From: an uncultured Alphaproteobacteria bacterium
Lineage (GTDB): Bacteria; Pseudomonadota; Alphaproteobacteria; Bin95
Length of the DNA: 60,004 bases
Direction: 5' to 3'
Assembly (NCBI GenBank): GCA_937891825.1
Contig: CALAHN010000033.1
Span: 1 to 60,004 of the forward strand
The notes beneath the pieces were generated by a model. That model worked only from the letters and a program-made list of their open reading frames with translations. It was not told the DNA's origin and ran no database searches. The translations under genes were made by a program, and so were the position numbers. Below, in pieces: positions 1 to 60,004 of the stretch; the stretch's first letter is position 1; every line of letters starts with the position of its first letter.

Positions 1-1243
1 AGAGGCGGGAGGCCGGGACGCCGCCCAGCACGCCCGCCGCCGCCATCGCCTCGACGACGGCCGCCGCCGGTTTCGGCAGGCGAAGGGCGAATTCGTTGAA
101 GAAGGCGGGCGTCAGCAGCTCGACGCCGGGGATCGCCGCCAGACGGTCGGCCGTTGCGGAGGCGCGGGCATGGTTATGGCGCGCCAGTTCGGTCATCCCG
201 GCTTCCCCCAGGAGCGACATATGGATCGTGAAGGCCAGCGCGCAGAGGCCGGAATTGGTGCAGATATTGCTGGTCGCCTTGGCCCGGCGGATATGCTGCT
301 CGCGGGTCGATAGCGTCAGCACGAAGCCGCGTCGGCCTTCGGCGTCGACGGTTTCGCCGCAGAGCCGACCGGGCATCTGGCGGATCAGCTTTTCCCGGCA
401 GGCGAAAAGGCCGAGATGGGGGCCGCCGAAGTTCAGGGCGTTGCCGATGGATTGGCCTTCGCCGACCGCGATGTCCGCGCCCATGGCGCCCGGGGGCTTC
501 AGGGCGCCCAGGGCGACGACCTCGGTCGTGACGACGATCAGGAGCGCGCCGGCCTTGTGGGCGGTCTCCGCCAGCGCCGTGAGGTCGACGATATGCCCGA
601 ATGCGTCCGGATACTGCACGATGACGGCGCTGGCCGCGTCGTCGATCTTGGCCGCCAGGGCTTCGATATCGCTGGCGGCGGGGCTCGCCGGCGCCAGATC
701 GAAGCCGAACCCGGTCTGCCGGGCGAGCGTGCCGATCGACGCGGCATAATGGGGATGCAGATTGCCGGAGGCGACGATATGCGACCGTTTCGTCGTCCGG
801 TTCGCCATCAGAGCTGCTTCCGCCGCCGCCGTCGCGCCGTCGTACATGGAGGCGTTGGCCACATCCATGCCGGTCAGGAGCGCCACCTGCGTCTGGAACT
901 CGAACAGGACCTGCAGCGTGCCCTGGGCGATTTCCGGCTGGTAGGGAGTATATGCGGTCAGGAATTCGCCGCGCTGGATCAGGTAATCGACCGCGGCCGG
1001 CACATGGTGGCGATAGGCCCCGGCGCCGAGGAAGCTCGGCGCCGACCCTGCCGCCACATTCCTGGCGGCGAGGCGGGTCAGGGCGCGCTCCACCTCCATC
1101 TCGCTTTTGGCGTGGGGCAGGTCGACGGGGGCCTTGAGCAAGGCGCCCTCCGGCACGTCCACGAACAGGGCGTCGATCGAAGCCGCCCCGATCGTCTGGA
1201 GCATGGCACTGCGGTCAGCGTCGGTCAGCGGCAGATAACGCAT
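1..1243 (-). CDS. gcvPA: glycine dehydrogenase (decarboxylating) subunit 1, 3'-truncated by window edge
   Basis: This is the N-terminal half of a split P-protein of the glycine cleavage system. It decarboxylates glycine on pyridoxal phosphate and passes the aminomethyl group to lipoyl-GcvH. About 414 residues are visible from the ATG at 1243, and the frame stays open to base 1, so the C-terminus lies outside the window. Recognisable family segments include [15 protein letters not shown] at the N-terminus, [39 protein letters not shown] and [19 protein letters not shown] gcvPB gene carrying the PLP lysine should follow to the left. The gene starts 4 bp after the gcvH stop, in one operon behind the glycine riboswitch. 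The family assignment is secure. Confidence 0.95.
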
Positions 1244-1247
1244 CGGA

Positions 1248-1619
1248 TCACCTTTTGCAGAATTCGATGTACTCGGCTTCGTCCATCAGGCCGTCCAACT
1301 CGTCGGGGTCGGACAGCCGGATCTTGAAGAACCAGCCGTCGCCGCCGGCGTCGGAGTTGACGAGGCTCGGGTCGCCCTCGAGCGTGTCATTCACTTCGAT
1401 GACTTCGCCGGAGATCGGCGCGAACACGTCGCTCGCCGCTTTCACGGATTCGACGACCGCGCACTCGTCGTCCTTGTTCACGATGCGGCCGACTTCCGGC
1501 AATTCGACGAAGACGACGTCGCCCAATTGCTCCTGGGCATAATCGCTGACGCCGCAGGTCGCGATATCGTCCTCGATCAGGACCCATTCGTGCTCTTCGG
1601 TGAACTTGAGGTCCGCCAT
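1248..1619 (-). CDS. gcvH: glycine cleavage system H protein
   Basis: GcvH is the lipoyl carrier that shuttles the aminomethyl intermediate between the P, T and L proteins. The 123-residue length is typical. The lipoylation motif [10 protein letters not shown] places the modified lysine at about residue 60, in the usual hairpin of the biotinyl/lipoyl fold, and the N-terminal FTEEHEWV segment is a family hallmark. It lies 4 bp downstream of gcvT and 4 bp upstream of gcvPA, so the three genes form one transcript. Confidence 0.97.
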
Positions 1620-1623
1620 CGGA

Positions 1624-2748
1624 CTACCCCCTGAAATAGTTGTGTGGATGGAACGGCAGCTTGACGATTTCCGCCGGGCGCGCCTGGCCGCGCACCATCA
1701 GGTCGATTCTGGTTCCGACCTTGGCGTGGGCGGCTTCGATATAGCCCATGGCGATGGGTCCATCGACGCTCGGGCCGTAGCCGCCGCTGGTGATCTGGCC
1801 GACGACGGCGCCGTCGATCCGGATTTCGACGCCGTCGCGCGCGAGCGCCCGGCCCTCGGGCCTGACGCCGACGCGGCGCCGGGCCGGCTTCTCCGCCAGT
1901 TCGCGCTGGATGCGTTCGGCGCCGAGGAAACCGCCGGCCGCCCGGCGATGCTTGGCGATGGTCCAGACGAGGCCAGCTTCAACGGGGGAAATCGTCGGAT
2001 CGAGTTCATGGCCGTAGAGGCAAAGGCCTGCTTCAAGGCGCAGCGAATCGCGCGCGCCCAGGCCGACGGGCGCGACGGCCGGGTCCGCCAGCAGCAGGCG
2101 GGCGATGGCTTCGGCCGCATCGGCCGGCATGCCGATCTCATAGCCGTCCTCGCCGGTGTAGCCTGAGCGGGTGACGAGGCAGGGGACGCCAGCCAGCATC
2201 AGGGCGCGGCCGGTCATGAACGGCATGGCGGCGACATCGGGGGCATGTTTCGCCAGCACCTCGGCGGCGGCGGGGCCCTGGAGGGCGAGCAGGCCGCGAT
2301 CGGCCTGATGATCGACCGTGACGCCGGGAAGGTTGGCCGTCATGTGGGCCAGGTCCTGATGCTTGCAGGCGGCGTTGACCACCAGAAAGAGGTCGTCGCC
2401 CCGATTCAGAACCATCAGATCGTCGAGCACGCCGCCCTCGGCGTTGGTGAAGAGCGTGTAGCGCATCTGGCCGTGGCCGAGACCCTGAATGTCGGCCGGG
2501 ACGAGGCGCTCCAGCGCGGCCGCCGCATCCGGCCCGCTCAGGCGGACCTGGCCCATGTGGGAGACGTCGAACAGGCCGGCGGCGGCGCGGCAATGGCGAT
2601 GCTCGGCCATCACGCCGGCGGGATACTGCACGGGCATCGCATGCCCGGCGAACGGAACCAGCTTCGCGCCGAGTTCGACATGCAGGTCGTATATCGGGGT
2701 CTTCAGCGGGGCGTCGTCGCTTTTGTGGTCGCTCGTGTCATCGCTCAT
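1624..2748 (-). CDS. gcvT: glycine cleavage system T protein (aminomethyltransferase)
   Basis: GcvT releases ammonia from the aminomethyl-lipoyl intermediate and gives 5,10-methylene-tetrahydrofolate. The 374 residues carry the family segments [13 protein letters not shown], the folate-binding [18 protein letters not shown] and the C-terminal [19 protein letters not shown]. The first 15 or so residues are a hydrophilic extension rich in Asp and Ser; a start slightly downstream cannot be excluded. It is the first gene of the operon and follows the tandem glycine riboswitch, whose last conserved base is about 55 bp upstream. Confidence 0.97.
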
Positions 2749-2802
2749 GGCCGGTCCTTTGCAAGAGGTCGCGACCGGCCCGGCGCATTGCCTGGCAAGC
2801 CG

Positions 2803-3014
2803 CCCCCTCTGTCATCGGACCTGAAAGATTCCCCGCCCATCCGGCCGGAGCCGACGCACGGTTTGCATCTTCGGTGGGATGAACCGGCGTCGCCGGCGCA
2901 TCCGCTTTCCAGAGCTGCCGACCCCCACGGTCCCTGGCGCCTGAGAGTTTCCGGGGCGGTTGCTCCTTCGGCGGTCGCGGCGCCTTTTCTAACAGGGCCG
3001 CAACGCTCTCCCGA
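2803..3014 (-). promoter_or_regulatory. tandem glycine riboswitch of the gcv operon
   Basis: Read on the minus strand, the leader begins with a GGGAGAGCGTTGCGG-like P1/P2 stretch and a CGCCGAAGGAGCAA core near 2960-2980. It continues through AACTCTCAGGC near 2941 and a short linker into a second aptamer with CACCGAAGATGCAAA near 2862-2876 and AATCTTTCAGG near 2819-2829. These are the conserved blocks of a two-aptamer glycine riboswitch. It lies directly upstream of gcvT, where the class normally turns glycine-degradation genes on when glycine is abundant. The expression platform between 2749 and 2802 was not resolved by eye. Confidence 0.93.
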
Positions 3015-3039
3015 CAGGGGTCATTGGCATGTGGTCTTG

Positions 3040-3067
3040 ACGATATGGAGTCTGCAGCCACTGTCAA
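3040..3067 (-). promoter_or_regulatory. putative sigma-70 promoter of gcvT-gcvH-gcvPA
   Basis: On the minus strand there is a perfect -35 hexamer TTGACA (3067-3062), a 16 bp spacer and TATCGT (3045-3040) as a 4/6 match to the -10. A start about 6-8 bp further would lie some 20 bp before the first riboswitch stem. The position relative to the riboswitch is the main support. Confidence 0.55.
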
Positions 3068-3125
3068 TGCTGTAGCGATCAGTTCGTGGGGGATAGAAGC
3101 GCGGCGAAATAGCCTGCCGGATCGA

Positions 3126-3154
3126 TTGCGCAGCGGGCATGCGCCGATTAAAGT
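3126..3154 (+). promoter_or_regulatory. candidate promoter for the nuo operon
   Basis: TTGCGC (3126-3131), 17 bp, then TAAAGT (3149-3154) lies 65 bp upstream of nuoA in the divergent gcv/nuo intergenic region. Both hexamers are imperfect, so this is a weak call. The ribosome-binding site is TGGAGG a few bases before the nuoA ATG. Confidence 0.3.
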
Positions 3155-3219
3155 GCGCCGCGCCGGGACAAGCGGCATGAGGTGGCCCCGCTCGGGGCGT
3201 CAAGCATTGGAGGCCAGCG

Positions 3220-3594
3220 ATGGCCGGTCTTGAAGATCTGCTGAAAGAGTATCTGCCGGTCCTGATTTTCTTCGGGATTGCGGGCGGTTTGGCCGTGGTC
3301 GCGGTCGGCGCATCCTATATCGTGGCGCGCCAGAAGCCGGACCCCGAGAAAGTGTCCGCCTATGAGTGCGGATTCGAAGCATTTACCGATAGCCGCGGCA
3401 AGTTCGACGTGCGGTTCTATCTGGTCGCCATTCTGTTCATCATCTTCGATCTTGAAGTGGCGTTCCTGTTTCCGTGGGCGGTCGCGCTTGGCGATATCGG
3501 CATGCTGGGCTTTTGGTCGATGATGGCGTTCCTTGGAATTCTGACGGTCGGCTTCATCTACGAATGGAAGAAGGGCGCGCTGGAATGGGAGTAA
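3220..3594 (+). CDS. nuoA: NADH-quinone oxidoreductase subunit A
   Basis: NuoA is a small membrane subunit of respiratory complex I near the quinone channel. The 124 residues show three hydrophobic segments (roughly 9-32, 65-87 and 92-112) and the conserved [12 protein letters not shown] loop, which contains the redox-accessible cysteine found in the family. A TGGAGG ribosome site precedes the start. It opens the 14-gene nuo operon. Its last 10 bp overlap the start of nuoB. Confidence 0.97.
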
Positions 3595-4124
3595 TCGACC
3601 GAGCCGGAGCCGTCGGGCCGGGCGCCGATCAGGATGCGATTCTGCGCGGCGTCACGACCGAAATTCAGGACAAGGGCTTCGTCGTCGCGAACCTGGACAA
3701 TCTGGTCAACTGGGCGCGCTCGGGCTCGCTCTGGCCGATGACCTTCGGCCTTGCCTGCTGCGCCGTCGAGATGATGCACACGGCCTGCGCCCGCTACGAC
3801 CTGGACCGGTTCGGCGTCGTGTTCCGTCCGAGCCCGCGCCAGTCGGACGTGATGATCGTCGCCGGCACGCTGACCAATAAGATGGCCCCGGCGCTCCGCA
3901 AGGTCTACGACCAGATGGCGGAGCCGCGCTGGGTGATCTCCATGGGCTCCTGCGCCAATGGCGGCGGCTATTACCATTATTCCTATTCGGTCGTGCGCGG
4001 CTGCGACAGGATCGTGCCCGTCGACATTTACGTCCCGGGCTGTCCGCCGACGGCGGAGGCGCTGCTCTACGGCGTGCTGCAACTGCAGAAAAAGATCAAA
4101 CGCACCGGCACGTTGCTACGCTGA
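3585..4124 (+). CDS. nuoB: NADH-quinone oxidoreductase subunit B
   Basis: NuoB carries the terminal 4Fe-4S cluster N2 that reduces quinone. The 179-residue product has the expected cysteines in [13 protein letters not shown], in [14 protein letters not shown] and in [11 protein letters not shown]. The start at 3585 was chosen because it gives the normal length and an N-terminus that reads into [15 protein letters not shown]. Upstream in-frame codons would lie far inside nuoA. The 10 bp overlap with nuoA suggests translational coupling. Confidence 0.96.
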
Positions 4125-4140
4125 CGGGGAGCGGTAGATC

Positions 4141-4758
4141 ATGAGAAATCTCGCCGAACACATCGTCGATAACATCGGCGACATCGTCCTCTCGCATTCG
4201 ATCCGTCTCGGCGAACTGACGCTGATCGTGCGCCGGGATGCGATCATCCGCGCGCTGACGTTCCTGCGAGACGACGCGACGGTCGAGTGCAAGCTGCTGC
4301 TGGATGTCTGCGGCGTCGATTATCCCGGCCGGCCGGAGCGGTTCGAGGTCGTCTACAATCTCTTGAGCGTGCGCCAGAACCATCGGGTCCGGGTCAAGGT
4401 CACGACCGACGAGGACACGCCGGTGCCGTCCGTCGCCGGCGTCTTCCGGTCCGCCGACTGGTTCGAGCGCGAAGCCTGGGACATGTACGGCATCTTTTTC
4501 TCCGACCATCCGGACCTCCGCCGCATCCTGACCGACTATGGCTTCGAAGGGCATCCGCTCCGCAAGGACTTCCCGCTGACGGGCTATGTCGAAGTGCGCT
4601 ACGACGATGAGGCGAAGCGCGTCGTTTATGAGCCGGTCAAGCTGCCCCAGGACTTCCGCAGCTTCGATTTCCTGAGCCCGTGGGAAGGCGCGCAGCGCCA
4701 TCTGCCCGGCGACGAAAAAGCGGACGCGCCCAAGGCCGCCGCCGCAAAGACGGACTGA
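4141..4758 (+). CDS. nuoC: NADH-quinone oxidoreductase subunit C (30 kDa)
   Basis: NuoC is a peripheral-arm subunit that packs against NuoD. The 205 residues contain the 30 kDa signature as [21 protein letters not shown], split here into [13 protein letters not shown] and [20 protein letters not shown]. The C-terminus is a Lys/Ala-rich tail. nuoC and nuoD are separate genes, as usual in alphaproteobacteria and unlike the fused form of enterics. It starts 16 bp after nuoB and ends 8 bp before nuoD. Confidence 0.96.
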
Positions 4759-4766
4759 GGCGAAAC

Positions 4767-5945
4767 ATGGCCGAAGCGCATATCAAGAACTACACGATCA
4801 ATTTCGGGCCGCAGCACCCGGCGGCGCATGGCGTGCTGCGCATGGTGATGGAGCTTGACGGCGAGATCGTCGACCGCATCGACAGCCATATCGGCTTGCT
4901 GCATCGCGGCACCGAAAAGCTGATCGAGTACAAGACCTATCTGCAGGCCCTGCCGTATTTCGACCGCCTCGATTACGTGGCGCCGATGTGTCAGGAGCAT
5001 GCCTACGCGCTCGCCGTCGAGAAGCTGCTGGGCATCGAGCCGCCGCCGCGCGGAAAGTATGTCCGGGTGCTGTTCGCCGAAATCAGCCGCATCCTGAACC
5101 ATCTCCTGAACGTCACGGCCTTCGCCATGGACGTCGGCGCGATGACGCCGATGCTCTGGGGCTTCGAGCAGCGCGAAAAGCTGATGGAATTCTACGAGGG
5201 CGTTTCCGGCGCGCGCCTGCATGCCGCCTATTTCCGGCCCGGCGGCGTCCACCAGGACCTGCCCGCCGGCATGCTGGAAGCGATCGACGCCTGGTGCGAC
5301 GCCTTCCCGGCCTTTATCGACGACATGCGCGCGCTGCTGGACGGCAACCGGATCTTCAAGCAACGCTCCGTCGGCATCGGCGTCGTTTCCGAGCGGGACG
5401 CGCTGGGCTGGGGCTTCACCGGCCCGATGCTGCGCGGCTCCGGCGTCGCCTTCGATCTCCGCCGCGCCCAGCCTTACGACGCCTACGATCAGATCGATTT
5501 CGACGTGCCCATTGGCCGGAATGGCGACTGCTACGACCGCTATGTCTGCCGGGTCGAGGAAATGGCGCAGAGCCTGAAGATCATCAAGCAGTGCATCGCC
5601 CAGATGCCCGACGGCCCGGTCATGACCGAAGACGGCAAGATCAGCCCGCCCGGAAGGGGCGAGATGAAGCGCTCGATGGAAGCGCTGATCCATCACTTTA
5701 AGCTGTATACCGAGGGCTATCACGTGCCGGCCGGCGAAACCTATACCGCGGTCGAAGCGCCCAAGGGCGAGTTCGCCGTCTATCTCGTGTCCGACGGCAC
5801 GAACAAGCCCTACCGCTGCAAGATCCGCGCGCCGGGCTTCGCCCACCTGCAGGCGATGGAATTCTGCTCCAAGGGCCACATGCTGGCGGACAGCGTCGCG
5901 ATCCTCGGCTCGATGGATATCGTCTTCGGGGAGGTCGATCGATGA
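4767..5945 (+). CDS. nuoD: NADH-quinone oxidoreductase subunit D (49 kDa)
   Basis: NuoD forms, with NuoB, the quinone-binding cavity of complex I. The product of 392 residues starts [22 protein letters not shown], quoted here as [15 protein letters not shown], which is the near-universal N-terminal motif. It ends with [12 protein letters not shown], equally conserved. The ATG at 4767 is preferred over a longer in-frame start inside nuoC, because it follows the nuoC stop by 8 bp and gives the standard N-terminus. Its stop overlaps the nuoE start by 4 bp (ATGA). Confidence 0.97.
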
Positions 5946-6553
5946 GCGGCCTCGATATCGCGGGCGATGACCTGCAGCCCAAAAGCTTTGAGTTCGGCCC
6001 GGCCGAGCTTGAGCGCGTCAATGTCATTATCGCGAAATACCCGGCGGCGAAGAAGCAAAGCGCGGTGATGCCGCTGCTCGATCTGGCCCAGCGCCAGCAC
6101 GGCGGCTGGATTCCGCGCGCCGCTATCGAATATATCGCGGACATGCTGGAAATGCCGTCGATCCGCGTCTGGGAAGTCGCGACCTTCTACACGATGTATT
6201 TCCTGGCCCCCAAGGGCAAGCACAAGGTGCAGGTCTGCACCACGACGCCCTGCTGGCTGCGCGGCTCCGACGATGTGGTCGCCGCCTGCAAGAGCCATCT
6301 CGGCATCGGCTTCGGGCAGGTCACGACGGACGGCCTGTTCAGCTTGCATGAAGTCGAATGCCTCGGCGCCTGCGTGAACGCGCCGATGATCCAGATCGAC
6401 GACGATTTTTACGAGGACCTGGACGCCGCATCGACCGCGCGCATCCTTGACGCCTTCAAAGCCGGCGAGCGGCCGAAGCCGGGACCCCAGAACGGGCGTC
6501 ACGGCTCCGAACCCGCCAAGGCCGATCCGAGCGGAGATGACGCCCAGTGCTAA
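5942..6553 (+). CDS. nuoE: NADH-quinone oxidoreductase subunit E (24 kDa)
   Basis: NuoE is the thioredoxin-fold subunit of the NADH dehydrogenase module and holds the 2Fe-2S cluster N1a. The four ligands are visible in [11 protein letters not shown] and in [13 protein letters not shown]. The N-terminal helical region [17 protein letters not shown] is typical. At 203 residues it has a hydrophilic Pro/Lys-rich C-terminal tail after about residue 175. It overlaps nuoD by 4 bp and nuoF by 7 bp. Confidence 0.96.
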
Positions 6554-7827
6554 AGCCCGAAGACCGCATCTTCACCAATCTCTACGGCGCGGAGCCCTGG
6601 ACGCTTGAAGCGGCCCGGAAGCGCGGCGATTGGGATGGCACCAAGGACCTGATCCTGAAGGGCCGCGACTGGATCGTCGACGAAATGAAGAAGTCCGGCA
6701 TGCGCGGCCGCGGCGGCGCGGGCTTTCCGACCGGCCTGAAATGGTCGTTCATGCCGAAGAACGACGACGGCATGCCGCGCTATCTGGTCGTCAATGCCGA
6801 CGAGGGCGAGCCCGGCACCTGCAAGGACCGGGACATGATGCGGAACGATCCGCACAAGCTGGTCGAAGGCTGCCTGCTGGCCGGCGTCGGCCTCGGCGCG
6901 ACCGCGGGCTACATCTACATCCGCGGCGAGTTTAAGAACGAAGCCGACATCCTCGACGCGGCGATCGCCGAAGCTTACGAGGCCGGCCTGCTCGGCAAGA
7001 ACGCCTGCGGGGCGGGCTACGATTTCGATCTCTACCTGCATCGCGGCGCCGGCGCCTATATCTGCGGCGAGGAAACCGCGCTGATCGAAAGCCTGGAAGG
7101 CAAGAAAGGCCAGCCGCGCCTGAAGCCGCCGTTCCCGGCGATGGCGGGCCTCTATGGCCGCCCGACGACCGTCAACAATGTCGAGACCATCGCCGCCGCG
7201 CCGACGATTCTGCGCCGGGGCGCGACCTGGTTCTCCAGCTTCGGCCGCGAGAACAACGCCGGCACCAAGGTGTTCTGCATCTCGGGCCATGTGAACACGC
7301 CCTGCAATGTCGAGGAGGCGATGAGCATCCCGCTCCGGGAGCTGATCGAGAAGCATGCGGGCGGCGTCCGCGGCGGCTGGGACAATCTGCTGGCGGTCAT
7401 CCCCGGCGGTTCGTCGACGCCGATCCTGCCGAAATCGATCTGCGACGACGTGTTGATGGATTTCGATGCGCTGCGGGAAGCGCAGTCCGGCCTCGGCACC
7501 GCGGCGGTCATCGTCATGGACAAGTCGACGGACGTCGTGAAGGCGATTGCGCGGCTCTCCTATTTCTACATGCATGAGAGCTGCGGCCAGTGCACGCCGT
7601 GCCGCGAAGGCTTCGGCTGGGTGCATCGGGTCATGAACCGCATGGTGACGGGCGAAGCGCGTATGGAAGAGATCGACATGCTGCATCAGGTCACCAAGGA
7701 AATCGAAGGCCATACGATTTGCGCCCACGGCGATGGCGGCTCCTGGCCGATCCAGGGCCTGATCCGGCATTTCCGGCCGGAGCTTGAACGCAGAATTCGC
7801 GAGCGCCTCGGCGCGGCGGCGGCGTAA
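6547..7827 (+). CDS. nuoF: NADH-quinone oxidoreductase subunit F (51 kDa, NADH/FMN binding)
   Basis: NuoF oxidises NADH through FMN and the 4Fe-4S cluster N3. The 426-residue protein contains the glycine-rich [13 protein letters not shown] near residue 55, the FMN-contacting [14 protein letters not shown], the [19 protein letters not shown] segment and the cluster motif [12 protein letters not shown]. The start is GTG at 6547, inside the nuoE stop region, with a 7 bp overlap. No better downstream start keeps the conserved N-terminus. Confidence 0.97.
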
Positions 7828-7842
7828 GGGGGCTTCAGGGCA

Positions 7843-9864
7843 ATGCCGAAACTCAAAGTCGACGGCGTCGAGGTCGAAGTCCCGAAAGGGGCGACCGTGC
7901 TGCAGGCCTGCGAAGCGGCCGGCAAGGAAGTGCCGCGCTTCTGCTATCATGACCGGCTGTCGATCGCCGGCAATTGCCGCATGTGCCTGGTCGAGATCAA
8001 ACCCGGCCCGCCGAAGCCGGCCGCCTCCTGCGCGATGCCGGCGGGCGACAACATGGAAGTCTTCACCGACAGCCCGATGGTCCATCACGCGCGCAAGGGC
8101 GTGATGGAGATGCTGCTCATCAACCATCCGCTGGATTGCCCGATTTGCGACCAGGGCGGCGAGTGCGATCTGCAGGATCAGGCGATGGGCTACGGCGTCG
8201 CCTCCAGCCGCTACGACGACGTCAAGCGCGCCGTCACCGAAAAACATATGGGTCCCCTGATCAAGACGTTCATGACCCGTTGCATCCATTGCACGCGCTG
8301 CGTCCGCTTCATGGACGAAATCGCGGGCGTGCCGGCCATCGGCGCCCTCGGCCGTGGCGAGCATATGGAAATCTCGACCCTGGAAGCCGGCATCGCGTCG
8401 GAGCTTTCAGGCAACATCATCGATCTCTGCCCTGTCGGCGCGCTGACCTCGAAGCCCTATGCCTTCATCGCGCGGCCCTGGGAGCTGACCAAGACCGAAT
8501 CGATCGACGTCATGGACGCCGTCGGCAGCAATATCCGGATCGACGCGCGCGGCCCGGAAGTGCTGCGCGTGCTCCCGCGCCTGCATGAGGATGTCAACGA
8601 GGAGTGGATCTCCGACAAGACGCGTTTCGCCGTCGACGGCCTGAAGCGGCAGCGGCTGGACCGCGCCTATGTGCGCGGCGCCGATGGCAAGTTGAAGCCG
8701 ACAAGCTGGCAGGCGGCGTTGAATGTCGTCGCCGACAAGCTCAAGGCGACCGACGCCGCGGCGACCGGCGTGATCGCCGGCGACCAGACCGATTGCGAGA
8801 CCCTGTTCGCGGCCAAGAGCCTGTTTCATGGCCTCGGCGTGCAGAACCTGGACTGTCGTCAGGATGGCGCCAAGCTGAACGGCGGGCCGCGCGGCGGCTA
8901 TATCCTGAACGCCGGCCTCGCGGGCGTCGAAGCGGCCGACCGGCTGCTGCTGATCGGCTGCAATCCCCGAATCGAGGCGGCGGTCTTCAATGCCCGCATC
9001 CGCAAGCGCTGGCTCGCCGGCGGCTTCAAGGTCGGCGTCATCGGCCACACCGGGGACCTGACCTACCCGGCCGAAGCAATCGATTTCGATGGCGCTGCAG
9101 ATTTCCTCGAAGGCGCCGAGCGGCCGCTGACGATTGTCGGCGCGGGCGCGCTGGCGCGGGCCGACGGGGCTGCGATCCTGGCGCAAGCTCGGGCGCTCGC
9201 CAGCGTTTCCGAGGACTGGAACGGCTTCGGCGTGCTGCACACGGCGGCGAGCCGCGTCGGCGGCCTCGACCTCGGCTTCCTTCCGGGCGAAGGCGGGCTC
9301 GACGTGGCGGGCATGCTGGACGCGGCCGCATCGGGCGCGCTCAAGACGGTTTATCTTCTGGGCGCGGACGAACTTGACGCCGCCAAGCTCGCCGACGCCT
9401 TCGTGATCTATCAGGGCGCCATCGGCGACGCGGGGGCCCATGTGGCGGACGTGATCCTGCCAGGCGCCGCCTACACTGAAAAAGACGGCACCTACGTCAA
9501 TACCGAAGGCCGCGCCCAGCGGGCCATGCGGGCGGTGTTTCCGCCGGGAGAGGGCCGGGAAGACTGGTCGATCCTGCGGGCGCTTTCGGGCGCGCTCGGC
9601 GCGCCGCTGCCGTTCGACGACCTTCGCCAGTTGCGCGAAGCGATGATCGCGGCTTGCCCGGCTTTGGGCGCCATCGACGCGCAGGCCCCTGGCGACTGGG
9701 GGTCGTTCGGGGTAGAAGGCCCCATTGATCCAGCGCCGCTCGCAAGCGGCGTCCTGAATTTCTACATGACCGACCCGATTTCCCGCGCCAGCGCCACCAT
9801 GGCGAAGTGCATGGCGGAATTCGGCGGAAAAGCGACATCGGAACGGACCGAAGCGCATGGATAG
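7843..9864 (+). CDS. nuoG: NADH-quinone oxidoreductase subunit G (75 kDa)
   Basis: NuoG is the large iron-sulfur subunit of the NADH module. Its N-terminal ferredoxin-like domain has Cys34, Cys45, Cys48 and Cys63 for a 2Fe-2S cluster. The [18 protein letters not shown] segment follows, then [10 protein letters not shown] and the [12 protein letters not shown] cysteine for 4Fe-4S clusters. The rest, from about residue 215, is a molybdopterin-oxidoreductase-like domain. At 673 residues it is the compact form common in alphaproteobacteria and mitochondria, not the about 900-residue enteric form. It overlaps nuoH by 8 bp. Confidence 0.96.
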
Positions 9865-10870
9865 TTTCTGGACAGGATATGCGTGGCCGACGATGATCAT
9901 CGTCCTCCACATCCTCGCGACAGTGCTGCCGCTGATGGGCGCGGTCGCTTACCTGACCCTGGCGGAACGCAAGGTCATCGCGGCCATGCAGATGCGGCGC
10001 GGGCCGAATGTCGTCGGCCCGTTCGGCCTGCTGCAGCCGCTTGCGGACGGCCTGAAGCTGTTCACCAAGGAAACCATCATCCCGGCGGGCGCCAACGCGA
10101 CGCTGTTCGTCGCGGCCCCGATGCTGACCTTCATGCTGGCCTTCGTCGCCTGGGCGGTCATCCCGGTCGACGAGGGCTGGGCGATCGCCGATCTCAACGT
10201 CGGCATCTTGTATCTGTTCGCGATTTCCTCGCTCGGCGTCTACGGCATCATCATCGCCGGCTGGGCCTCGAATTCCCGCTATCCGTTCCTCGGCGCGCTC
10301 CGATCGGCGGCGCAGATGGTCTCCTATGAAGTCTCAATCGGCTTCGTCATCATCACGGTGCTGCTTTGCGTCGGCTCCCTGAACCTGACCGACATCGTGA
10401 TGGCGCAGCAGGGCCTCTGGTTCGCGGTGCCGCTGTTCCCGATGTTCGTGATCTTCTTCATTTCGGCGCTGGCGGAAACCAACCGGGCGCCGTTCGACCT
10501 GCCGGAAGCGGAAGCCGAGCTGGTCTCGGGCTACAACGTCGAATATTCGTCGATGGCGTTCGCGCTGTTTTTCCTCGGCGAGTACGCCAACATGATCCTG
10601 ATGAGCGCCATGACAGTGACGCTGTTCCTGGGCGGCTGGCTGCCGATCCTGGATGTCGCGCCGTTCAACTGGATCCCGGGCTTCTTCTGGTTCGCGGGCA
10701 AAACGGCGGCCGTGCTGTTCTGCTTCCTCTGGGTGCGCGCCACCTTCCCGCGGTATCGCTACGACCAGTTGATGCGGCTTGGCTGGAAGGTCTTTCTGCC
10801 GTTCTCGCTGCTCTGGGTCGTGTTGACGGCCGGCGTACTGGTCGCCTTCGACTGGCTGCCGAAGTCGTAA
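9857..10870 (+). CDS. nuoH: NADH-quinone oxidoreductase subunit H
   Basis: NuoH is the membrane subunit that forms the entrance of the quinone tunnel and joins the peripheral and membrane arms. The 337-residue protein has about eight hydrophobic segments. It carries the family signatures [20 protein letters not shown] near residue 38 and [18 protein letters not shown] near residue 205, whose acidic residues line the quinone/proton path. The start overlaps the nuoG stop by 8 bp. Confidence 0.97.
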
Positions 10871-10891
10871 GGCGAGGATAGGGGTTCACAC

Positions 10892-11380
10892 ATGGCATTC
10901 ATCGATCGCGCCGCACGGAGTTTCTTTCTGGCCGAGCTTGTCTCGGGCATGGCGCTGACCTTCAGCTACATGTTCAAGAAGAAGGTGACGCTGAATTATC
11001 CCTACGAGAAAGGCCCGCTCAGCCCCCGGTTCCGCGGCGAGCATGCGTTGCGCCGCTATCCGAACGGCGAGGAGCGCTGCATCGCCTGCAAGCTGTGCGA
11101 GGCGATCTGCCCGGCCCAGGCGATCACCATCGAGGCGGAGCCGCGCGAAGACGGCAGCCGCCGCACGACCCGCTATGACATCGACATGACGAAATGCATC
11201 TACTGCGGCTTCTGTCAGGAAGCCTGCCCGGTCGATGCGATCGTCGAGGGTCCGAACTTCGAGTTCGCGACCGAAACCCGCGAAGAGCTGATGTACAACA
11301 AGCAGAAGCTGCTCGATAACGGCGATCGGTGGGAAACCGCCATCGCGCAGAACCTGGCGCAGGACGCGCCCTACCGCTAA
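10892..11380 (+). CDS. nuoI: NADH-quinone oxidoreductase subunit I (ferredoxin-like)
   Basis: NuoI holds the two 4Fe-4S clusters N6a and N6b that pass electrons to NuoB. The two ligand sets are [16 protein letters not shown] and [16 protein letters not shown], each followed by the typical ferredoxin turn. The 162-residue length and the N-terminal amphipathic stretch, which anchors it at the membrane surface, match the family. A GGGG-type ribosome site lies upstream. The 55 bp before nuoJ form the widest gap inside the nuo operon; I see no promoter in it. Confidence 0.97.
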
Positions 11381-11435
11381 TCGCCGAACCGCCGACGCGA
11401 ACGCAATACCGTTCACGCTGGCAGGGGGGAGTTGC

Positions 11436-12053
11436 ATGATCGTCGCCACTTTATGTTTTTACCTGTTCGCCGGGGTCGCGATCGTCTCCGGCCTGATGGT
11501 GGTGACGGCCCGCAACCCCGTGCATGCGGTGCTGTTCCTGATCCTGACATTCTTCAATGCCGCGGGGCTGTTCGTGCTGCTGGGCGCGGAATTCCTGGCG
11601 ATGGCCCTGGTCGTCGTCTATGTCGGCGCGGTCGCTGTCCTGTTCCTGTTCGTCGTGATGATGCTCGACGTGAACTTCCAGGAGCTGCGGGCCGGCGCCG
11701 CGCGTTACATGTCCGTCGGCGCGCTGGTCGGCCTGGCGCTGCTGGCGGAACTGGCGCTGGTGCTGGGCGGCATGACGCTTGGCGGCGTCGAGGTCAGCGG
11801 CGGCGCCCTGCCGACGCCGCCCGCCGATCAGGTTCATAACACCCGGGCGCTCGGGCAGATCATCTATACCGACCTCTTCGTGCTGTTCCAGATCGCGGGC
11901 TTGATCCTGCTGGTCGCGATGATCGGCGCCATCGTGCTGACCTTGCGCAGCCGGCCGGGCGTCCGCAAGCAGAAGATCGCCGACCAATTGGCGCGCACGC
12001 CGGAACAGGCTGTCGAAGTCGTCAAGGTTCCGCTCGGAGGGGGCGCACAATGA
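11436..12053 (+). CDS. nuoJ: NADH-quinone oxidoreductase subunit J
   Basis: NuoJ is a membrane subunit near the junction of the two arms. The 205 residues show five hydrophobic segments, with the signature [20 protein letters not shown] early and the [17 protein letters not shown] helix. The latter corresponds to the helix that rotates during turnover in complex I structures. The C-terminal 45 residues are hydrophilic and probably cytoplasmic. GGGGGGA lies upstream as a ribosome site. Its stop overlaps the nuoK start (ATGA). Confidence 0.95.
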
Positions 12054-12358
12054 GCATCGGGCTCGGCCATTATCTCGCAGTCGCGGCTGTGCTGTTCACG
12101 CTCGGCATCTTCGGCATTTTCCTGAACCGGCGGAACGTCATCGTCATTCTGATGTCGATCGAACTGATGCTGCTGGCGGTCAACATCAACCTCGTCGCGT
12201 TTTCCGCATATCTGGGCGATCTCGGCGGCCAGGCGTTCGCGATGTTCATCCTGACGGTGGCCGCGGCGGAAGCTGCGATCGGTCTTGCAATTCTCGTCGT
12301 CTATTTCCGCAACCGCGGTTCGATCGCGGTTGAAGACGTCAGCATGATGAAGGGCTGA
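12050..12358 (+). CDS. nuoK: NADH-quinone oxidoreductase subunit K
   Basis: NuoK is a 102-residue, three-helix membrane subunit homologous to MrpC. The conserved acidic residues sit in [17 protein letters not shown] and in [20 protein letters not shown], where glutamates contribute to the membrane proton relay. Length and topology are standard. It overlaps nuoJ by 4 bp and is 8 bp from nuoL. Confidence 0.97.
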
Positions 12359-12366
12359 TCTGAGCC

Positions 12367-14331
12367 ATGAACGCCCTTTACGTCATCGCGATCTTTCTGC
12401 CCCTGATCGGAGCCCTGTCGGCTGGCTTGTTCGGGCGCAGCCTCGGCGACCGCGGTTCGCAGTTAGTCACCTGTTCGGCGTTGATCTTGGCGGCGGTCCT
12501 GTCCGTGATCGCCTTCATCGATGTCGGCCTCGGCCACAATCCGCGCAGCGTCGAGCTGATGCGGTGGATCGAGTCCGGCAATTTCGAGGCCGGGTGGGCG
12601 CTCCGCTTCGATACGCTCTCCGTCGTGATGATGTGCGTCGTCACCATCGTGTCGGCCTGCGTGCACGTCTATTCGGTCGGCTACATGAGCCACGACCACT
12701 CCAAGCCGCGCTTCATGGCCTATCTGTCGCTCTTCACCTTCGCGATGCTGATGCTGGTGACGGCCGACAATCTGGTGCAGATGTTCTTTGGCTGGGAAGG
12801 CGTCGGCGTCTGCTCCTATCTGCTGATCGGCTTCTGGTATGACCGGCCGAGCGCCAACGCCGCGGCGATGAAGGCGTTCATCGTCAACCGGGTCGGCGAC
12901 TTCGGCTTCGCGCTTGGCATCTTCGGCATCTTCCTGCTGTTCGATACCGTGTCCTTCGACACGATCTTCGGAGCGGCCGCGCAGTTCACCGACGCCCGCA
13001 TCCACTTCCTCGGCCTCGATCTCGACGCCATCGAAACCCTGTGCTTCCTGCTGTTCATCGGCGCCATGGGCAAGTCGGCCCAGCTTGGCCTGCACACCTG
13101 GCTGCCGGACGCGATGGAAGGCCCGACGCCGGTCTCCGCGCTGATCCATGCGGCCACCATGGTGACCGCGGGCGTCTTCATGGTCTGCCGCCTGTCGCCG
13201 ATCTTCGAATATGCGCCGAACGTGCTGGCCTTCGTCACCATCGTCGGGGCCGCGACCGCGTTCTTCGCAGCGACCGTCGGCCTGACCCAGTTCGACATCA
13301 AGCGCGTGATCGCCTACTCGACCTGTTCCCAGCTTGGCTACATGTTCTTTGCGGCCGGGCTGTCCGCCTATCCGGCGGCCATGTTCCACCTGACGACCCA
13401 TGCGTTCTTCAAGGCGCTGTTGTTCCTCGGCGCCGGCGCGGTCATCCATGCCATGTCCGATGAGCAGGACATGCGCAAGATGGGCGGCATCCGGGGCCAC
13501 ATCAAGCAGACCTATATCCTGATGTGGATCGGCAGTCTGGCGCTGGCGGGGGTCGGCATTCCGGGCGTGATTGGCTTCGCCGGCTTCTATTCCAAGGACA
13601 TGATCCTGGAAGTCGCCTACGGCGCCCACACGATCCCCGGCTTCATCGCCTTCACGCTCGGCATCGCGGCCGCGCTGATGACCGCCTTCTATTCATGGCG
13701 CTTGATCTTCATGACCTTCCATGGCGCGCCGCGCGCGGATGAAAAGGTGATGGCGCATGTGCATGAATCGCCGCCGATCATGCTCTGGCCGCTCTATGTG
13801 CTGGCGCTCGGCGCCGTGATTTCCGGCGTCGCGCTCTACGGGCCTTTCGTCGGCCATCATTTCCAGGAATTCTGGGGCGATTCCATCGTCATCCTGGCGA
13901 ACGTCCAGGGCGAGACGATCATCGACAAGGCGCACCATGTGCCGTTCTGGGTGAAAGCCCTGCCGGTCGTCGTGACGGCGCTCGGCATCTATCTGGCGTG
14001 GCGCTTCTACATCAAGCAGACCGACCTGCCGGCCAAGACGGTCGCCGCGTTCGAAGGCCTGCACGCCTTCTTCTTCAACAAATGGTATTTCGACGAAGCT
14101 TACGACTTCCTGTTCGTGCGCCCCGCCAAATGGCTTGGCCGGCAGCTCTGGCAGCGCGGCGACATCGGCGTCATCGACCGCTTCGGCCCGGACGGCATTT
14201 CGTCGATGGCGAAGCGCGTCGCGGACCGGGCTAGCAAGCTGCAGTCAGGCTACGTCTACCATTACGCTTTTGCGATGCTGATCGGGGTCGTCGCCCTGGT
14301 CGCGTGGCGCATCATCCAAGAGGGGGCTTGA
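12367..14331 (+). CDS. nuoL: NADH-quinone oxidoreductase subunit L
   Basis: NuoL is the distal antiporter-like subunit with the long lateral helix. The 654-residue product has about 16 hydrophobic segments. Conserved parts include the QMFFGWEGVGVCSYLLIGFW helix with the key glutamate, the LHTWLPDAMEGPTPVSALIH loop with its lysine neighbourhood and THAFFKALLFLGAGAVIH. The C-terminal part contains the amphipathic lateral helix and an anchoring segment. It lies 6 bp upstream of nuoM. Confidence 0.97.
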   Translation: MNALYVIAIFLPLIGALSAGLFGRSLGDRGSQLVTCSALILAAVLSVIAFIDVGLGHNPRSVELMRWIESGNFEAGWALRFDTLSVVMMCVVTIVSACVHVYSVGYMSHDHSKPRFMAYLSLFTFAMLMLVTADNLVQMFFGWEGVGVCSYLLIGFWYDRPSANAAAMKAFIVNRVGDFGFALGIFGIFLLFDTVSFDTIFGAAAQFTDARIHFLGLDLDAIETLCFLLFIGAMGKSAQLGLHTWLPDAMEGPTPVSALIHAATMVTAGVFMVCRLSPIFEYAPNVLAFVTIVGAATAFFAATVGLTQFDIKRVIAYSTCSQLGYMFFAAGLSAYPAAMFHLTTHAFFKALLFLGAGAVIHAMSDEQDMRKMGGIRGHIKQTYILMWIGSLALAGVGIPGVIGFAGFYSKDMILEVAYGAHTIPGFIAFTLGIAAALMTAFYSWRLIFMTFHGAPRADEKVMAHVHESPPIMLWPLYVLALGAVISGVALYGPFVGHHFQEFWGDSIVILANVQGETIIDKAHHVPFWVKALPVVVTALGIYLAWRFYIKQTDLPAKTVAAFEGLHAFFFNKWYFDEAYDFLFVRPAKWLGRQLWQRGDIGVIDRFGPDGISSMAKRVADRASKLQSGYVYHYAFAMLIGVVALVAWRIIQEGA

Positions 14332-14337
14332 TCACCC

Positions 14338-15861
14338 GTGTCCGGCGCACCGCTCCTCTCGCTCATCACGTTCGGCCCGCTCGTCGGGGCGCTGCTGATT
14401 CTTCTGTTCGCCCGCGGGCCGGAGAAGGCGCAGAACGCCCGTTGGGTCGCCCTCTGGGCGTCCAGCTTCGTCTTCCTGGTCTCGCTGCTGGTCTGGGCGC
14501 AGTTCGAAACGGGCCTGCCCGGCTTCCAGTTGCGCGAAACCTATGAATGGTTCCCGGAATTCAACATCGCCTTCCAGCTCGGCGTCGACGGCCTGTCGAT
14601 CTATTTCGTGCTGCTGTCGACCTTCCTGACGCCGATCTGCATCCTGGCGTCGTGGACCTCCGTCACGACCCGCGTCAGCGAATACATGGCGGCGTTCCTG
14701 GCGCTTGAGACCTTCATGGTCGGCATGTTCTGCGCCCTCGACCTGATCGGGTTCTACGTCTTCTTCGAAGGCGTGCTGATACCGATGTTCCTGATCATCG
14801 GCGTCTGGGGCGGCGCCCGGCGCATCTATGCCTCCTTCAAGTTCTTCCTCTATACGCTGCTCGGCTCGGTGCTGATGCTGGTCGCTATCGTCGCCATGAT
14901 CGCGACCGTCGGCGGCTCCGGCATCGAGGAAGTGACCGCCTATTCCTTCTCCGAAAGCATGCAGATCTGGCTCTGGCTGGCGTTCTTCGCCTCGTTCTCG
15001 GTCAAGATGCCCATGTGGCCGGTGCATACCTGGCTGCCCGACGCCCATGTCGAGGCGCCGACGGCAGGGTCCGTCATCCTGGCGGGCGTGCTCTTGAAGA
15101 TGGGCGGTTACGGCTTCCTCCGCTTCTCGCTGCCGATGTTCCCGGACGCCTCGGAATTCTTCACGCCGCTGGTCTACACGCTCAGCATAGTCGCGATCAT
15201 CTACACCTCGCTCGTGGCGCTCGCCCAGACCGACATGAAGAAGCTGATCGCCTATTCCTCCGTCGCCCACATGGGCTATGTGACGCTCGGCATCTTCACC
15301 GGCACGGCGCAGGGCGTCGAAGGCGCCGTGTTCCAGATGTTGAGCCATGGCATCGTATCGGCCGCGCTCTTCCTCTGCGTCGGCGTTGTCTATGACCGGA
15401 TGCACACCCGCGAGATCAGCCGCTATGGCGGCCTCGTCCATCGGATGCCGCGCTATGCGGCGGTGATGATGGTCTTCACCATGGCGTCCGTCGGCTTGCC
15501 GGGGACAAGCGGCTTCGTCGGCGAGTTCCTCGTGCTCGCCGGCGCGTTCCTCGACAATACCTGGGTCGCGGCCCTGGCGGCGACCGGCCTGGTGCTTGGC
15601 GCGGCCTATATGCTGATGCTCTACCGCCGGGTGATCTTCGGCCGGCTGGAGCATGACGACCTCAAGACCATCACGGATCTGAACTGGCGGGAAGCGGCGG
15701 TGTTCGCGCCGCTGGTGCTGCTGGTCCTGTGGATGGGGATCTATCCCTCGACATTCCTGGACGGCATTCAGCCGGCCGTCGCGGAAACTCTGCGCCATGC
15801 GGCGACGGCGACCGCTTCACTCAGCGACAGCGCGGCCGCGCTCGTCGCGCAGATGCGCTAA
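14338..15861 (+). CDS. nuoM: NADH-quinone oxidoreductase subunit M
   Basis: NuoM is the middle antiporter-like proton channel subunit. The 507-residue protein has about 14 hydrophobic segments with the conserved [20 protein letters not shown] helix, the [20 protein letters not shown] segment and the [13 protein letters not shown] helix. The start is GTG at 14338, 6 bp after the nuoL stop. No ATG in a sensible position competes with it. Confidence 0.96.
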
Positions 15862-15873
15862 GGGAGGCGACCG

Positions 15874-17310
15874 ATGCAAGCTGCGCCCATGCTTCCCGAA
15901 ATCCTTCTGGCCATTGCGGGCATGGTTCTGCTGATGGTCGGCGTCTTCGTCGGCGACAAGTCAGCGAAGCCGCTCACCTATGTCGTCGCGGCGGCGCTGT
16001 TCGCGGCCCTCGCCCTGGGCTGGACGACGCCCCACGGCGATGCGTTCGGCGGGTTGTTCGTCGCGGACAAGCTGGCCTATTTCGCCAAGGCGCTGATCGT
16101 CATCGGCGCGGCTGCGACCGTGCTCATGGCGGCCGGCCGCGCTACGCCGTCCGACGGCTCCGGCCCCATGCGCTTCGAGCAGCCGGTGCTGATGCTGTTC
16201 GCATCCGTCGGCATGATGCTGATGGTCTCCGCCAATGACCTGATGTCGCTTTATGTCGGCCTCGAGCTGCAAAGCCTGGCGCTTTATGTGCTGGCCGCGA
16301 TCCGGCGGGATTCGCTGCGCGCGACGGAAGCCGGGCTGAAATATTTCGTCCTTGGCGCGCTCTCCTCCGGCATGCTGCTTTATGGGGCGGGCATGATCTA
16401 CGGCTTCACAGGCGCCACGAATTTCGACCGCATCGCCGCCAGCGTCACGGCGATGGGCACGCCGTCCCTAGGACTTGTCGTCGGCATCGTCTTCCTGATG
16501 GCGGGCCTGGCGTTCAAGGTATCGGCGGCGCCGTTCCATATGTGGACGCCGGACGTCTATGAAGGCGCCGACACGCCGATCACCGCATTTTTCGCGGCCG
16601 CGCCCAAGGCGGCGGCCCTGGCGCTGTTCGCCCGGGTCATGACCGATCCGCTGGGCGACGCCGCCAGCGCCTGGGGCCAGATCGTCGCGATGATCGCCGG
16701 GTTGTCCGTTATCGTCGGCGCGTTCGGCGCCCTCGCCCAGCGCAATATCAAGCGGCTGATGGCCTATAGCTCCATCGGCCATGTCGGCTTCGCGCTGATC
16801 GGCCTTGCCGCGGCGTCGGAAAACGGCGTGCGCAGCTTGCTGATCTATTCGGCGATCTATCTGTTCATGAACCTCGCGGCTTTCGCGTTCATTCTGGCGA
16901 TGCGCCGGGACGAGCATGCGGTCGAAACCATCGACGATCTCGCCGGCGCCAGCCAGACCCATCCCTACATGGCGTTGGCGCTGGCGGCGGTGCTGTTCTC
17001 GATGGCGGGCATCCCGCCGCTCGCGGGCTTCTTTGCCAAGCTCTATGTGCTGAGCGCTGCGGTCGATTCCGGCCTGTACGTCCTCGCCGTCGTCGGCGTC
17101 CTCGCGAGCGTCATAAGCTGCTTCTACTATCTCCGCCTGATCAAGCTGATGTATTTCGACGCGCCGCGCGATGCGATGGACAGCCCGATGCCACGCGATC
17201 TGGGTTTGGTGCTGGGCGTTGCGACGGCGATCATCCTGGTCTTCATCCTGATCCCGAGCCCGATCGTCGCGACCGCCACGGCCGCCGCCCAGGAACTGTT
17301 CCAGCGTTGA
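15874..17310 (+). CDS. nuoN: NADH-quinone oxidoreductase subunit N
   Basis: NuoN is the proximal antiporter-like subunit. The 478 residues include SLYVGLELQSLALYVLAAI, FKVSAAPFHMWTPDVYEG and RLMAYSSIGHVGFALIG, the standard channel motifs. A second in-frame ATG at 15889 would remove five residues; I cannot decide between them, although AGGGAGGC just before 15874 favours the first. The TGA overlaps the TTG start of birA, so birA is probably translated from the nuo transcript. Confidence 0.96.
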   Translation: MQAAPMLPEILLAIAGMVLLMVGVFVGDKSAKPLTYVVAAALFAALALGWTTPHGDAFGGLFVADKLAYFAKALIVIGAAATVLMAAGRATPSDGSGPMRFEQPVLMLFASVGMMLMVSANDLMSLYVGLELQSLALYVLAAIRRDSLRATEAGLKYFVLGALSSGMLLYGAGMIYGFTGATNFDRIAASVTAMGTPSLGLVVGIVFLMAGLAFKVSAAPFHMWTPDVYEGADTPITAFFAAAPKAAALALFARVMTDPLGDAASAWGQIVAMIAGLSVIVGAFGALAQRNIKRLMAYSSIGHVGFALIGLAAASENGVRSLLIYSAIYLFMNLAAFAFILAMRRDEHAVETIDDLAGASQTHPYMALALAAVLFSMAGIPPLAGFFAKLYVLSAAVDSGLYVLAVVGVLASVISCFYYLRLIKLMYFDAPRDAMDSPMPRDLGLVLGVATAIILVFILIPSPIVATATAAAQELFQR

Positions 17311-18071
17311 TCGAGCCCTGGGCGCCGGGGGGGCGGTGGCGGATCGAACGCCACGTCGAAATCGACAGCACGAACGCCGAAGCCGCCCGCCAGGCGAAGG
17401 CCGGCGCGGCGGCGGGCCTCGCGGTCACGGCACGCGCCCAGACCCAGGGCCGCGGCCGCGGCGACCGTGTCTGGAGCACCGCCGGCCAGGATCTCGCGCT
17501 CTCGATCCTGCTGCGGCCCGCGCTCGCGCCCTCCGCCGCCGCGACGGTGGGCTTCGTCGCGGCGCTCGCGGTCTACGATCTCGCGAAAAGCCTATTGCCC
17601 GCGGATGCGCCGGTGGCGATCAAGTGGCCGAACGATGTGATGATCGGCGACGCCAAGCTTTCCGGCATTCTGGCGGAGGCGTCCGGCGCCGGCCCGACGG
17701 TCGACTGGCTGGTGCTGGGGATCGGCGTCAATCTTGTCCCGACGGACCGGCCCGGCGCCGCCAATCCCATCGACCTGACGACGGCCGGCGGCCCGACGCT
17801 CGATCCGGATGACGCGGCGGACCGGCTGCTCGGCCATCTCAATCCCTGGCTGGCGCAATGGCTCGGCCAAGGCTTCGCCCCGATCCGGGCGGCATGGCTC
17901 GCCCGGGCGCGGGATATCGGCCGCCAGGTGATCGCCCGCCTGCCGAATGAGCTGGTGGCCGGGCAGGCGCTCGATCTTGCCGATGACGGCGCGCTCGTGC
18001 TTGCCTTGCCCGATGGCCGGCGACGGCGGATCGCAGCCGGCGACGTATTCCCCCTAACCAAAGACGTGTGA
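17307..18071 (+). CDS. birA: biotin--[acetyl-CoA-carboxylase] ligase
   Basis: This enzyme activates biotin with ATP and attaches it to the biotin-carrier domain of carboxylases. The 254-residue protein has the adenylate-binding [10 protein letters not shown] (residues 47-56), the IKWPNDVM lysine motif and VLGIGVNLV. It lacks the N-terminal helix-turn-helix, so it is the non-regulatory class I form and cannot repress bio genes itself. The start is TTG at 17307 overlapping the nuoN stop, with no alternative ATG nearby. Placement directly after nuoN is common in alphaproteobacteria. Confidence 0.95.
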
Positions 18072-18850
18072 CCCCCATGCTTCTCGCCATTGACGCAGGC
18101 AACACCAACACGGTTTTCGCAATTTATGACGGCGATCGGCAGCTTGGCCTCTGGCGAGCGGCGACGGATACGCGCCGCACGGCCGATGAGCACTATGTCT
18201 GGCTGATGCAGTTGATGGGCGTGGAAGGCATTTCGACCGACAATATCGATGCCGCGATCATCGCGACCGTGGTGCCGGCGTCGCTGTTCAATCTGACCCG
18301 GCTCTGCCAGCGCTATTTCAATTGCGAGGCCCTGGTCGTCGGCGAACCCGGCGTCGATCTCGGCATCGAAGTCCACCTCGACAATCCGGGCGAAGTCGGC
18401 GCCGACCGGCTGGTCAACGCCGTCGCCGCGAAGACCGCCTATGGCGGCCCGCTGATCCTGATCGATTTCGGCACCGCGACGACGTTCGATGTGATAGATG
18501 AAGCGGGAAACTATGTCGGCGGCATCATCGCGCCCGGCGCCAACCTCTCGATGGAGGCCCTGCACATGGCTGCCGCCAAGCTGCCGCTGGTGGCTGTCAG
18601 GCAGCCGCAGCAGGTGGTCGGGCGCAATACGGTGCAGGCGATGCAGTCCGGCATCTACTATGGCTATCTCAGCCTGATCGAAGGTCTGGTGCAACGCATC
18701 CGGACCGAACGCAACGACCCGGATATCCGCGCCGTCGCCACTGGCGGCCTGGCTCCGCTTTTCTTCGGCGCGACAGACGCCATCACCGCCGTGGACAGGG
18801 ACCTTACCCTGCGCGGCCTGCTTGAAATTTATGAACGGAACTCGAAGTGA
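18068..18850 (+). CDS. coaX: type III pantothenate kinase
   Basis: CoaX phosphorylates pantothenate as the first step of coenzyme A synthesis. The 260-residue protein belongs to the acetate/sugar-kinase/Hsp70 fold. [14 protein letters not shown] is the phosphate-binding loop, [11 protein letters not shown] and [13 protein letters not shown] give the catalytic Asp and adenine region, and [15 protein letters not shown] follows. The start is GTG at 18068 in a GTGA overlap with birA; ATG at 18077 is three codons later and also possible. Its stop overlaps the GTG of rnj in the same way. Confidence 0.96.
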
Positions 18851-20529
18851 CCGAATCTAACGTAACCCTGCCAATTCCGAGCGACACGGAGACCCTGTTT
18901 GTCGCCCTTGGCGGGCTCGGCGAAATTGGCATGAACCTCGCCCTCTATGGCCATGCCGGCAAATGGATCGCCGTCGACATGGGCGTGACCTTTGGCGACG
19001 AGGATACCCCCGGCGTCGATATCATCGTGCCCGATATCAGCGTGCTGACGGCGCTTGGCGACAAGCTCGCCGGCGTGCTGATCACCCATGCCCATGAAGA
19101 CCATATCGGCGCTGTCCCCTACCTCGCCGGGCGCTTCAAATGCCCGGTCTATTGCTCGCCGTTCGCGGCGACCTTCCTGCGGCGCAAGCTCGAGGACGAC
19201 GGCGGCTCGGCCGGCAAGAAGGTCAAGATCGTCGAAATCCCATCGGGCGGCCGCAAGAAGATCGGCCCGTTCGAGGTCGAGTTGATCGGCATGCCCCACT
19301 CGGTGCCGGAAGCGCATTTGACGGCGCTCCGCTCGGCGGCGGGCATGGTGGTGCATTCGGGCGACTGGAAGCTCGATCCGGGGCCGGTCGTCGGCAAACC
19401 GGCGGACGAAAAGCGCCTGGCCGCGCTTGGCAAGGAAGGTGTGGCTGCGCTGGTCTGCGATTCGACCAACGCCCTCCGGGAAGGTTGGACGCGCAGCGAG
19501 TCCGAACTGGGCGAGCCGATCACCGACCTGATCCGCTCCCGCGACCGCCGGGTGCTGTTCGCCTGTTTCTCCTCCAACGTCGCCCGGTTGAACACGATCG
19601 CGCTGGCGGCGAAGGCGGCCGGCCGGCAAGTCGGCCTCGTCGGCCGCTCGCTCTGGCGCATGCATGACGTCGCAAGCGCCCATGGCTACCTGAAGGGCCT
19701 GCCGCCGTTCCTGAAGGAAAACGAACTCGGCCAGTTGCCCGCCAACAAGATCGTCGCAATCTGCACCGGCAGCCAGGGCGAGCCGCGCGCTGCGCTGCAC
19801 CGCATTTCAGACGCCCAGCATCGCCACATCCAGGTCGAGGCGGGCGATACGGTGGTCTTCTCGTCCCGGGATATTCCGGGCAACGAAAAGGCCATCGGCC
19901 GCCTGCAGAACAAGCTGGTGGCGATGCATGTCGACGTGGTGACCGACGGCACCGCGAAGGTTCACGTCTCCGGGCATCCGGCGCGGGACGAGTTGAAACA
20001 TCTCTACAGCTTGCTGAAGCCAGCCCGGTTGCTGCCGGCGCACGGCGAGGGCCGACACCTGCACGGCCACGCGATCTTCGGCCGGGAATGCGGCATTCCG
20101 GAAGTCCGGGTCGCGTTCAACGGCGACGTCATCCGGCTCGCCGGCGGCGACTACGAAGAACTGACCAAGGTCAAGGTCGGCCGGGTCGGCATGGACGGCG
20201 ACGTCAAGATCGCGCTCGATGGCGACGCGCTCAGGGAGCGGCGGCTGATGCGGCTTGACGGGATCGCGATGATCACCGTCATTCTGGACGGCAAGGGCAA
20301 CCTTGCCGCCGATAGCATGGTGACCTTGTCCGGGCTTGAGGCCGCGGCCGACGAAGACCTGCTGGAAGCAGCCGAGATCGCCGTCGACGAGGCGGTTGAG
20401 GATCTGTCCCAGAAGGCGCGTCGGGACGATGCGCCGGTCGAGGATGCGGCGCGTTCGGCGCTCCGCCGGGTGTTGCGCAAGCAGACCGGCAAGCGGCCGC
20501 GCATCAGCGTGCACGTCGCGCGCGTCTAG
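18847..20529 (+). CDS. rnj: ribonuclease J
   Basis: RNase J is a zinc-dependent metallo-beta-lactamase/beta-CASP RNase with endo- and 5'-exonuclease activity, used in mRNA decay and rRNA maturation. The 560-residue protein has the metal motif HAHEDH (residues 81-86), HSGDWKLDP, the beta-CASP segment [26 protein letters not shown] and [11 protein letters not shown], then a C-terminal domain. The GTG start overlaps the coaX stop (GTGA). The nuo-birA-coaX-rnj order is recurrent in alphaproteobacteria, and this is probably the last gene of the long transcript. Confidence 0.95.
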
Positions 20530-20596
20530 GTCTTGAAGTCGCGTCCTGGACGGCGCGCCTGACACGTCATCCCTCCACGCCCGCGATATCTCGTAA

Positions 20597-21247
20597 ATGT
20601 TCGATCCTGAGACGATAGGCCAACTCAAGGCGCTGGTGTCGGTGATCGGCATCGACATTGTGCTGGCCGGCGACAATGCGGTGGTGGTCGGCATGGCGGC
20701 GGCGGGGCTGTCGCGCGAACTCAGGTCGCGGGCGATCCTCATCGGCATCCTGGCCGCGATGGGGATGCGCATCGCCTTCGCGCTGGTCGCAGCGGAACTG
20801 ATGACGATCGTCGGCTTGATGGCGGCCGGCGGCGTGCTCTTGCTCTGGGTCGCATGGAAGCTTTGGCGCGAACTCCGCGAAAGCGCCGCCGCCAGCGCGG
20901 CGATCAAGGACCTGGAAGCCGAAGAGGCGGGCGGCGATGGCGTTGGGGACGGCGCCGGCGGCGGCGATGGCAAGACCCTGAAACAGGCGGTGATCCAGAT
21001 CCTGATCGCCGACCTCACCATGTCGCTCGACAATGTCCTCGCGGTCGCGGGCGCGGCGCACGAACATCCCTACATCATGGCGTTCGGACTCGTGCTCTCG
21101 GTCGCGCTGATGGGCATCGCCGCGACCTGGATCGCCCGCATGCTGGAGACGCATCGCTGGATCGCCTATGTCGGCCTCGCCTTGATCGTTTACGTAGCGC
21201 TCAGCATGATCTGGGATGGCGGGCACGCGCTCGCGCAAATCAGCTGA
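20597..21247 (+). CDS. TerC/YjbE-family integral membrane protein
   Basis: The 216 residues form a TerC-family membrane protein, a family linked to metal (often manganese) efflux or homeostasis and, by name, tellurium resistance. The repeated helix motif with Asp appears twice: DIVLAGDNAVVVGMAAAGL near residue 18 and ADLTMSLDNVLAVAGAAHEH near residue 138. About seven hydrophobic segments are visible. Between the two halves lies an acidic, glycine-rich loop around residues 106-125 (EAGGDGVGDGAGGGDG). No yybP-ykoY-like manganese riboswitch is apparent in the 67 bp upstream. The substrate is not known from sequence. Confidence 0.85.
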   Translation: MFDPETIGQLKALVSVIGIDIVLAGDNAVVVGMAAAGLSRELRSRAILIGILAAMGMRIAFALVAAELMTIVGLMAAGGVLLLWVAWKLWRELRESAAASAAIKDLEAEEAGGDGVGDGAGGGDGKTLKQAVIQILIADLTMSLDNVLAVAGAAHEHPYIMAFGLVLSVALMGIAATWIARMLETHRWIAYVGLALIVYVALSMIWDGGHALAQIS

Positions 21248-21295
21248 CGGGGAACCCCGCCCAGTCGGCTTCCCCCTGGTAAGGATGACCGCCCC

Positions 21296-22069
21296 ATGCC
21301 GCGTTATGCCCAGAGCCTCGCCGCCTTCACTATTCCCGGCTTGCCCGAAGTGCGGCCCGGGGACGATGTCGCGGCGCTGATCGGCGATGCGCTCGACGCG
21401 GCCGACATTCAGCTCAAGCCCGGCGACGTGATCGTCGTCGCGCAGAAGATCGTCTCCAAGGCGGAAGGGCGCTATGTCGATCTGGCGGATGTTCAGCCAG
21501 GCGCGGAGGCCGAGGCCTGGGCCGCGAAGACCGGCAAGGACCCGCGCCTCGTCGAAGCGATTCTCGGCGAGACGACCAGCGTGTTGCGCTGGCGCCCGAA
21601 CCTCCTTGTCGTGGAGCACAAGCGCGGCTGGGTGATGGCGAACGCCGGCGCCGACCAATCCAATATCGAGGGCCGGGAGGGCGAGCGCGTGCTGCTGCTG
21701 CCGGTGGACCCGGACGCATCGGCCGCGCGCATCAGGGCGGCCCTGGAAGCCCGTTATGGCGGCCCATACGGGGTCCTGATCGCGGACAGCGTCGGCCGCG
21801 CCTGGCGGGTCGGCACGGTCGGCCTCGCCCTTGGCGCGGCGGGCGTTCAGACGGTCGCGGACATTCGCGGCCAGCTCGACCGGCAGGGGCGCGAACTGAA
21901 GGTCTCGATCGTCGGCATTGGCGACGAGATCGCGGCGGCGGCGAACCTGCTGATCGGCGAGGCGGCGGAAGGCACGCCGGTCGCGGTGGTCTCGGGCCTC
22001 AAGGTCCTGTCGGAAACCCAGACCGGCGCCGATCTGGTGCGGCCGTCGTCGGAAGACCTGTTCCGATGA
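21296..22069 (+). CDS. cofE: coenzyme F420-0:L-glutamate ligase
   Basis: CofE adds gamma-linked glutamates to F420-0 using GTP. The 257-residue protein is the single-domain form seen in archaea and many Gram-negative bacteria, not the FbiB fusion of actinobacteria. Supporting segments are LKPGDVIVVAQKIVSKAEGR near residue 40, the ADSVGRAWRVGTVGLALG region, which resembles the archaeal DTFGRPWR segment, and IVGIGDEIAAAANLLIGEA. AAGGATG upstream of the ATG is a good ribosome site. Its stop overlaps the cofD start (ATGA), tying the two F420 genes together. Confidence 0.9.
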   Translation: MPRYAQSLAAFTIPGLPEVRPGDDVAALIGDALDAADIQLKPGDVIVVAQKIVSKAEGRYVDLADVQPGAEAEAWAAKTGKDPRLVEAILGETTSVLRWRPNLLVVEHKRGWVMANAGADQSNIEGREGERVLLLPVDPDASAARIRAALEARYGGPYGVLIADSVGRAWRVGTVGLALGAAGVQTVADIRGQLDRQGRELKVSIVGIGDEIAAAANLLIGEAAEGTPVAVVSGLKVLSETQTGADLVRPSSEDLFR

Positions 22070-22998
22070 AGGTCGCCGCGCTTTCCGGCGGCGTCGGCGG
22101 CGCCAAGCTGGCGCTTGGGCTCGACCGGGCGCTGCCGTCGGGCGGCTTGACCCTGATCGCCAATACCGGCGACGATTTCCGCTTCCACGGGCTTCCGGTC
22201 TCGCCGGATATCGACACGCTGATCTACACGCTCGCCGGCTTGAACGACGAAGCGCGGGGCTGGGGACTGGCTGGGGAAACCTGGGGGTTCATGGGAGCGC
22301 TGGGGACGCTCGGCGGCGAGGCGTGGTTTAATCTGGGAGACCGCGACCTGGCGATGCATGTGCTGCGGCGCCAGGCGCTCGACGCCGGCCGGAGCCTCTC
22401 CGCCCTGACCGAGTCGATCCGGACCCAATTGAACATTCGCGCCCGTATCCTGCCGATGTCCGACATGCCGACGCCGACCGTCGTCGACACGGTCGAGCAC
22501 GGACCCATCCCGTTCCAACGCTATTTCGTCGAGCGGCAGGCGGCGCCCACTGTGACGGGCTTTGTATTCGAGGGCATCGCCGAAGCGGCGCCCGCCCCCG
22601 GCGTGCTCGACGCGCTGGCGGCGGCGGACGTGATCGTCGTCTGCCCATCGAACCCGTTCATCTCGATCGAGCCGATCCTGGAGGTTCCGGGCATCCGGCA
22701 GGCCCTGCGCCAGGCCTCTGCGCCCGTCATCGCGATTTCGCCGATCGTCGCCGGCGAGGCGATCAAGGGACCGACGGCGAAGATGTTCCGGGAACTGGGC
22801 TTCACGCCCTCGCCGGCCGCCGTCGCGGAGCGCTACCGCGATTTCCTCGATATCATGATCGTCGACGAGCAGGACGCCGCCGCCGAGCCCGCCGTTCAGG
22901 CGCTTGGGGTGGAAACGCGGCTTGCCCAGACGGTCATGCGCACGCTGGACGACAAGATCCGGCTGGCGCGGACCGTGCTGGACCTTGCCGCCGTCTGA
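22066..22998 (+). CDS. cofD: phosphoenolpyruvyl/2-phospho-L-lactate transferase of F420 biosynthesis
   Basis: CofD joins the deazaflavin Fo to a phospho-C3 unit donated from a guanylylated precursor to form F420-0 or its dehydro or glycero version. The 310-residue protein starts with the diagnostic VAALSGGVGGAKLALGL. It has NTGDDFRFHGLPVSPDIDT, ETWGFM, FNLGDRDLAMH and PSNPFISIEPIL, all conserved in the CofD/UPF0052 group. NLGDRD and the overlap with cofE separate it from the YvcK branch. Sequence alone does not show which phospho-acid is used. The stop codon touches the stop of the convergent crotonase gene with no gap. Confidence 0.92.
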   Translation: MKVAALSGGVGGAKLALGLDRALPSGGLTLIANTGDDFRFHGLPVSPDIDTLIYTLAGLNDEARGWGLAGETWGFMGALGTLGGEAWFNLGDRDLAMHVLRRQALDAGRSLSALTESIRTQLNIRARILPMSDMPTPTVVDTVEHGPIPFQRYFVERQAAPTVTGFVFEGIAEAAPAPGVLDALAAADVIVVCPSNPFISIEPILEVPGIRQALRQASAPVIAISPIVAGEAIKGPTAKMFRELGFTPSPAAVAERYRDFLDIMIVDEQDAAAEPAVQALGVETRLAQTVMRTLDDKIRLARTVLDLAAV

Positions 22999-23793
22999 TC
23001 AGGCTTCGAGATCAGGCAGGTTGAAGCGGTCGTCCGGGTTGTTCCAGCCGGTCCAGTTGGGCTTCCGCTTTTCGGCGAAGGCGGCGCGCGATTCGATCAG
23101 GTCGCTCTTGGCGCCATGATCGTGCAGCCGGTCCGCCAGCTTCTGGTGGGCCGGGCCGATGGACGGCCGCATGCGGCGCATCATGTGCACCGTGTTGACG
23201 CGGGACGCGGGCGGCAGGGTCAGCAGGTGCTCCGCCATTTCGACGGCCACGGGCACGACCTGGTCGGCTGGCGCCAGCCGATTGACGAAACCCAGTTCGT
23301 GGAAGCGCTTGGCGGTGAAACGGAAGCCAAGCGCCATCTCCATCGCGACCGGATAGGGCAGATTGGCCAGATGGCCGTGATTATAGCCGCCCAGCAGCCA
23401 GCGCTTCGCCTCCGAAACCTCGAAGATGGCCGTGTCGGCGGCGACCCGAAGGTCCGTGCCCTCGACCAGCATGAAGCCGCCGCCCATGGCGAAGCCGTTG
23501 ATCGCGCCGATGACGGGCTTTTCCAGCGCGCCGGTGCGGAACGGATCCTCGATCGGCAGGTTGCGGCCGCCGGGCGTCTTGTCCTTGAGGGCTTCCTTCA
23601 TGTCCTCGCCTGCGCAGAAGCCCCGGCCGGTTCCGGTGAACACGGCGACCTCAAGGTCCCGGCTTTCGCGGAACTCGGTCCAGGCTTCGGCCAGCCCCAT
23701 CCGAAGCTCGAAATTGAGGGCGTTCAGCGCCTCCGGCCGGTTCATCCGGACGATGAAAATCTGTCCGCGCTTTTCCGTCTCCAAGACCGCCAT
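22999..23793 (-). CDS. enoyl-CoA hydratase/isomerase (crotonase) family protein
   Basis: This is a 264-residue crotonase-fold protein, probably acting on a CoA thioester. The CoA/oxyanion motifs are visible as RPEALNALNFEL near residue 19 and FCAGEDMKEAL near residue 59, with INGFAMGGGFML near 100. The first catalytic glutamate position is filled (FEVSEAKRW). The segment where the second hydratase glutamate normally sits reads GHLANLPYPVAMEMAL, so I cannot confirm it is conserved. An isomerase, hydrolase or other crotonase reaction is as likely as hydration. It is convergent with cofD and 75 bp downstream of the YtoQ-family gene. Confidence 0.8.
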   Translation of the reverse strand: MAVLETEKRGQIFIVRMNRPEALNALNFELRMGLAEAWTEFRESRDLEVAVFTGTGRGFCAGEDMKEALKDKTPGGRNLPIEDPFRTGALEKPVIGAINGFAMGGGFMLVEGTDLRVAADTAIFEVSEAKRWLLGGYNHGHLANLPYPVAMEMALGFRFTAKRFHELGFVNRLAPADQVVPVAVEMAEHLLTLPPASRVNTVHMMRRMRPSIGPAHQKLADRLHDHGAKSDLIESRAAFAEKRKPNWTGWNNPDDRFNLPDLEA

Positions 23794-23868
23794 CGGGCCG
23801 CTCCCTCACATCATAATCAGGGGCGAGAGACTAGCCGCCGGGGCGCAGGAGCGAAAGAGCTGCCTGGA

Positions 23869-24330
23869 TCAGGAGGCCTTCGGCAGCACGCCTTCGATGA
23901 CATAGGCCAGGATGTCGGCCGCCTGATCCGGGCGTTCGATCACCGCGAGCGCCGCCCCGTCGACTTCCTTCAGCGCGTGGGCATGGTCCGGCCCATGCAT
24001 GACGATCAGCGACTTGCCGAGCGCGGCCGCCATGCCGGCGTCGAAGGCGGCGTTCCACTGGCGATACTTGTCGCCGAAGCGGACGATCACGATGTCGGCC
24101 TTTTCCAGCAGCGTGCGGGTGCGGATCGCGTTCAGCTTGGCGCCCTTGTGGTCGTGCCAGAACTTGTTCTGCTCGCCGCCCATGATGACGACGCCGCAAT
24201 CGTCGGAAGCGTCATGGTCGGTCACGGGCCCGGAGAACGCCACATCGAGGCCGCGGGCCTTGACCGCGCTTTCGATTTCATCGCGCCAATCGCTATGGAT
24301 TTCGCCGGAAAGATATACCTGCCACGTCAT
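23869..24330 (-). CDS. YtoQ-family protein
   Basis: The 153 residues match the small YtoQ family of unknown function. The whole conserved pattern is present: VYLSGEIHSDWRDEI at the N-terminus, FSGPVTDHDASDDCG, GGEQNKFWHDHKGAKLNAIR and VIVRFGDKYRQWNAAFDAG. The glycine and aspartate layout resembles the nucleoside-2-deoxyribosyltransferase/TIR-like Rossmann group, so a nucleotide-related ligand is a reasonable inference, but nothing in the sequence proves it. It lies between trmFO and the crotonase gene. A strong 16 bp palindrome sits just upstream of its start. Confidence 0.8.
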   Translation of the reverse strand: MTWQVYLSGEIHSDWRDEIESAVKARGLDVAFSGPVTDHDASDDCGVVIMGGEQNKFWHDHKGAKLNAIRTRTLLEKADIVIVRFGDKYRQWNAAFDAGMAAALGKSLIVMHGPDHAHALKEVDGAALAVIERPDQAADILAYVIEGVLPKAS

Positions 24331-24353
24331 TGGGATGCTCCTTTTCTGGTCTG

Positions 24354-24387
24354 GAGCATGGCGCGCTCAGGTGAGCGCGCCATGCTC
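24354..24387. repeat. perfect 16 bp palindrome, copy A of a dispersed repeat
   Basis: GAGCATGGCGCGCTCA (24354-24369) is followed after GG by its exact reverse complement (24372-24387). It sits 24 bp upstream of ytoQ and 62 bp after the trmFO stop. The following bases 24388-24440 are unusually AT-rich and contain an imperfect CCACTT/AGTGG inverted repeat. A relative with the same outer arm, GAGCATGGCGCG, occurs at 35147-35184. It may act as a hairpin terminator for trmFO, but there is no T-tract. Confidence 0.85.
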
Positions 24388-24449
24388 TACCGAATTGAGA
24401 TCGTTCAAATTATCCACTCTTAGTCGATTCCGCCGAAAAGTGGTTTGAT

Positions 24450-25820
24450 CTAGGCGGCGGCGACGGCCGCGCCGTCGAGCCAACCCCGGATATCGGTCTT
24501 GGCGCGCTCGGTCATCAGGCGGCGCCGTTCGATGCGGCCGCGCCGGCCCTTGGGCGCTGGACCGGCGAGCGGCGGCAACAGGCCGAAATTCACGTTCATC
24601 GGCTGGTAGTCGCCGGGCGCGTCCGCCAGCGCGCCGGTCACGTGCTCGACCAGCGCGCCGAGCGCCGTCGTCGTCGGCGGCGGGGCCAGCGGGCGGCCCA
24701 GGGCCTCGGCGGCGGCGAAGCGGCCTGCCACCAGCCCAAGGCCGGCGCTCTCGACATATCCCTCGACGCCCGCGACCTGGCCGGCGAAGCGCAAGCTCGG
24801 GCGCGCCTTCAGGCGAAGATTGGCGTCCAGCAGCCGCGGGCCGTCGATGAAGGTATTCCGGTGGATGCCGCCAAGCCGGGCGAAGCGGGCGCCCTCAAGG
24901 CCGGGGATCGTCCGGAAGATTTCCGTCTGGGGTCCGTGTTTCAGCTTGGTCTGGAAGCCGACGATGTTAAACAGCGTGGCGGCCCGGTTGTCTTGACGGA
25001 GCTGCACGACGGCATATGGCTTCTGGGGATTGTGCGGATTGGTCAACCCGACCGGCTTCATCGGCCCGAAGCGCAGCGTCTCCGGTCCCCGTTCCGCCAT
25101 GACCTCGATCGGCAGGCAGCCCTCGAAATAGGGGGTGTCCTTCTCCCAGTCGCGGAATTCGGTCTTGTCGCCATCGACCAGGGCCTGCACGAAGGCCTGG
25201 TACTGAGCTTTGTCCATCGGGCAATTGATGTAGTCCTTGCCGTCGCCGCCGGGGCCGGGCTTGTCGTAGCGGGACTGCTTCCAGGCGACGGACATGTCTA
25301 TCGAGTCCGCGTGGACGATCGGCGCGATCGCATCGAAGAACGCCAGAGCGTCCGCGCCGGTCAGGCCGCGGATGGCTTCCGCGAGCGGCGTGCTGGTCAG
25401 GGGGCCGGTCGCGATGATGACCGAGGCCCAATCTTCCGGCGGCAGGCCTTTCAGTTCCTCCCGGCGGATTTCGATCAGCGGCTCGGCTTCGATCGCGGCC
25501 GTGACGCTGGCGGCGAAAACCTCCCGGTCGACCGCGAGCGCGTCGCCGGCCGGCACTTGCGCCGCGTCCGCCGCTCGCATCACCAGGGAGCCTGCCGCCC
25601 GCATTTCCCAATGCAGCAGGCCGACGGCGTTGGCTTCCGAATCGTCGGAGCGGAAGGAGTTCGAGCAGACCAGCTCCGCCAGACTGTCGGTCTGGTGGGC
25701 GGCGGTCCCGGAAACAGGGCGCATTTCGTGCAGGATTACCGGAAGCCCGGCCTTGGCGCATTGCCAAGCGGCTTCGGAGCCGGCCAGGCCGCCTCCTACA
25801 ATATGAATGGGGTGTGTCAT
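24450..25820 (-). CDS. trmFO: methylenetetrahydrofolate--tRNA-(uracil-5-)-methyltransferase
   Basis: TrmFO is the FAD- and folate-dependent enzyme that makes m5U54 in the T-loop of tRNA. The 456-residue product begins [20 protein letters not shown], quoted as [16 protein letters not shown], the FAD-binding loop. It continues with [20 protein letters not shown] and a C-terminal NVNFGLLPP segment typical of the family. ATG at 25820 was chosen because the FAD loop must be at the N-terminus; a further 24 in-frame upstream codons have no family resemblance. It follows the cNMP/FHA-like gene on the same strand by 79 bp. Confidence 0.95.
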
Positions 25821-25899
25821 GCTGCCATCACCTAAGGCCTGATGGCGTTCGCTGCAAGCGATGTGTGGGTCCGGGCAGCGCAAGCGCCCCATGTCGGAT

Positions 25900-26676
25900 T
25901 CAGGCTGCCGAATGGGCTTTACTGTGGAGGCTCAGTATAAATCGCACTGATGAGTAAATGCCGCCCGCGACGATCTCATTGTCGCCTTCATTGAGCATCG
26001 CCACCGGACCTTGTTCAATGCGCTCGAACGACGAGATGCGGCGACCGTTGACGATGCAGCCAAGCTGGCTTTCCAGATCGCGCACCGACAGTGCGCCATC
26101 GGCGCCCAACTCTATTCGGAAGTGGCCGGGACCGAGTTGTGGCGATGGCCCGGGGACTGGAAGTTCCAATCTGTCACGTTGCAAAATGACCGTATCGCCC
26201 GCCGCCAGCCCGATCTCAAACGGCAGGTGGTCGATGGGTATGCCTGTTGAGCCGAGGAACGATTGCGTTTCCCGATTGGCGCCAAGCAGGCGGATTTCGG
26301 CGACGTTCTGGCGCTTGGCTTTGTCTCTGCCGACGGTGGCGCCCGTGGTATTGGCCCCGGACAGGCGGTCGCAAATCATGCGCAGCAGCTTCAATGGCAC
26401 GTCATCCGCTCCGCCAAAAGCCTTCAGGAAACTGGCGCCTTGGATTTTGAGGAGGGAAACCGGGGTCGATGCGACGAGGGTTACCGACCGTGGCGCTCCA
26501 CGGATCACGCCCATTTCCCCCAGAATTTCGCCTTTTCCAAGCGTCGCTAGCGGGATCAAGGCCGCTGCGGAGCCGCGTCGGACTTCGACAGCACCCGCTT
26601 CGATGAAATACACGTGGTCGCTCTCGTCACCTTCGCGATAGAGCGTTTCGCCAGGGTTCAGGTGGATGACTTCCAT
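25900..26676 (-). CDS. cyclic-nucleotide-binding domain fused to an FHA-like domain
   Basis: The 258-residue protein has two sensor modules and no output domain. Residues 5-115 are a cNMP-binding domain: [17 protein letters not shown], then the phosphate-binding cassette [18 protein letters not shown], with the Glu and Arg that hold cyclic phosphate. Residues about 165-250 resemble an FHA domain: [20 protein letters not shown], then CIVNGRRI. The canonical phosphothreonine contacts (SxxH serine and the Asn before the glycine) look replaced (GPGH, QLGC), so phosphopeptide binding is doubtful. The middle, about 115-160, is a linker. No DNA-binding domain is seen, so it is not a CRP-type regulator. 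Confidence 0.75.
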
Positions 26677-26725
26677 CGGTCGCCGCGCTTCCCATGATTT
26701 AGCACACAGTTTACCGGCGGTCGCC

Positions 26726-26738
26726 TAACGCCGCGTTA
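26726..26738. promoter_or_regulatory. small perfect palindrome upstream of the cNMP/FHA-like gene
   Basis: TAACGCCGCGTTA has 6 bp arms around one central base and lies 50 bp upstream of the start of the minus-strand cNMP/FHA-like gene, just past the MFS stop. It is an operator-like site by form only; no regulator is known. Confidence 0.25.
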
Positions 26739-26753
26739 AACTAATGCCAAGGA

Positions 26754-28004
26754 TCAGGCGTGGCGCGGACGGTCGGTGGTCGCAATCCAGCACCAGAGAC
26801 CTGCAAGCAATTGCAGCAGCAAAACGCCCCCAAAAACCGTGGCATAGGCGATTGGCGGCCGGGCGCCGTCGGTCGCCGGCCACAGCTCCAGGGCCGCGCC
26901 GATCCCGAATTGCAGGCCCGCCGCCATGCCGAACAGCAGCAGATTCAACGCCGTGTTCGACCGGCCGGCGAGCGCCGCGCCGAAATAGTCCGCGAGATGG
27001 GCATAAGCGAGCACGCCGAGCTGGCCGAACAGCGCGAAGCTCAGCCAAAGCGGCCAGGTCCACTCCGTATAGCCAAGGACGATGAATATCTGGCAGGCGA
27101 TGAAGGCGCCGAGCGCGATATGCATCACCAGCAAGGGGCCCTTGCCGAAGCGCCGGGCGAAGTCGCATGCGGTGCCGGCGCCGAGGATTCCGACCAGGAA
27201 CGCCGCCGCCATGCCGGTCAGGACCGTGGCGACGCCGGACCGCGACAGGCCCGTGACATCGCTGAGATAGGGCGCCGCCCAGAGCGTCTGGATGGCGATA
27301 TGCGCGCCGCCCGTCGTCATGACAAAAGGGGCGATCCGCCAGAACTCCCATGAGGCGTAGACCCGGCCAAGGCCTTTAAGCGCTGCGCCCAGGCCCTCAG
27401 TCGCCGAGACCTCGCCGCGCTTCGGGGCCGCCGTCAGAATGAAGATCGCGACCGCCGCCGTCACACCGGCCAGGACGAAGAACAGGCCGCGCCAGCCCAG
27501 CAGCAATGCTGCCTGATGCGCCGGGTAGGAGGCGCAGAGCACGCCGACGCCGCCGAACGCCATCACCCAGGAATTCAGCAGCGGAATGCGCCCCGGCGGC
27601 GCGAAGGTCGCGACCGCCTTGAAGCTCGCCATCAGGCCGCCGGCGAACCCGAGGCCGATCAGCCCGCGCGCCACGATCAGGACGCCTTCGCTGGTCGCGA
27701 CGGCGAACAGCGCCGCGCCGAGCGCCGCCGTCAGCAGCAGGCCCGTCTGCACCCGACGCGGCCCGAACCGGTCCAGCAGCACCCCGAGGGGCGGCTGGAA
27801 GGCGGCGAACGCGATCAGATAGGCGGCGGTCAGCAGGCCGAGGCCTTCTGTCGTCAGCCCGACGTCGCGGATCAGATCGGGCGCGACGACGGCGTTCACC
27901 GCCCGGAACAGATAGGAAAGGAAATAGCCGCAGCCGAACGGCAGCAGGACTGTGGCCGCGATCCGGCCAAGCGTCAGGTCGGGCGCATTCATCGGCGCAT
28001 TCAT
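26754..28004 (-). CDS. major facilitator superfamily transporter
   Basis: The 416-residue protein has about twelve hydrophobic segments. The loop 2-3 signature is visible as GVLLDRFGPRRVQTG near residue 75. There is a shorter equivalent, CDFARRFGKGPLL, in the second half, near residue 280, as expected for an MFS carrier. The substrate cannot be read from sequence. It starts 11 bp after the stop of the TauD-type dioxygenase, so the two are almost certainly co-transcribed and the transporter may import the dioxygenase substrate. An alternative start at the fifth codon (second Met) is possible. Confidence 0.85.
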   Translation of the reverse strand: MNAPMNAPDLTLGRIAATVLLPFGCGYFLSYLFRAVNAVVAPDLIRDVGLTTEGLGLLTAAYLIAFAAFQPPLGVLLDRFGPRRVQTGLLLTAALGAALFAVATSEGVLIVARGLIGLGFAGGLMASFKAVATFAPPGRIPLLNSWVMAFGGVGVLCASYPAHQAALLLGWRGLFFVLAGVTAAVAIFILTAAPKRGEVSATEGLGAALKGLGRVYASWEFWRIAPFVMTTGGAHIAIQTLWAAPYLSDVTGLSRSGVATVLTGMAAAFLVGILGAGTACDFARRFGKGPLLVMHIALGAFIACQIFIVLGYTEWTWPLWLSFALFGQLGVLAYAHLADYFGAALAGRSNTALNLLLFGMAAGLQFGIGAALELWPATDGARPPIAYATVFGGVLLLQLLAGLWCWIATTDRPRHA

Positions 28005-28015
28005 GGCCGCGCGCT

Positions 28016-29050
28016 TCAGAGACGCTTGGTGACGCCGCCGCGCCCGCCCGTATTCAACCGGTCCGCATAGTCGGGCGCCAGCGGGCGGCCGTTCGGAATG
28101 TTCAGCCAGAGCCGCAGCAGCATGCGGCGCTTTTCCGGCGCATCGAAATCTTCATAGCCGCCGCGGCTGTGCAAGGTGGTGTGATTGTTGAGCAGTTGGA
28201 TGTCGCCCGGTTGAAACGCCATCGGCAGCAGCAATTCTTCCGACATCGCAAGCTCTTCGACGAGCGCGATCGCCTCACGCTGGGCGTCGGTCAATGTCTC
28301 GCCGAGACGCGCCGCGCCAAGCTCGATCTGCTGCTTGTTGAAGCGGCAGGAGAGCAAGCCTTCGTGCCAACTGTAGACCGGCACCCGATTGGCGGTGAGT
28401 TCGTCGGCGGTGCGGCCCTTGCCGACGAGATCGTAGCGGAAGCCGGCGAACAAGGGGGCCAGCAAGTCCGGCCGCTGCGACCGAATGCGGTTGTAAATGG
28501 CGATCGAGGAGGCGATCCAGCTTTCGCCGCCGCGCCGGGCCGGCCGCACGCAGAGCAAGCCCACCACATCGGACGAGTCGGAATGGGGGGCGAGGAACGC
28601 ATTGGTGCGATGGCCGCGCACGCCTTGCTCGTAATAGCCGCCGCCAGCGTACTTGCCGCCCTCCATATCCATGACCCGGCCCAGCAGGTCGCCCTGGCTG
28701 TTCTGGGAAATCACCTGGCCGAGATGGGCGCCGAGGCCCCAGTACAGCAGCGACAGCCGGTCGATATCGTAGGCGGCGACATCCAGGCCGCGCAGCAGCA
28801 CGAAGCCGCGGCCATATTCGATATCGTGCAACAGGCCGACGAGCTTCGGCCCAAGCGTCGGCAGCACGAAATCGTCGCGCCCGAACTCCAGCGGCCCCAG
28901 CCCGCGCGCCGCGAGGGCGTCGGTCGCGGTCGCCAGCTCCGCCAGATCGGAGGGCGTGAAGCGGAAAATCCAGCTCTGGTCGCGCTCCATTTCCGGGCGC
29001 GTCCATACGGCGGGGCCGTCGGCGACGGGGGGCAGGGGAGCTTCGGGCAT
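28016..29050 (-). CDS. TauD/TfdA-family Fe(II)/2-oxoglutarate dioxygenase
   Basis: The 344-residue protein has the 2-His-1-Asp iron site: His156 and Asp158 in LAPHSDSSD, and a distal His at about 294 in TTLHSRGGYED. The oxoglutarate-binding Arg is at about 313 in MLLRLWLN. Length and the late position of the distal histidine fit the larger TauD/gamma-butyrobetaine-like branch. The reaction is hydroxylation coupled to oxoglutarate decarboxylation; the substrate is unknown. It forms a two-gene unit with the MFS transporter downstream (11 bp gap). Upstream lies a 99 bp gap from the HAD gene. Confidence 0.87.
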   Translation of the reverse strand: MPEAPLPPVADGPAVWTRPEMERDQSWIFRFTPSDLAELATATDALAARGLGPLEFGRDDFVLPTLGPKLVGLLHDIEYGRGFVLLRGLDVAAYDIDRLSLLYWGLGAHLGQVISQNSQGDLLGRVMDMEGGKYAGGGYYEQGVRGHRTNAFLAPHSDSSDVVGLLCVRPARRGGESWIASSIAIYNRIRSQRPDLLAPLFAGFRYDLVGKGRTADELTANRVPVYSWHEGLLSCRFNKQQIELGAARLGETLTDAQREAIALVEELAMSEELLLPMAFQPGDIQLLNNHTTLHSRGGYEDFDAPEKRRMLLRLWLNIPNGRPLAPDYADRLNTGGRGGVTKRL

Positions 29051-29149
29051 GATGATCTGTGACTGCTTGGTTGGTTGAAAGCCTACGGGCGGCGTCGCCT
29101 TAGATCAAACCATGCCTGGGCGCATCTGCCGAGAGGCCGGCCGATCCCG

Positions 29150-30013
29150 TCACCACGCGAGCGCGGGCAGCACGTAGTCGGGGGCGGGAAAGCCTTCCTC
29201 CGCCGCCTTTGCCCGAACCGCTTCGGGGGCGGGATCGTTTGTGCCGAACCCGTCGGCATAGATCCCGCCGGCGAGGAACAGGGCGTCGGCCCCGGCGGCC
29301 TTCGCGCCCGCGACATCGGTGCGGATCGCGTCGCCGATGCCGAGCACCCGCGCCGGCTTGGGGCCGCCCAGGGCTTCGAAGCACATCCGGTAAACGCTCG
29401 GGTGGGGCTTGCCGTGATAGACGACTTCGCCGCCGAGTTCGCTGTAGCGTTCGGCGATCAAGCCAGCGCAGATCGTCAACTGATCGCCGACATGCACTAC
29501 CAGATCCGGGTTGGCGCAGACCATCGGCAGGCCGAGCCGCGCCGCTTCGACCAACCGCGCCTCGTAGTCGGCGAGGACATCGGCATTGTCGTCGGCGCCG
29601 GTATTGACGATGAAATCCGCCTGATCGAGGTCGCGGACCATGGTCAGCCCCGCATCCTGATACACCGAGGCGTCGCGGTCCGGCCCAAGGTGGTAGCACC
29701 GTCGGCCAAGCTTCCGATGCCAGTCGTCGCTGGGCGTCGCGAGCGCGCGCCAGGTCGCTTCGCCGGACGTGACGGCATGCCGGTAGCAGCCCCTGGGCAC
29801 GCCCATCTCGTCGAGCCGGGCGACGATGGGGCCGATCCGGCGCGGCCCGTTCGAGAGCAGGCAGACCTCGACGCCGGCCGCCGTCGCGCGCTCCAGGGCG
29901 TCGATCGCGGCCGGGAAGGGGGTCACGCCATTGTGGACGCAGCCCCAGAGGTCGACCAGGAGCGCGTCATAGCGGTCGATGACCGCGCTGAGGCCAGCGA
30001 TGCGCGCGGTCAT
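29150..30013 (-). CDS. HAD-superfamily class IIA hydrolase (TIGR01459-like)
   Basis: The 287-residue protein is a NagD-like C2-cap HAD phosphatase. Motif I reads DALLVDLWGCVHNG, with Trp where most HAD phosphatases have the second Asp, a feature I associate with the TIGR01459 subfamily. Motif II is VCLLSNGPRR. Motifs III/IV are in LGIGDAIRTDVAGAKAAGAD. A sugar or nucleotide monophosphate is the general expectation, but no substrate can be named. It lies 102 bp downstream of the aminotransferase on the same strand. Confidence 0.85.
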   Translation of the reverse strand: MTARIAGLSAVIDRYDALLVDLWGCVHNGVTPFPAAIDALERATAAGVEVCLLSNGPRRIGPIVARLDEMGVPRGCYRHAVTSGEATWRALATPSDDWHRKLGRRCYHLGPDRDASVYQDAGLTMVRDLDQADFIVNTGADDNADVLADYEARLVEAARLGLPMVCANPDLVVHVGDQLTICAGLIAERYSELGGEVVYHGKPHPSVYRMCFEALGGPKPARVLGIGDAIRTDVAGAKAAGADALFLAGGIYADGFGTNDPAPEAVRAKAAEEGFPAPDYVLPALAW

Positions 30014-30115
30014 TGCGCCGCGCCGCGATTTGGAAGCATTCGGACTGTCATGGCGGCCATGGTCTCCTGGCGGAAAGGGTCGATTGCATGCGGGCGAGAG
30101 GCAAGGAGATGCGGC

Positions 30116-31339
30116 CTAGCCGCGCGCGATATTGCCGGAACGAAGCGGCACGCCGAATTCCCGGTGGCAGATATCGGCGAGCTTGGCGACGCCTTCGCGG
30201 ATGGTCTCGACGCTCGGATTGGCGAAGCAGAGCCGGATCCGGCGGCCGCCATAGCCGGGATCGGTCGACCATTCCCGGCCGGGATTGATGGCGACGCCTT
30301 CCGCGCCCGCCGCCTGGAACAGGCGGGTCGTGTCGACTTCCTTCGGCAGGGTCACCCAGAGGAAGATGCCGCCGGCGGGCACGTCGAATTCCGCCGCGGC
30401 GCCGAAATGCTCGCCCAGCGCTTCGACGAGGGCGTCGGCCTTGGCTTTCAGCGTGCCGCGAAGCGCATCCACATGGGCGTCGAATTGATCCGCGATGTAT
30501 CCGGCAAGCGCCATCTGCTCGATCGCGCCGGTGCCGCCGTCGCCTTTCAAAGGCAAGAGACGGCTGATGACGGCCCAGTCGGCGACGATGAAGCCGACCC
30601 GCAGCGCCGGCGCCAGCGACTTCGAGAACGAGCCGCAATAAACCACCCGGCCCGACGTATCGAGGGCGCGAAACGCTTTCGGCCGTCCGCCCGCGAACAC
30701 CAGGTCGGCGTAGCAGTCGTCCTCGAAGATCGACAGGCCGTGACGAGCCGCGACGTCCAGAATGGCGCGTCGCCGCGCTTCGGACATGACGGAGGCGGTC
30801 GGGTTTTGCACAGTCGGGATCGTGTAGATCATCTTGGCGCGTTTGCCGGCCGCCTTCGCCGCTTGAATGGCCGCGTCCAGCGCGTCCGCCCGCATGCCGT
30901 CCTCGTCCAGCTCGATGCCGACGATCTCGACGCCGCGGGCCTTGAGCCGCGTCAGCGTGCCGCCGTAGCAGGCCGCTTCCAGGAACACCACGTCGCCGGC
31001 GTCGAGAAACAGGCCGAAGACGAGATCGAGCGCCTGTAGCGAGCCGGATGTCGCGAGGATCTGATCCAGGCTGGCATCGATCCCGGTCCGGCGCTTCAGC
31101 ATGGCCGCGATGGCGGCGCGGAACGGCGTATAGCCCTGGGGGCCGCTCTCCAGCCCGTAGGTCGCCAGCGTCGCGCCTTCCTTCAGCAGCGCCGCCTCAG
31201 CGGCTGCAGCGAGCGCCGCAGCCGGCACGCTCGCGGCGTCATTGTGCCCGCCGACGAAATTGTAGGCTGGGAAGCCTTTCCAGGGCAGCGCTGGCGCGGG
31301 CGGCGACTGGCGAAGGGCGGCGGCGATATCGAAGGTCAT
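30116..31339 (-). CDS. PLP-dependent aminotransferase, class I/II (2-aminoadipate/MocR-like fold)
   Basis: This 407-residue enzyme has the fold-type I signature with the PLP lysine in GSFSKSLAPALRVGF. Other conserved parts are YGLESGPQGYTPFR, ATSGSLQALDLVFGLF, TIPTVQNPTASVMSE and the C-terminal RLCFANPS, with the substrate arginine. It resembles 2-aminoadipate/kynurenine-type transaminases and the MocR catalytic half, but has no DNA-binding domain. ATG at 31339 is preferred over 31351 because TGAGG lies six bases before it. The natural amino acid cannot be assigned. Confidence 0.87.
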   Translation of the reverse strand: MTFDIAAALRQSPPAPALPWKGFPAYNFVGGHNDAASVPAAALAAAAEAALLKEGATLATYGLESGPQGYTPFRAAIAAMLKRRTGIDASLDQILATSGSLQALDLVFGLFLDAGDVVFLEAACYGGTLTRLKARGVEIVGIELDEDGMRADALDAAIQAAKAAGKRAKMIYTIPTVQNPTASVMSEARRRAILDVAARHGLSIFEDDCYADLVFAGGRPKAFRALDTSGRVVYCGSFSKSLAPALRVGFIVADWAVISRLLPLKGDGGTGAIEQMALAGYIADQFDAHVDALRGTLKAKADALVEALGEHFGAAAEFDVPAGGIFLWVTLPKEVDTTRLFQAAGAEGVAINPGREWSTDPGYGGRRIRLCFANPSVETIREGVAKLADICHREFGVPLRSGNIARG

Positions 31340-31557
31340 GGCGGGCCTCATTGGCGTGGATCATGCAGGGATCAAGCGGGGATCAAGCGGGGGTCGGGCG
31401 AGCGGGCGGGATGTCTGAAGGTCAGGCGGCCGCGCCGAAGCATAGCCGCCGGTCCCGCCCCCCGGCAACGCAGTCGTGATCGGGCGCGTCTTGAACGATC
31501 CGATGGCGATCCCATCTCGTATTCAAGATCATGCAAGCACGCAAAGGAACCCGTTCG

Positions 31558-31695
31558 ATGAGCGCCAGCATCGCCACAGCCTCGATCACCGCCCTCAGAC
31601 TGCGCCGTCAGTTCGACGTGGACGCCGTCACCGTTTGGCTGGGCGTGATGTCTGTCCTGGCGGCCGCCTCCGCGCTGGCGCTCTTTAGCGCCTGA
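31558..31695 (+). CDS. small single-pass membrane protein (45 aa)
   Basis: A 45-codon frame starts at ATG 31558 after the ribosome site AAAGGA (seven bases away) and ends in TGA. Residues 1-20 are polar and basic (ALRLRRQFD), and residues about 24-43 form one hydrophobic helix rich in Val, Leu and Ala. Codons look like those of neighbours. I do not recognise a family. It is divergent from the aminotransferase and convergent with rlmN. The 206 bp upstream hold no other gene. Confidence rests on the ribosome site and the clean transmembrane helix. Confidence 0.5.
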   Translation: MSASIATASITALRLRRQFDVDAVTVWLGVMSVLAAASALALFSA

Positions 31696-31745
31696 TCCCG
31701 GGCGCTTGCGGAGACCTGCGGACGTTAGATCGTTCCGGCGCGCGG

Positions 31746-32870
31746 TCAGGCCGCGTCGAGGCCGGGCCGGGTCCGGCGGGCTTTTTCGGTCGTCGACTTC
31801 AACTGGCCGCAGGCCGCGAGGATATCCTCGCCGCGCGGCGTGCGGACTGGCGTCGGGTAGCCCGCATCCATCAGAATGCCAGCGAAATTATGGATCCGCG
31901 CCGCCGTCGAGCGCTCGAAGGCTGAGCCCGGCCACGGATTGAACGGGATCAGATTGATCTTCGCCGGGATATCGCTCAGCATCGCCGCAAGCGCATGGGC
32001 GTGTTCGTCCAGGTCGTTCACATCCCGCAGCATCACATATTCAAACGTGATGCGCCGGGCATTGTTGAGCGTCGGGTAGGCGCGGCAGGCGGCCAGCAGC
32101 TCTTCCAGCGGATATTTCCTGTTGATCGGCACGATCCGGTCGCGGATTTCGTTATTCGTGGCATGGAGCGAGATCGCCAGGTTGACGCCGATTTCGGCGC
32201 CCGCCCGTTCGATCATCGGTACGACGCCGGCGGTCGACAGCGTGATCCGGCGGCGCGAGAAGCCCAGGCCCTCGCCGTCGAGCGCGATCAGCATCGCCTG
32301 CTTCACGTTCTCGAAGTTATAGAGCGGCTCGCCCATTCCCATCAGCACGATATTCGTGATCTTGCGGTCCGGGCGCGGGGCCGGCCAATCGTCGAGGGCG
32401 TCTTTCGCCGTCAGCACCTGGCCCAGGATTTCCTCGGCCGTCAGGTTGCGGACCAGCCGCTGAGTGCCGGTGTGGCAGAAGCGGCAATTCAAGGTGCAGC
32501 CGACCTGGGACGAGATACAAAGCGTGCCGCGGTCGGTTTCGGGAATGTACACGGTCTCGACCAGCGAGCCGTCGGCCAGCTTGTAGAGCCACTTCCGCGT
32601 GCCGTCCTTCGATATCTGCTCGCTTTCGATCGCCAGCCGGCCGATGGCGAAATGATCCGCCAGGTCCGCCCGCGCCGCCTTGGCGATGGTCGTCATGGCG
32701 GGAAATTCGTTCGCGCCGAGACGGTAGATCTGCTGCCAGAGCTGGCCGATGCGATAGCCCTTCAGGCCGTGGGGCGCCAGCGTCGCCGCGAGCGTCTCAC
32801 GGTCGAGCCCGACAAGCTGGGCTGGCGCCGGCGCCGCAGCCTTTGCTTGATCCGTCAGCGCTTCGGGCAT
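31746..32870 (-). CDS. rlmN: dual-specificity 23S rRNA (A2503)/tRNA (A37) methyltransferase
   Basis: RlmN is a radical-SAM enzyme that methylates C2 of A2503 in 23S rRNA and A37 in some tRNAs. In the 374-residue product the cluster motif CTLNCRFC puts Cys at 125, 129 and 132. [10 protein letters not shown] and [12 protein letters not shown] follow. The C-terminal [12 protein letters not shown] carries the cysteine that resolves the methyl-transfer intermediate. The ATG at 32870 was chosen because upstream in-frame residues overlap the ialB coding region with no family similarity. It overlaps ialB by 16 bp, a pairing common in alphaproteobacteria. Confidence 0.95.
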
Positions 32871-33370
32871 GATTTCGCGATCGCGCCAGCCGCCGCCGTG
32901 AAGCCGAGCAGGGAAAATGTGTCCTCGGTCGGGGTGCCGCGGGAGGAAACGCCGCTGAGCTCCAGCGTGCTGCCGCCCTTCATCGCCGCGACCAATTGCG
33001 CGCGGTCGCCGACCTTGGGCCATGCCACATCGCCGCGGGCGTCGGCTTCGAATCGGCGGGTCCCGACTTGCAGCGTCGGCTTGCTGTTGGCCTGGTAGTC
33101 GTAGCCGGCGATCGCGGTCACGTCGTCATAGACGCCTTCGGCGGGACGGCGGATCAGCATCAGGAAGGTCGCGCCCCGGCTGGTATAGTCGCCTTTCTGC
33201 TCCTGGGGAGAGGTCGAGGCGTAGCAGATCGTGGCATTGCCTTCCTTGGCGGAAAACGCTTCCCAGTCCCGGAAACGGCCGAGAGACTCGGGGTCGGCCG
33301 CCCAGGCGGCGCTGCCGGCGAACGCTGCGAGGGCCAGCGTCGCCGCGATGAGGGGTGTGAAACGAGCCAT
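32855..33370 (-). CDS. invasion-associated locus B (IalB)-family exported protein
   Basis: The 171-residue protein begins with a signal peptide ([19 protein letters not shown], cleavage near AWA-AD at about 25). The mature part has the IalB-like pattern: a [19 protein letters not shown] start, two cysteines, one near residue 49 and one close to the C-terminus, that may form a disulfide, and [11 protein letters not shown]. The family is periplasmic or outer-membrane associated and widespread in non-pathogenic alphaproteobacteria, so no virulence role is implied. It is translationally coupled to rlmN. Confidence 0.82.
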
Positions 33371-33585
33371 GAGTTTCCTATCCGCACAATGCGAGGCGCA
33401 AAAGCCATCGCAGAATCAGGTCGCCAAGGACGCCAGAGCAATCGGGCAGAACTGTGACAGAAGCCTGCGCGGCCGCTTGCGTCGCGGTTCGGCGGGACAT
33501 TAGCCTTTTGGACCGGATCGGCCAAGTGCCAAGGCTGAATCGCCGCATTTTGGCGTTTGACGGGGATTGAGGACCATAAAGCACC

Positions 33586-33613
33586 TTGCATCCCGCCGCC
33601 TGATCTGTATAAC
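33586..33613 (+). promoter_or_regulatory. putative sigma-70 promoter of rpsF-rpsR-rplI
   Basis: TTGCAT (33586-33591), a 16 bp spacer and TATAAC (33608-33613, 5/6) form a good housekeeping promoter. A start near 33620 leaves a leader of about 93 bases before rpsF. Confidence 0.6.
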
Positions 33614-33630
33614 AGCGCCTTCTTCGCTGG

Positions 33631-33679
33631 GCCGGCCGCCTGCGCGAGCAATTTTTGGCGCGGCCTTCCGGCGGCTTTT
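33631..33679 (+). promoter_or_regulatory. structured leader of rpsF, possible S6:S18 autoregulatory site
   Basis: GCCGG (33631-33635) pairs with CCGGC (33668-33672) and CCGC (33636-33639) with GCGG (33660-33663), leaving a four-base bulge. An alternative stem, GCCGCC (33635-33640) with GGCGGC (33670-33675), ends in TTTT and would look like an attenuator. rpsF leaders in many bacteria bind the S6:S18 complex, but I did not see the diagnostic bulge clearly. Confidence 0.3.
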
Positions 33680-33712
33680 GCATTTCCAACAGCGCGCAGG
33701 TGCGGTTTGAAT

Positions 33713-34228
33713 ATGGCGTATTACGAGAACATTTTCATTGTCCGTCAGGACATGTCCCCAGGACAGGTCGAGGCGTTGGCGGACACCTATTCCGCGCTGG
33801 TCGAAGGCGCTGGCGGTAAAATCGTGAAGCGCGAGCTTTGGGGCCTGAAGTCCCTTGCTTATCGCATCAAGAAGAATCGCAAAGGCCACTACGTGATGTT
33901 GGATATGGAATCCAACGGCGATACCGTGGTGGAGCTTGAGCGCCAGATGCGCCTCAGCGAAGACGTGATCCGGTTCATGACCGTGCGTCTGGATGAAGTT
34001 GACGACGCGCCGTCGCCGATGATGGCGCGCCGCGACCGGGACGACCGCCGTCGCGGCGGCGACCGGGATGACGACCGCCCGCGTGACGACCGTTCCCGCG
34101 ATGATCGCCCGCGCGACGATCGGCCCCGTGACGACCGCCCGCGTGACGACCGTCCCCGTGATGACCGGCCGCGCGACGACCGCCCGCGCGGCGGCGACGC
34201 TGAAGGATCCGGCGAGGAGAATCGATAA
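33713..34228 (+). CDS. rpsF: 30S ribosomal protein S6 with repetitive charged tail
   Basis: S6 binds S18 on the 30S platform. Residues 1-95 are the normal fold, with [35 protein letters not shown] and [16 protein letters not shown]. Residues about 100-171 are a low-complexity extension with seven tandem RDDR(P/S) units and a Gly/Glu-rich end. The ATG at 33713 gives the standard MAYYEN start; the frame is open further upstream but without family similarity. Charged S6 tails are known in alphaproteobacteria; this one is long and highly regular. It heads the rpsF-rpsR-rplI operon and overlaps rpsR by one base. Confidence 0.96.
34082..34186 (+). repeat. seven in-frame 15 bp repeats encoding RDDR(P/S) in rpsF
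   Basis: Seven consecutive 15 bp units encode RDDRS then six RDDRP. Third positions vary between units (GAC/GAT, CGC/CGT/CGG), so the array is old enough to have diverged silently while the peptide was kept. Such arrays vary in copy number between strains. Confidence 0.9.
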
Positions 34229-34467
34229 TGGCTATGGGTGGCGGCCGCCGGCCGTTTTTCCGGCGCAAGAAATCCTGCCCGTTTTCGGGTCCGAACGCGC
34301 CTGCGATCGATTTTCGCGACGTTCGCCTGCTGCAGCGCTTCCTGACCGAACGCGGCAAGATCGTGCCGAGCCGTATTTCCGCCGTGTCGGCCAAGAAGCA
34401 GCGCCTGCTCTCGCAAGCGATCAAGCGGGCGCGCCACATCGGCCTTCTTCCCTACATCATTCGCTGA
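34228..34467 (+). CDS. rpsR: 30S ribosomal protein S18
   Basis: S18 is a small basic protein that pairs with S6. The 79 residues contain [15 protein letters not shown] at the N-terminus and the conserved [18 protein letters not shown] and [20 protein letters not shown] blocks. The start shares one base with the rpsF stop (TAATG), ensuring coupled synthesis of the two partners. It is followed by 65 bp before rplI. Confidence 0.97.
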
Positions 34468-34532
34468 TCGAAGGGGGCGCCGCCGCGTGATCGCGGCGAG
34501 GCTCCCGAAGTTCAGCGCTGGAGACTGACGCA

Positions 34533-35135
34533 ATGGATATCATTCTGCTCGAGCGCGTCGAGAACCTCGGCCAGATGGGCGCTCTGGTTAAGGTCAAGAA
34601 CGGGTATGCGCGCAATTTCCTGTTGCCGCAGAAGAAAGCTCTGCGCGCCAGCAAGGAAAACATCGCCTACTTCGAGAAGCAGAAGGCGCAGCTTGAAGCC
34701 CAGAACCTGCAGAAGCGGGCTGAGGCGGAAGATGTCGCGAAGTCGATCGGCGCCGTGACGGTCGTGTTGATCCGCTCCGCCGGCGATACCGGCCAGCTTT
34801 ATGGCTCGGTCTCCGGCCGCGACGTGGCGGAAGCCGCGGAAGATGCCGGCATCAAGATCGACCGCCGTCAGGTCGAACTGGAACGCCCGATCAAGACCCT
34901 CGGCCTGCACCCGGTCAAGGTCCGCCTGCACCCGGAAGTGACGATCACCGTCACCGCTAACGTGGCGCGCAGCAATGACGAAGCCGCCGCCCAGGCGCGC
35001 GGCGAAGACGTGCTGTCCCGCGACGACGGCTTCGAATTCGACGACGATCTGGATGCGGACGACGAGGCCCCGGCGCTCGACGATCTGCTGTCGGATCGCG
35101 CGTCGGCGAATGAAGATATCGACGGCAAGAACTGA
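34533..35135 (+). CDS. rplI: 50S ribosomal protein L9
   Basis: L9 binds 23S rRNA at the base of the L1 stalk. The N-terminal domain is standard, with ILLERVENLGQMGALVKVKNGY and YARNFLLPQKKALRA. A long connecting helix follows near residues 45-75, then the C-terminal domain with GSVSGRDVAEA and LHPEVTITVTANVARS. At 200 residues it exceeds the usual 150 by an acidic tail (about 160-200) rich in Asp and Glu. It is the last gene of the operon. Confidence 0.97.
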   Translation: MDIILLERVENLGQMGALVKVKNGYARNFLLPQKKALRASKENIAYFEKQKAQLEAQNLQKRAEAEDVAKSIGAVTVVLIRSAGDTGQLYGSVSGRDVAEAAEDAGIKIDRRQVELERPIKTLGLHPVKVRLHPEVTITVTANVARSNDEAAAQARGEDVLSRDDGFEFDDDLDADDEAPALDDLLSDRASANEDIDGKN

Positions 35136-35146
35136 TCCTGCCGCTG

Positions 35147-35184
35147 GAGCATGGCGCGTCCAGGCGGACGCGCGGTCCATGCTC
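35147..35184. repeat. palindromic repeat, copy B
   Basis: The outer arm GAGCATGG (35147-35154) pairs with CCATGCTC (35177-35184). The inner arm CGCGTCC (35155-35161) pairs with GGACGCG (35166-35172), with an AGGC loop and a CGGT bulge. The outer arm and the CTGGAGCATGGCGCG lead-in are identical to copy A at 24351-24365. It starts 12 bp after the rplI stop. Confidence 0.8.
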
Positions 35185-35222
35185 TATCTTATTGATGGCG
35201 ATCAACCGTCCTCAGCCTTTGC

Positions 35223-35250
35223 AAGGCGCGTCGCGAAAGCGGCGCGCCTT
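35223..35250. terminator. hairpin terminator between convergent rplI and DUF192 genes
   Basis: AAGGCGCG (35223-35230) and CGCGCCTT (35243-35250) form an 8 bp GC-rich stem with a 12-base loop, followed on the plus strand by TTCGCGTTT. On the minus strand the same hairpin is followed by GCAAAGG. The position between convergent genes fits a terminator, although the T-tract is interrupted. Confidence 0.5.
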
Positions 35251-35283
35251 TCGCGTTTCAGGAGACGTTGCGCCGAGGCGGAT

Positions 35284-35763
35284 TCAGGGCTTGAACCAGT
35301 CGTGCCGGACCTGGTCGCCATAGTCGATCGCGAGCCGGGTCGCCATGCCCGCGCGCAATTCAAGCACCGCCGCGACGCGCGCGTTCGTGCCGATGGCGTT
35401 GGTCGAAAAAGGGATCGTGTGTTCGGCGATGTAGACGACCCGGCCGGCATCGTCCAGGAACACCATGTCGAGCGGCTGCGGGGTGTTCTTCATCCAGAAA
35501 TAGGACGGGCCGGGCGGGCTTTGCCGGAACAGCATGCCGGCGTCGGCCGCAAGGCGGGGACGGCGCATCAGGCCGCAGGACTTCTCGTCCTCCCCGACCG
35601 CGATCTCGACCGTGAAATCGAACGCGCCGCGCAAGGTCTCGATGGTGAGCGGCGTCGTCGGCAAGGGCGGCTGCGGCGCTGCAGGGCAGTCGGCCCGCGC
35701 CGGGACGGCCGCCGATATCGCCAGCGCCGCCGCGCTCGCCAGAAACAGAATAATGCGCAGCAT
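35284..35763 (-). CDS. DUF192-family exported protein
   Basis: The product of 159 residues begins with a signal peptide (MLRIILFLASAAALAISA, cleavage near ARA-DC at about 24). The ATG at 35763 was chosen over an in-frame ATG 30 bp upstream because it puts the signal peptide first and has CGAGG five bases before it. The mature part is a DUF192 domain: VEIAVGEDEKSCGLMRRP, GMLFRQ, YFWMKNTPQPLDMVFLDD and VAAVLELRAG. The function is unknown; the family is common beside cold-shock or core genes. It is convergent with rplI. Confidence 0.85.
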   Translation of the reverse strand: MLRIILFLASAAALAISAAVPARADCPAAPQPPLPTTPLTIETLRGAFDFTVEIAVGEDEKSCGLMRRPRLAADAGMLFRQSPPGPSYFWMKNTPQPLDMVFLDDAGRVVYIAEHTIPFSTNAIGTNARVAAVLELRAGMATRLAIDYGDQVRHDWFKP

Positions 35764-35938
35764 GTGAGCCTCGCTCGTCAATCCCCGGAGCAAACCCTGC
35801 CCGCCCTGTCTTCATGTAGCGAGCGTGCGGCCGCCTTGAAAGTCTTTTCGCCGGAGCGCGGCTTCCGGCGGCCTTCCGACTTGACGCCGTCGGCCCCGCG
35901 CGGCCAAAACAGTCGCAATCGATCAAAGGAACGACATT

Positions 35939-36325
35939 ATGGCCGCAATCGACCGCACAGCGCAGATGACCGTGCTGAAAGCCTTCGGCAAGGCCTTCAA
36001 CGCGGGCGACATCGACGGCATCCTCGCCCAGGTGACCGACGACTTCGAATGGCGCCTGCATGAAGGCCCGGACGCCCCTGAAGGCGCGGTCGCCAAGGGT
36101 CGGGACGCGGTCAAGGCGGCCCTCGTCGCGCGCGCCGGCCGCATCGAGAGCATTCGCTTCTCGGAAACCGAGGTCCTGTTCGGCGACGATCACGTCGTCG
36201 GCCGTTTCCGGGCGACGGGCGCCTATAAATCCGGCCAGCCGATCGACGTGCGCGGCATCGATATCTACAGCTTCCGCGACGGCAAGATCGCCGTGAAAGA
36301 CAGTTACTGGAAAGCGATAGGCTGA
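35939..36325 (+). CDS. NTF2-like (SnoaL/ketosteroid-isomerase-type) protein
   Basis: This 128-residue cone-shaped alpha/beta-barrel protein of the NTF2 superfamily has the expected order: an N-terminal helix pair (VLKAFGKAFNAGDIDGILAQ), VTDDFEWRLHEGPDAP, a central sheet with ETEVLFGDDHVVGRF, and the end YSFRDGKIAVKDSYWKA. AAAGGAACG precedes the ATG. Members are enzymes or small-ligand binders with poor sequence predictability, so no reaction is proposed. It lies 4 bp upstream of def and could share its transcript. Confidence 0.75.
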   Translation: MAAIDRTAQMTVLKAFGKAFNAGDIDGILAQVTDDFEWRLHEGPDAPEGAVAKGRDAVKAALVARAGRIESIRFSETEVLFGDDHVVGRFRATGAYKSGQPIDVRGIDIYSFRDGKIAVKDSYWKAIG

Positions 36326-36329
36326 GCGC

Positions 36330-36863
36330 ATGACCATTCTGCCCATCGTCATCGCGCCCGACGCGCGCCTGAAAGTCCGTTGCAAGCCGGTTGCGACGGT
36401 GGACGACAGCGTGCGCGCGAAACTCGACGCCATGCTGGCCACGATGTACGACGCGCCCGGCATCGGCCTTGCGGCGCCCCAGGTCGCCGACGACCGCCGG
36501 CTGGTCGTGATCGACGTCGCCCGCGAAGGCGCGCCGCCGACGCCGCTCCGGCTGGTCAATCCGGAGGTGCTTTGGGCGTCGAGCGAAAAGGTCGTGATGA
36601 GCGAAGGCTGCTTGTCGCTGCCCGATGTCTATTACGATGTGAAACGGCCGGAGCGCATCCGCGCCGCGTTCCTGGACGAGGCTGGCGCCCGCCATGAGAT
36701 CGACGCCGACGGCCTGCTCGCCCGCTGTATCCAGCACGAGATCGACCATTTGGACGGGGTGCTGTTCATCGACCATATATCCATGCTGAAACGCAACATG
36801 GCGCTCTCGAAAATGCGGAAGCTGAAAGCCGCCGAAGCCAACCGACGCCCGAGCCGTCCATGA
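36330..36863 (+). CDS. def: peptide deformylase
   Basis: Def removes the formyl group from new N-terminal methionine. The 177-residue protein has all three motifs: GIGLAAPQ (residues 44-51), EGCLS with metal ligand Cys94, and QHEIDH (135-140), with His136 and His140 as ligands and Glu137 as the catalyst. EGCLS is the normal form rather than the EGC-lacking variants. It overlaps fmt by 4 bp (ATGA), giving the classic pairing of formylation and deformylation genes. Confidence 0.96.
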
Positions 36864-37792
36864 CGCCGCTTCGCCTGGCGTTCATGGGCACGCCGGATTT
36901 CTCGGTTCCGGCGCTTGCGGCGATCCTCGACGCCGGCCATGCGGTTGTCGCAGTCTATGCCCAGCCGCCGCGCCCGTCCGGCCGGGGCCACAAGCTGAAG
37001 CCGTCGCCGGTCCAGGCGTTCGCCGAAGCGCGCGGCATTCCCGTGCGCACGCCGAAGTCCCTGCGTAAAGCGCCGGAGCAGGCGGCATTTCAGGCGCTCG
37101 CCCTCGACGCCGCCGTGGTCGTCGCCTATGGCCTGATCCTGCCGGAGCTGATCCTCGCCGCGCCGCGGCTTGGCTGCATCAATATTCATGCCTCGCTGTT
37201 GCCGCGCTGGCGGGGCGCCGCGCCGATCCAGCGGGCGATCATGGCGGGCGACGCGGAAACCGGCGTCGTCACCATGCTGATGGACGCCGGCCTCGATACC
37301 GGCCCGATGCTGCTTTGGGAACGCACGGCGATCGCGGCCGAAACCACAGGCGGCGATCTGCATGACCGCTTGTCCGCCATGGGCGCGCGGCTGATCGTCC
37401 CGACGCTCGCCGGCCTCGCCGAAGGCGCGCTTCAGCCGACGCCGCAGCCGGAGACGGGCGCGGTGTATGCCCACAAGCTCGTCAAGGCCGATGGCTGGCT
37501 CGACTGGCGCCGGCCGGCGGTCGAACTGGAGCGGCAGATCCGCGCGCTCGCCCCGCAGCCGCGCGCCTGGACGCGGCTTGGCGGCGTCGAGATCAAGATC
37601 GGCCAGGCCAGCGTCGAGGCCGCGGCCGGGCCGCCGGGCGTGACGCTCGATGACGCCCTCCTGGTCGGCACGGGCGCGGGCGCCCTCCGGCTGGAGCGGC
37701 TGCAACGGCCAGGGAAGGCGATGCTGGATCGCGCGGCCTTCCTGAACGGCTTCGCGACGCCCAGGGGCGCCGCATTCGACCTGGAGCCCTGA
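36860..37792 (+). CDS. fmt: methionyl-tRNA formyltransferase
   Basis: Fmt uses 10-formyl-tetrahydrofolate to formylate initiator Met-tRNA. The 310-residue protein has [12 protein letters not shown] at the N-terminus and the catalytic [20 protein letters not shown], with the Asn-His and SLLP motif. [11 protein letters not shown] and the C-terminal OB-fold-like domain, from about residue 205, follow. It overlaps def by 4 bp. Its final base is the first base of the truA ATG. Confidence 0.97.
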
Positions 37793-38538
37793 TGCCGCGT
37801 TACCGGCTCAACCTCGAATATGACGGCGGCGGTTTCGTCGGCTGGCAGCGGCAGGCCAATGGCCTCTCCGTGCAGGAAGCCCTCGAGGCGGCGCTGCTGG
37901 CGTTGACCGGCGTCGAAACGCGGGTCAACGGCGCCGGGCGGACGGACGCCGGCGTCCATGCCATGGGCCAGGTCGCCCATATCGACCTCCCGGCGCCCTG
38001 GTCCCTGAAGGCGCTGCGGGACGGCTTGAATTTCCATGCCCGCCCGGCGCCGGTCGCGGTGCTGGAGGCGTTCGACGCGCCGCCTGAATTCGACGCCCGC
38101 TTCTCCGCGACCCGCCGGCGCTATCGCTACCGCATCCTGAACCGCCGCAGCCCGCCGATGCTGGAGCGCGGCCATGTCTGGTATGTAGCGAAGCCCCTGG
38201 ATGCGGCGGCGATGCAAGCGGGGGCGAACTGCCTGCTCGGCCGGCATGATTTCTCCAGCTTCCGCGCCGTCCACTGCCAGGCGAAATCGCCGATCCGCAC
38301 CCTGGACCGGCTCGATGTCGTGCAGCGCGGCGAGGAGATCCATCTGGAGGTCGAAGCCAGGTCGTTCCTGCACAATCAGGTGCGGATCACGGCCGGCACG
38401 CTCGCCCGCGTCGGGGACGGCGCCTGGCCGCCGGAGCGGGTGGGCGAGGCCCTGGCGGCGCGGGCGCGCGCCGCCGCCGGGCCGACGGCGCCGCCGGAAG
38501 GCCTCTACCTCATGGAGGTCGGCTACGACAGCTTGTAG
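37792..38538 (+). CDS. truA: tRNA pseudouridine(38-40) synthase
   Basis: TruA isomerises uridines 38-40 in the anticodon arm. The 248-residue protein contains the catalytic GAGRTDAGVHAMGQVAH block with the active Asp, the start RYRLNLEYDGGGFVGWQRQ and the family segment HDFSSFRA followed by VEARSFLHNQVR. It is the third gene of def-fmt-truA. Its 3' end overlaps the convergent amidohydrolase by 16 bp. Confidence 0.97.
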   Translation: MPRYRLNLEYDGGGFVGWQRQANGLSVQEALEAALLALTGVETRVNGAGRTDAGVHAMGQVAHIDLPAPWSLKALRDGLNFHARPAPVAVLEAFDAPPEFDARFSATRRRYRYRILNRRSPPMLERGHVWYVAKPLDAAAMQAGANCLLGRHDFSSFRAVHCQAKSPIRTLDRLDVVQRGEEIHLEVEARSFLHNQVRITAGTLARVGDGAWPPERVGEALAARARAAAGPTAPPEGLYLMEVGYDSL

Positions 38539-39548
38539 GCCGCCGTCGCCGCGCCGGAAAACAGCGCCTGCTTCTCGGCGTCGGACGCGCCGGCCGCGAT
38601 CAGCTTGAAGGCGTTCCAGGTGGTCTGGTAGCTCGACCAGCGCTTCTGGACGGGAAAGTTGGATTCGAACATCCCTCGCGTCGGCCCGAAAGCTTCGATG
38701 CAGGTCTCGAGCCAGGGCCGCCACGCCGCCGCGATCTCCGCCGAGCCCGGCGGCAGGCGCTTGTCGGTCGTGCGTTTGATCGGCATGGCGCCGAGCTTCA
38801 CGAACACATTGGGGCGCTTTGCGACAGCCCGGATCAACCGGCGCCAGTCGGCGAAAACCTCATCCTGCCGGTCCCTGTAGGGACCGCCCAGGATCGGCGA
38901 ACCGATGTGATTGAGCACGATGGCAAGGTCCGGATGGGCTTCGGCCAGCGCCACGACTTCGCCCAATTGCGGATGATACAGCCAGACATCGAGCGTCAGC
39001 CCCATGTCCGCGAGCACCCCCGCCGCCGCCAGGGCTTCCGGCGCGATCAGGGCGCCGGCCGCGGGCGCGACATTGGGGATGCGGTCGCTTGCATCCCAGC
39101 CGGTCGAATAGCGCACGCCCTTGAAGCGCCCGGCCGAACGCTCGATATGCGCTTCAAGCAGCGGGCGAACGGCGGCGCCCAGGGTCATGTCGACCCGGCC
39201 GAACATGGCGGCGCAGGCGCGGTGCGGGCCGAAGGCGCCGCTCGCGGCCATTGCGGCGCAACCGGTCACGAATTCCGTCTCGCCGAGCGAGCGCTCGGCC
39301 TCAGGCCCCTCCGTCCGGTACATGGAGCGGCATTCGGCATAGACGGTCGAGACAATGCGGTGGCCGCTCGCGAGGTCGGCCGCCAGTTCCGGCATCAGGT
39401 AGCGGTAGCCGTCGCGCAGCCACAAATGATGGTGCGGGTCGACGATCGCGAGTTCCGGCTCCAGCACATCCTCGACGACCTGGGCGAGCCAGGCATCGTC
39501 AGGCGCGGCGTGGGCCAAAGGAGCGGGGGCGGCTTGGCTGCGGTTCAT
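38523..39548 (-). CDS. amidohydrolase-family lactonase/hydrolase (COG3618-like)
   Basis: The 341-residue TIM-barrel hydrolase has the metal-site motif IVDPHHHLWLRDG near residue 35. It also has RFKGVRYSTGWD, IVLNHIGSP and a late MFESNFPVQK where related lactonases have an Asp-containing GSD/SNFP segment. The family contains sugar lactonases and dicarboxylate lactone hydrolases; the substrate is open. ATG at 39548 with GGGAGA six bases upstream was chosen over an in-frame start 51 bp earlier. It is convergent and overlapping with truA. Confidence 0.82.
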   Translation of the reverse strand: MNRSQAAPAPLAHAAPDDAWLAQVVEDVLEPELAIVDPHHHLWLRDGYRYLMPELAADLASGHRIVSTVYAECRSMYRTEGPEAERSLGETEFVTGCAAMAASGAFGPHRACAAMFGRVDMTLGAAVRPLLEAHIERSAGRFKGVRYSTGWDASDRIPNVAPAAGALIAPEALAAAGVLADMGLTLDVWLYHPQLGEVVALAEAHPDLAIVLNHIGSPILGGPYRDRQDEVFADWRRLIRAVAKRPNVFVKLGAMPIKRTTDKRLPPGSAEIAAAWRPWLETCIEAFGPTRGMFESNFPVQKRWSSYQTTWNAFKLIAAGASDAEKQALFSGAATAAYKLS

Positions 39549-39785
39549 GGGCGTCTCCCGAAAGGTCGATGGGCCGGGGTTCGGTTCGGACAAAGCCAAT
39601 CACGGCTGGCGGCGAAACGCAAAGCCAGCGCCGCCGGAAATCGCGCCGCGTCAGCCTGCCGCGCCAAGCCTGCCGCGTATTCCCCTCGCCGCGCCATCCG
39701 GCTATTTTCCGCCCGCCGGTTCGGCCTGTGACAGGCTCAGAGCTTCGCGCCATTTTTTCTCGGACCCGGGAGTCTCCTCGCCGCC

Positions 39786-40895
39786 ATGACCAGCCCTCTC
39801 TTCCAACCGCTCGATCTGCGCGGCGTCACGCTTCAGAACCGCATCGTCATCGCGCCGATGTGCCAGTATTCCGCCGTCGACGGCGTCGCGACCGACTGGC
39901 ACATGATCCATGTCGGCCAGATGGCGCTTTCCGGCGCGGCGCTCGCCTTCATCGAGGCGACCGCGTCGGACCCGCGCGGCCGCATTACGCCAGATTGCCT
40001 CGGCCTCTGGACCGACGAACAGGAAGCTGCGATCGCCCGGGTCATCAGGGCCTGCGACGCCAATGGCGTGACGCCCTTGGGCATCCAGATTGGCCATGCC
40101 GGCCGCAAGGCCTCGGCCAATGCGCCGCAAAAGGGCGGCGGGCCGCTCAAGGCCGGCGCCGGCGCCTGGGAGACGCTTGGCCCGTCCGCGGTTCCGTTCG
40201 ACGACGGCTGGCACACGCCGAAGGCGATGGACCGGGCGGACATGGACGCGGTCATCGAAGGCTTTGTCGAAACCACGAAGCGCGCCGCCCGGGCCGGGTT
40301 CGTCGCGGCTGAAATGCATGCGGCCCATGGCTATCTCTGCTCGTCGTTCCTCTCCCCCATCGCCAACCGCCGGAACGACAGCTATGGCGGCGACATCGAG
40401 GGCCGGATGAAGTTCCCGCTCGAGGCGTTCGAGGCGATGCGCGCCGCCTGGCCCGACGACAAGCCGATGGGCGTGCGCATGAACGGCGTCGACTGGGACG
40501 ACCGGGGCCTGACGATCGAGGACGCGATCGCCTTCGCCCAGGCCCTGAAGCCGCTTGGCTGCGATTTCTTCGACATTTCCGGCGGCGGCAACAGCGCCGG
40601 CATCCGGCCGGACCTGGGGCCGGCCTATCAGGCCGGCCACGCGGCGGCGGTCGAGGCCGCGACCGGCGTGCCGACGATGGCCGTCGGCATGATCCGCGAC
40701 CCGAAGCTCGCCGAAAGCCTGATCCGCGACGGCAAGGTCTCGATGGTCGCCATGGCGCGCGGCATGCTCTACGAGCCGAAATGGCCCTGGCGCGCCGCAT
40801 TCGAACTCGGCGAGGAAGCCCCGATGGCCGCGCAACATGCCCGCGGCTTCCCCACCAAATGGCGCCACGCCTTCCCCGAGATCGCGGCGGAGTAG
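39786..40895 (+). CDS. NADH:flavin oxidoreductase, Old Yellow Enzyme family (YqjM-like)
   Basis: This 369-residue FMN TIM-barrel enzyme reduces activated C=C bonds of enals, enones or nitro compounds with NAD(P)H. Cys26 in IVIAPMCQYSA marks the YqjM/XenA class, in which this cysteine tunes the flavin. Further motifs are IQIGHAGRKAS, EMHAAHGYLCSSFLSP, NRRNDSYGGDIEGR and MARGMLYEPKWPW. No obvious operon partner lies upstream. The GMC oxidoreductase follows after 102 bp on the same strand. The physiological substrate is unknown. Confidence 0.9.
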   Translation: MTSPLFQPLDLRGVTLQNRIVIAPMCQYSAVDGVATDWHMIHVGQMALSGAALAFIEATASDPRGRITPDCLGLWTDEQEAAIARVIRACDANGVTPLGIQIGHAGRKASANAPQKGGGPLKAGAGAWETLGPSAVPFDDGWHTPKAMDRADMDAVIEGFVETTKRAARAGFVAAEMHAAHGYLCSSFLSPIANRRNDSYGGDIEGRMKFPLEAFEAMRAAWPDDKPMGVRMNGVDWDDRGLTIEDAIAFAQALKPLGCDFFDISGGGNSAGIRPDLGPAYQAGHAAAVEAATGVPTMAVGMIRDPKLAESLIRDGKVSMVAMARGMLYEPKWPWRAAFELGEEAPMAAQHARGFPTKWRHAFPEIAAE

Positions 40896-40997
40896 GGGCG
40901 CTCAAGCGAAGGGCGGCTCGAGGCGGCGGCGCAGTTTGCAGCGCCACCGGCGTCGGTTACTGGTTATGGGTCAGGAGCCTTGAAGGACCGTTGCGCC

Positions 40998-42638
40998 ATG
41001 TCCAATGCTGTCGAGTCGTATGATTATATCGTCGTCGGGGCCGGGTCTGCGGGCGCGGCCGTCGCCGCTCGGCTTTCCGAGTGTGGGCGCTACCGCGTGC
41101 TGTGCCTCGAGGCGGGCGCCAAGGGATCGGAGTTTTTCTGGTCCCGCGTGCCGGCGGGCATCGCCAAGCTGATCGACAATCCGGAGGTCAACTGGTGCTA
41201 CGAGTCCGAACCGGACGAGACTTTCGGCGGCCGGCGCATCCCCGTGCCGCGCGGCAAGATGCTGGGCGGCTCCAGTTCGATCAACGGCATGGTCTTCATG
41301 CGCGGCCAGCCGCAGGACTATGACCACTGGGCGCAACTCGGCAATCGCGGCTGGTCGTTCCAGGACGTGCTGCCGGTCTTCAAACGCCTGGAAAGCTACG
41401 ATGGCGGGTCGGATGCCTTGCGCGGCCGCGACGGCCCGGTGCGCGTGACGGACTCGCCGCGCCGCCGGACCCCCATTCTGGAAAAGCTGATCGCGTCGGC
41501 GGCGCATATCGGCCTGCCGTTCAATCCCGACCTGAATGGGGAAACCCAGGAAGGCATCGGCATGTCCCAGGTGACGATTTCCAGGGGGCGGCGCCAGTCG
41601 ACCGCGGCCTGCTACCTGGACCCGGCGCGCCGCCGCCCGAACCTGACGATCCAGTCGAACGCCATGGCGGAGACGCTGATCCTGGAAGGCAAGCGCTGCG
41701 TCGGCGTGCGCTATGCCGTCGGCGGGGAAGCGCGGCAGGCGCGCGCAACGCGGGAAGTGATCGTCTCCGCCGGGTCGATCAATTCGCCCAAACTGCTGGA
41801 GCTTTCGGGCATCGGCCGGCCGGACGTGCTGGCCGCTGCGGGCGTCGACCTGGTCCATGCGCTTGCGGGCGTCGGCGAAGGCCTCCGCGATCATTGCTCG
41901 CCGCGCATGACCTTCGAAATCGGGGAAGCCAACGCGACCGAAAACGATACGGCGCGCGGCTGGCGGCTCCTCCGGGAGATCGCGAAATACGTGCTGTTCA
42001 AGGATGGCTTCGTCGCGCGCACGGCGGTGCCGGCCCGCCTGTATTTCCGCACCCGCGAGGGCCTGGAGTCGCCGGACGCCACCATGTCGATCATGCCGTT
42101 CATCTTCGAAATGCGAAACCGGGAGCGTCGGGTCGCGAAGCGGCGCGGCGTCACGCTCGCGATCAACGTGCTCCGGTCGGAGAGTTTGGGCTCGGTGCAC
42201 ATAAAATCCAGCGACCCGAAGGCCCCGCCCGCCATCCGCTTCAATTTCCTCCAGGCGGCGGAAGACCGGCGCGGCCTGCTCGCCGCCCTCAGAAAAGCGC
42301 GCGAGTTGATGGCGGCGCCGCCGGTCGCCGATGTCGTCACGATGGAAATCTCGCCCGGCGCCCAGGCGCAAAGCGACGAAGCCCTGCTCGATTGGGTGCG
42401 CGCGAAGGCGGAGACCACCTACCACCCTGTCGGCACCTGCCGCATGGGCCCGGACCCCATGGCCGTCGTGGATTCCGAACTCCGCGTCCACGGCATCCAT
42501 GGCCTCCGCATCGCCGACGCCTCCATCATGCCGACGCTGACCAGCGGCAATACCAACGCGCCCTGCATGATGATCGGCGAAAAATGCGCGGAGATGACGC
42601 TGGCGGCGGCGGCGAATGCGGCGCGGGCGGCGGCTTGA
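40998..42638 (+). CDS. GMC-family FAD alcohol/choline dehydrogenase
   Basis: The 546-residue protein has the GMC layout. The FAD loop VVGAGSAGAAVAARLSE is at the N-terminus. GMC signature 1 is in GKMLGGSSSINGMVFMRG, and signature 2 is in SAGSINSPKLLELSGIG. The active-site His is in TTYHPVGTCRMGP, and the second catalytic position is in TSGNTNAPCMMIGEK. It resembles choline or aromatic-alcohol dehydrogenases, but the substrate is undetermined. ATG at 40998 was chosen over a TTG 18 bp earlier, because AAGGA lies upstream and the FAD loop is then close to the start. Confidence 0.9.
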   Translation: MSNAVESYDYIVVGAGSAGAAVAARLSECGRYRVLCLEAGAKGSEFFWSRVPAGIAKLIDNPEVNWCYESEPDETFGGRRIPVPRGKMLGGSSSINGMVFMRGQPQDYDHWAQLGNRGWSFQDVLPVFKRLESYDGGSDALRGRDGPVRVTDSPRRRTPILEKLIASAAHIGLPFNPDLNGETQEGIGMSQVTISRGRRQSTAACYLDPARRRPNLTIQSNAMAETLILEGKRCVGVRYAVGGEARQARATREVIVSAGSINSPKLLELSGIGRPDVLAAAGVDLVHALAGVGEGLRDHCSPRMTFEIGEANATENDTARGWRLLREIAKYVLFKDGFVARTAVPARLYFRTREGLESPDATMSIMPFIFEMRNRERRVAKRRGVTLAINVLRSESLGSVHIKSSDPKAPPAIRFNFLQAAEDRRGLLAALRKARELMAAPPVADVVTMEISPGAQAQSDEALLDWVRAKAETTYHPVGTCRMGPDPMAVVDSELRVHGIHGLRIADASIMPTLTSGNTNAPCMMIGEKCAEMTLAAAANAARAAA

Positions 42639-42788
42639 AGGAGGGTAGTTGATCGATAGTCCAGCCGCTTTGGGGTGCTGTCGAACGCAAGAATCGGGGT
42701 AAGACACGGCGCTAACTCGTGAATTCAAGGCGACGGTTAAAACGCGGGTCGATAGCGATCCAGCGTTTCGCGCCGCTGTCGCATCTTG

Positions 42789-42811
42789 TGCGCATAGTTC
42801 ATGTACGCATA
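42789..42811. promoter_or_regulatory. direct repeats upstream of parD, candidate operator
   Basis: TGCGCATA (42789-42796) and TACGCATA (42804-42811) are near-identical direct repeats 15 bp apart, immediately before the antitoxin start. ParD proteins usually repress their own promoter through such repeats. The rest of the gap, 42639-42788, shows no gene and is richer in A and T than its surroundings. Confidence 0.3.
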
Positions 42812-42822
42812 TGGAGCGCGCC

Positions 42823-43077
42823 GTGCATGTATCCCTCACAGACACGCTCGATCGCTATGTGCGCGAGAAGATCGCGAGCGGCCTTTACAATAACGCGAGC
42901 GAGCTTGTGCGCGAGGCGTTGCGCGAGAAGAATCGCGCTGACGAGAGCAGGCAGGTCCAGCTCGAAGCTTCGCGACGCGAGCTTGATCCTGCATGGGAGG
43001 CGGCCGATCGCGGCGAGTTCGTCGCTCTCGATCCCGATGCGATCAACCGAACCCTCGACGCCGAGCTGCATGGCTGA
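42823..43077 (+). CDS. parD: ParD-family antitoxin
   Basis: The 84-residue protein begins with the ribbon-helix-helix pattern VSLTDTLDRYVREKIASG, followed by LYNNASELVREALRE, typical of ParD. A flexible acidic C-terminus (from about 55) would wrap ParE. GTG at 42823 is preferred because TATGGAG lies six bases upstream and ParD proteins start M-x-VSL; an in-frame ATG at 42811 has no ribosome site. Its stop overlaps the parE start by 8 bp. This is a type II toxin-antitoxin operon inserted between catabolic genes. Confidence 0.85.
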   Translation: MHVSLTDTLDRYVREKIASGLYNNASELVREALREKNRADESRQVQLEASRRELDPAWEAADRGEFVALDPDAINRTLDAELHG

Positions 43078-43336
43078 ATGCCGCATCACGCGCATTGCGC
43101 GTGCGGATCTGCTGGCTATCGGTCGCTACGCCCGGCGCCAATGGGGCGCGCGACAACGTGCGGTCTACCTGGGCGATCTGTTCGCGGCGTTCGAGCGCTT
43201 GGCGGCGACGCCGGACCTTGGGCGCCCTTGTGACGAGATCCGACCCGACATGCGTTTCTATCGCTGCGGCCGCCACGTCGTCTTTTTCCGACTTCACGAC
43301 GACAGAGTCGAAGTGCTCCGCGTACTACATGAATGA
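43070..43336 (+). CDS. parE: ParE-family toxin
   Basis: This 88-residue RelE/ParE-fold protein is a gyrase poison when free of its antitoxin. Visible features are the N-terminal RITRIARADLLAIGRYARRQWG helix pair (quoted in part: ARADLLAIGRYARRQWG), FAAFERLAATPDLGRPCDEI and the terminal strand block RFYRCGRHVVFF followed by VEVLRVLHE. All are intact, so the toxin is probably functional. The ATG at 43070 lies inside the end of parD, so antitoxin and toxin are translationally coupled. Confidence 0.85.
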   Translation: MAECRITRIARADLLAIGRYARRQWGARQRAVYLGDLFAAFERLAATPDLGRPCDEIRPDMRFYRCGRHVVFFRLHDDRVEVLRVLHE

Positions 43337-43398
43337 CAGAGCAGAGGGCAGGCATTCTGGAACAGGTAGCCGGACGCCTGCATCGACCTGACCGCGCC

Positions 43399-44256
43399 CT
43401 ACCGACTCCCCGCCGTCAGCGTCTCCGAAACCGCCCATAGCCGTTCCTGCGCCGCCTCGTCCCGTGCGGCGGCTGAGGGCGTCTTTTGTTTGCAGTCGGC
43501 GAAGTACTTTCCGGTGACGCCTTCGACCGCAGGGCTGCTCGCAAGATAGATCGGGGTTTCGGCGCCTTTTTCGACCGAGATTGCGCCGAAGCGCATGCCG
43601 ATGCCGAGGATGAGGGCGAAGAGGCCGCCGTTGTCCTTGCCGAAGCGGCTGCGCACGAAGCCTGGATGCAAGCTGTTCGCCGTGACGCTCGTGCCTTCCA
43701 GCCGCCGCGCCAATGCGGCGGTGAACATGATGTTGGCGAGCTTCGAGCGCTGGTAGGCCGTCCACCCGCCCTTGAAGCGCTTGTAGCCCTTGACGCAGCC
43801 CAGGTCGTCGAAGTCGATCCGCTCGCCGATATGGGCGATGGAGGCGACGTTGACGATGCGGGCTTTGGGCGCCGCCTTCAGGCGGTCCAGCAACAGGTTC
43901 GTCAGCAGGAAATAGTTCAGGTGGTTGAGGGCGAGGGTGCGCTCGACGCCCTCCGCCGTCTCCTGGCGTTTCCAGAAGATCGCGCCGGCATTGTTGATCA
44001 GCACGTCGAGCCGTGGCCAGACTTCGGCGACGTCGCGGGCGACGCGGCGGACGTCCCGTTGCAGGGCGAGATCGGCCTGCTTGAAGAAAATCTCCTCGTT
44101 CCGGCAGGCGGCGCGAAGCTCGCGGGCGACCCGCTCGCCTTTCTGGGCGTTGCGCGCGACCAGGATCAGCGTCCACCCCAGCTTGCCGAGTTCAAGCGCC
44201 GTCACCCGGCCGATGCCGTCGGTCGCGCCGGTGATCAGGCAGATTTTCTGGTCCAT
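43399..44256 (-). CDS. short-chain dehydrogenase/reductase (retinol-dehydrogenase-like)
   Basis: The 285-residue protein starts MDQKICLITGATDGIG, with the NAD(P) loop TGATDGIG at residues 9-16. It has VLINNAGAIF, the catalytic Ser region VNVASIAHIGERIDFDD and the Tyr-Lys pair in AYQRSKLANIMF. SVTANSLHPGFVRSRFG follows. The length and the DDL insertion near residue 155 fit the RDH/WWOX-like extended-classical SDRs. The frame stays open far upstream, but the Rossmann loop must be N-terminal, so the ATG at 44256 is used. It is divergent from the amidase. Confidence 0.88.
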   Translation of the reverse strand: MDQKICLITGATDGIGRVTALELGKLGWTLILVARNAQKGERVARELRAACRNEEIFFKQADLALQRDVRRVARDVAEVWPRLDVLINNAGAIFWKRQETAEGVERTLALNHLNYFLLTNLLLDRLKAAPKARIVNVASIAHIGERIDFDDLGCVKGYKRFKGGWTAYQRSKLANIMFTAALARRLEGTSVTANSLHPGFVRSRFGKDNGGLFALILGIGMRFGAISVEKGAETPIYLASSPAVEGVTGKYFADCKQKTPSAAARDEAAQERLWAVSETLTAGSR

Positions 44257-44361
44257 CGGGCCTCTCCCATGCGTCGCCTTGGATATAGCGCGAATTGGGC
44301 GCCATGGTGCAAACTGTCGAGACCTTACCCGATCCGACCTGCCCCGAAGGAGCCCGATCCC

Positions 44362-45621
44362 ATGGCGCTGACCGAAGCCGACCTCGCCCGTATCGCCGCC
44401 GCCGTCGATGAAGACCGGCTCTGGCGGATGCATATGGAGATGGCCAAGTTCGGCGCGACGGCCAAGGGCGGCGTCTGCCGGGAATGCCTGACGGACGAGG
44501 ATAACCAGGCCCGCAAGCTGCTGATCCAGTGGGCGCACGAACTGCGCTGCACGGTCGCGGTCGACGCCATCGGCAACATGTTCATCCGCCGCCCCGGCAC
44601 GGACCCGGACGCGGTCCCGGTCGCGACCGGCTCCCACCTGGATTCGCAGCCGACGGGCGGCAAGTTCGACGGCGCCTTCGGCGTGCTCGCCGGCATCGAG
44701 ATGCTGCACGCCCTCGACGCCGCGGAGATCACGACGACGCGGCCGGTCGAGGTCATCAATTTCACGAATGAGGAAGGCGGCCGCTTCCAGCCGGGCGTCA
44801 TGGGCAGCCAAGTCTATACCCGCCCCGAGGAGCTTGAGCGCATGTTGAGCGCCGTCGGCGCCGACGGGGTGATCCTGCGCGACGCGCTCGCCGCATTCCG
44901 GGCGATGGCGGGGCCGATGGAGGACCGCGCCCTCAACCTGCCTTATGCCGGCTTCGTCGAAGCGCATATCGAGCAGGCCCCCATGCTGGAGGAGACCGGC
45001 AACACCATCGGCGTCGTCACCGGCATCCAGGGCTCGCGCAAGTATCAGGTGACGGTGACGGGCGAGGAAGCACATTCCGGCACCATGCCGATGCGGCGCC
45101 GGAAGGATGCCGTGCTCGCGGCCTCGACCATGGTCGTCGGCCTGCACCGGATGATGGAGGACCCGGCCGACCTGACGCGCTTCAATGTCGGCCGTTTCCA
45201 GGCCTATCCGGGAGCGCCCTCGGTCGTGCCGGGGCAGGTCAGGTTCGCGATCGATTTCCGCTGCCCGGACGATGCGCTCCGCGAAGGCCTCGGCGGCCAG
45301 ATCGCGGGCCTCTGCCAGGCGCTCGCGGGGCCGTGCGACGTGCAGGTGGACGAAATTCAGCGCTCGGAAACGACGCCGTTCGATCCGGGCGTGATGGCGA
45401 TGATCCGCAAGGCCGCCAGCCGGGCCGACGCGCCTTCGATGGACCTGCTCTCCGGCGCCGGCCACGACGCCCGCAACATGACGAAGCTCTGCCCGACGGG
45501 CATGGTGTTCGTGCCCTGCAAGGATGGCGTCAGCCACAACGAAGCCGAATCCGCGACCGCCGCCGACCTCGCCGCCGGCGCGCGGGTTGTGGCGCAGGTC
45601 GTGGCGGAAATGGCAGGATAG
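44362..45621 (+). CDS. Zn-dependent amidase/hydantoinase-type carbamoylase (M20 family)
   Basis: The 419-residue M20 metallohydrolase resembles N-carbamoyl-L-amino acid hydrolases and ureidoglycolate/allantoate amidohydrolases. Metal ligands are His92 in TGSHLDSQP, Asp103 in GGKFDGAFGV, Glu137-Glu138 in NFTNEEGGRF, His202 in EAHIEQ and a late His in GVSHNEAES. GEEAHSGTMPMRRRKD is the lid-domain dimer motif. GAAGGAG is its ribosome site. It lies 29 bp upstream of the TauD-type gene, probably as an operon, which suggests catabolism of a nitrogenous compound. Confidence 0.9.
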   Translation: MALTEADLARIAAAVDEDRLWRMHMEMAKFGATAKGGVCRECLTDEDNQARKLLIQWAHELRCTVAVDAIGNMFIRRPGTDPDAVPVATGSHLDSQPTGGKFDGAFGVLAGIEMLHALDAAEITTTRPVEVINFTNEEGGRFQPGVMGSQVYTRPEELERMLSAVGADGVILRDALAAFRAMAGPMEDRALNLPYAGFVEAHIEQAPMLEETGNTIGVVTGIQGSRKYQVTVTGEEAHSGTMPMRRRKDAVLAASTMVVGLHRMMEDPADLTRFNVGRFQAYPGAPSVVPGQVRFAIDFRCPDDALREGLGGQIAGLCQALAGPCDVQVDEIQRSETTPFDPGVMAMIRKAASRADAPSMDLLSGAGHDARNMTKLCPTGMVFVPCKDGVSHNEAESATAADLAAGARVVAQVVAEMAG

Positions 45622-45650
45622 CCGCCTTTTGTATTGAGGGAGGGCGCGCA

Positions 45651-46538
45651 ATGGCGCTGTCGATTGGGCCGCTTCGGGCGGATAAGCCGGATTTCGTCGG
45701 CGCTGTCGAAGGCGTCGATATCGCGGCGGGCGTTTCGGCCGAAGATGCGGCCAACATCGAAGCGGCGATGGATCATTACGCGGTGTTGATTTTCCGCGAT
45801 CAGGCCATCGACGACGCCCAGCAATACGCCTTCTCGGAGCATTTCGGCCCGATGGAGCAGGCGACCGGGGATATTCACAAAGCGGCGGAACGGCGGCTTT
45901 CCCTCAAGGTCAACGACATCTCCAATCTCGACGAGAAGGGCGAGGTGCTGCGCCGCGAGGACCGACGGCTGCAATTCGGCATCGGCAACATGCTCTGGCA
46001 TTCGGACAGTTCGTTCAAACCGACGCCCGCGAAATACTCGCTGCTGTCGGCACGCGCGATTCCGGGCAAGGGCGGCGCCACCGAGTTCGCGGACATGCGC
46101 GCGGCCTGGGATGCGCTCGACCCCGAGCTCCAGGCGGAATGCATGGATCAGGTCTGCGAGCACAGCCAGATCTATTCCCGCGGCCTCCTGGGCTTCACGG
46201 AATGGACAGCGGATGAGTTGGCCTTGAACCAGCCCGTACCGCAGCGCCTGGTCAGGCGGCATGCGGGCAGCGGGCGGCTTTCCCTGTTCCTGGCGTCCCA
46301 CGCGGGCGCCCTGCGGGGCTGGCCGATGCCCGAGGCGCGCATGTTTCTCCGCGACCTGACGGAGCACGCGACCCGACCGCAGTTCGTCTATGCCCATCAA
46401 TGGCGCGTCGGCGATCTCGTGATGTGGGACAACCGCGCCGTCATGCACCGCGCCCGCCGTTATAACTTCGCCGAAGTGCGCGACATGCGCCGCACCACCG
46501 TCGCCGACAGCGCGCCGACGCTGGAACAGCCGTTGTAA
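45651..46538 (+). CDS. TauD/TfdA-family Fe(II)/2-oxoglutarate dioxygenase
   Basis: The 295-residue protein has the iron triad His117 and Asp119 (MLWHSDSSF) and His266 (RAVMHRARRYN), with the oxoglutarate-binding Arg close behind. It is the shorter TauD/TfdA form: the NRAVMHRA region and FSEHFGPMEQATGDIH at the N-terminus are like 2,4-D or taurine dioxygenases. GAGGGAGG precedes the ATG. Only about 30% or less similarity by eye to the other dioxygenase at 28.0-29.0 kb, so it is not a recent duplicate. The partner amidase upstream suggests a pathway for an N-acyl or carbamoyl compound. Confidence 0.9.
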   Translation: MALSIGPLRADKPDFVGAVEGVDIAAGVSAEDAANIEAAMDHYAVLIFRDQAIDDAQQYAFSEHFGPMEQATGDIHKAAERRLSLKVNDISNLDEKGEVLRREDRRLQFGIGNMLWHSDSSFKPTPAKYSLLSARAIPGKGGATEFADMRAAWDALDPELQAECMDQVCEHSQIYSRGLLGFTEWTADELALNQPVPQRLVRRHAGSGRLSLFLASHAGALRGWPMPEARMFLRDLTEHATRPQFVYAHQWRVGDLVMWDNRAVMHRARRYNFAEVRDMRRTTVADSAPTLEQPL

Positions 46539-46546
46539 GGCTGTTC
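46524..46546. terminator. hairpin at the convergent TauD/parC ends
   Basis: GAACAGCC (46524-46531) and GGCTGTTC (46539-46546) form a perfect 8 bp stem with a 7-base loop that contains the TAA stop of the dioxygenase. No T-tract follows on either strand, so it may act as a transcription-pausing or 3'-protecting hairpin rather than an intrinsic terminator. Confidence 0.35.
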
Positions 46547-46559
46547 AGCGGCCGTCGCG

Positions 46560-48824
46560 CTATTCGTCCAGGCCGAACTTCGGCGGTTTCGGGAAGCCGA
46601 AGGGCGGGGGCGCGCCGCTTTGGGCGCGCTTGCCCAGCCATGCCGCGAGGTTGGTTTCATGGCGGACCCGGTCGCCGGACGGCCATTTCAACCCGTCCGC
46701 CAGCTTGAAGCCGATGGCGTCCGCCAATCCGCCGCCCTTGTACCGTTGCAGGATGACGCCCTTGCCGCGGCCCATCTCGGGCATTTCCTCGATCGGGAAG
46801 ATCAGCAGGCGGCGATTGTCGCCGACGACGGCGATATGGTCGGCGTCCTCAGGCATCGGGCGCATGATCGCGGCCTTGGCGGGCAAGCTGACATTCAGGA
46901 CCATGCGGCCGGCGCGGGTCTGGGCGCTGAGGGCGTCCGCCGGCGCAAGGAAGCCCCGTCCGTCGCTCGTCGCCATCAGCACGCGGCCGCCGGCGGGCAG
47001 CAGGATGAGATCGACGATTTCCGCGTCGGCGGCCAGATCGGCCTGCAGGCGGATCGGTTCGCCCGCGCCCCGGCCGCCGGGCAGCTTGTCGCCGTCCAGG
47101 GTGAAGACCCGGCCGTCTGACGCCAGCGCCAGGATGCGGTCGGTCGATTGGGCATGGAACCGGAAACGCTCGCCGTCGCCTTCGCGGTATTTCAACTCGG
47201 CGTCGGGCGCGAGGTGCCCCTTGAGCGCCCGGAGCCAGCCTTCGGCCGAGCAGACGACCGTGATCGGCTCGCGCTCGATCTCGGCGGCGCGCGGCACCTC
47301 GACGTCCATGGGCGGGCCCTGGATGCTCGTCCGCCTCCGGCCAAGGCGCGTGTCCTTGCCGAAGACCTTGCGCATCTCGCGGATTTCCGCGCCGACGCGC
47401 CGCCACTGCTTCGCCTCGTCGCCGACCAGTTCGGCAAGCTCCGCCTGCTCGCCTTCAAGGGCGGTCATCTCGGTCCTGATTTCCATCTCCTCCAGGCGGC
47501 GCAAACTCCGGAGGCGCATGTTCAGGATGGCGTCGGCTTGAAGTTCGGTCAGCTTGAAGGCGGCGATCAGCTCGGCCTTGGGGTCGTCCTCGTAGCGGAT
47601 GATGCGGATCACTTCATCCAGGTTCAGATAGACGACCATGTATCCGGCCAGCATCTCCAGCCGGCGCGCGATGGCGGCGAGGCGGTGGCGGCTGCGGCGC
47701 AGCAGCACCTCGCGGCGATGCTCCAGAAAGATCTCGAGCAGATCCTTCAGCGACATGACGCGCGGACTGCCCTCGGCGTCGAGCGCGTTCATGTTGATCG
47801 AGATCCGCACCTCGAAATCCGCCTGGCGGAACAACTGCTCCATCATCGCCTTCGGGTCGACATTGCGCGCCCGCGGCGTCAGGACGATGCGCACGTCTTC
47901 GGCCGACTCGTCCTGGATATCGCCCAGCAGAAAGACCTTCTTATCCTCCAGCAAGGTCGCGGTCCGCTCGATCAGGCGGCTTTTCGAAACCTGATAGGGG
48001 ATTTCGGTGACGATCACGCGCCATTGGCCGCGCGCCAGTTCCTCGATCTCCCAGCGCGAACGCAAACGGAGCGAGCCGCGGCCGGTCCGATACGCTTCGG
48101 CGATGGTCTCGGGCGCTTCGGTGATGATGCCGCCGGTCGGGAAGTCCGGCCCTGGCGTCAGCGCCAGAAGATCGTCGACCGTGGCCGAGCGCCGCTTGAG
48201 GAGGTGGAGCAGCGCCTCGCACAGTTCGTCGGCATTGTGGGGCGGAATGTTCGTCGCCATGCCGACGGCGATGCCCTGGGCGCCGTTCGCCAGCAAGTTC
48301 GGGAATGCCGCTGGCAGGACGACCGGCTCCCGGCCTTCGCCGTCATAGGTTTCGCGGAAATCGACCGCGTCTTCGTCGATGCCGTCGAGCAAGGCTTCGG
48401 CGACCGCCGTCAGCCGGGCCTCGGTGTAGCGCATGGCCGCCGGGTTATCGCCGTCGATATTGCCGAAATTGCCCTGGCCGTCGACCAGCGGATAGCGGAC
48501 GGCGAAATCCTGGGCGAGGCGGGCCATGGCGTCATAGATCGCGCTGTCGCCGTGGGGATGGTACTTGCCCATGACGTCGCCGACGACGCGGGCGCATTTC
48601 TTGAAGGCGGCGGCCGGGTTGAGGCCAAGCTCGCGCATGGCGAAGACCAGCCGGCGATGCACCGGCTTCAAGCCGTCGCGGGCGTCGGGCAGGGAGCGGG
48701 ACGTGATCGTCGAAAGCGCATAGGCCAGGTAGCGCTCGGACAGGGCGCGCGAAAACGGCTCCAGTCGGATGGCGCCGCCGTTGTCGTCGCCGGTCGGGTC
48801 GTCGGGGGGCAATTGATCGTTCAT
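46560..48824 (-). CDS. parC: DNA topoisomerase IV subunit A
   Basis: ParC is the DNA-cleaving subunit that decatenates daughter chromosomes with ParE (topoisomerase subunit, not the toxin). The 754-residue protein has the quinolone-region [20 protein letters not shown], shortened here to [14 protein letters not shown], and the active tyrosine in [11 protein letters not shown]. The serine and aspartate or glutamate positions of the quinolone region look wild-type. The C-terminal beta-pinwheel (about 500-740) is present but short. Its ATG overlaps the recO stop (ATGA). Confidence 0.95.
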
Positions 48825-49558
48825 GGGCGCTCTATAGCAGATTCGGCGAACAGGTCCTGAAAGCGTCGGCGCGGGTCGGGGATATCTCTGTTGAGAACCC
48901 CCAGAACATCGCGGCTGAGGAAATGTCCGGTCAGCTTCAAGCCATCGGCGATCGCCTTGTCGTCATAGGCGCCGCTGCCGACCAGAAAGCCCGGCAGGGG
49001 CAGCATGCGGTCGGCATAGGGCGCGCCGGCCGCGGCCGATACGGCGTGGCCGGTCTTCGGCGAGACATAGATCAGGTCGTCCGTCGCCCCGGTCGCGGCG
49101 CAGCAGGTCAGGTCGAGCGCGAAGCCAAGCGCCTTCAGCACGCCGATCTCCCAGGTAACGTAGGCGGCCTCCCAGGCTTCGCTTGCAAGCGAAGCCAGAA
49201 ACGCCTCCAGCCCGGCGGCGAGGCCGGGATGCGGCTCCCGTTCGGCCGATGCGGCTTCCATCAAGGCGGCGGCGGCGGCGATGGCGGCGAGGCGGCGGCG
49301 GTCGTCCAGCCAGTATCCCGCATGATCCCGGACGGGCTCCAGGGTCCAGAGGCCAAGCTGGTCCGAAAGGCGGGCGCGCCACACCATGTCCGCTTCGACG
49401 CCCGGCTGCAGCACGAACCCGTCCCGGCGCTTGCCGCGGGTCCAGCGGGCGAGGCCGGCATGCAGGCCGTGCTCCCGCGTCAGCGCCCGCACCAGCAAAC
49501 CGTCCTCCCCGAAGGGCCGGGCGGACAGGACGACGCCATGATCGCGCCATTCGATCAT
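48821..49558 (-). CDS. recO: DNA repair protein RecO
   Basis: RecO helps load RecA on SSB-coated gaps. The 245-residue protein opens with an OB fold ([24 protein letters not shown]). A helical domain follows with [21 protein letters not shown] and CAATG, a partial version of the zinc-site region. It sits between era and parC, 8 bp after era, in a standard alphaproteobacterial order. Confidence 0.92.
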
Positions 49559-49566
49559 CCCGCTCG

Positions 49567-50484
49567 CTAACCCTTGGCGTTGAAGTCGAGCGACCAGGGC
49601 GCGTAGCGTTCGGGATCCTCGGCCCAGTTTTCCCGGACCTTCACGAACAGAAACAGATGCGCCTTTCGGCCGAAGGCGTCGGCAAGCTCGGCCTGCGCGG
49701 CTTCCCGGATCGAGCGGACGCGGGCGCCGCCCTTGCCGAGCACGATGGACCGCTGGCTATCGCGCTCGACGAAGATCGTCTGCTCCAGGCGGACATCGCC
49801 GTTCTTGAATTCCAGCCACTGATCGGTTTCGACGGTCAGCGAATAGGGCAGTTCCTGGCTGAGTTGCCGGAAAGCCTGCTCGCGGGTGATCTCGGCGGCG
49901 AACAGGCGGTCCTGCATGTCGGAAAGCTGGTCTTCGGGGAACAGCCACGGGCCTTCCGGCGCTTCGGCGGCAAGCGTTGCGGCCAGGTCCTCGACGCCGT
50001 CATTGGTCAGCGCGGAGACCATGAATGTGTGGGCGAACTCCAGCCGGCCGTTCAGCCGCGACGCCAACTCGAGCAGCCGCATGCGTTTCGCCGTATCGAC
50101 CTTGTTCAGGACGAGGATGCGCCGGGCCGGGCGATGCTTCAGCTTCTCGACCAGGGCGTCAAAGCCTTCGGGCTGGCCCTTGCTCGCGTCATAGACGAGG
50201 CAAAGCGCATCCGCGTCCTCGGCGCCGGTCCAGGCGGAATTGACCATGGCCCGGTCCAGGCGGCGGCGCGGCTGGAAGATGCCGGGGGTATCGACCAGCA
50301 CCAATTGCGCCCGGCCGACCATGCGCACGCCCATGACGCGGGCGCGCGTCGTCTGCGCCTTCGAGGAGACGATGGAGACTTTGGCGCCGACCAGAGCGTT
50401 GACGAGGGTCGACTTGCCGGCGTTCGGTGCGCCGACCAGGGCGACCACGCTGGCCCGGGTCGGGGCGGTCGCGGCGTCATTCAC
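49567..50484 (-). CDS. era: GTPase Era
   Basis: Era is a GTPase that binds 16S rRNA during 30S assembly. The 305-residue protein has the P-loop GAPNAGKSTLVNALVG, switch segment SSKAQTTRARVMG, G3 LVDTPGI, G4 LNKVD and a C-terminal KH domain with IVLGKGGARVRSIREAAQ. The start overlaps the rnc stop by 4 bp. It is a normal rnc-era-recO arrangement. Confidence 0.97.
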   Translation of the reverse strand: MNDAATAPTRASVVALVGAPNAGKSTLVNALVGAKVSIVSSKAQTTRARVMGVRMVGRAQLVLVDTPGIFQPRRRLDRAMVNSAWTGAEDADALCLVYDASKGQPEGFDALVEKLKHRPARRILVLNKVDTAKRMRLLELASRLNGRLEFAHTFMVSALTNDGVEDLAATLAAEAPEGPWLFPEDQLSDMQDRLFAAEITREQAFRQLSQELPYSLTVETDQWLEFKNGDVRLEQTIFVERDSQRSIVLGKGGARVRSIREAAQAELADAFGRKAHLFLFVKVRENWAEDPERYAPWSLDFNAKG

Positions 50485-51191
50485 GTGTCGGTTTCCTTGT
50501 CGATGGCTTCGAGCATCGCCGTCGCGGCGGCCTGCTCGGCGATGCGTTTGGAGCGTCCGGCGCCCTCGGTCGCGGGGCGACCCTCGATTTCGGCCTCAAT
50601 CACGAAAAGCGGTTGATGGTCGGGCCCGTCGGTTTTCACCACCCGATAGACCGGCAATGCCAGGCCCTGGGCCTGCGCCCATTCCTGCAGCGTGGTCTTC
50701 GGGTCCTTCGGCGGCGCGACCGCGGACTTCAGCATCGGCGTCCACCAGGCGCGGACGAAGGCCCTGGCGGCGCCGAACCCGCCATCCTGGAAGATCGCGC
50801 CGATCAGGGCTTCGACGCCGTCCGCGATGGCGGTTTCCTGCTGGCGCGCGAAGGCGCCGCCGGCGCCGGCGGCTTGATCGATCGCCGGCAGGAGGTCGAT
50901 CTGCCGGGCGATCTCGACCAGCGCTTCCTTGCGGACAAGCGCGACCAGCCGCTTCGACAGGGCGCCTTCGTTTTCCTTCGGAAAAGCTTCCAGCAGCATT
51001 TCGGCGACGATCAGGCCGAGCACCCGGTCGCCGAGGAATTCCAGCCGTTCGTAGCCGGCGCCGCCACGGCCCGACCGGCCGGCATGCTTGGCGCTTGGAT
51101 GGGTAAGCGCGCCGGTCAGAAGCGCGGGGTCGGCGAAGCTGTGGCCGATCCGCGCTTCCAGCGCGCGCCGTTCGGGAGCGATCCCGGACAT
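50481..51191 (-). CDS. rnc: ribonuclease III
   Basis: RNase III cleaves double-stranded RNA in rRNA processing and regulation. The 236-residue protein has the signature YERLEFLGDRVLGLIVAE and the second acidic cluster DGVEALIGAIFQDGG. A dsRNA-binding domain from about 160 contains DPKTTLQEWAQAQG and GRSKRIAEQAAATAML. ATG at 51191 gives the usual short N-terminus; the frame is open upstream into lepB without similarity. lepB ends 4 bp upstream. Confidence 0.96.
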   Translation of the reverse strand: MSGIAPERRALEARIGHSFADPALLTGALTHPSAKHAGRSGRGGAGYERLEFLGDRVLGLIVAEMLLEAFPKENEGALSKRLVALVRKEALVEIARQIDLLPAIDQAAGAGGAFARQQETAIADGVEALIGAIFQDGGFGAARAFVRAWWTPMLKSAVAPPKDPKTTLQEWAQAQGLALPVYRVVKTDGPDHQPLFVIEAEIEGRPATEGAGRSKRIAEQAAATAMLEAIDKETDT

Positions 51192-51195
51192 GGCG

Positions 51196-51960
51196 CTATG
51201 GCCCGATCGTCGTGAACATCCGGTCCCACCGCAAACTGGCGTCGAAGTCCGACCATTCGCCGCCTTGCCAGTCGATCGACAGGAACAGCACATCGGCGCG
51301 CCCGACCAGATTTTCAGCCGGCACATAGGAAACATCGAGCCGACTGTCGTTCGAATTGTCGCGATTGTCGCCCATGAAGAAATAATGCCCTTCAGGCACC
51401 TTGAAGACCTGGGTGTTATCGAGGGGATTGTCGTCCGCCAATTCCAGGATCTTGTGCTCGACGCCGTTCGGCAGGGTTTCGATGAACTGGCGGTAGGTCA
51501 CGTCCTGCGCCCGGTCCTGATTGCGTTCCGTCACGGAAAATTGCCCGTCGGGCCGGCGCGGAACCATCGCGCCGTTGATGTGGAGCCGGCCTTGCTTCAT
51601 CTGAATCGTGTCGCCGGGCAGACCGATCAGGCGCTTGATGAAGTCGGTCCGCGTCACTTCCTTCTCGCCGCCGCGCCAACGCTCCTCTATGAACTTGAAG
51701 ACGATAACGTCGCCGCGGTCCGGCGCGCCGTTCGGCACGCGGCCGCTGAAGATCGGCGGGCTCATCGGGAAGGAATGGCGGCTGTAACCATAGGTCCACT
51801 TCGAGACGAACAGATGATCGCCGACCAGAAGCGTCGGCTGCATCGAGCCGGAAGGAATGCTGAACGGCTCATAGACCATCGAGCGGAATACGATCGCCAG
51901 CAGCAAAGCCCAAAGGACAGCGCGCACGTAGTCCCAGATGCTGTCTTGTTTCTCGTCCAT
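51196..51960 (-). CDS. lepB: signal peptidase I
   Basis: LepB cleaves Sec and Tat signal peptides at the outer face of the inner membrane. The 254-residue protein has one N-terminal transmembrane helix (about 13-30), then the catalytic Ser39 in PSGSMQPTLLVGD and Lys109 in TDFIKRLIGLPGD. The late GHYFFMGDNRDNSNDSR block is also present. Only one transmembrane helix is seen, as in Gram-positive and many alphaproteobacterial forms. It precedes rnc-era-recO and follows the uracil-DNA glycosylase by 32 bp. Confidence 0.96.
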   Translation of the reverse strand: MDEKQDSIWDYVRAVLWALLLAIVFRSMVYEPFSIPSGSMQPTLLVGDHLFVSKWTYGYSRHSFPMSPPIFSGRVPNGAPDRGDVIVFKFIEERWRGGEKEVTRTDFIKRLIGLPGDTIQMKQGRLHINGAMVPRRPDGQFSVTERNQDRAQDVTYRQFIETLPNGVEHKILELADDNPLDNTQVFKVPEGHYFFMGDNRDNSNDSRLDVSYVPAENLVGRADVLFLSIDWQGGEWSDFDASLRWDRMFTTIGP

Positions 51961-51992
51961 TGCCTCTGGTCCTGCCTCAAGCGGCGTATCGG

Positions 51993-52631
51993 TTAGTGCT
52001 GGTCGATCCGGCGCCGGATCTCTGCGAAGACGGCATCGAACATAGCTACGGTCAGGCGACCGGTGTTGGTGTTGTAGCGGGAGCAGTGGTAGCTGTCAGC
52101 CACCATGACGCTGTCTGCGGCATGAAGCGCTCCATGGGCGAAGGGGGCCGCCGCCAGTCGGACGCCCAGGGTCCGCAGCACCGCGTCGTGGGAAACCCGG
52201 CCAAGCGCCAGGATGATCCGAAGGTTCGGCATCGCCGCCAACTCCTGTTCCAGGAACGGGCGGCAGGCGTTTGCTTCCGCCGGGGTCGGCTTGTTCTGCG
52301 GCGGCAGGCAACGGACGGCGTTGGCGATGCGGGCGTCCGTGAGCCGGAGGCCGTCATCGGGCGCGCGGCCATAGGCGCCGGCCGCGAAGCCATGGTCCAG
52401 CAGCGTCCGATACAGCAGGTCGCCCGCGAAATCGCCGGTGAAGGGGCGGCCGGTCCGGTTCGCGCCCTTCATGCCGGGCGCCAGGCCGACGATCAGCAGC
52501 CGGGCGTCCAGCGGTCCGAATGACGGGACGGGCGCATTATGCCAATCCGGCTCGCGGCTGCGCAGGTCCTGGCGAAACGCGACAAGCCGGGGACAGAGCG
52601 GGCAATCCCGGCCGGGATCACTCCACGTCAT
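51993..52631 (-). CDS. uracil-DNA glycosylase, family 5 (UdgB-like)
   Basis: The 212-residue protein is an iron-sulfur uracil-DNA glycosylase. Cysteines CPLC near the start and further cysteines in the middle (AVRC and NACRPF) can hold a 4Fe-4S cluster. Motif A reads VGLAPGMKGANRTGRPFTGD, the GANRTGR form of family 5, which removes uracil and other deaminated bases. The C-terminal HCSRYNTNTGRLT is the intercalation motif. ATG at 52631 starts 14 bp before the NYN stop, so the two genes overlap. An in-frame upstream start would read through NYN without similarity. Confidence 0.88.
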   Translation of the reverse strand: MTWSDPGRDCPLCPRLVAFRQDLRSREPDWHNAPVPSFGPLDARLLIVGLAPGMKGANRTGRPFTGDFAGDLLYRTLLDHGFAAGAYGRAPDDGLRLTDARIANAVRCLPPQNKPTPAEANACRPFLEQELAAMPNLRIILALGRVSHDAVLRTLGVRLAAAPFAHGALHAADSVMVADSYHCSRYNTNTGRLTVAMFDAVFAEIRRRIDQH

Positions 52632-53340
52632 CGTCGTCGATATACCCGGAATCCCGATAGTCGCCCGGACCGCGCAGGGGCTGCGGACCGCCGCGACGGT
52701 CGTCGTCCTCATCGTCGTCGTCGTCGAGCATGGCGCCTTGCCGGTTGTCGCGTGGCGGCCGGCGGCCTTCATCGAAGCCAGGGCGGCGCGGGTCCGGACG
52801 GCCGCCATGTTCGGGCATGCGCCGCTCGATCTCGGGCGCGATGTCCAGCAGGTCCAGGAACTCGTCGGCCTGGCGGCGCACGTCGTCGGACGCCATCGGC
52901 GGGCTGGTGCGGATCGTGCTGACCACGGTGACCTTGACGCCCTTGGCCTGCATCGCTTCGATCAGGCGGCGGAAATCGCCATTGCCGCTGATCAGCACCA
53001 TGTGGTCGATCTTGTCGGCGAGGCTGAGGGCGTCCACCGCGATCTCGACGTCCATGCTGCCGCGGATGCGCCGTCGGCCCATGGCGTCGGTGTATTCCTT
53101 CGCCGGTTTGGAAACCAGGTAGAAGCCGTTATAGTCCAGCCAATCGGCCAGCGGGCGCACCGGCGAGTAATCCTGGTCGTCGGCGATTGCTGTGTAATAA
53201 TAGGATCGGAGCAGCCAGGCGCCGCCTTCGAAAAATTGCCGCAGCTTGCGGTAGTCGATATCGAAGCCCAGGGTTTTCGCGGCTGCGTAAAGGTTCGATC
53301 CATCAATGAAGAGCGCGCGACGGGGCGCTAAATTACTCAT
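52618..53340 (-). CDS. NYN-domain (LabA/DUF88-like) putative RNase
   Basis: The 240-residue protein has a PIN-like NYN domain (about 8-165). Acidic residues lie in ALFIDGSNLYAAAKTLG, in MDVEIAVDALSLADKI and in LISGNGDFRRLIEAM, where the SGD.DF motif of relatives appears as SGNGDF. The fold is expected to be a metal-dependent RNase. Residues about 185-240 are a highly acidic, Arg- and Gly-containing disordered tail. AGAGAGG lies upstream. It is divergent from rpoZ and overlaps the glycosylase gene; a NYN gene next to rpoZ is usual in alphaproteobacteria. Confidence 0.85.
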   Translation of the reverse strand: MSNLAPRRALFIDGSNLYAAAKTLGFDIDYRKLRQFFEGGAWLLRSYYYTAIADDQDYSPVRPLADWLDYNGFYLVSKPAKEYTDAMGRRRIRGSMDVEIAVDALSLADKIDHMVLISGNGDFRRLIEAMQAKGVKVTVVSTIRTSPPMASDDVRRQADEFLDLLDIAPEIERRMPEHGGRPDPRRPGFDEGRRPPRDNRQGAMLDDDDDEDDDRRGGPQPLRGPGDYRDSGYIDDDDVE

Positions 53341-53449
53341 TTCGTGCCTCTCTAATCAACTCACTGAACGCCGCTGCATTTATTGCGGCGATTGCGACTG
53401 TACAATATGATCGGCCGCGACGAATCCGCTCGCCACTGGCAGAAACCAT

Positions 53450-53479
53450 TTGATACGCTAACGTCTTTGACGCTACAAT
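53450..53479 (+). promoter_or_regulatory. putative sigma-70 promoter of rpoZ
   Basis: TTGATA (53450-53455), an 18 bp spacer and TACAAT (53474-53479, 5/6) lie 30 bp upstream of rpoZ. The 168 bp divergent gap between the NYN gene and rpoZ is notably AT-rich for this genome and holds no other gene. Confidence 0.55.
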
Positions 53480-53508
53480 AGTCCGCTATCGAATAAGGGA
53501 AAATCGCT

Positions 53509-53919
53509 ATGGCACGGGTCACCGTGGAAGACTGCGTTCAGCGGGTTCCAAACAGATTTGAACTGGTCGTGATGGCGGCGCAACGCGCCCGCGACATTTC
53601 CTCGGGGAGCGAGCTGTTCGTGGATCGCGACCGGGACAAGAACCCGGTCGTGTCCTTGCGCGAAATCGCGGAGGATCACGTCGATCCGGCGGAGCTGTTC
53701 GAGGCTGTCATCACCGGCCGCCAGAAGGTCGCTCCGGTGGACGAGCTGGATGAGCTGGACGAAGCGATGCATGCCGATCACGGCGACGACGCGCCGGACG
53801 ACGATGAGCTCGATCTGGCGGCGCTCGCTCGCGACGCGGCGGAGCAAGGCGCGCCTGAGCCCGTCAACCGGGATCGTCTGGCGGAAGCCTACGATGCGGG
53901 CGAAGAGACCGACATCTAG
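53509..53919 (+). CDS. rpoZ: DNA-directed RNA polymerase omega subunit
   Basis: Omega helps assemble RNA polymerase and is part of the ppGpp site. The core is in residues 1-75: [20 protein letters not shown], cited as [20 protein letters not shown], then [19 protein letters not shown] and the NPVV strand. At 136 residues it is longer than most omegas because of an acidic tail (about 76-136) rich in Asp, Glu and Ala. AAGGGAAAA precedes the ATG. It is followed by Rel/SpoT, the enzyme whose product it helps to sense. Confidence 0.95.
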
Positions 53920-54024
53920 AGCCGCTGCCAGAGGCGGCGCTCGGCGATCGCTCTCGGCCGCCGCCGCAGGTTTCCTTCGATGAAAGCATGTCCGCCGGCG
54001 GGACGGAGGCGTAAGAAGTTCCCC

Positions 54025-56193
54025 ATGATCCGGCAGTATGAGCTGGTCGAGAAAGTGCGGAACTACGACCCGAACGTCGACGAAGACGGCATCAACCGCG
54101 CCTATGTCTTCGCCATGCAGATGCACGGCTCGCAACGCCGCGAATCCGGCGATCCGTATTTTACGCACCCGCTGGAGGTCGCATCCCTCCTGGCGGACAT
54201 GCGCCTGGATTCCGGCTCGATCGTGACGGCCCTGCTGCACGATACCGTCGAGGATACCGACGCCACCCTGGCGGATATCGACCGCCTGTTCGGCGGCGAC
54301 ATCGCCCGGCTGGTCGATGGCGTCACGAAGCTGACCAAGCTCGAGATTCAGTCCGACCGGACCAAGCAGGCGGAGAATTTCCGCAAGCTGGTCGTCGCGA
54401 TGTCGGAAGATATCCGGGTGCTGCTGGTCAAACTGGCCGACCGGCTGCACAACATGCGCACGCTCGAATACGTCAAGTCGCCGGAAAGCCGTCGTCGCAG
54501 CGCCGTCGAAACCATGGATATCTACGCGCCCCTGGCGGAGCGCATCGGCATGCAAAGCTGGCGCGACGAACTGGTCGATCTCGCGTTCGGCGAGATCAAT
54601 CCGGACGCCCGGAACTCGATCATCAAGCGGCTTGAGTTTCTGCGGAGCAACGGCCGGGCGCTGTCGGACCGGGTGATGGTCGCGCTCGGCGAATCCCTGG
54701 CCGCCCACGGCGTCGTCGCCGACATTTCCGGCCGGGAGAAAGCCGCCCATTCGATCTGGACCAAGATGCAACGGAAGGCCGCCCCGTTCGAAGCGCTGAC
54801 CGACATCATGGCCTTTCGGGTGATCGTCGACAGCGTCGAGCATTGCTACCAGGCGCTCGGCGCGATCCATGCGGATTATTCGGTGCTGCCGGGCCGCTTC
54901 AAGGACTATATCTCGACGCCGAAGCCCAACGGCTACCGCTCGATCCATACCGGGGTCATCGGGCCGGAGCAGGTGCGCATCGAAGTGCAGATCCGCACCC
55001 GCGAGATGCATGAAATCGCCGAATACGGCCTCGCCGCGCACTGGCGCTACAAGCAAAGCTCTGAAATCCTCGACGGCAAGCAATATGCCTGGATCAGAAA
55101 CCTGCTGGATATTCTGGACCATGCCGGCGGGCCGGAGGAATTTCTGGAGCATACCAAGCTCGAGATGTTCCAGGATCAGGTTTTCTGCTTCACGCCGGCC
55201 GGCGACCTGATCGGCCTGCCCAATGGCGCGACGGTCGTCGATTTCGCCTATGCGGTGCATTCCGAGGTCGGCGATCATTGCGTCGGCGCCAAGGTCAACG
55301 GGCGCATGGCGCCGGTCCGGACCAAGCTCGCCAATGGCGATCAGGTCGAAATCCTGACATCCCGGAACAAGACCCCGTCCCCGGAATGGGAGCGCTTCGT
55401 CGTGACCGGCCGGGCGCGGGCGCGCATCCGGCGCATGATCCGGCTGGAGCAGCGCGATCAGTATGTCTCGCTCGGCCGCGAAATTGCGCGCCAGGCCGTG
55501 GCGGAGACCGGGCAGAAATTTTCGGAGAAGGCGTTGCAGCCGGCGCTCCGGCATTTCGATGTCGACAAGCTCGAGGACCTTTACGCCAGCCTGGGCGAGG
55601 GCCTGCATACGGAAGGCGAGTTGAAGGCCTTTCTGGCCCCGGCGACGGCCGGCGTCGCGGCCGAGGTCGACCGGGGCGACGCGGCGGCCCTGGATGTCCG
55701 CGCCCGCCGGCGAACTATGCCGCGGGAAGCGACGCGCGCCGCGGCGCTGCCCTTGACCGGCCTCATTCCCGGCATGGCGGTCCATTACGCTCGGTGCTGC
55801 CATCCCCTGCCCGGCGATCCGATCGTCGGCATCGTCACGACGGGCAAGGGCGTCACGATCCACGTCTCCGACTGCGCGACCCTGGAATCTTTCGGCCATA
55901 CGCCGGAACGCTGGCTGGACGTGGATTGGGATCTGGCGTCGGACGAACGCCATGTCGGCCGTGTCCGGGTAATTCTGGAGAATATGCCGGGCGCGCTCGG
56001 AGCGATGTCGAATGCGATCGGGCGCCAGCGCGGCAATATCACCAATCTTCGGTTCACCAACCGCGCCAGCGACTTTTTCGAGATGCAACTGGATATCGAA
56101 GTCGACAGCCTGGAGCATCTGATGAATGTCATCGCGACGCTCAGGGCGGAGAGCGTCATCACGTCGGTCGATCGGGAAGGGTACGGGTCTTAA
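54025..56193 (+). CDS. bifunctional (p)ppGpp synthetase/hydrolase (Rel/SpoT)
   Basis: The 722-residue protein controls the stringent response. The N-terminal HD hydrolase has THPLEVASLLADMRLDSGSI, quoted as THPLEVASLLADM, then LLHDTVEDTD. The synthetase has ISTPKPNGYRSIHTGV and QIRTREMHEIAEYGLAAHW. TGS (CFTPAGDLIGLPNGATVVDF) and a C-terminal ACT domain (ENMPGALGAMSNAIGRQ) follow. Because the HD motif is intact, it is the bifunctional Rel type usual in alphaproteobacteria. ATG at 54025 begins the standard MIRQYELVEKV; an in-frame start 45 bp upstream adds no conserved residues. Confidence 0.96.
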   Translation: MIRQYELVEKVRNYDPNVDEDGINRAYVFAMQMHGSQRRESGDPYFTHPLEVASLLADMRLDSGSIVTALLHDTVEDTDATLADIDRLFGGDIARLVDGVTKLTKLEIQSDRTKQAENFRKLVVAMSEDIRVLLVKLADRLHNMRTLEYVKSPESRRRSAVETMDIYAPLAERIGMQSWRDELVDLAFGEINPDARNSIIKRLEFLRSNGRALSDRVMVALGESLAAHGVVADISGREKAAHSIWTKMQRKAAPFEALTDIMAFRVIVDSVEHCYQALGAIHADYSVLPGRFKDYISTPKPNGYRSIHTGVIGPEQVRIEVQIRTREMHEIAEYGLAAHWRYKQSSEILDGKQYAWIRNLLDILDHAGGPEEFLEHTKLEMFQDQVFCFTPAGDLIGLPNGATVVDFAYAVHSEVGDHCVGAKVNGRMAPVRTKLANGDQVEILTSRNKTPSPEWERFVVTGRARARIRRMIRLEQRDQYVSLGREIARQAVAETGQKFSEKALQPALRHFDVDKLEDLYASLGEGLHTEGELKAFLAPATAGVAAEVDRGDAAALDVRARRRTMPREATRAAALPLTGLIPGMAVHYARCCHPLPGDPIVGIVTTGKGVTIHVSDCATLESFGHTPERWLDVDWDLASDERHVGRVRVILENMPGALGAMSNAIGRQRGNITNLRFTNRASDFFEMQLDIEVDSLEHLMNVIATLRAESVITSVDREGYGS

Positions 56194-56199
56194 CCGGGA

Positions 56200-56832
56200 A
56201 TGCTTGGACGTCGCAGGCCACGCACAGTGTTCGGCAGGGTTCAGGCGCTGCTCTGGCCAGCCGGGGGATTCGGCCGCGCCGGCCGATATCTGGCGCGTCG
56301 GATCATCCGCATCAAAGGCTCGCCCCATGCAATCGCCGCCGGCGTCGCATCGGGGGCCGCGGTCAGTTTCCTGCCCTTGCCGGGGCTGCATTTCATTCTG
56401 GGCGCCATTCTCGCGCTTGTCGCGCGCGGCAGCTTGCTGGCGAGCGCGGTCGGCACTTTCATCGGCAATCCCTGGACCTTTCCGTTGATCTGGGTCGGCG
56501 GCTATCGCATCGGCCGCTGGCTCGGCTTCGGCGAGGGCGCAGAGTTGGGGGAAGGCGCGCTCGGCCGTCGCCTGACCGGGGTTGTGAAGGATCTATGGCA
56601 AGGCAAGTTCGCCGCCGCCGCGGTCGATAGCTGGCCGGTCATGGCGCCGGCGCTGGTCGGCGGCGGGTTGATGGCGGTCGTCGTCTGGGTCAGTTTCTAT
56701 TTCCTCGGCAGAAAGATCGTCGCTGGCTACCAGGCTCGGCGGCGACAGAAACTGGAAGCCGGGCGCGCCCGCCGCCAGATGGCGCGCACGGACGCAGCGA
56801 CGGCGTCGTTCGGAGAGGAAAGCAAGGCATGA
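56200..56832 (+). CDS. DUF2062-domain membrane protein
   Basis: The 210-residue membrane protein has the DUF2062 pattern. ASGAAVSFLPLPGLHFILGA contains the first helix, then GTFIGNPWTFPLIWVGGYRIG, and one further helix lies near residues 145-170 (ALVGGGLMAVVVWVSFYF). The C-terminus is basic and disordered. The function of the family is unknown. It starts 6 bp after Rel/SpoT and overlaps pdxJ by 4 bp, so it belongs to the rpoZ-rel-pdxJ-acpS run. Confidence 0.85.
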   Translation: MLGRRRPRTVFGRVQALLWPAGGFGRAGRYLARRIIRIKGSPHAIAAGVASGAAVSFLPLPGLHFILGAILALVARGSLLASAVGTFIGNPWTFPLIWVGGYRIGRWLGFGEGAELGEGALGRRLTGVVKDLWQGKFAAAAVDSWPVMAPALVGGGLMAVVVWVSFYFLGRKIVAGYQARRRQKLEAGRARRQMARTDAATASFGEESKA

Positions 56833-57572
56833 GCCATCAACGCTTGCGGTTGGGCGTCAATATCGACCACGTTGCGACCGTCCGGAACGCCCGGGGGGCC
56901 GACTATCCTTCGCCATTGCGCGCGGCGAAGCTTGCGGCGGCGGCGGGGGCCGATGGCATCACCGCGCATCTCCGGGAAGATCGCCGCCATATTCGCGACG
57001 CCGATATCGCGGCGCTGGTCCGCGAAAGCGCGCTGCCGCTCAATTTCGAGATGGCCGCGACGGCTGAAATGACGAAGCTCGCCGTCGAAGCTCGGCCGCA
57101 TGCGGCATGCATCGTGCCCGAAAAGCGCGAGGAATTGACGACCGAAGGCGGCCTGGACGCAGCCCGTCTCAGCGATCGCCTGAAGCCGATCGTCCAGGCG
57201 CTTGGGGCGGCCGGGTGCCGGGTGTCCCTGTTCATCGAGCCGGATCTGGCCCAACTCAAGGCGGCAGTGGCGCTCGGCGCGCCGGTGGTCGAACTGCATA
57301 CCGGCCGCTACTGCGAGACCGAAGGCGCGGCCCAGGCGGCGGAGCTTGCCCGCATCCGGGAGGCCGCGGCGGCAGGGGCGGCGCTCGGCTTGGAGATGCA
57401 TGCCGGTCACGGCCTGTCGTTCGCGACCGTGCAGCCGATCGCCGCGATCCCGGAATTCGCCGAATTGAACATCGGCCATTTTCTGATCGGCGAGGCGATC
57501 TTCATGGGCCTCGGCCCCGCGATCCAGGAAATGCGCCGCTTGATGGACGAAGCACGAGGGGATGCGGCATGA
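56829..57572 (+). CDS. pdxJ: pyridoxine 5'-phosphate synthase
   Basis: PdxJ condenses 1-deoxyxylulose 5-phosphate with 3-amino-2-oxopropyl phosphate to give vitamin B6 phosphate. This 247-residue TIM-barrel protein has [51 protein letters not shown] and [13 protein letters not shown]. Length and all phosphate-binding loops are normal. It overlaps both neighbours by 4 bp. Confidence 0.97.
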
Positions 57573-57976
57573 TCGTGGGCATCGGCAACGACCTGATCGA
57601 TATCCGCCGTATCGAGGCGACGCTGGAGCGCTTCGGCGACCGGTTCGTCGAGCGCATTTTCACCGATGTCGAGCGCGCCAAATCGGACCGGCGCGCGGCG
57701 CGCGCGGCCTCATACGCCAAGCGCTTCGCCGCCAAGGAAGCGTGCTCCAAGGCGCTCGGCACGGGCTTGCGCAAGGGCGTGTTCTGGCGGGACATGGGCG
57801 TCATCAACATGCCGGGCGGCAAGCCGACCATGCGGTTGACCGGCGGCGCCGCCGCCCGGCTCGCCACGCTCATTCCGCCTGGCATGGAAGCGCAGATCGA
57901 TCTGACGATCACTGACGAACCGCCTCTCGCCGAGGCGTTCGTTATTATCTCCGCCCGCCCGCTCGCGGGTTCGTGA
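57569..57976 (+). CDS. acpS: holo-[acyl-carrier-protein] synthase
   Basis: AcpS attaches the 4'-phosphopantetheine of CoA to acyl carrier protein. The 135-residue protein starts [19 protein letters not shown], quoted as [20 protein letters not shown], with the metal-binding Asp. It then has [21 protein letters not shown], the second hallmark. ATG at 57569 overlaps the pdxJ stop by 4 bp. In many alphaproteobacteria lepB-rnc-era follow acpS; here they do not and instead lie 6 kb upstream on the other strand. Confidence 0.96.
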
Positions 57977-58041
57977 TCGCTCGCCGTGGCGTGTTTTCGC
58001 CATAATGTCCGGGTAACGCCGGTGCGGTCAGGAGCCATGGG

Positions 58042-60004
58042 ATGACAGCGCAGCTCCCCTTGAAAGTCCGATTGTTGCGGCCGCTCGCCCAGGCGTTGCT
58101 GCTTGTCGAGCGGGTCTGGCGCGGCGTCTGGCCGGCCCAGGTCTTCCTTGCCGGATATCTCGGCCTCGTCGGTCTCGGCCTTCTGGCGGCGGCGCCCTGG
58201 CCGCTCCGTCTCGTCGCGCTGCTCGGGCTGGCGCTCGGCCTTGGCTGGGGCGCGGTCCGCCTGGCGCGCCGTTTCCGGGCGCCGACGGCGGTCGAGGCCG
58301 AACGGCGGCTGGAAGAAGACGCCGGCCTCGCCCATCGACCGTTTCAGGCGTTGCGCGACCGGCCGATGGCGACCGACGCCGTCGGCGCCGCCGCATGGGC
58401 CGCCCATATGGGCGCCATGGGCCGCGCGCTCGGCCGTCTGCGGCTTGGATGGCCGCGCCTGCAATTGACCCGGCTCGACCCCTGGGCGCTTCGCCATGCG
58501 GCCCTGTTCGTGCTGGTCGGCGGGGTCGCGGTCGGCTGGAGCGATTTCGGGCCGCGGCTCGAGCGCGCCTTGCAAGTCTGGCCGACGGAGCCGCCGCGGC
58601 CGAGCACGGTCGAGCTCTGGATCGATCCCCCGGCCTATACCGGCGCCGCCCCGATCCGCCCGACCGCGGCGCTTGGCGTCGTCGCTGTCCCCCAGGGCAG
58701 CATCCTGAAGGCGATCGCGACATCGAACGTCGGCCAGCCCATGCTGGTCGCCGGGACAGAGACCCTGGCCTTCCAGGCGACCGAAGCCCCCGACGAATAC
58801 ATGCTGGAAGCGCCGCTGACCATCGCCGGGCAGATCGCGGTGCTGGAGGCCGGCGGCGCGGCGCTGGCGGAATGGCCGCTGGAAATCATTCCCGACCTGC
58901 CGCCCCAAGCCGCCTTCGACGGCGATGTGCAGTTATCGGAAGCGGGCGTGCTGCGCTTCGACTATGTCGTCGCCGACGATTACGGCGTCGTCCTGGCCGA
59001 TATCGCGATGGCGCCGGCGGATGGCGAACCGGCCGGCGGCTATGGGGAGTCGGACGCCTTGCCGGCGCCGTTGCCGGCGGGCACGAAATCGGCGAAGGGC
59101 GCGATCTTCCGGGACCTGACGGCGCATCGATGGGCGGGCCGCACGGTCGAGCTGACGCTCCGCGCCCGGGATGCGATCGACCAGATCGGCCAAAGCGCGC
59201 CGCTCAGGTTCCCGCTGCCGGAACGGACCTTCGCGCATCCGGTCGCCCGCGCGCTCATAGCCGCCCGGCGCGACCTGGACCGGGAGCCGCTCATGCGGCC
59301 GCCGGTCGGCGCGGCGGTCGCGGCGCTCCTCGCGGCGCCCGAAGCCTACGATAACGATCTGACAGTCATGACGGCGCTCGCCCTGATCCGCGCGCGCATC
59401 CTGATCGACCTGAACGCCGGCTCCTACGAACTCGCCCGCGACCTGATGTGGGAAACCGCGCTCCGGCTTGAGGACGACGGCCTCTCCGCCGCGGAGCGCG
59501 CGCTCCGTCAGGCGCGGGAGCGGCTGGCGGAAGCGATGGCGCGCAATGCGTCGCCGGAGGAGATCGCCCGGCTGATCGAGGAATTGAAGGAAGCCCTCGA
59601 CCGCTTCCTGCAGGAAATGGCGGAAGCGCAGCAGGACCAGCAGAACGAACCGATGGATCCGAATGGGCAGTCGATGCGCAGCCAGGACCTGATGGACATG
59701 CTGGACCGCATCCGGGACCTCACCCAGGCAGGCGCGCGCGACGAGGCCCGCGACGCCCTGGCCGAAGTCGATCGGATGCTGGAGCAACTTTCCGGCGCCC
59801 GGATCACCCAGCAGCAGATGCAGCAGATGCAACAGCAACTGCAGGGCCTGCGGGAAACCCAGGAACTGATTCAGCGCCAGCAGCGCGTCATGGACGACAC
59901 GTTCCAGCAGGGACAGCAGCAAGGTCAACAGGGCCAACAGGGTCAGCAAGGCCAACAGGGTCAGCAAGGCCAACAGGGTCAGCAAGGCCAACAGGGTCAG
60001 CAAG
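58042..60004 (+). CDS. TIGR02302/DUF4175-family membrane protein, 3'-truncated by window edge
   Basis: An open frame from ATG 58042 (after CAGGAG 10 bases upstream) runs out of the window; about 654 residues are visible. Three hydrophobic segments (about 34-51, 55-73 and 149-170) place the N-terminus in the membrane, followed by a soluble part with repeated helices rich in Gln and Glu (about 490-625). The segment WIDPPAYTGAAP and the layout fit the alphaproteobacterial TIGR02302 family, of unknown function. The last visible 28 residues are a GQQ repeat encoded by an 18 bp tandem array. The start is 65 bp after acpS. Confidence 0.85.
   Translation, partial: MTAQLPLKVRLLRPLAQALLLVERVWRGVWPAQVFLAGYLGLVGLGLLAAAPWPLRLVALLGLALGLGWGAVRLARRFRAPTAVEAERRLEEDAGLAHRPFQALRDRPMATDAVGAAAWAAHMGAMGRALGRLRLGWPRLQLTRLDPWALRHAALFVLVGGVAVGWSDFGPRLERALQVWPTEPPRPSTVELWIDPPAYTGAAPIRPTAALGVVAVPQGSILKAIATSNVGQPMLVAGTETLAFQATEAPDEYMLEAPLTIAGQIAVLEAGGAALAEWPLEIIPDLPPQAAFDGDVQLSEAGVLRFDYVVADDYGVVLADIAMAPADGEPAGGYGESDALPAPLPAGTKSAKGAIFRDLTAHRWAGRTVELTLRARDAIDQIGQSAPLRFPLPERTFAHPVARALIAARRDLDREPLMRPPVGAAVAALLAAPEAYDNDLTVMTALALIRARILIDLNAGSYELARDLMWETALRLEDDGLSAAERALRQARERLAEAMARNASPEEIARLIEELKEALDRFLQEMAEAQQDQQNEPMDPNGQSMRSQDLMDMLDRIRDLTQAGARDEARDALAEVDRMLEQLSGARITQQQMQQMQQQLQGLRETQELIQRQQRVMDDTFQQGQQQGQQGQQGQQGQQGQQGQQGQQGQQGQQ
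59923..60004 (+). repeat. 18 bp tandem repeat encoding GQQGQQ, runs off the window
   Basis: GGTCAGCAAGGCCAACAG is repeated three times without a mismatch (59941-59958, 59959-59976, 59977-59994), is preceded by a diverged unit (59923-59940) and continues to the last base. The array is in frame (GQQGQQ per unit). Identical DNA units point to recent expansion by slippage. Confidence 0.9.

Follow-up and report, generated by a model that had tools for sequence, protein, structure and literature searches.

Genes of a predicted coenzyme F420 pathway behind an overlapping cofE-cofD pair in an alphaproteobacterium rich in luciferase-like proteins

Two overlapping genes, cofE and cofD, in the window (the whole stretch of DNA analysed, 60,004 nucleotides, contig C33 of the assembly) almost certainly account for the final two reactions in a complete pathway to coenzyme F420, a redox cofactor. 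As read from the families to which the proteins belong, Fo would be made by the fused synthase FbiC and a three-carbon phospho-acid would be activated with GTP by CofC, both encoded on contig C31; CofD would then join the activated phospho-acid to Fo, and CofE would add gamma-linked glutamates. F420 would most likely be reduced at the expense of NADPH by one Fno, and its reduced form would chiefly serve luciferase-like (LLM) hydride transferases, among them one whose gene separates cofC from fbiC. What was observed directly is that all these genes are present and intact and belong to the families named, and that they co-occur across genomes. The set is best described as genuine, ordinary F420 biosynthesis genes, as judged by sequence, in a genome rich in likely users. 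The occurrence of F420 in Alphaproteobacteria has already been published, with only trace amounts in the two species tested (PMC8498797); slightly new here are how many LLM proteins the genome encodes and the link, seen across the class, between such numbers and CofD, together with the lack of Fgd, a conserved cofC-LLM-fbiC arrangement and a polar residue in the CofC pocket.

The cofE and cofD genes

The cofE gene (21296-22069, forward strand) encodes a predicted coenzyme F420-0:L-glutamate ligase of 257 amino acids, stand-alone and without the C-terminal domain of FbiB. The cofD gene (22066-22998, forward strand), a homologue of fbiA, encodes a predicted phospho-acid:Fo transferase of 310 amino acids. 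Both open reading frames were intact and overlapping, as had been described in an earlier note on this DNA; they share 4 bp (ATGA, 22066-22069). CofE scored 266 bits with TIGR01916 (NCBIfam equivalog cut-off 181) and 238 bits with PF01996, and was aligned over its full length with the solved F420-0:gamma-glutamyl ligases 2phn, 7uld and 2g9i. CofD scored 297.5 bits with TIGR01819 (NCBIfam equivalog cut-off 257) and was aligned over its full length with solved CofD (3c3d) and FbiA (6uvx). Chance can be ruled out as the source of profile scores of this size. A YvcK-like identity was considered for CofD and dropped, since the YvcK model TIGR01826 gave just 38 bits, below its cut-off of 196, against 297.5 bits for TIGR01819.

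The remaining pathway genes

The assembly comprised 4,297,217 bases in 163 contigs and was estimated to be 99.97% complete with 0.29% contamination. Neither cofC nor an Fo synthase gene was present in the window, as the earlier note had remarked, and the sole copies in the genome above cut-off were located on contig C31 at about 20.4-24.7 kb. There, intact FbiC scored 1139 bits with NF006687 (cut-off 1018), its CofG and CofH halves scoring 492 and 548 bits, respectively, and CofC (L010:14038-14724, in a stretch of contig C31) scored 136 bits with TIGR03552 (cut-off 105). Because FbiC and CofC are found in the same assembly as CofD and CofE, the pathway is predicted to be genetically complete except for the source of the phospho-acid. 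The genome search proposed in the earlier note, for Fo synthase, cofC and F420-dependent oxidoreductases, returned FbiC, CofC, Fno, an FDOR protein and LLM proteins. Neither half of the combination that the note had named as speaking against F420 synthesis, a genome without Fo synthase and a YvcK-like CofD, was found.

The earlier note had left two explanations for the incomplete set in the window, of which the first, that the rest of the pathway lies elsewhere, was borne out. The second, that the pair serves another cofactor or is a leftover in a cell that makes no Fo, fits the window taken by itself, which lacks an Fo synthase, but is exceedingly improbable given that the same assembly carries FbiC and CofC intact, both conserved in the genus, and besides them Fno, FDOR and many LLM proteins. 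Only contamination of the bin by contig C31 could still save this second explanation; against it stand the contamination estimate and the single clade that FbiC proteins from the genus form with those of the sister genus. In this sense it can be taken as settled that the genes for a full F420 pathway stand behind the cofE-cofD pair. That cofE and cofD lie on contig C33 and the other genes on different contigs leaves co-regulation of the set conjectural, a point against the pathway reading.

The order cofC-LLM-fbiC was conserved in the genus wherever the contigs allowed a check. One member of the genus (G391) kept this order and gave no CofD match; loss of F420 was not accepted for this genome, an assembly gap being more likely since cofC-LLM-fbiC is retained. 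Likewise, for a family member assembled in 550 contigs (G386), in which CofD was present and FbiC gave no match, a gap is more likely than loss.

The gene set resembles that of Oligotropha carboxidovorans and Paracoccus denitrificans (PMC8498797) in the FbiC fusion, CofC, CofD, CofE and Fno. It resembles the mycobacterial FbiA/FbiB/FbiC/FbiD set in the FbiC fusion, in the alignments of CofD with FbiA and of CofC with FbiD, and in the many LLM proteins of F420-named subfamilies, but differs in that CofE is not fused to a dehydro-F420 reductase domain, none of which was found above cut-off, and in the lack of Fgd. With the archaeal 2-phospho-L-lactate route it shares a stand-alone CofE, and the archaeal 3c3d is the best-aligning structure for its CofD, whereas CofG and CofH are here fused as FbiC. 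Large plasmids, among them ones from Sinorhizobium, Sphingobium, Paraburkholderia and Aromatoleum, also carry homologues of FbiC with 51-63% identity, and in several Proteobacteria F420 genes would accordingly be located on secondary replicons. A search of plasmids for CofC gave one match only, in Aromatoleum, which was uninformative on the substrate.

Candidate F420-dependent enzymes

The enzymes that use F420 in this organism, which according to the earlier note could not be known from the window, can now be predicted by family as Fno, FDOR-A and 26 LLM proteins. In the 4.3 Mb genome, 64 distinct LLM proteins (PF00296; 65 Pfam stretches) were counted and scanned one by one against the NCBIfam subfamilies. 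Curated cut-offs of F420-named subfamilies were exceeded by 26 of the 64 (TIGR03619, 17; TIGR03617, four; TIGR03559, three; TIGR03564 and TIGR03620, one each), while six belonged to FMN-type or other named families (NtaA/DmoA, four; RutA, one; MsnO8, one) and 32 passed no named cut-off. The subfamily names are those of the curated profiles, from which use of F420 rather than FMN by an LLM protein would be predicted. The genome further encoded one Fno/NpdG (191 bits, cut-off 150) and one deazaflavin-dependent oxidoreductase of the FDOR-A type (PF04075, 130 bits; TIGR00026, 102 bits, cut-off 46).

None of the 64 LLM proteins matched the Fgd model at 1e-40, and F420 is therefore probably reduced via Fno. 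Predicted alphaproteobacterial producers have been said to encode Fgd as well as Fno (PMC8498797); compared with the Alphaproteobacteria of that review, the genome described here differs in that no Fgd was found and in its large LLM set. The proteins identified give a specific set of candidates for F420-using enzymes in a class whose use of F420 the literature leaves open (PMC8498797).

A natural first candidate among them is the LLM protein of 345 amino acids encoded between cofC and fbiC (L010:12973-14010, contig C31). It scored 137 bits with an F420-named subfamily (cut-off 167) and did not reach the cut-off of any named NCBIfam subfamily. It was found in all members of the genus that have this stretch, with 86-87% identity, higher than that of cofC (67-71%). 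Paralogues with 50-53% identity are encoded elsewhere in the genome (L110, L144, L159), and in another lineage (L014/L015) three to five consecutive LLM genes, 53-63% identical to this one, come after fbiC.

The activated phospho-acid

CofD was left by the earlier note with three possible substrates, 2-phospholactate (2-PL), phosphoenolpyruvate (PEP) and 3-phosphoglycerate (3-PG). The choice is narrowed here by disfavouring 3-PG: as predicted from the proteins encoded, the linker is most likely derived from 2-PL, with PEP second and 3-PG unlikely. Among CofC proteins, of which those of Oligotropha and Paracoccus have been assayed (PMC8764529), one that accepts 3-PG is recognized by Ser or Thr at the residue numbered 162 in the Mycetohabitans protein (PMC8764529). 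The present protein and almost all aligned relatives have Gly instead, for which reason 3-PG is disfavoured. Production of 3PG-F420, as in the betaproteobacterium Mycetohabitans, would have in its favour a known proteobacterial producer with CofC and CofD, whose CofC (7p97) has the nearest sequence among the solved CofC structures; given the Gly in place of the diagnostic residue, it is nonetheless highly unlikely.

The preference for 2-PL follows from the stand-alone CofE and from the failure to recognize a dehydro-F420 reductase. The kinase CofB that supplies 2-PL has not yet been assigned a gene in the literature (PMC8498797), and neither CofC assays alone nor the CofC sequence distinguish 2-PL from PEP (PMC8764529). 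In other bacteria, FbiE is known as a separate protein (PMC8498797). In the 99.97% complete assembly no FbiB-C/FbiE reductase exceeded the TIGR03553 cut-off of 250 bits, the best nitroreductase match reaching 39.5 bits with a model built on the fused form, on which a diverged FbiE could score low. The variant made from PEP through dehydro-F420 is that of mycobacteria and Thermomicrobium. Here, PEP could be loaded by CofC and CofD to give dehydro-F420-0, which a diverged FbiE-like nitroreductase or another reductase would complete. The equivalence of the two substrates in CofC sequence, the existence of free-standing FbiE and the weak nitroreductase matches below cut-off make this a possible route, although a less probable one than not, since no such reductase was found above cut-off and CofE carries no fused domain of the FbiB C-terminal type.

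One feature of the phospho-acid pocket of CofC deserves mention. Position 91/92, which is Leu92 in mycobacterial FbiD and Met91 in Mycetohabitans CofC, is Gln here, so that the protein differs from the Mycetohabitans enzyme both at this position and at position 162 (Gly for Ser). Gln or His was found at 91/92 in many alphaproteobacterial CofC proteins, His for example in Reyranella soli and Bradyrhizobium jicamae, and in most of these cases GTN at the next substrate loop is replaced by GSN; the polar residue at 91/92 may be previously unnoticed. That the Gln/His clade loads some fourth phospho-acid, distinct from 2-PL, PEP and 3-PG, giving an undescribed F420 variant for the LLM set, is conceivable and quite improbable.

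Gene neighbourhood and ancestry of cofED

The rnj gene (18847-20529) and a gene for a YjbE/TerC-family membrane protein (20597-21247, forward strand; TIGR03717, 198 bits, cut-off 135) lie upstream of cofE, the latter separated from it by 48 bp, in agreement with the earlier note. Convergent to cofD on the reverse strand are a crotonase-type gene (22999-23793) and a YtoQ-family gene (23869-24330; TIGR03646, 218 bits), for neither of which a link to F420 was seen. The order terC-cofE-cofD was kept in the three relatives of the genus in which cofD was found (loci L011-L013 and L209-L211), and terC before cofE is fixed in the genus and absent from that place in the sister genus. The terC gene is conserved beside cofED within the genus only and is a positional candidate for a role in F420 metabolism. 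A meaningful linkage of rnj was rejected, as rnj lies away from terC-cofED in relatives.

In the sister genus, the gene for Fno directly precedes cofE and overlaps it by 4 bp (L213:8101-9042), a context that links cofED with F420 metabolism. At the same locus, plsY and topA lie 3' of cofD. No Rfam match to a manganese riboswitch or other RNA was obtained before terC; the single match in 17000-25000 of the window scored under the gathering score and was located elsewhere, and the contig C31 stretch gave none. A simple scan, which says little, detected no promoter or terminator between the window genes.

The different neighbourhoods, terC-cofE-cofD in the genus and fno-cofE-cofD in the sister genus, could be explained if the genus had exchanged its own cofED for a copy acquired by transfer from a different lineage of Alphaproteobacteria. 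The CofD tree is in line with this, joining the genus weakly (97/74) with Minwuia and Kordiimonadales rows and not with the sister genus. A single CofD clade for the family was, however, not rejected (p-AU 0.23-0.24), and FbiC groups both genera (SH-aLRT 96); transfer is on these grounds unlikely and is not claimed.

Distribution across Alphaproteobacteria

CofD above cut-off was found in 58 of 385 alphaproteobacterial genomes drawn evenly over the class (15%) and in 12 of the 14 genomes of the organism's family, a 13th yielding a fragment. The patchiness noted earlier for Proteobacteria applies at the level of the class and not within the family, where CofD is near-universal. Fo synthase above cut-off was present in all 17 CofD-positive genomes checked from other families, against none of seven CofD-negative genomes. 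Among the matches listed (best 31 per genome), the median number of LLM proteins was 27 in CofD-positive genomes (n = 17); among the matches listed for CofD-negative genomes of at least 2.5 Mb (n = 20) it was 1. The difference in these counts among matches listed gave p = 2e-7 in a one-sided Mann-Whitney test that ignores relatedness. The presence of CofD tracks both Fo synthase and the number of LLM proteins, and F420 genes in Alphaproteobacteria go with an expansion of LLM oxidoreductases. First-look counts of LLM proteins in the other genomes of the family ranged from 36 to 98.
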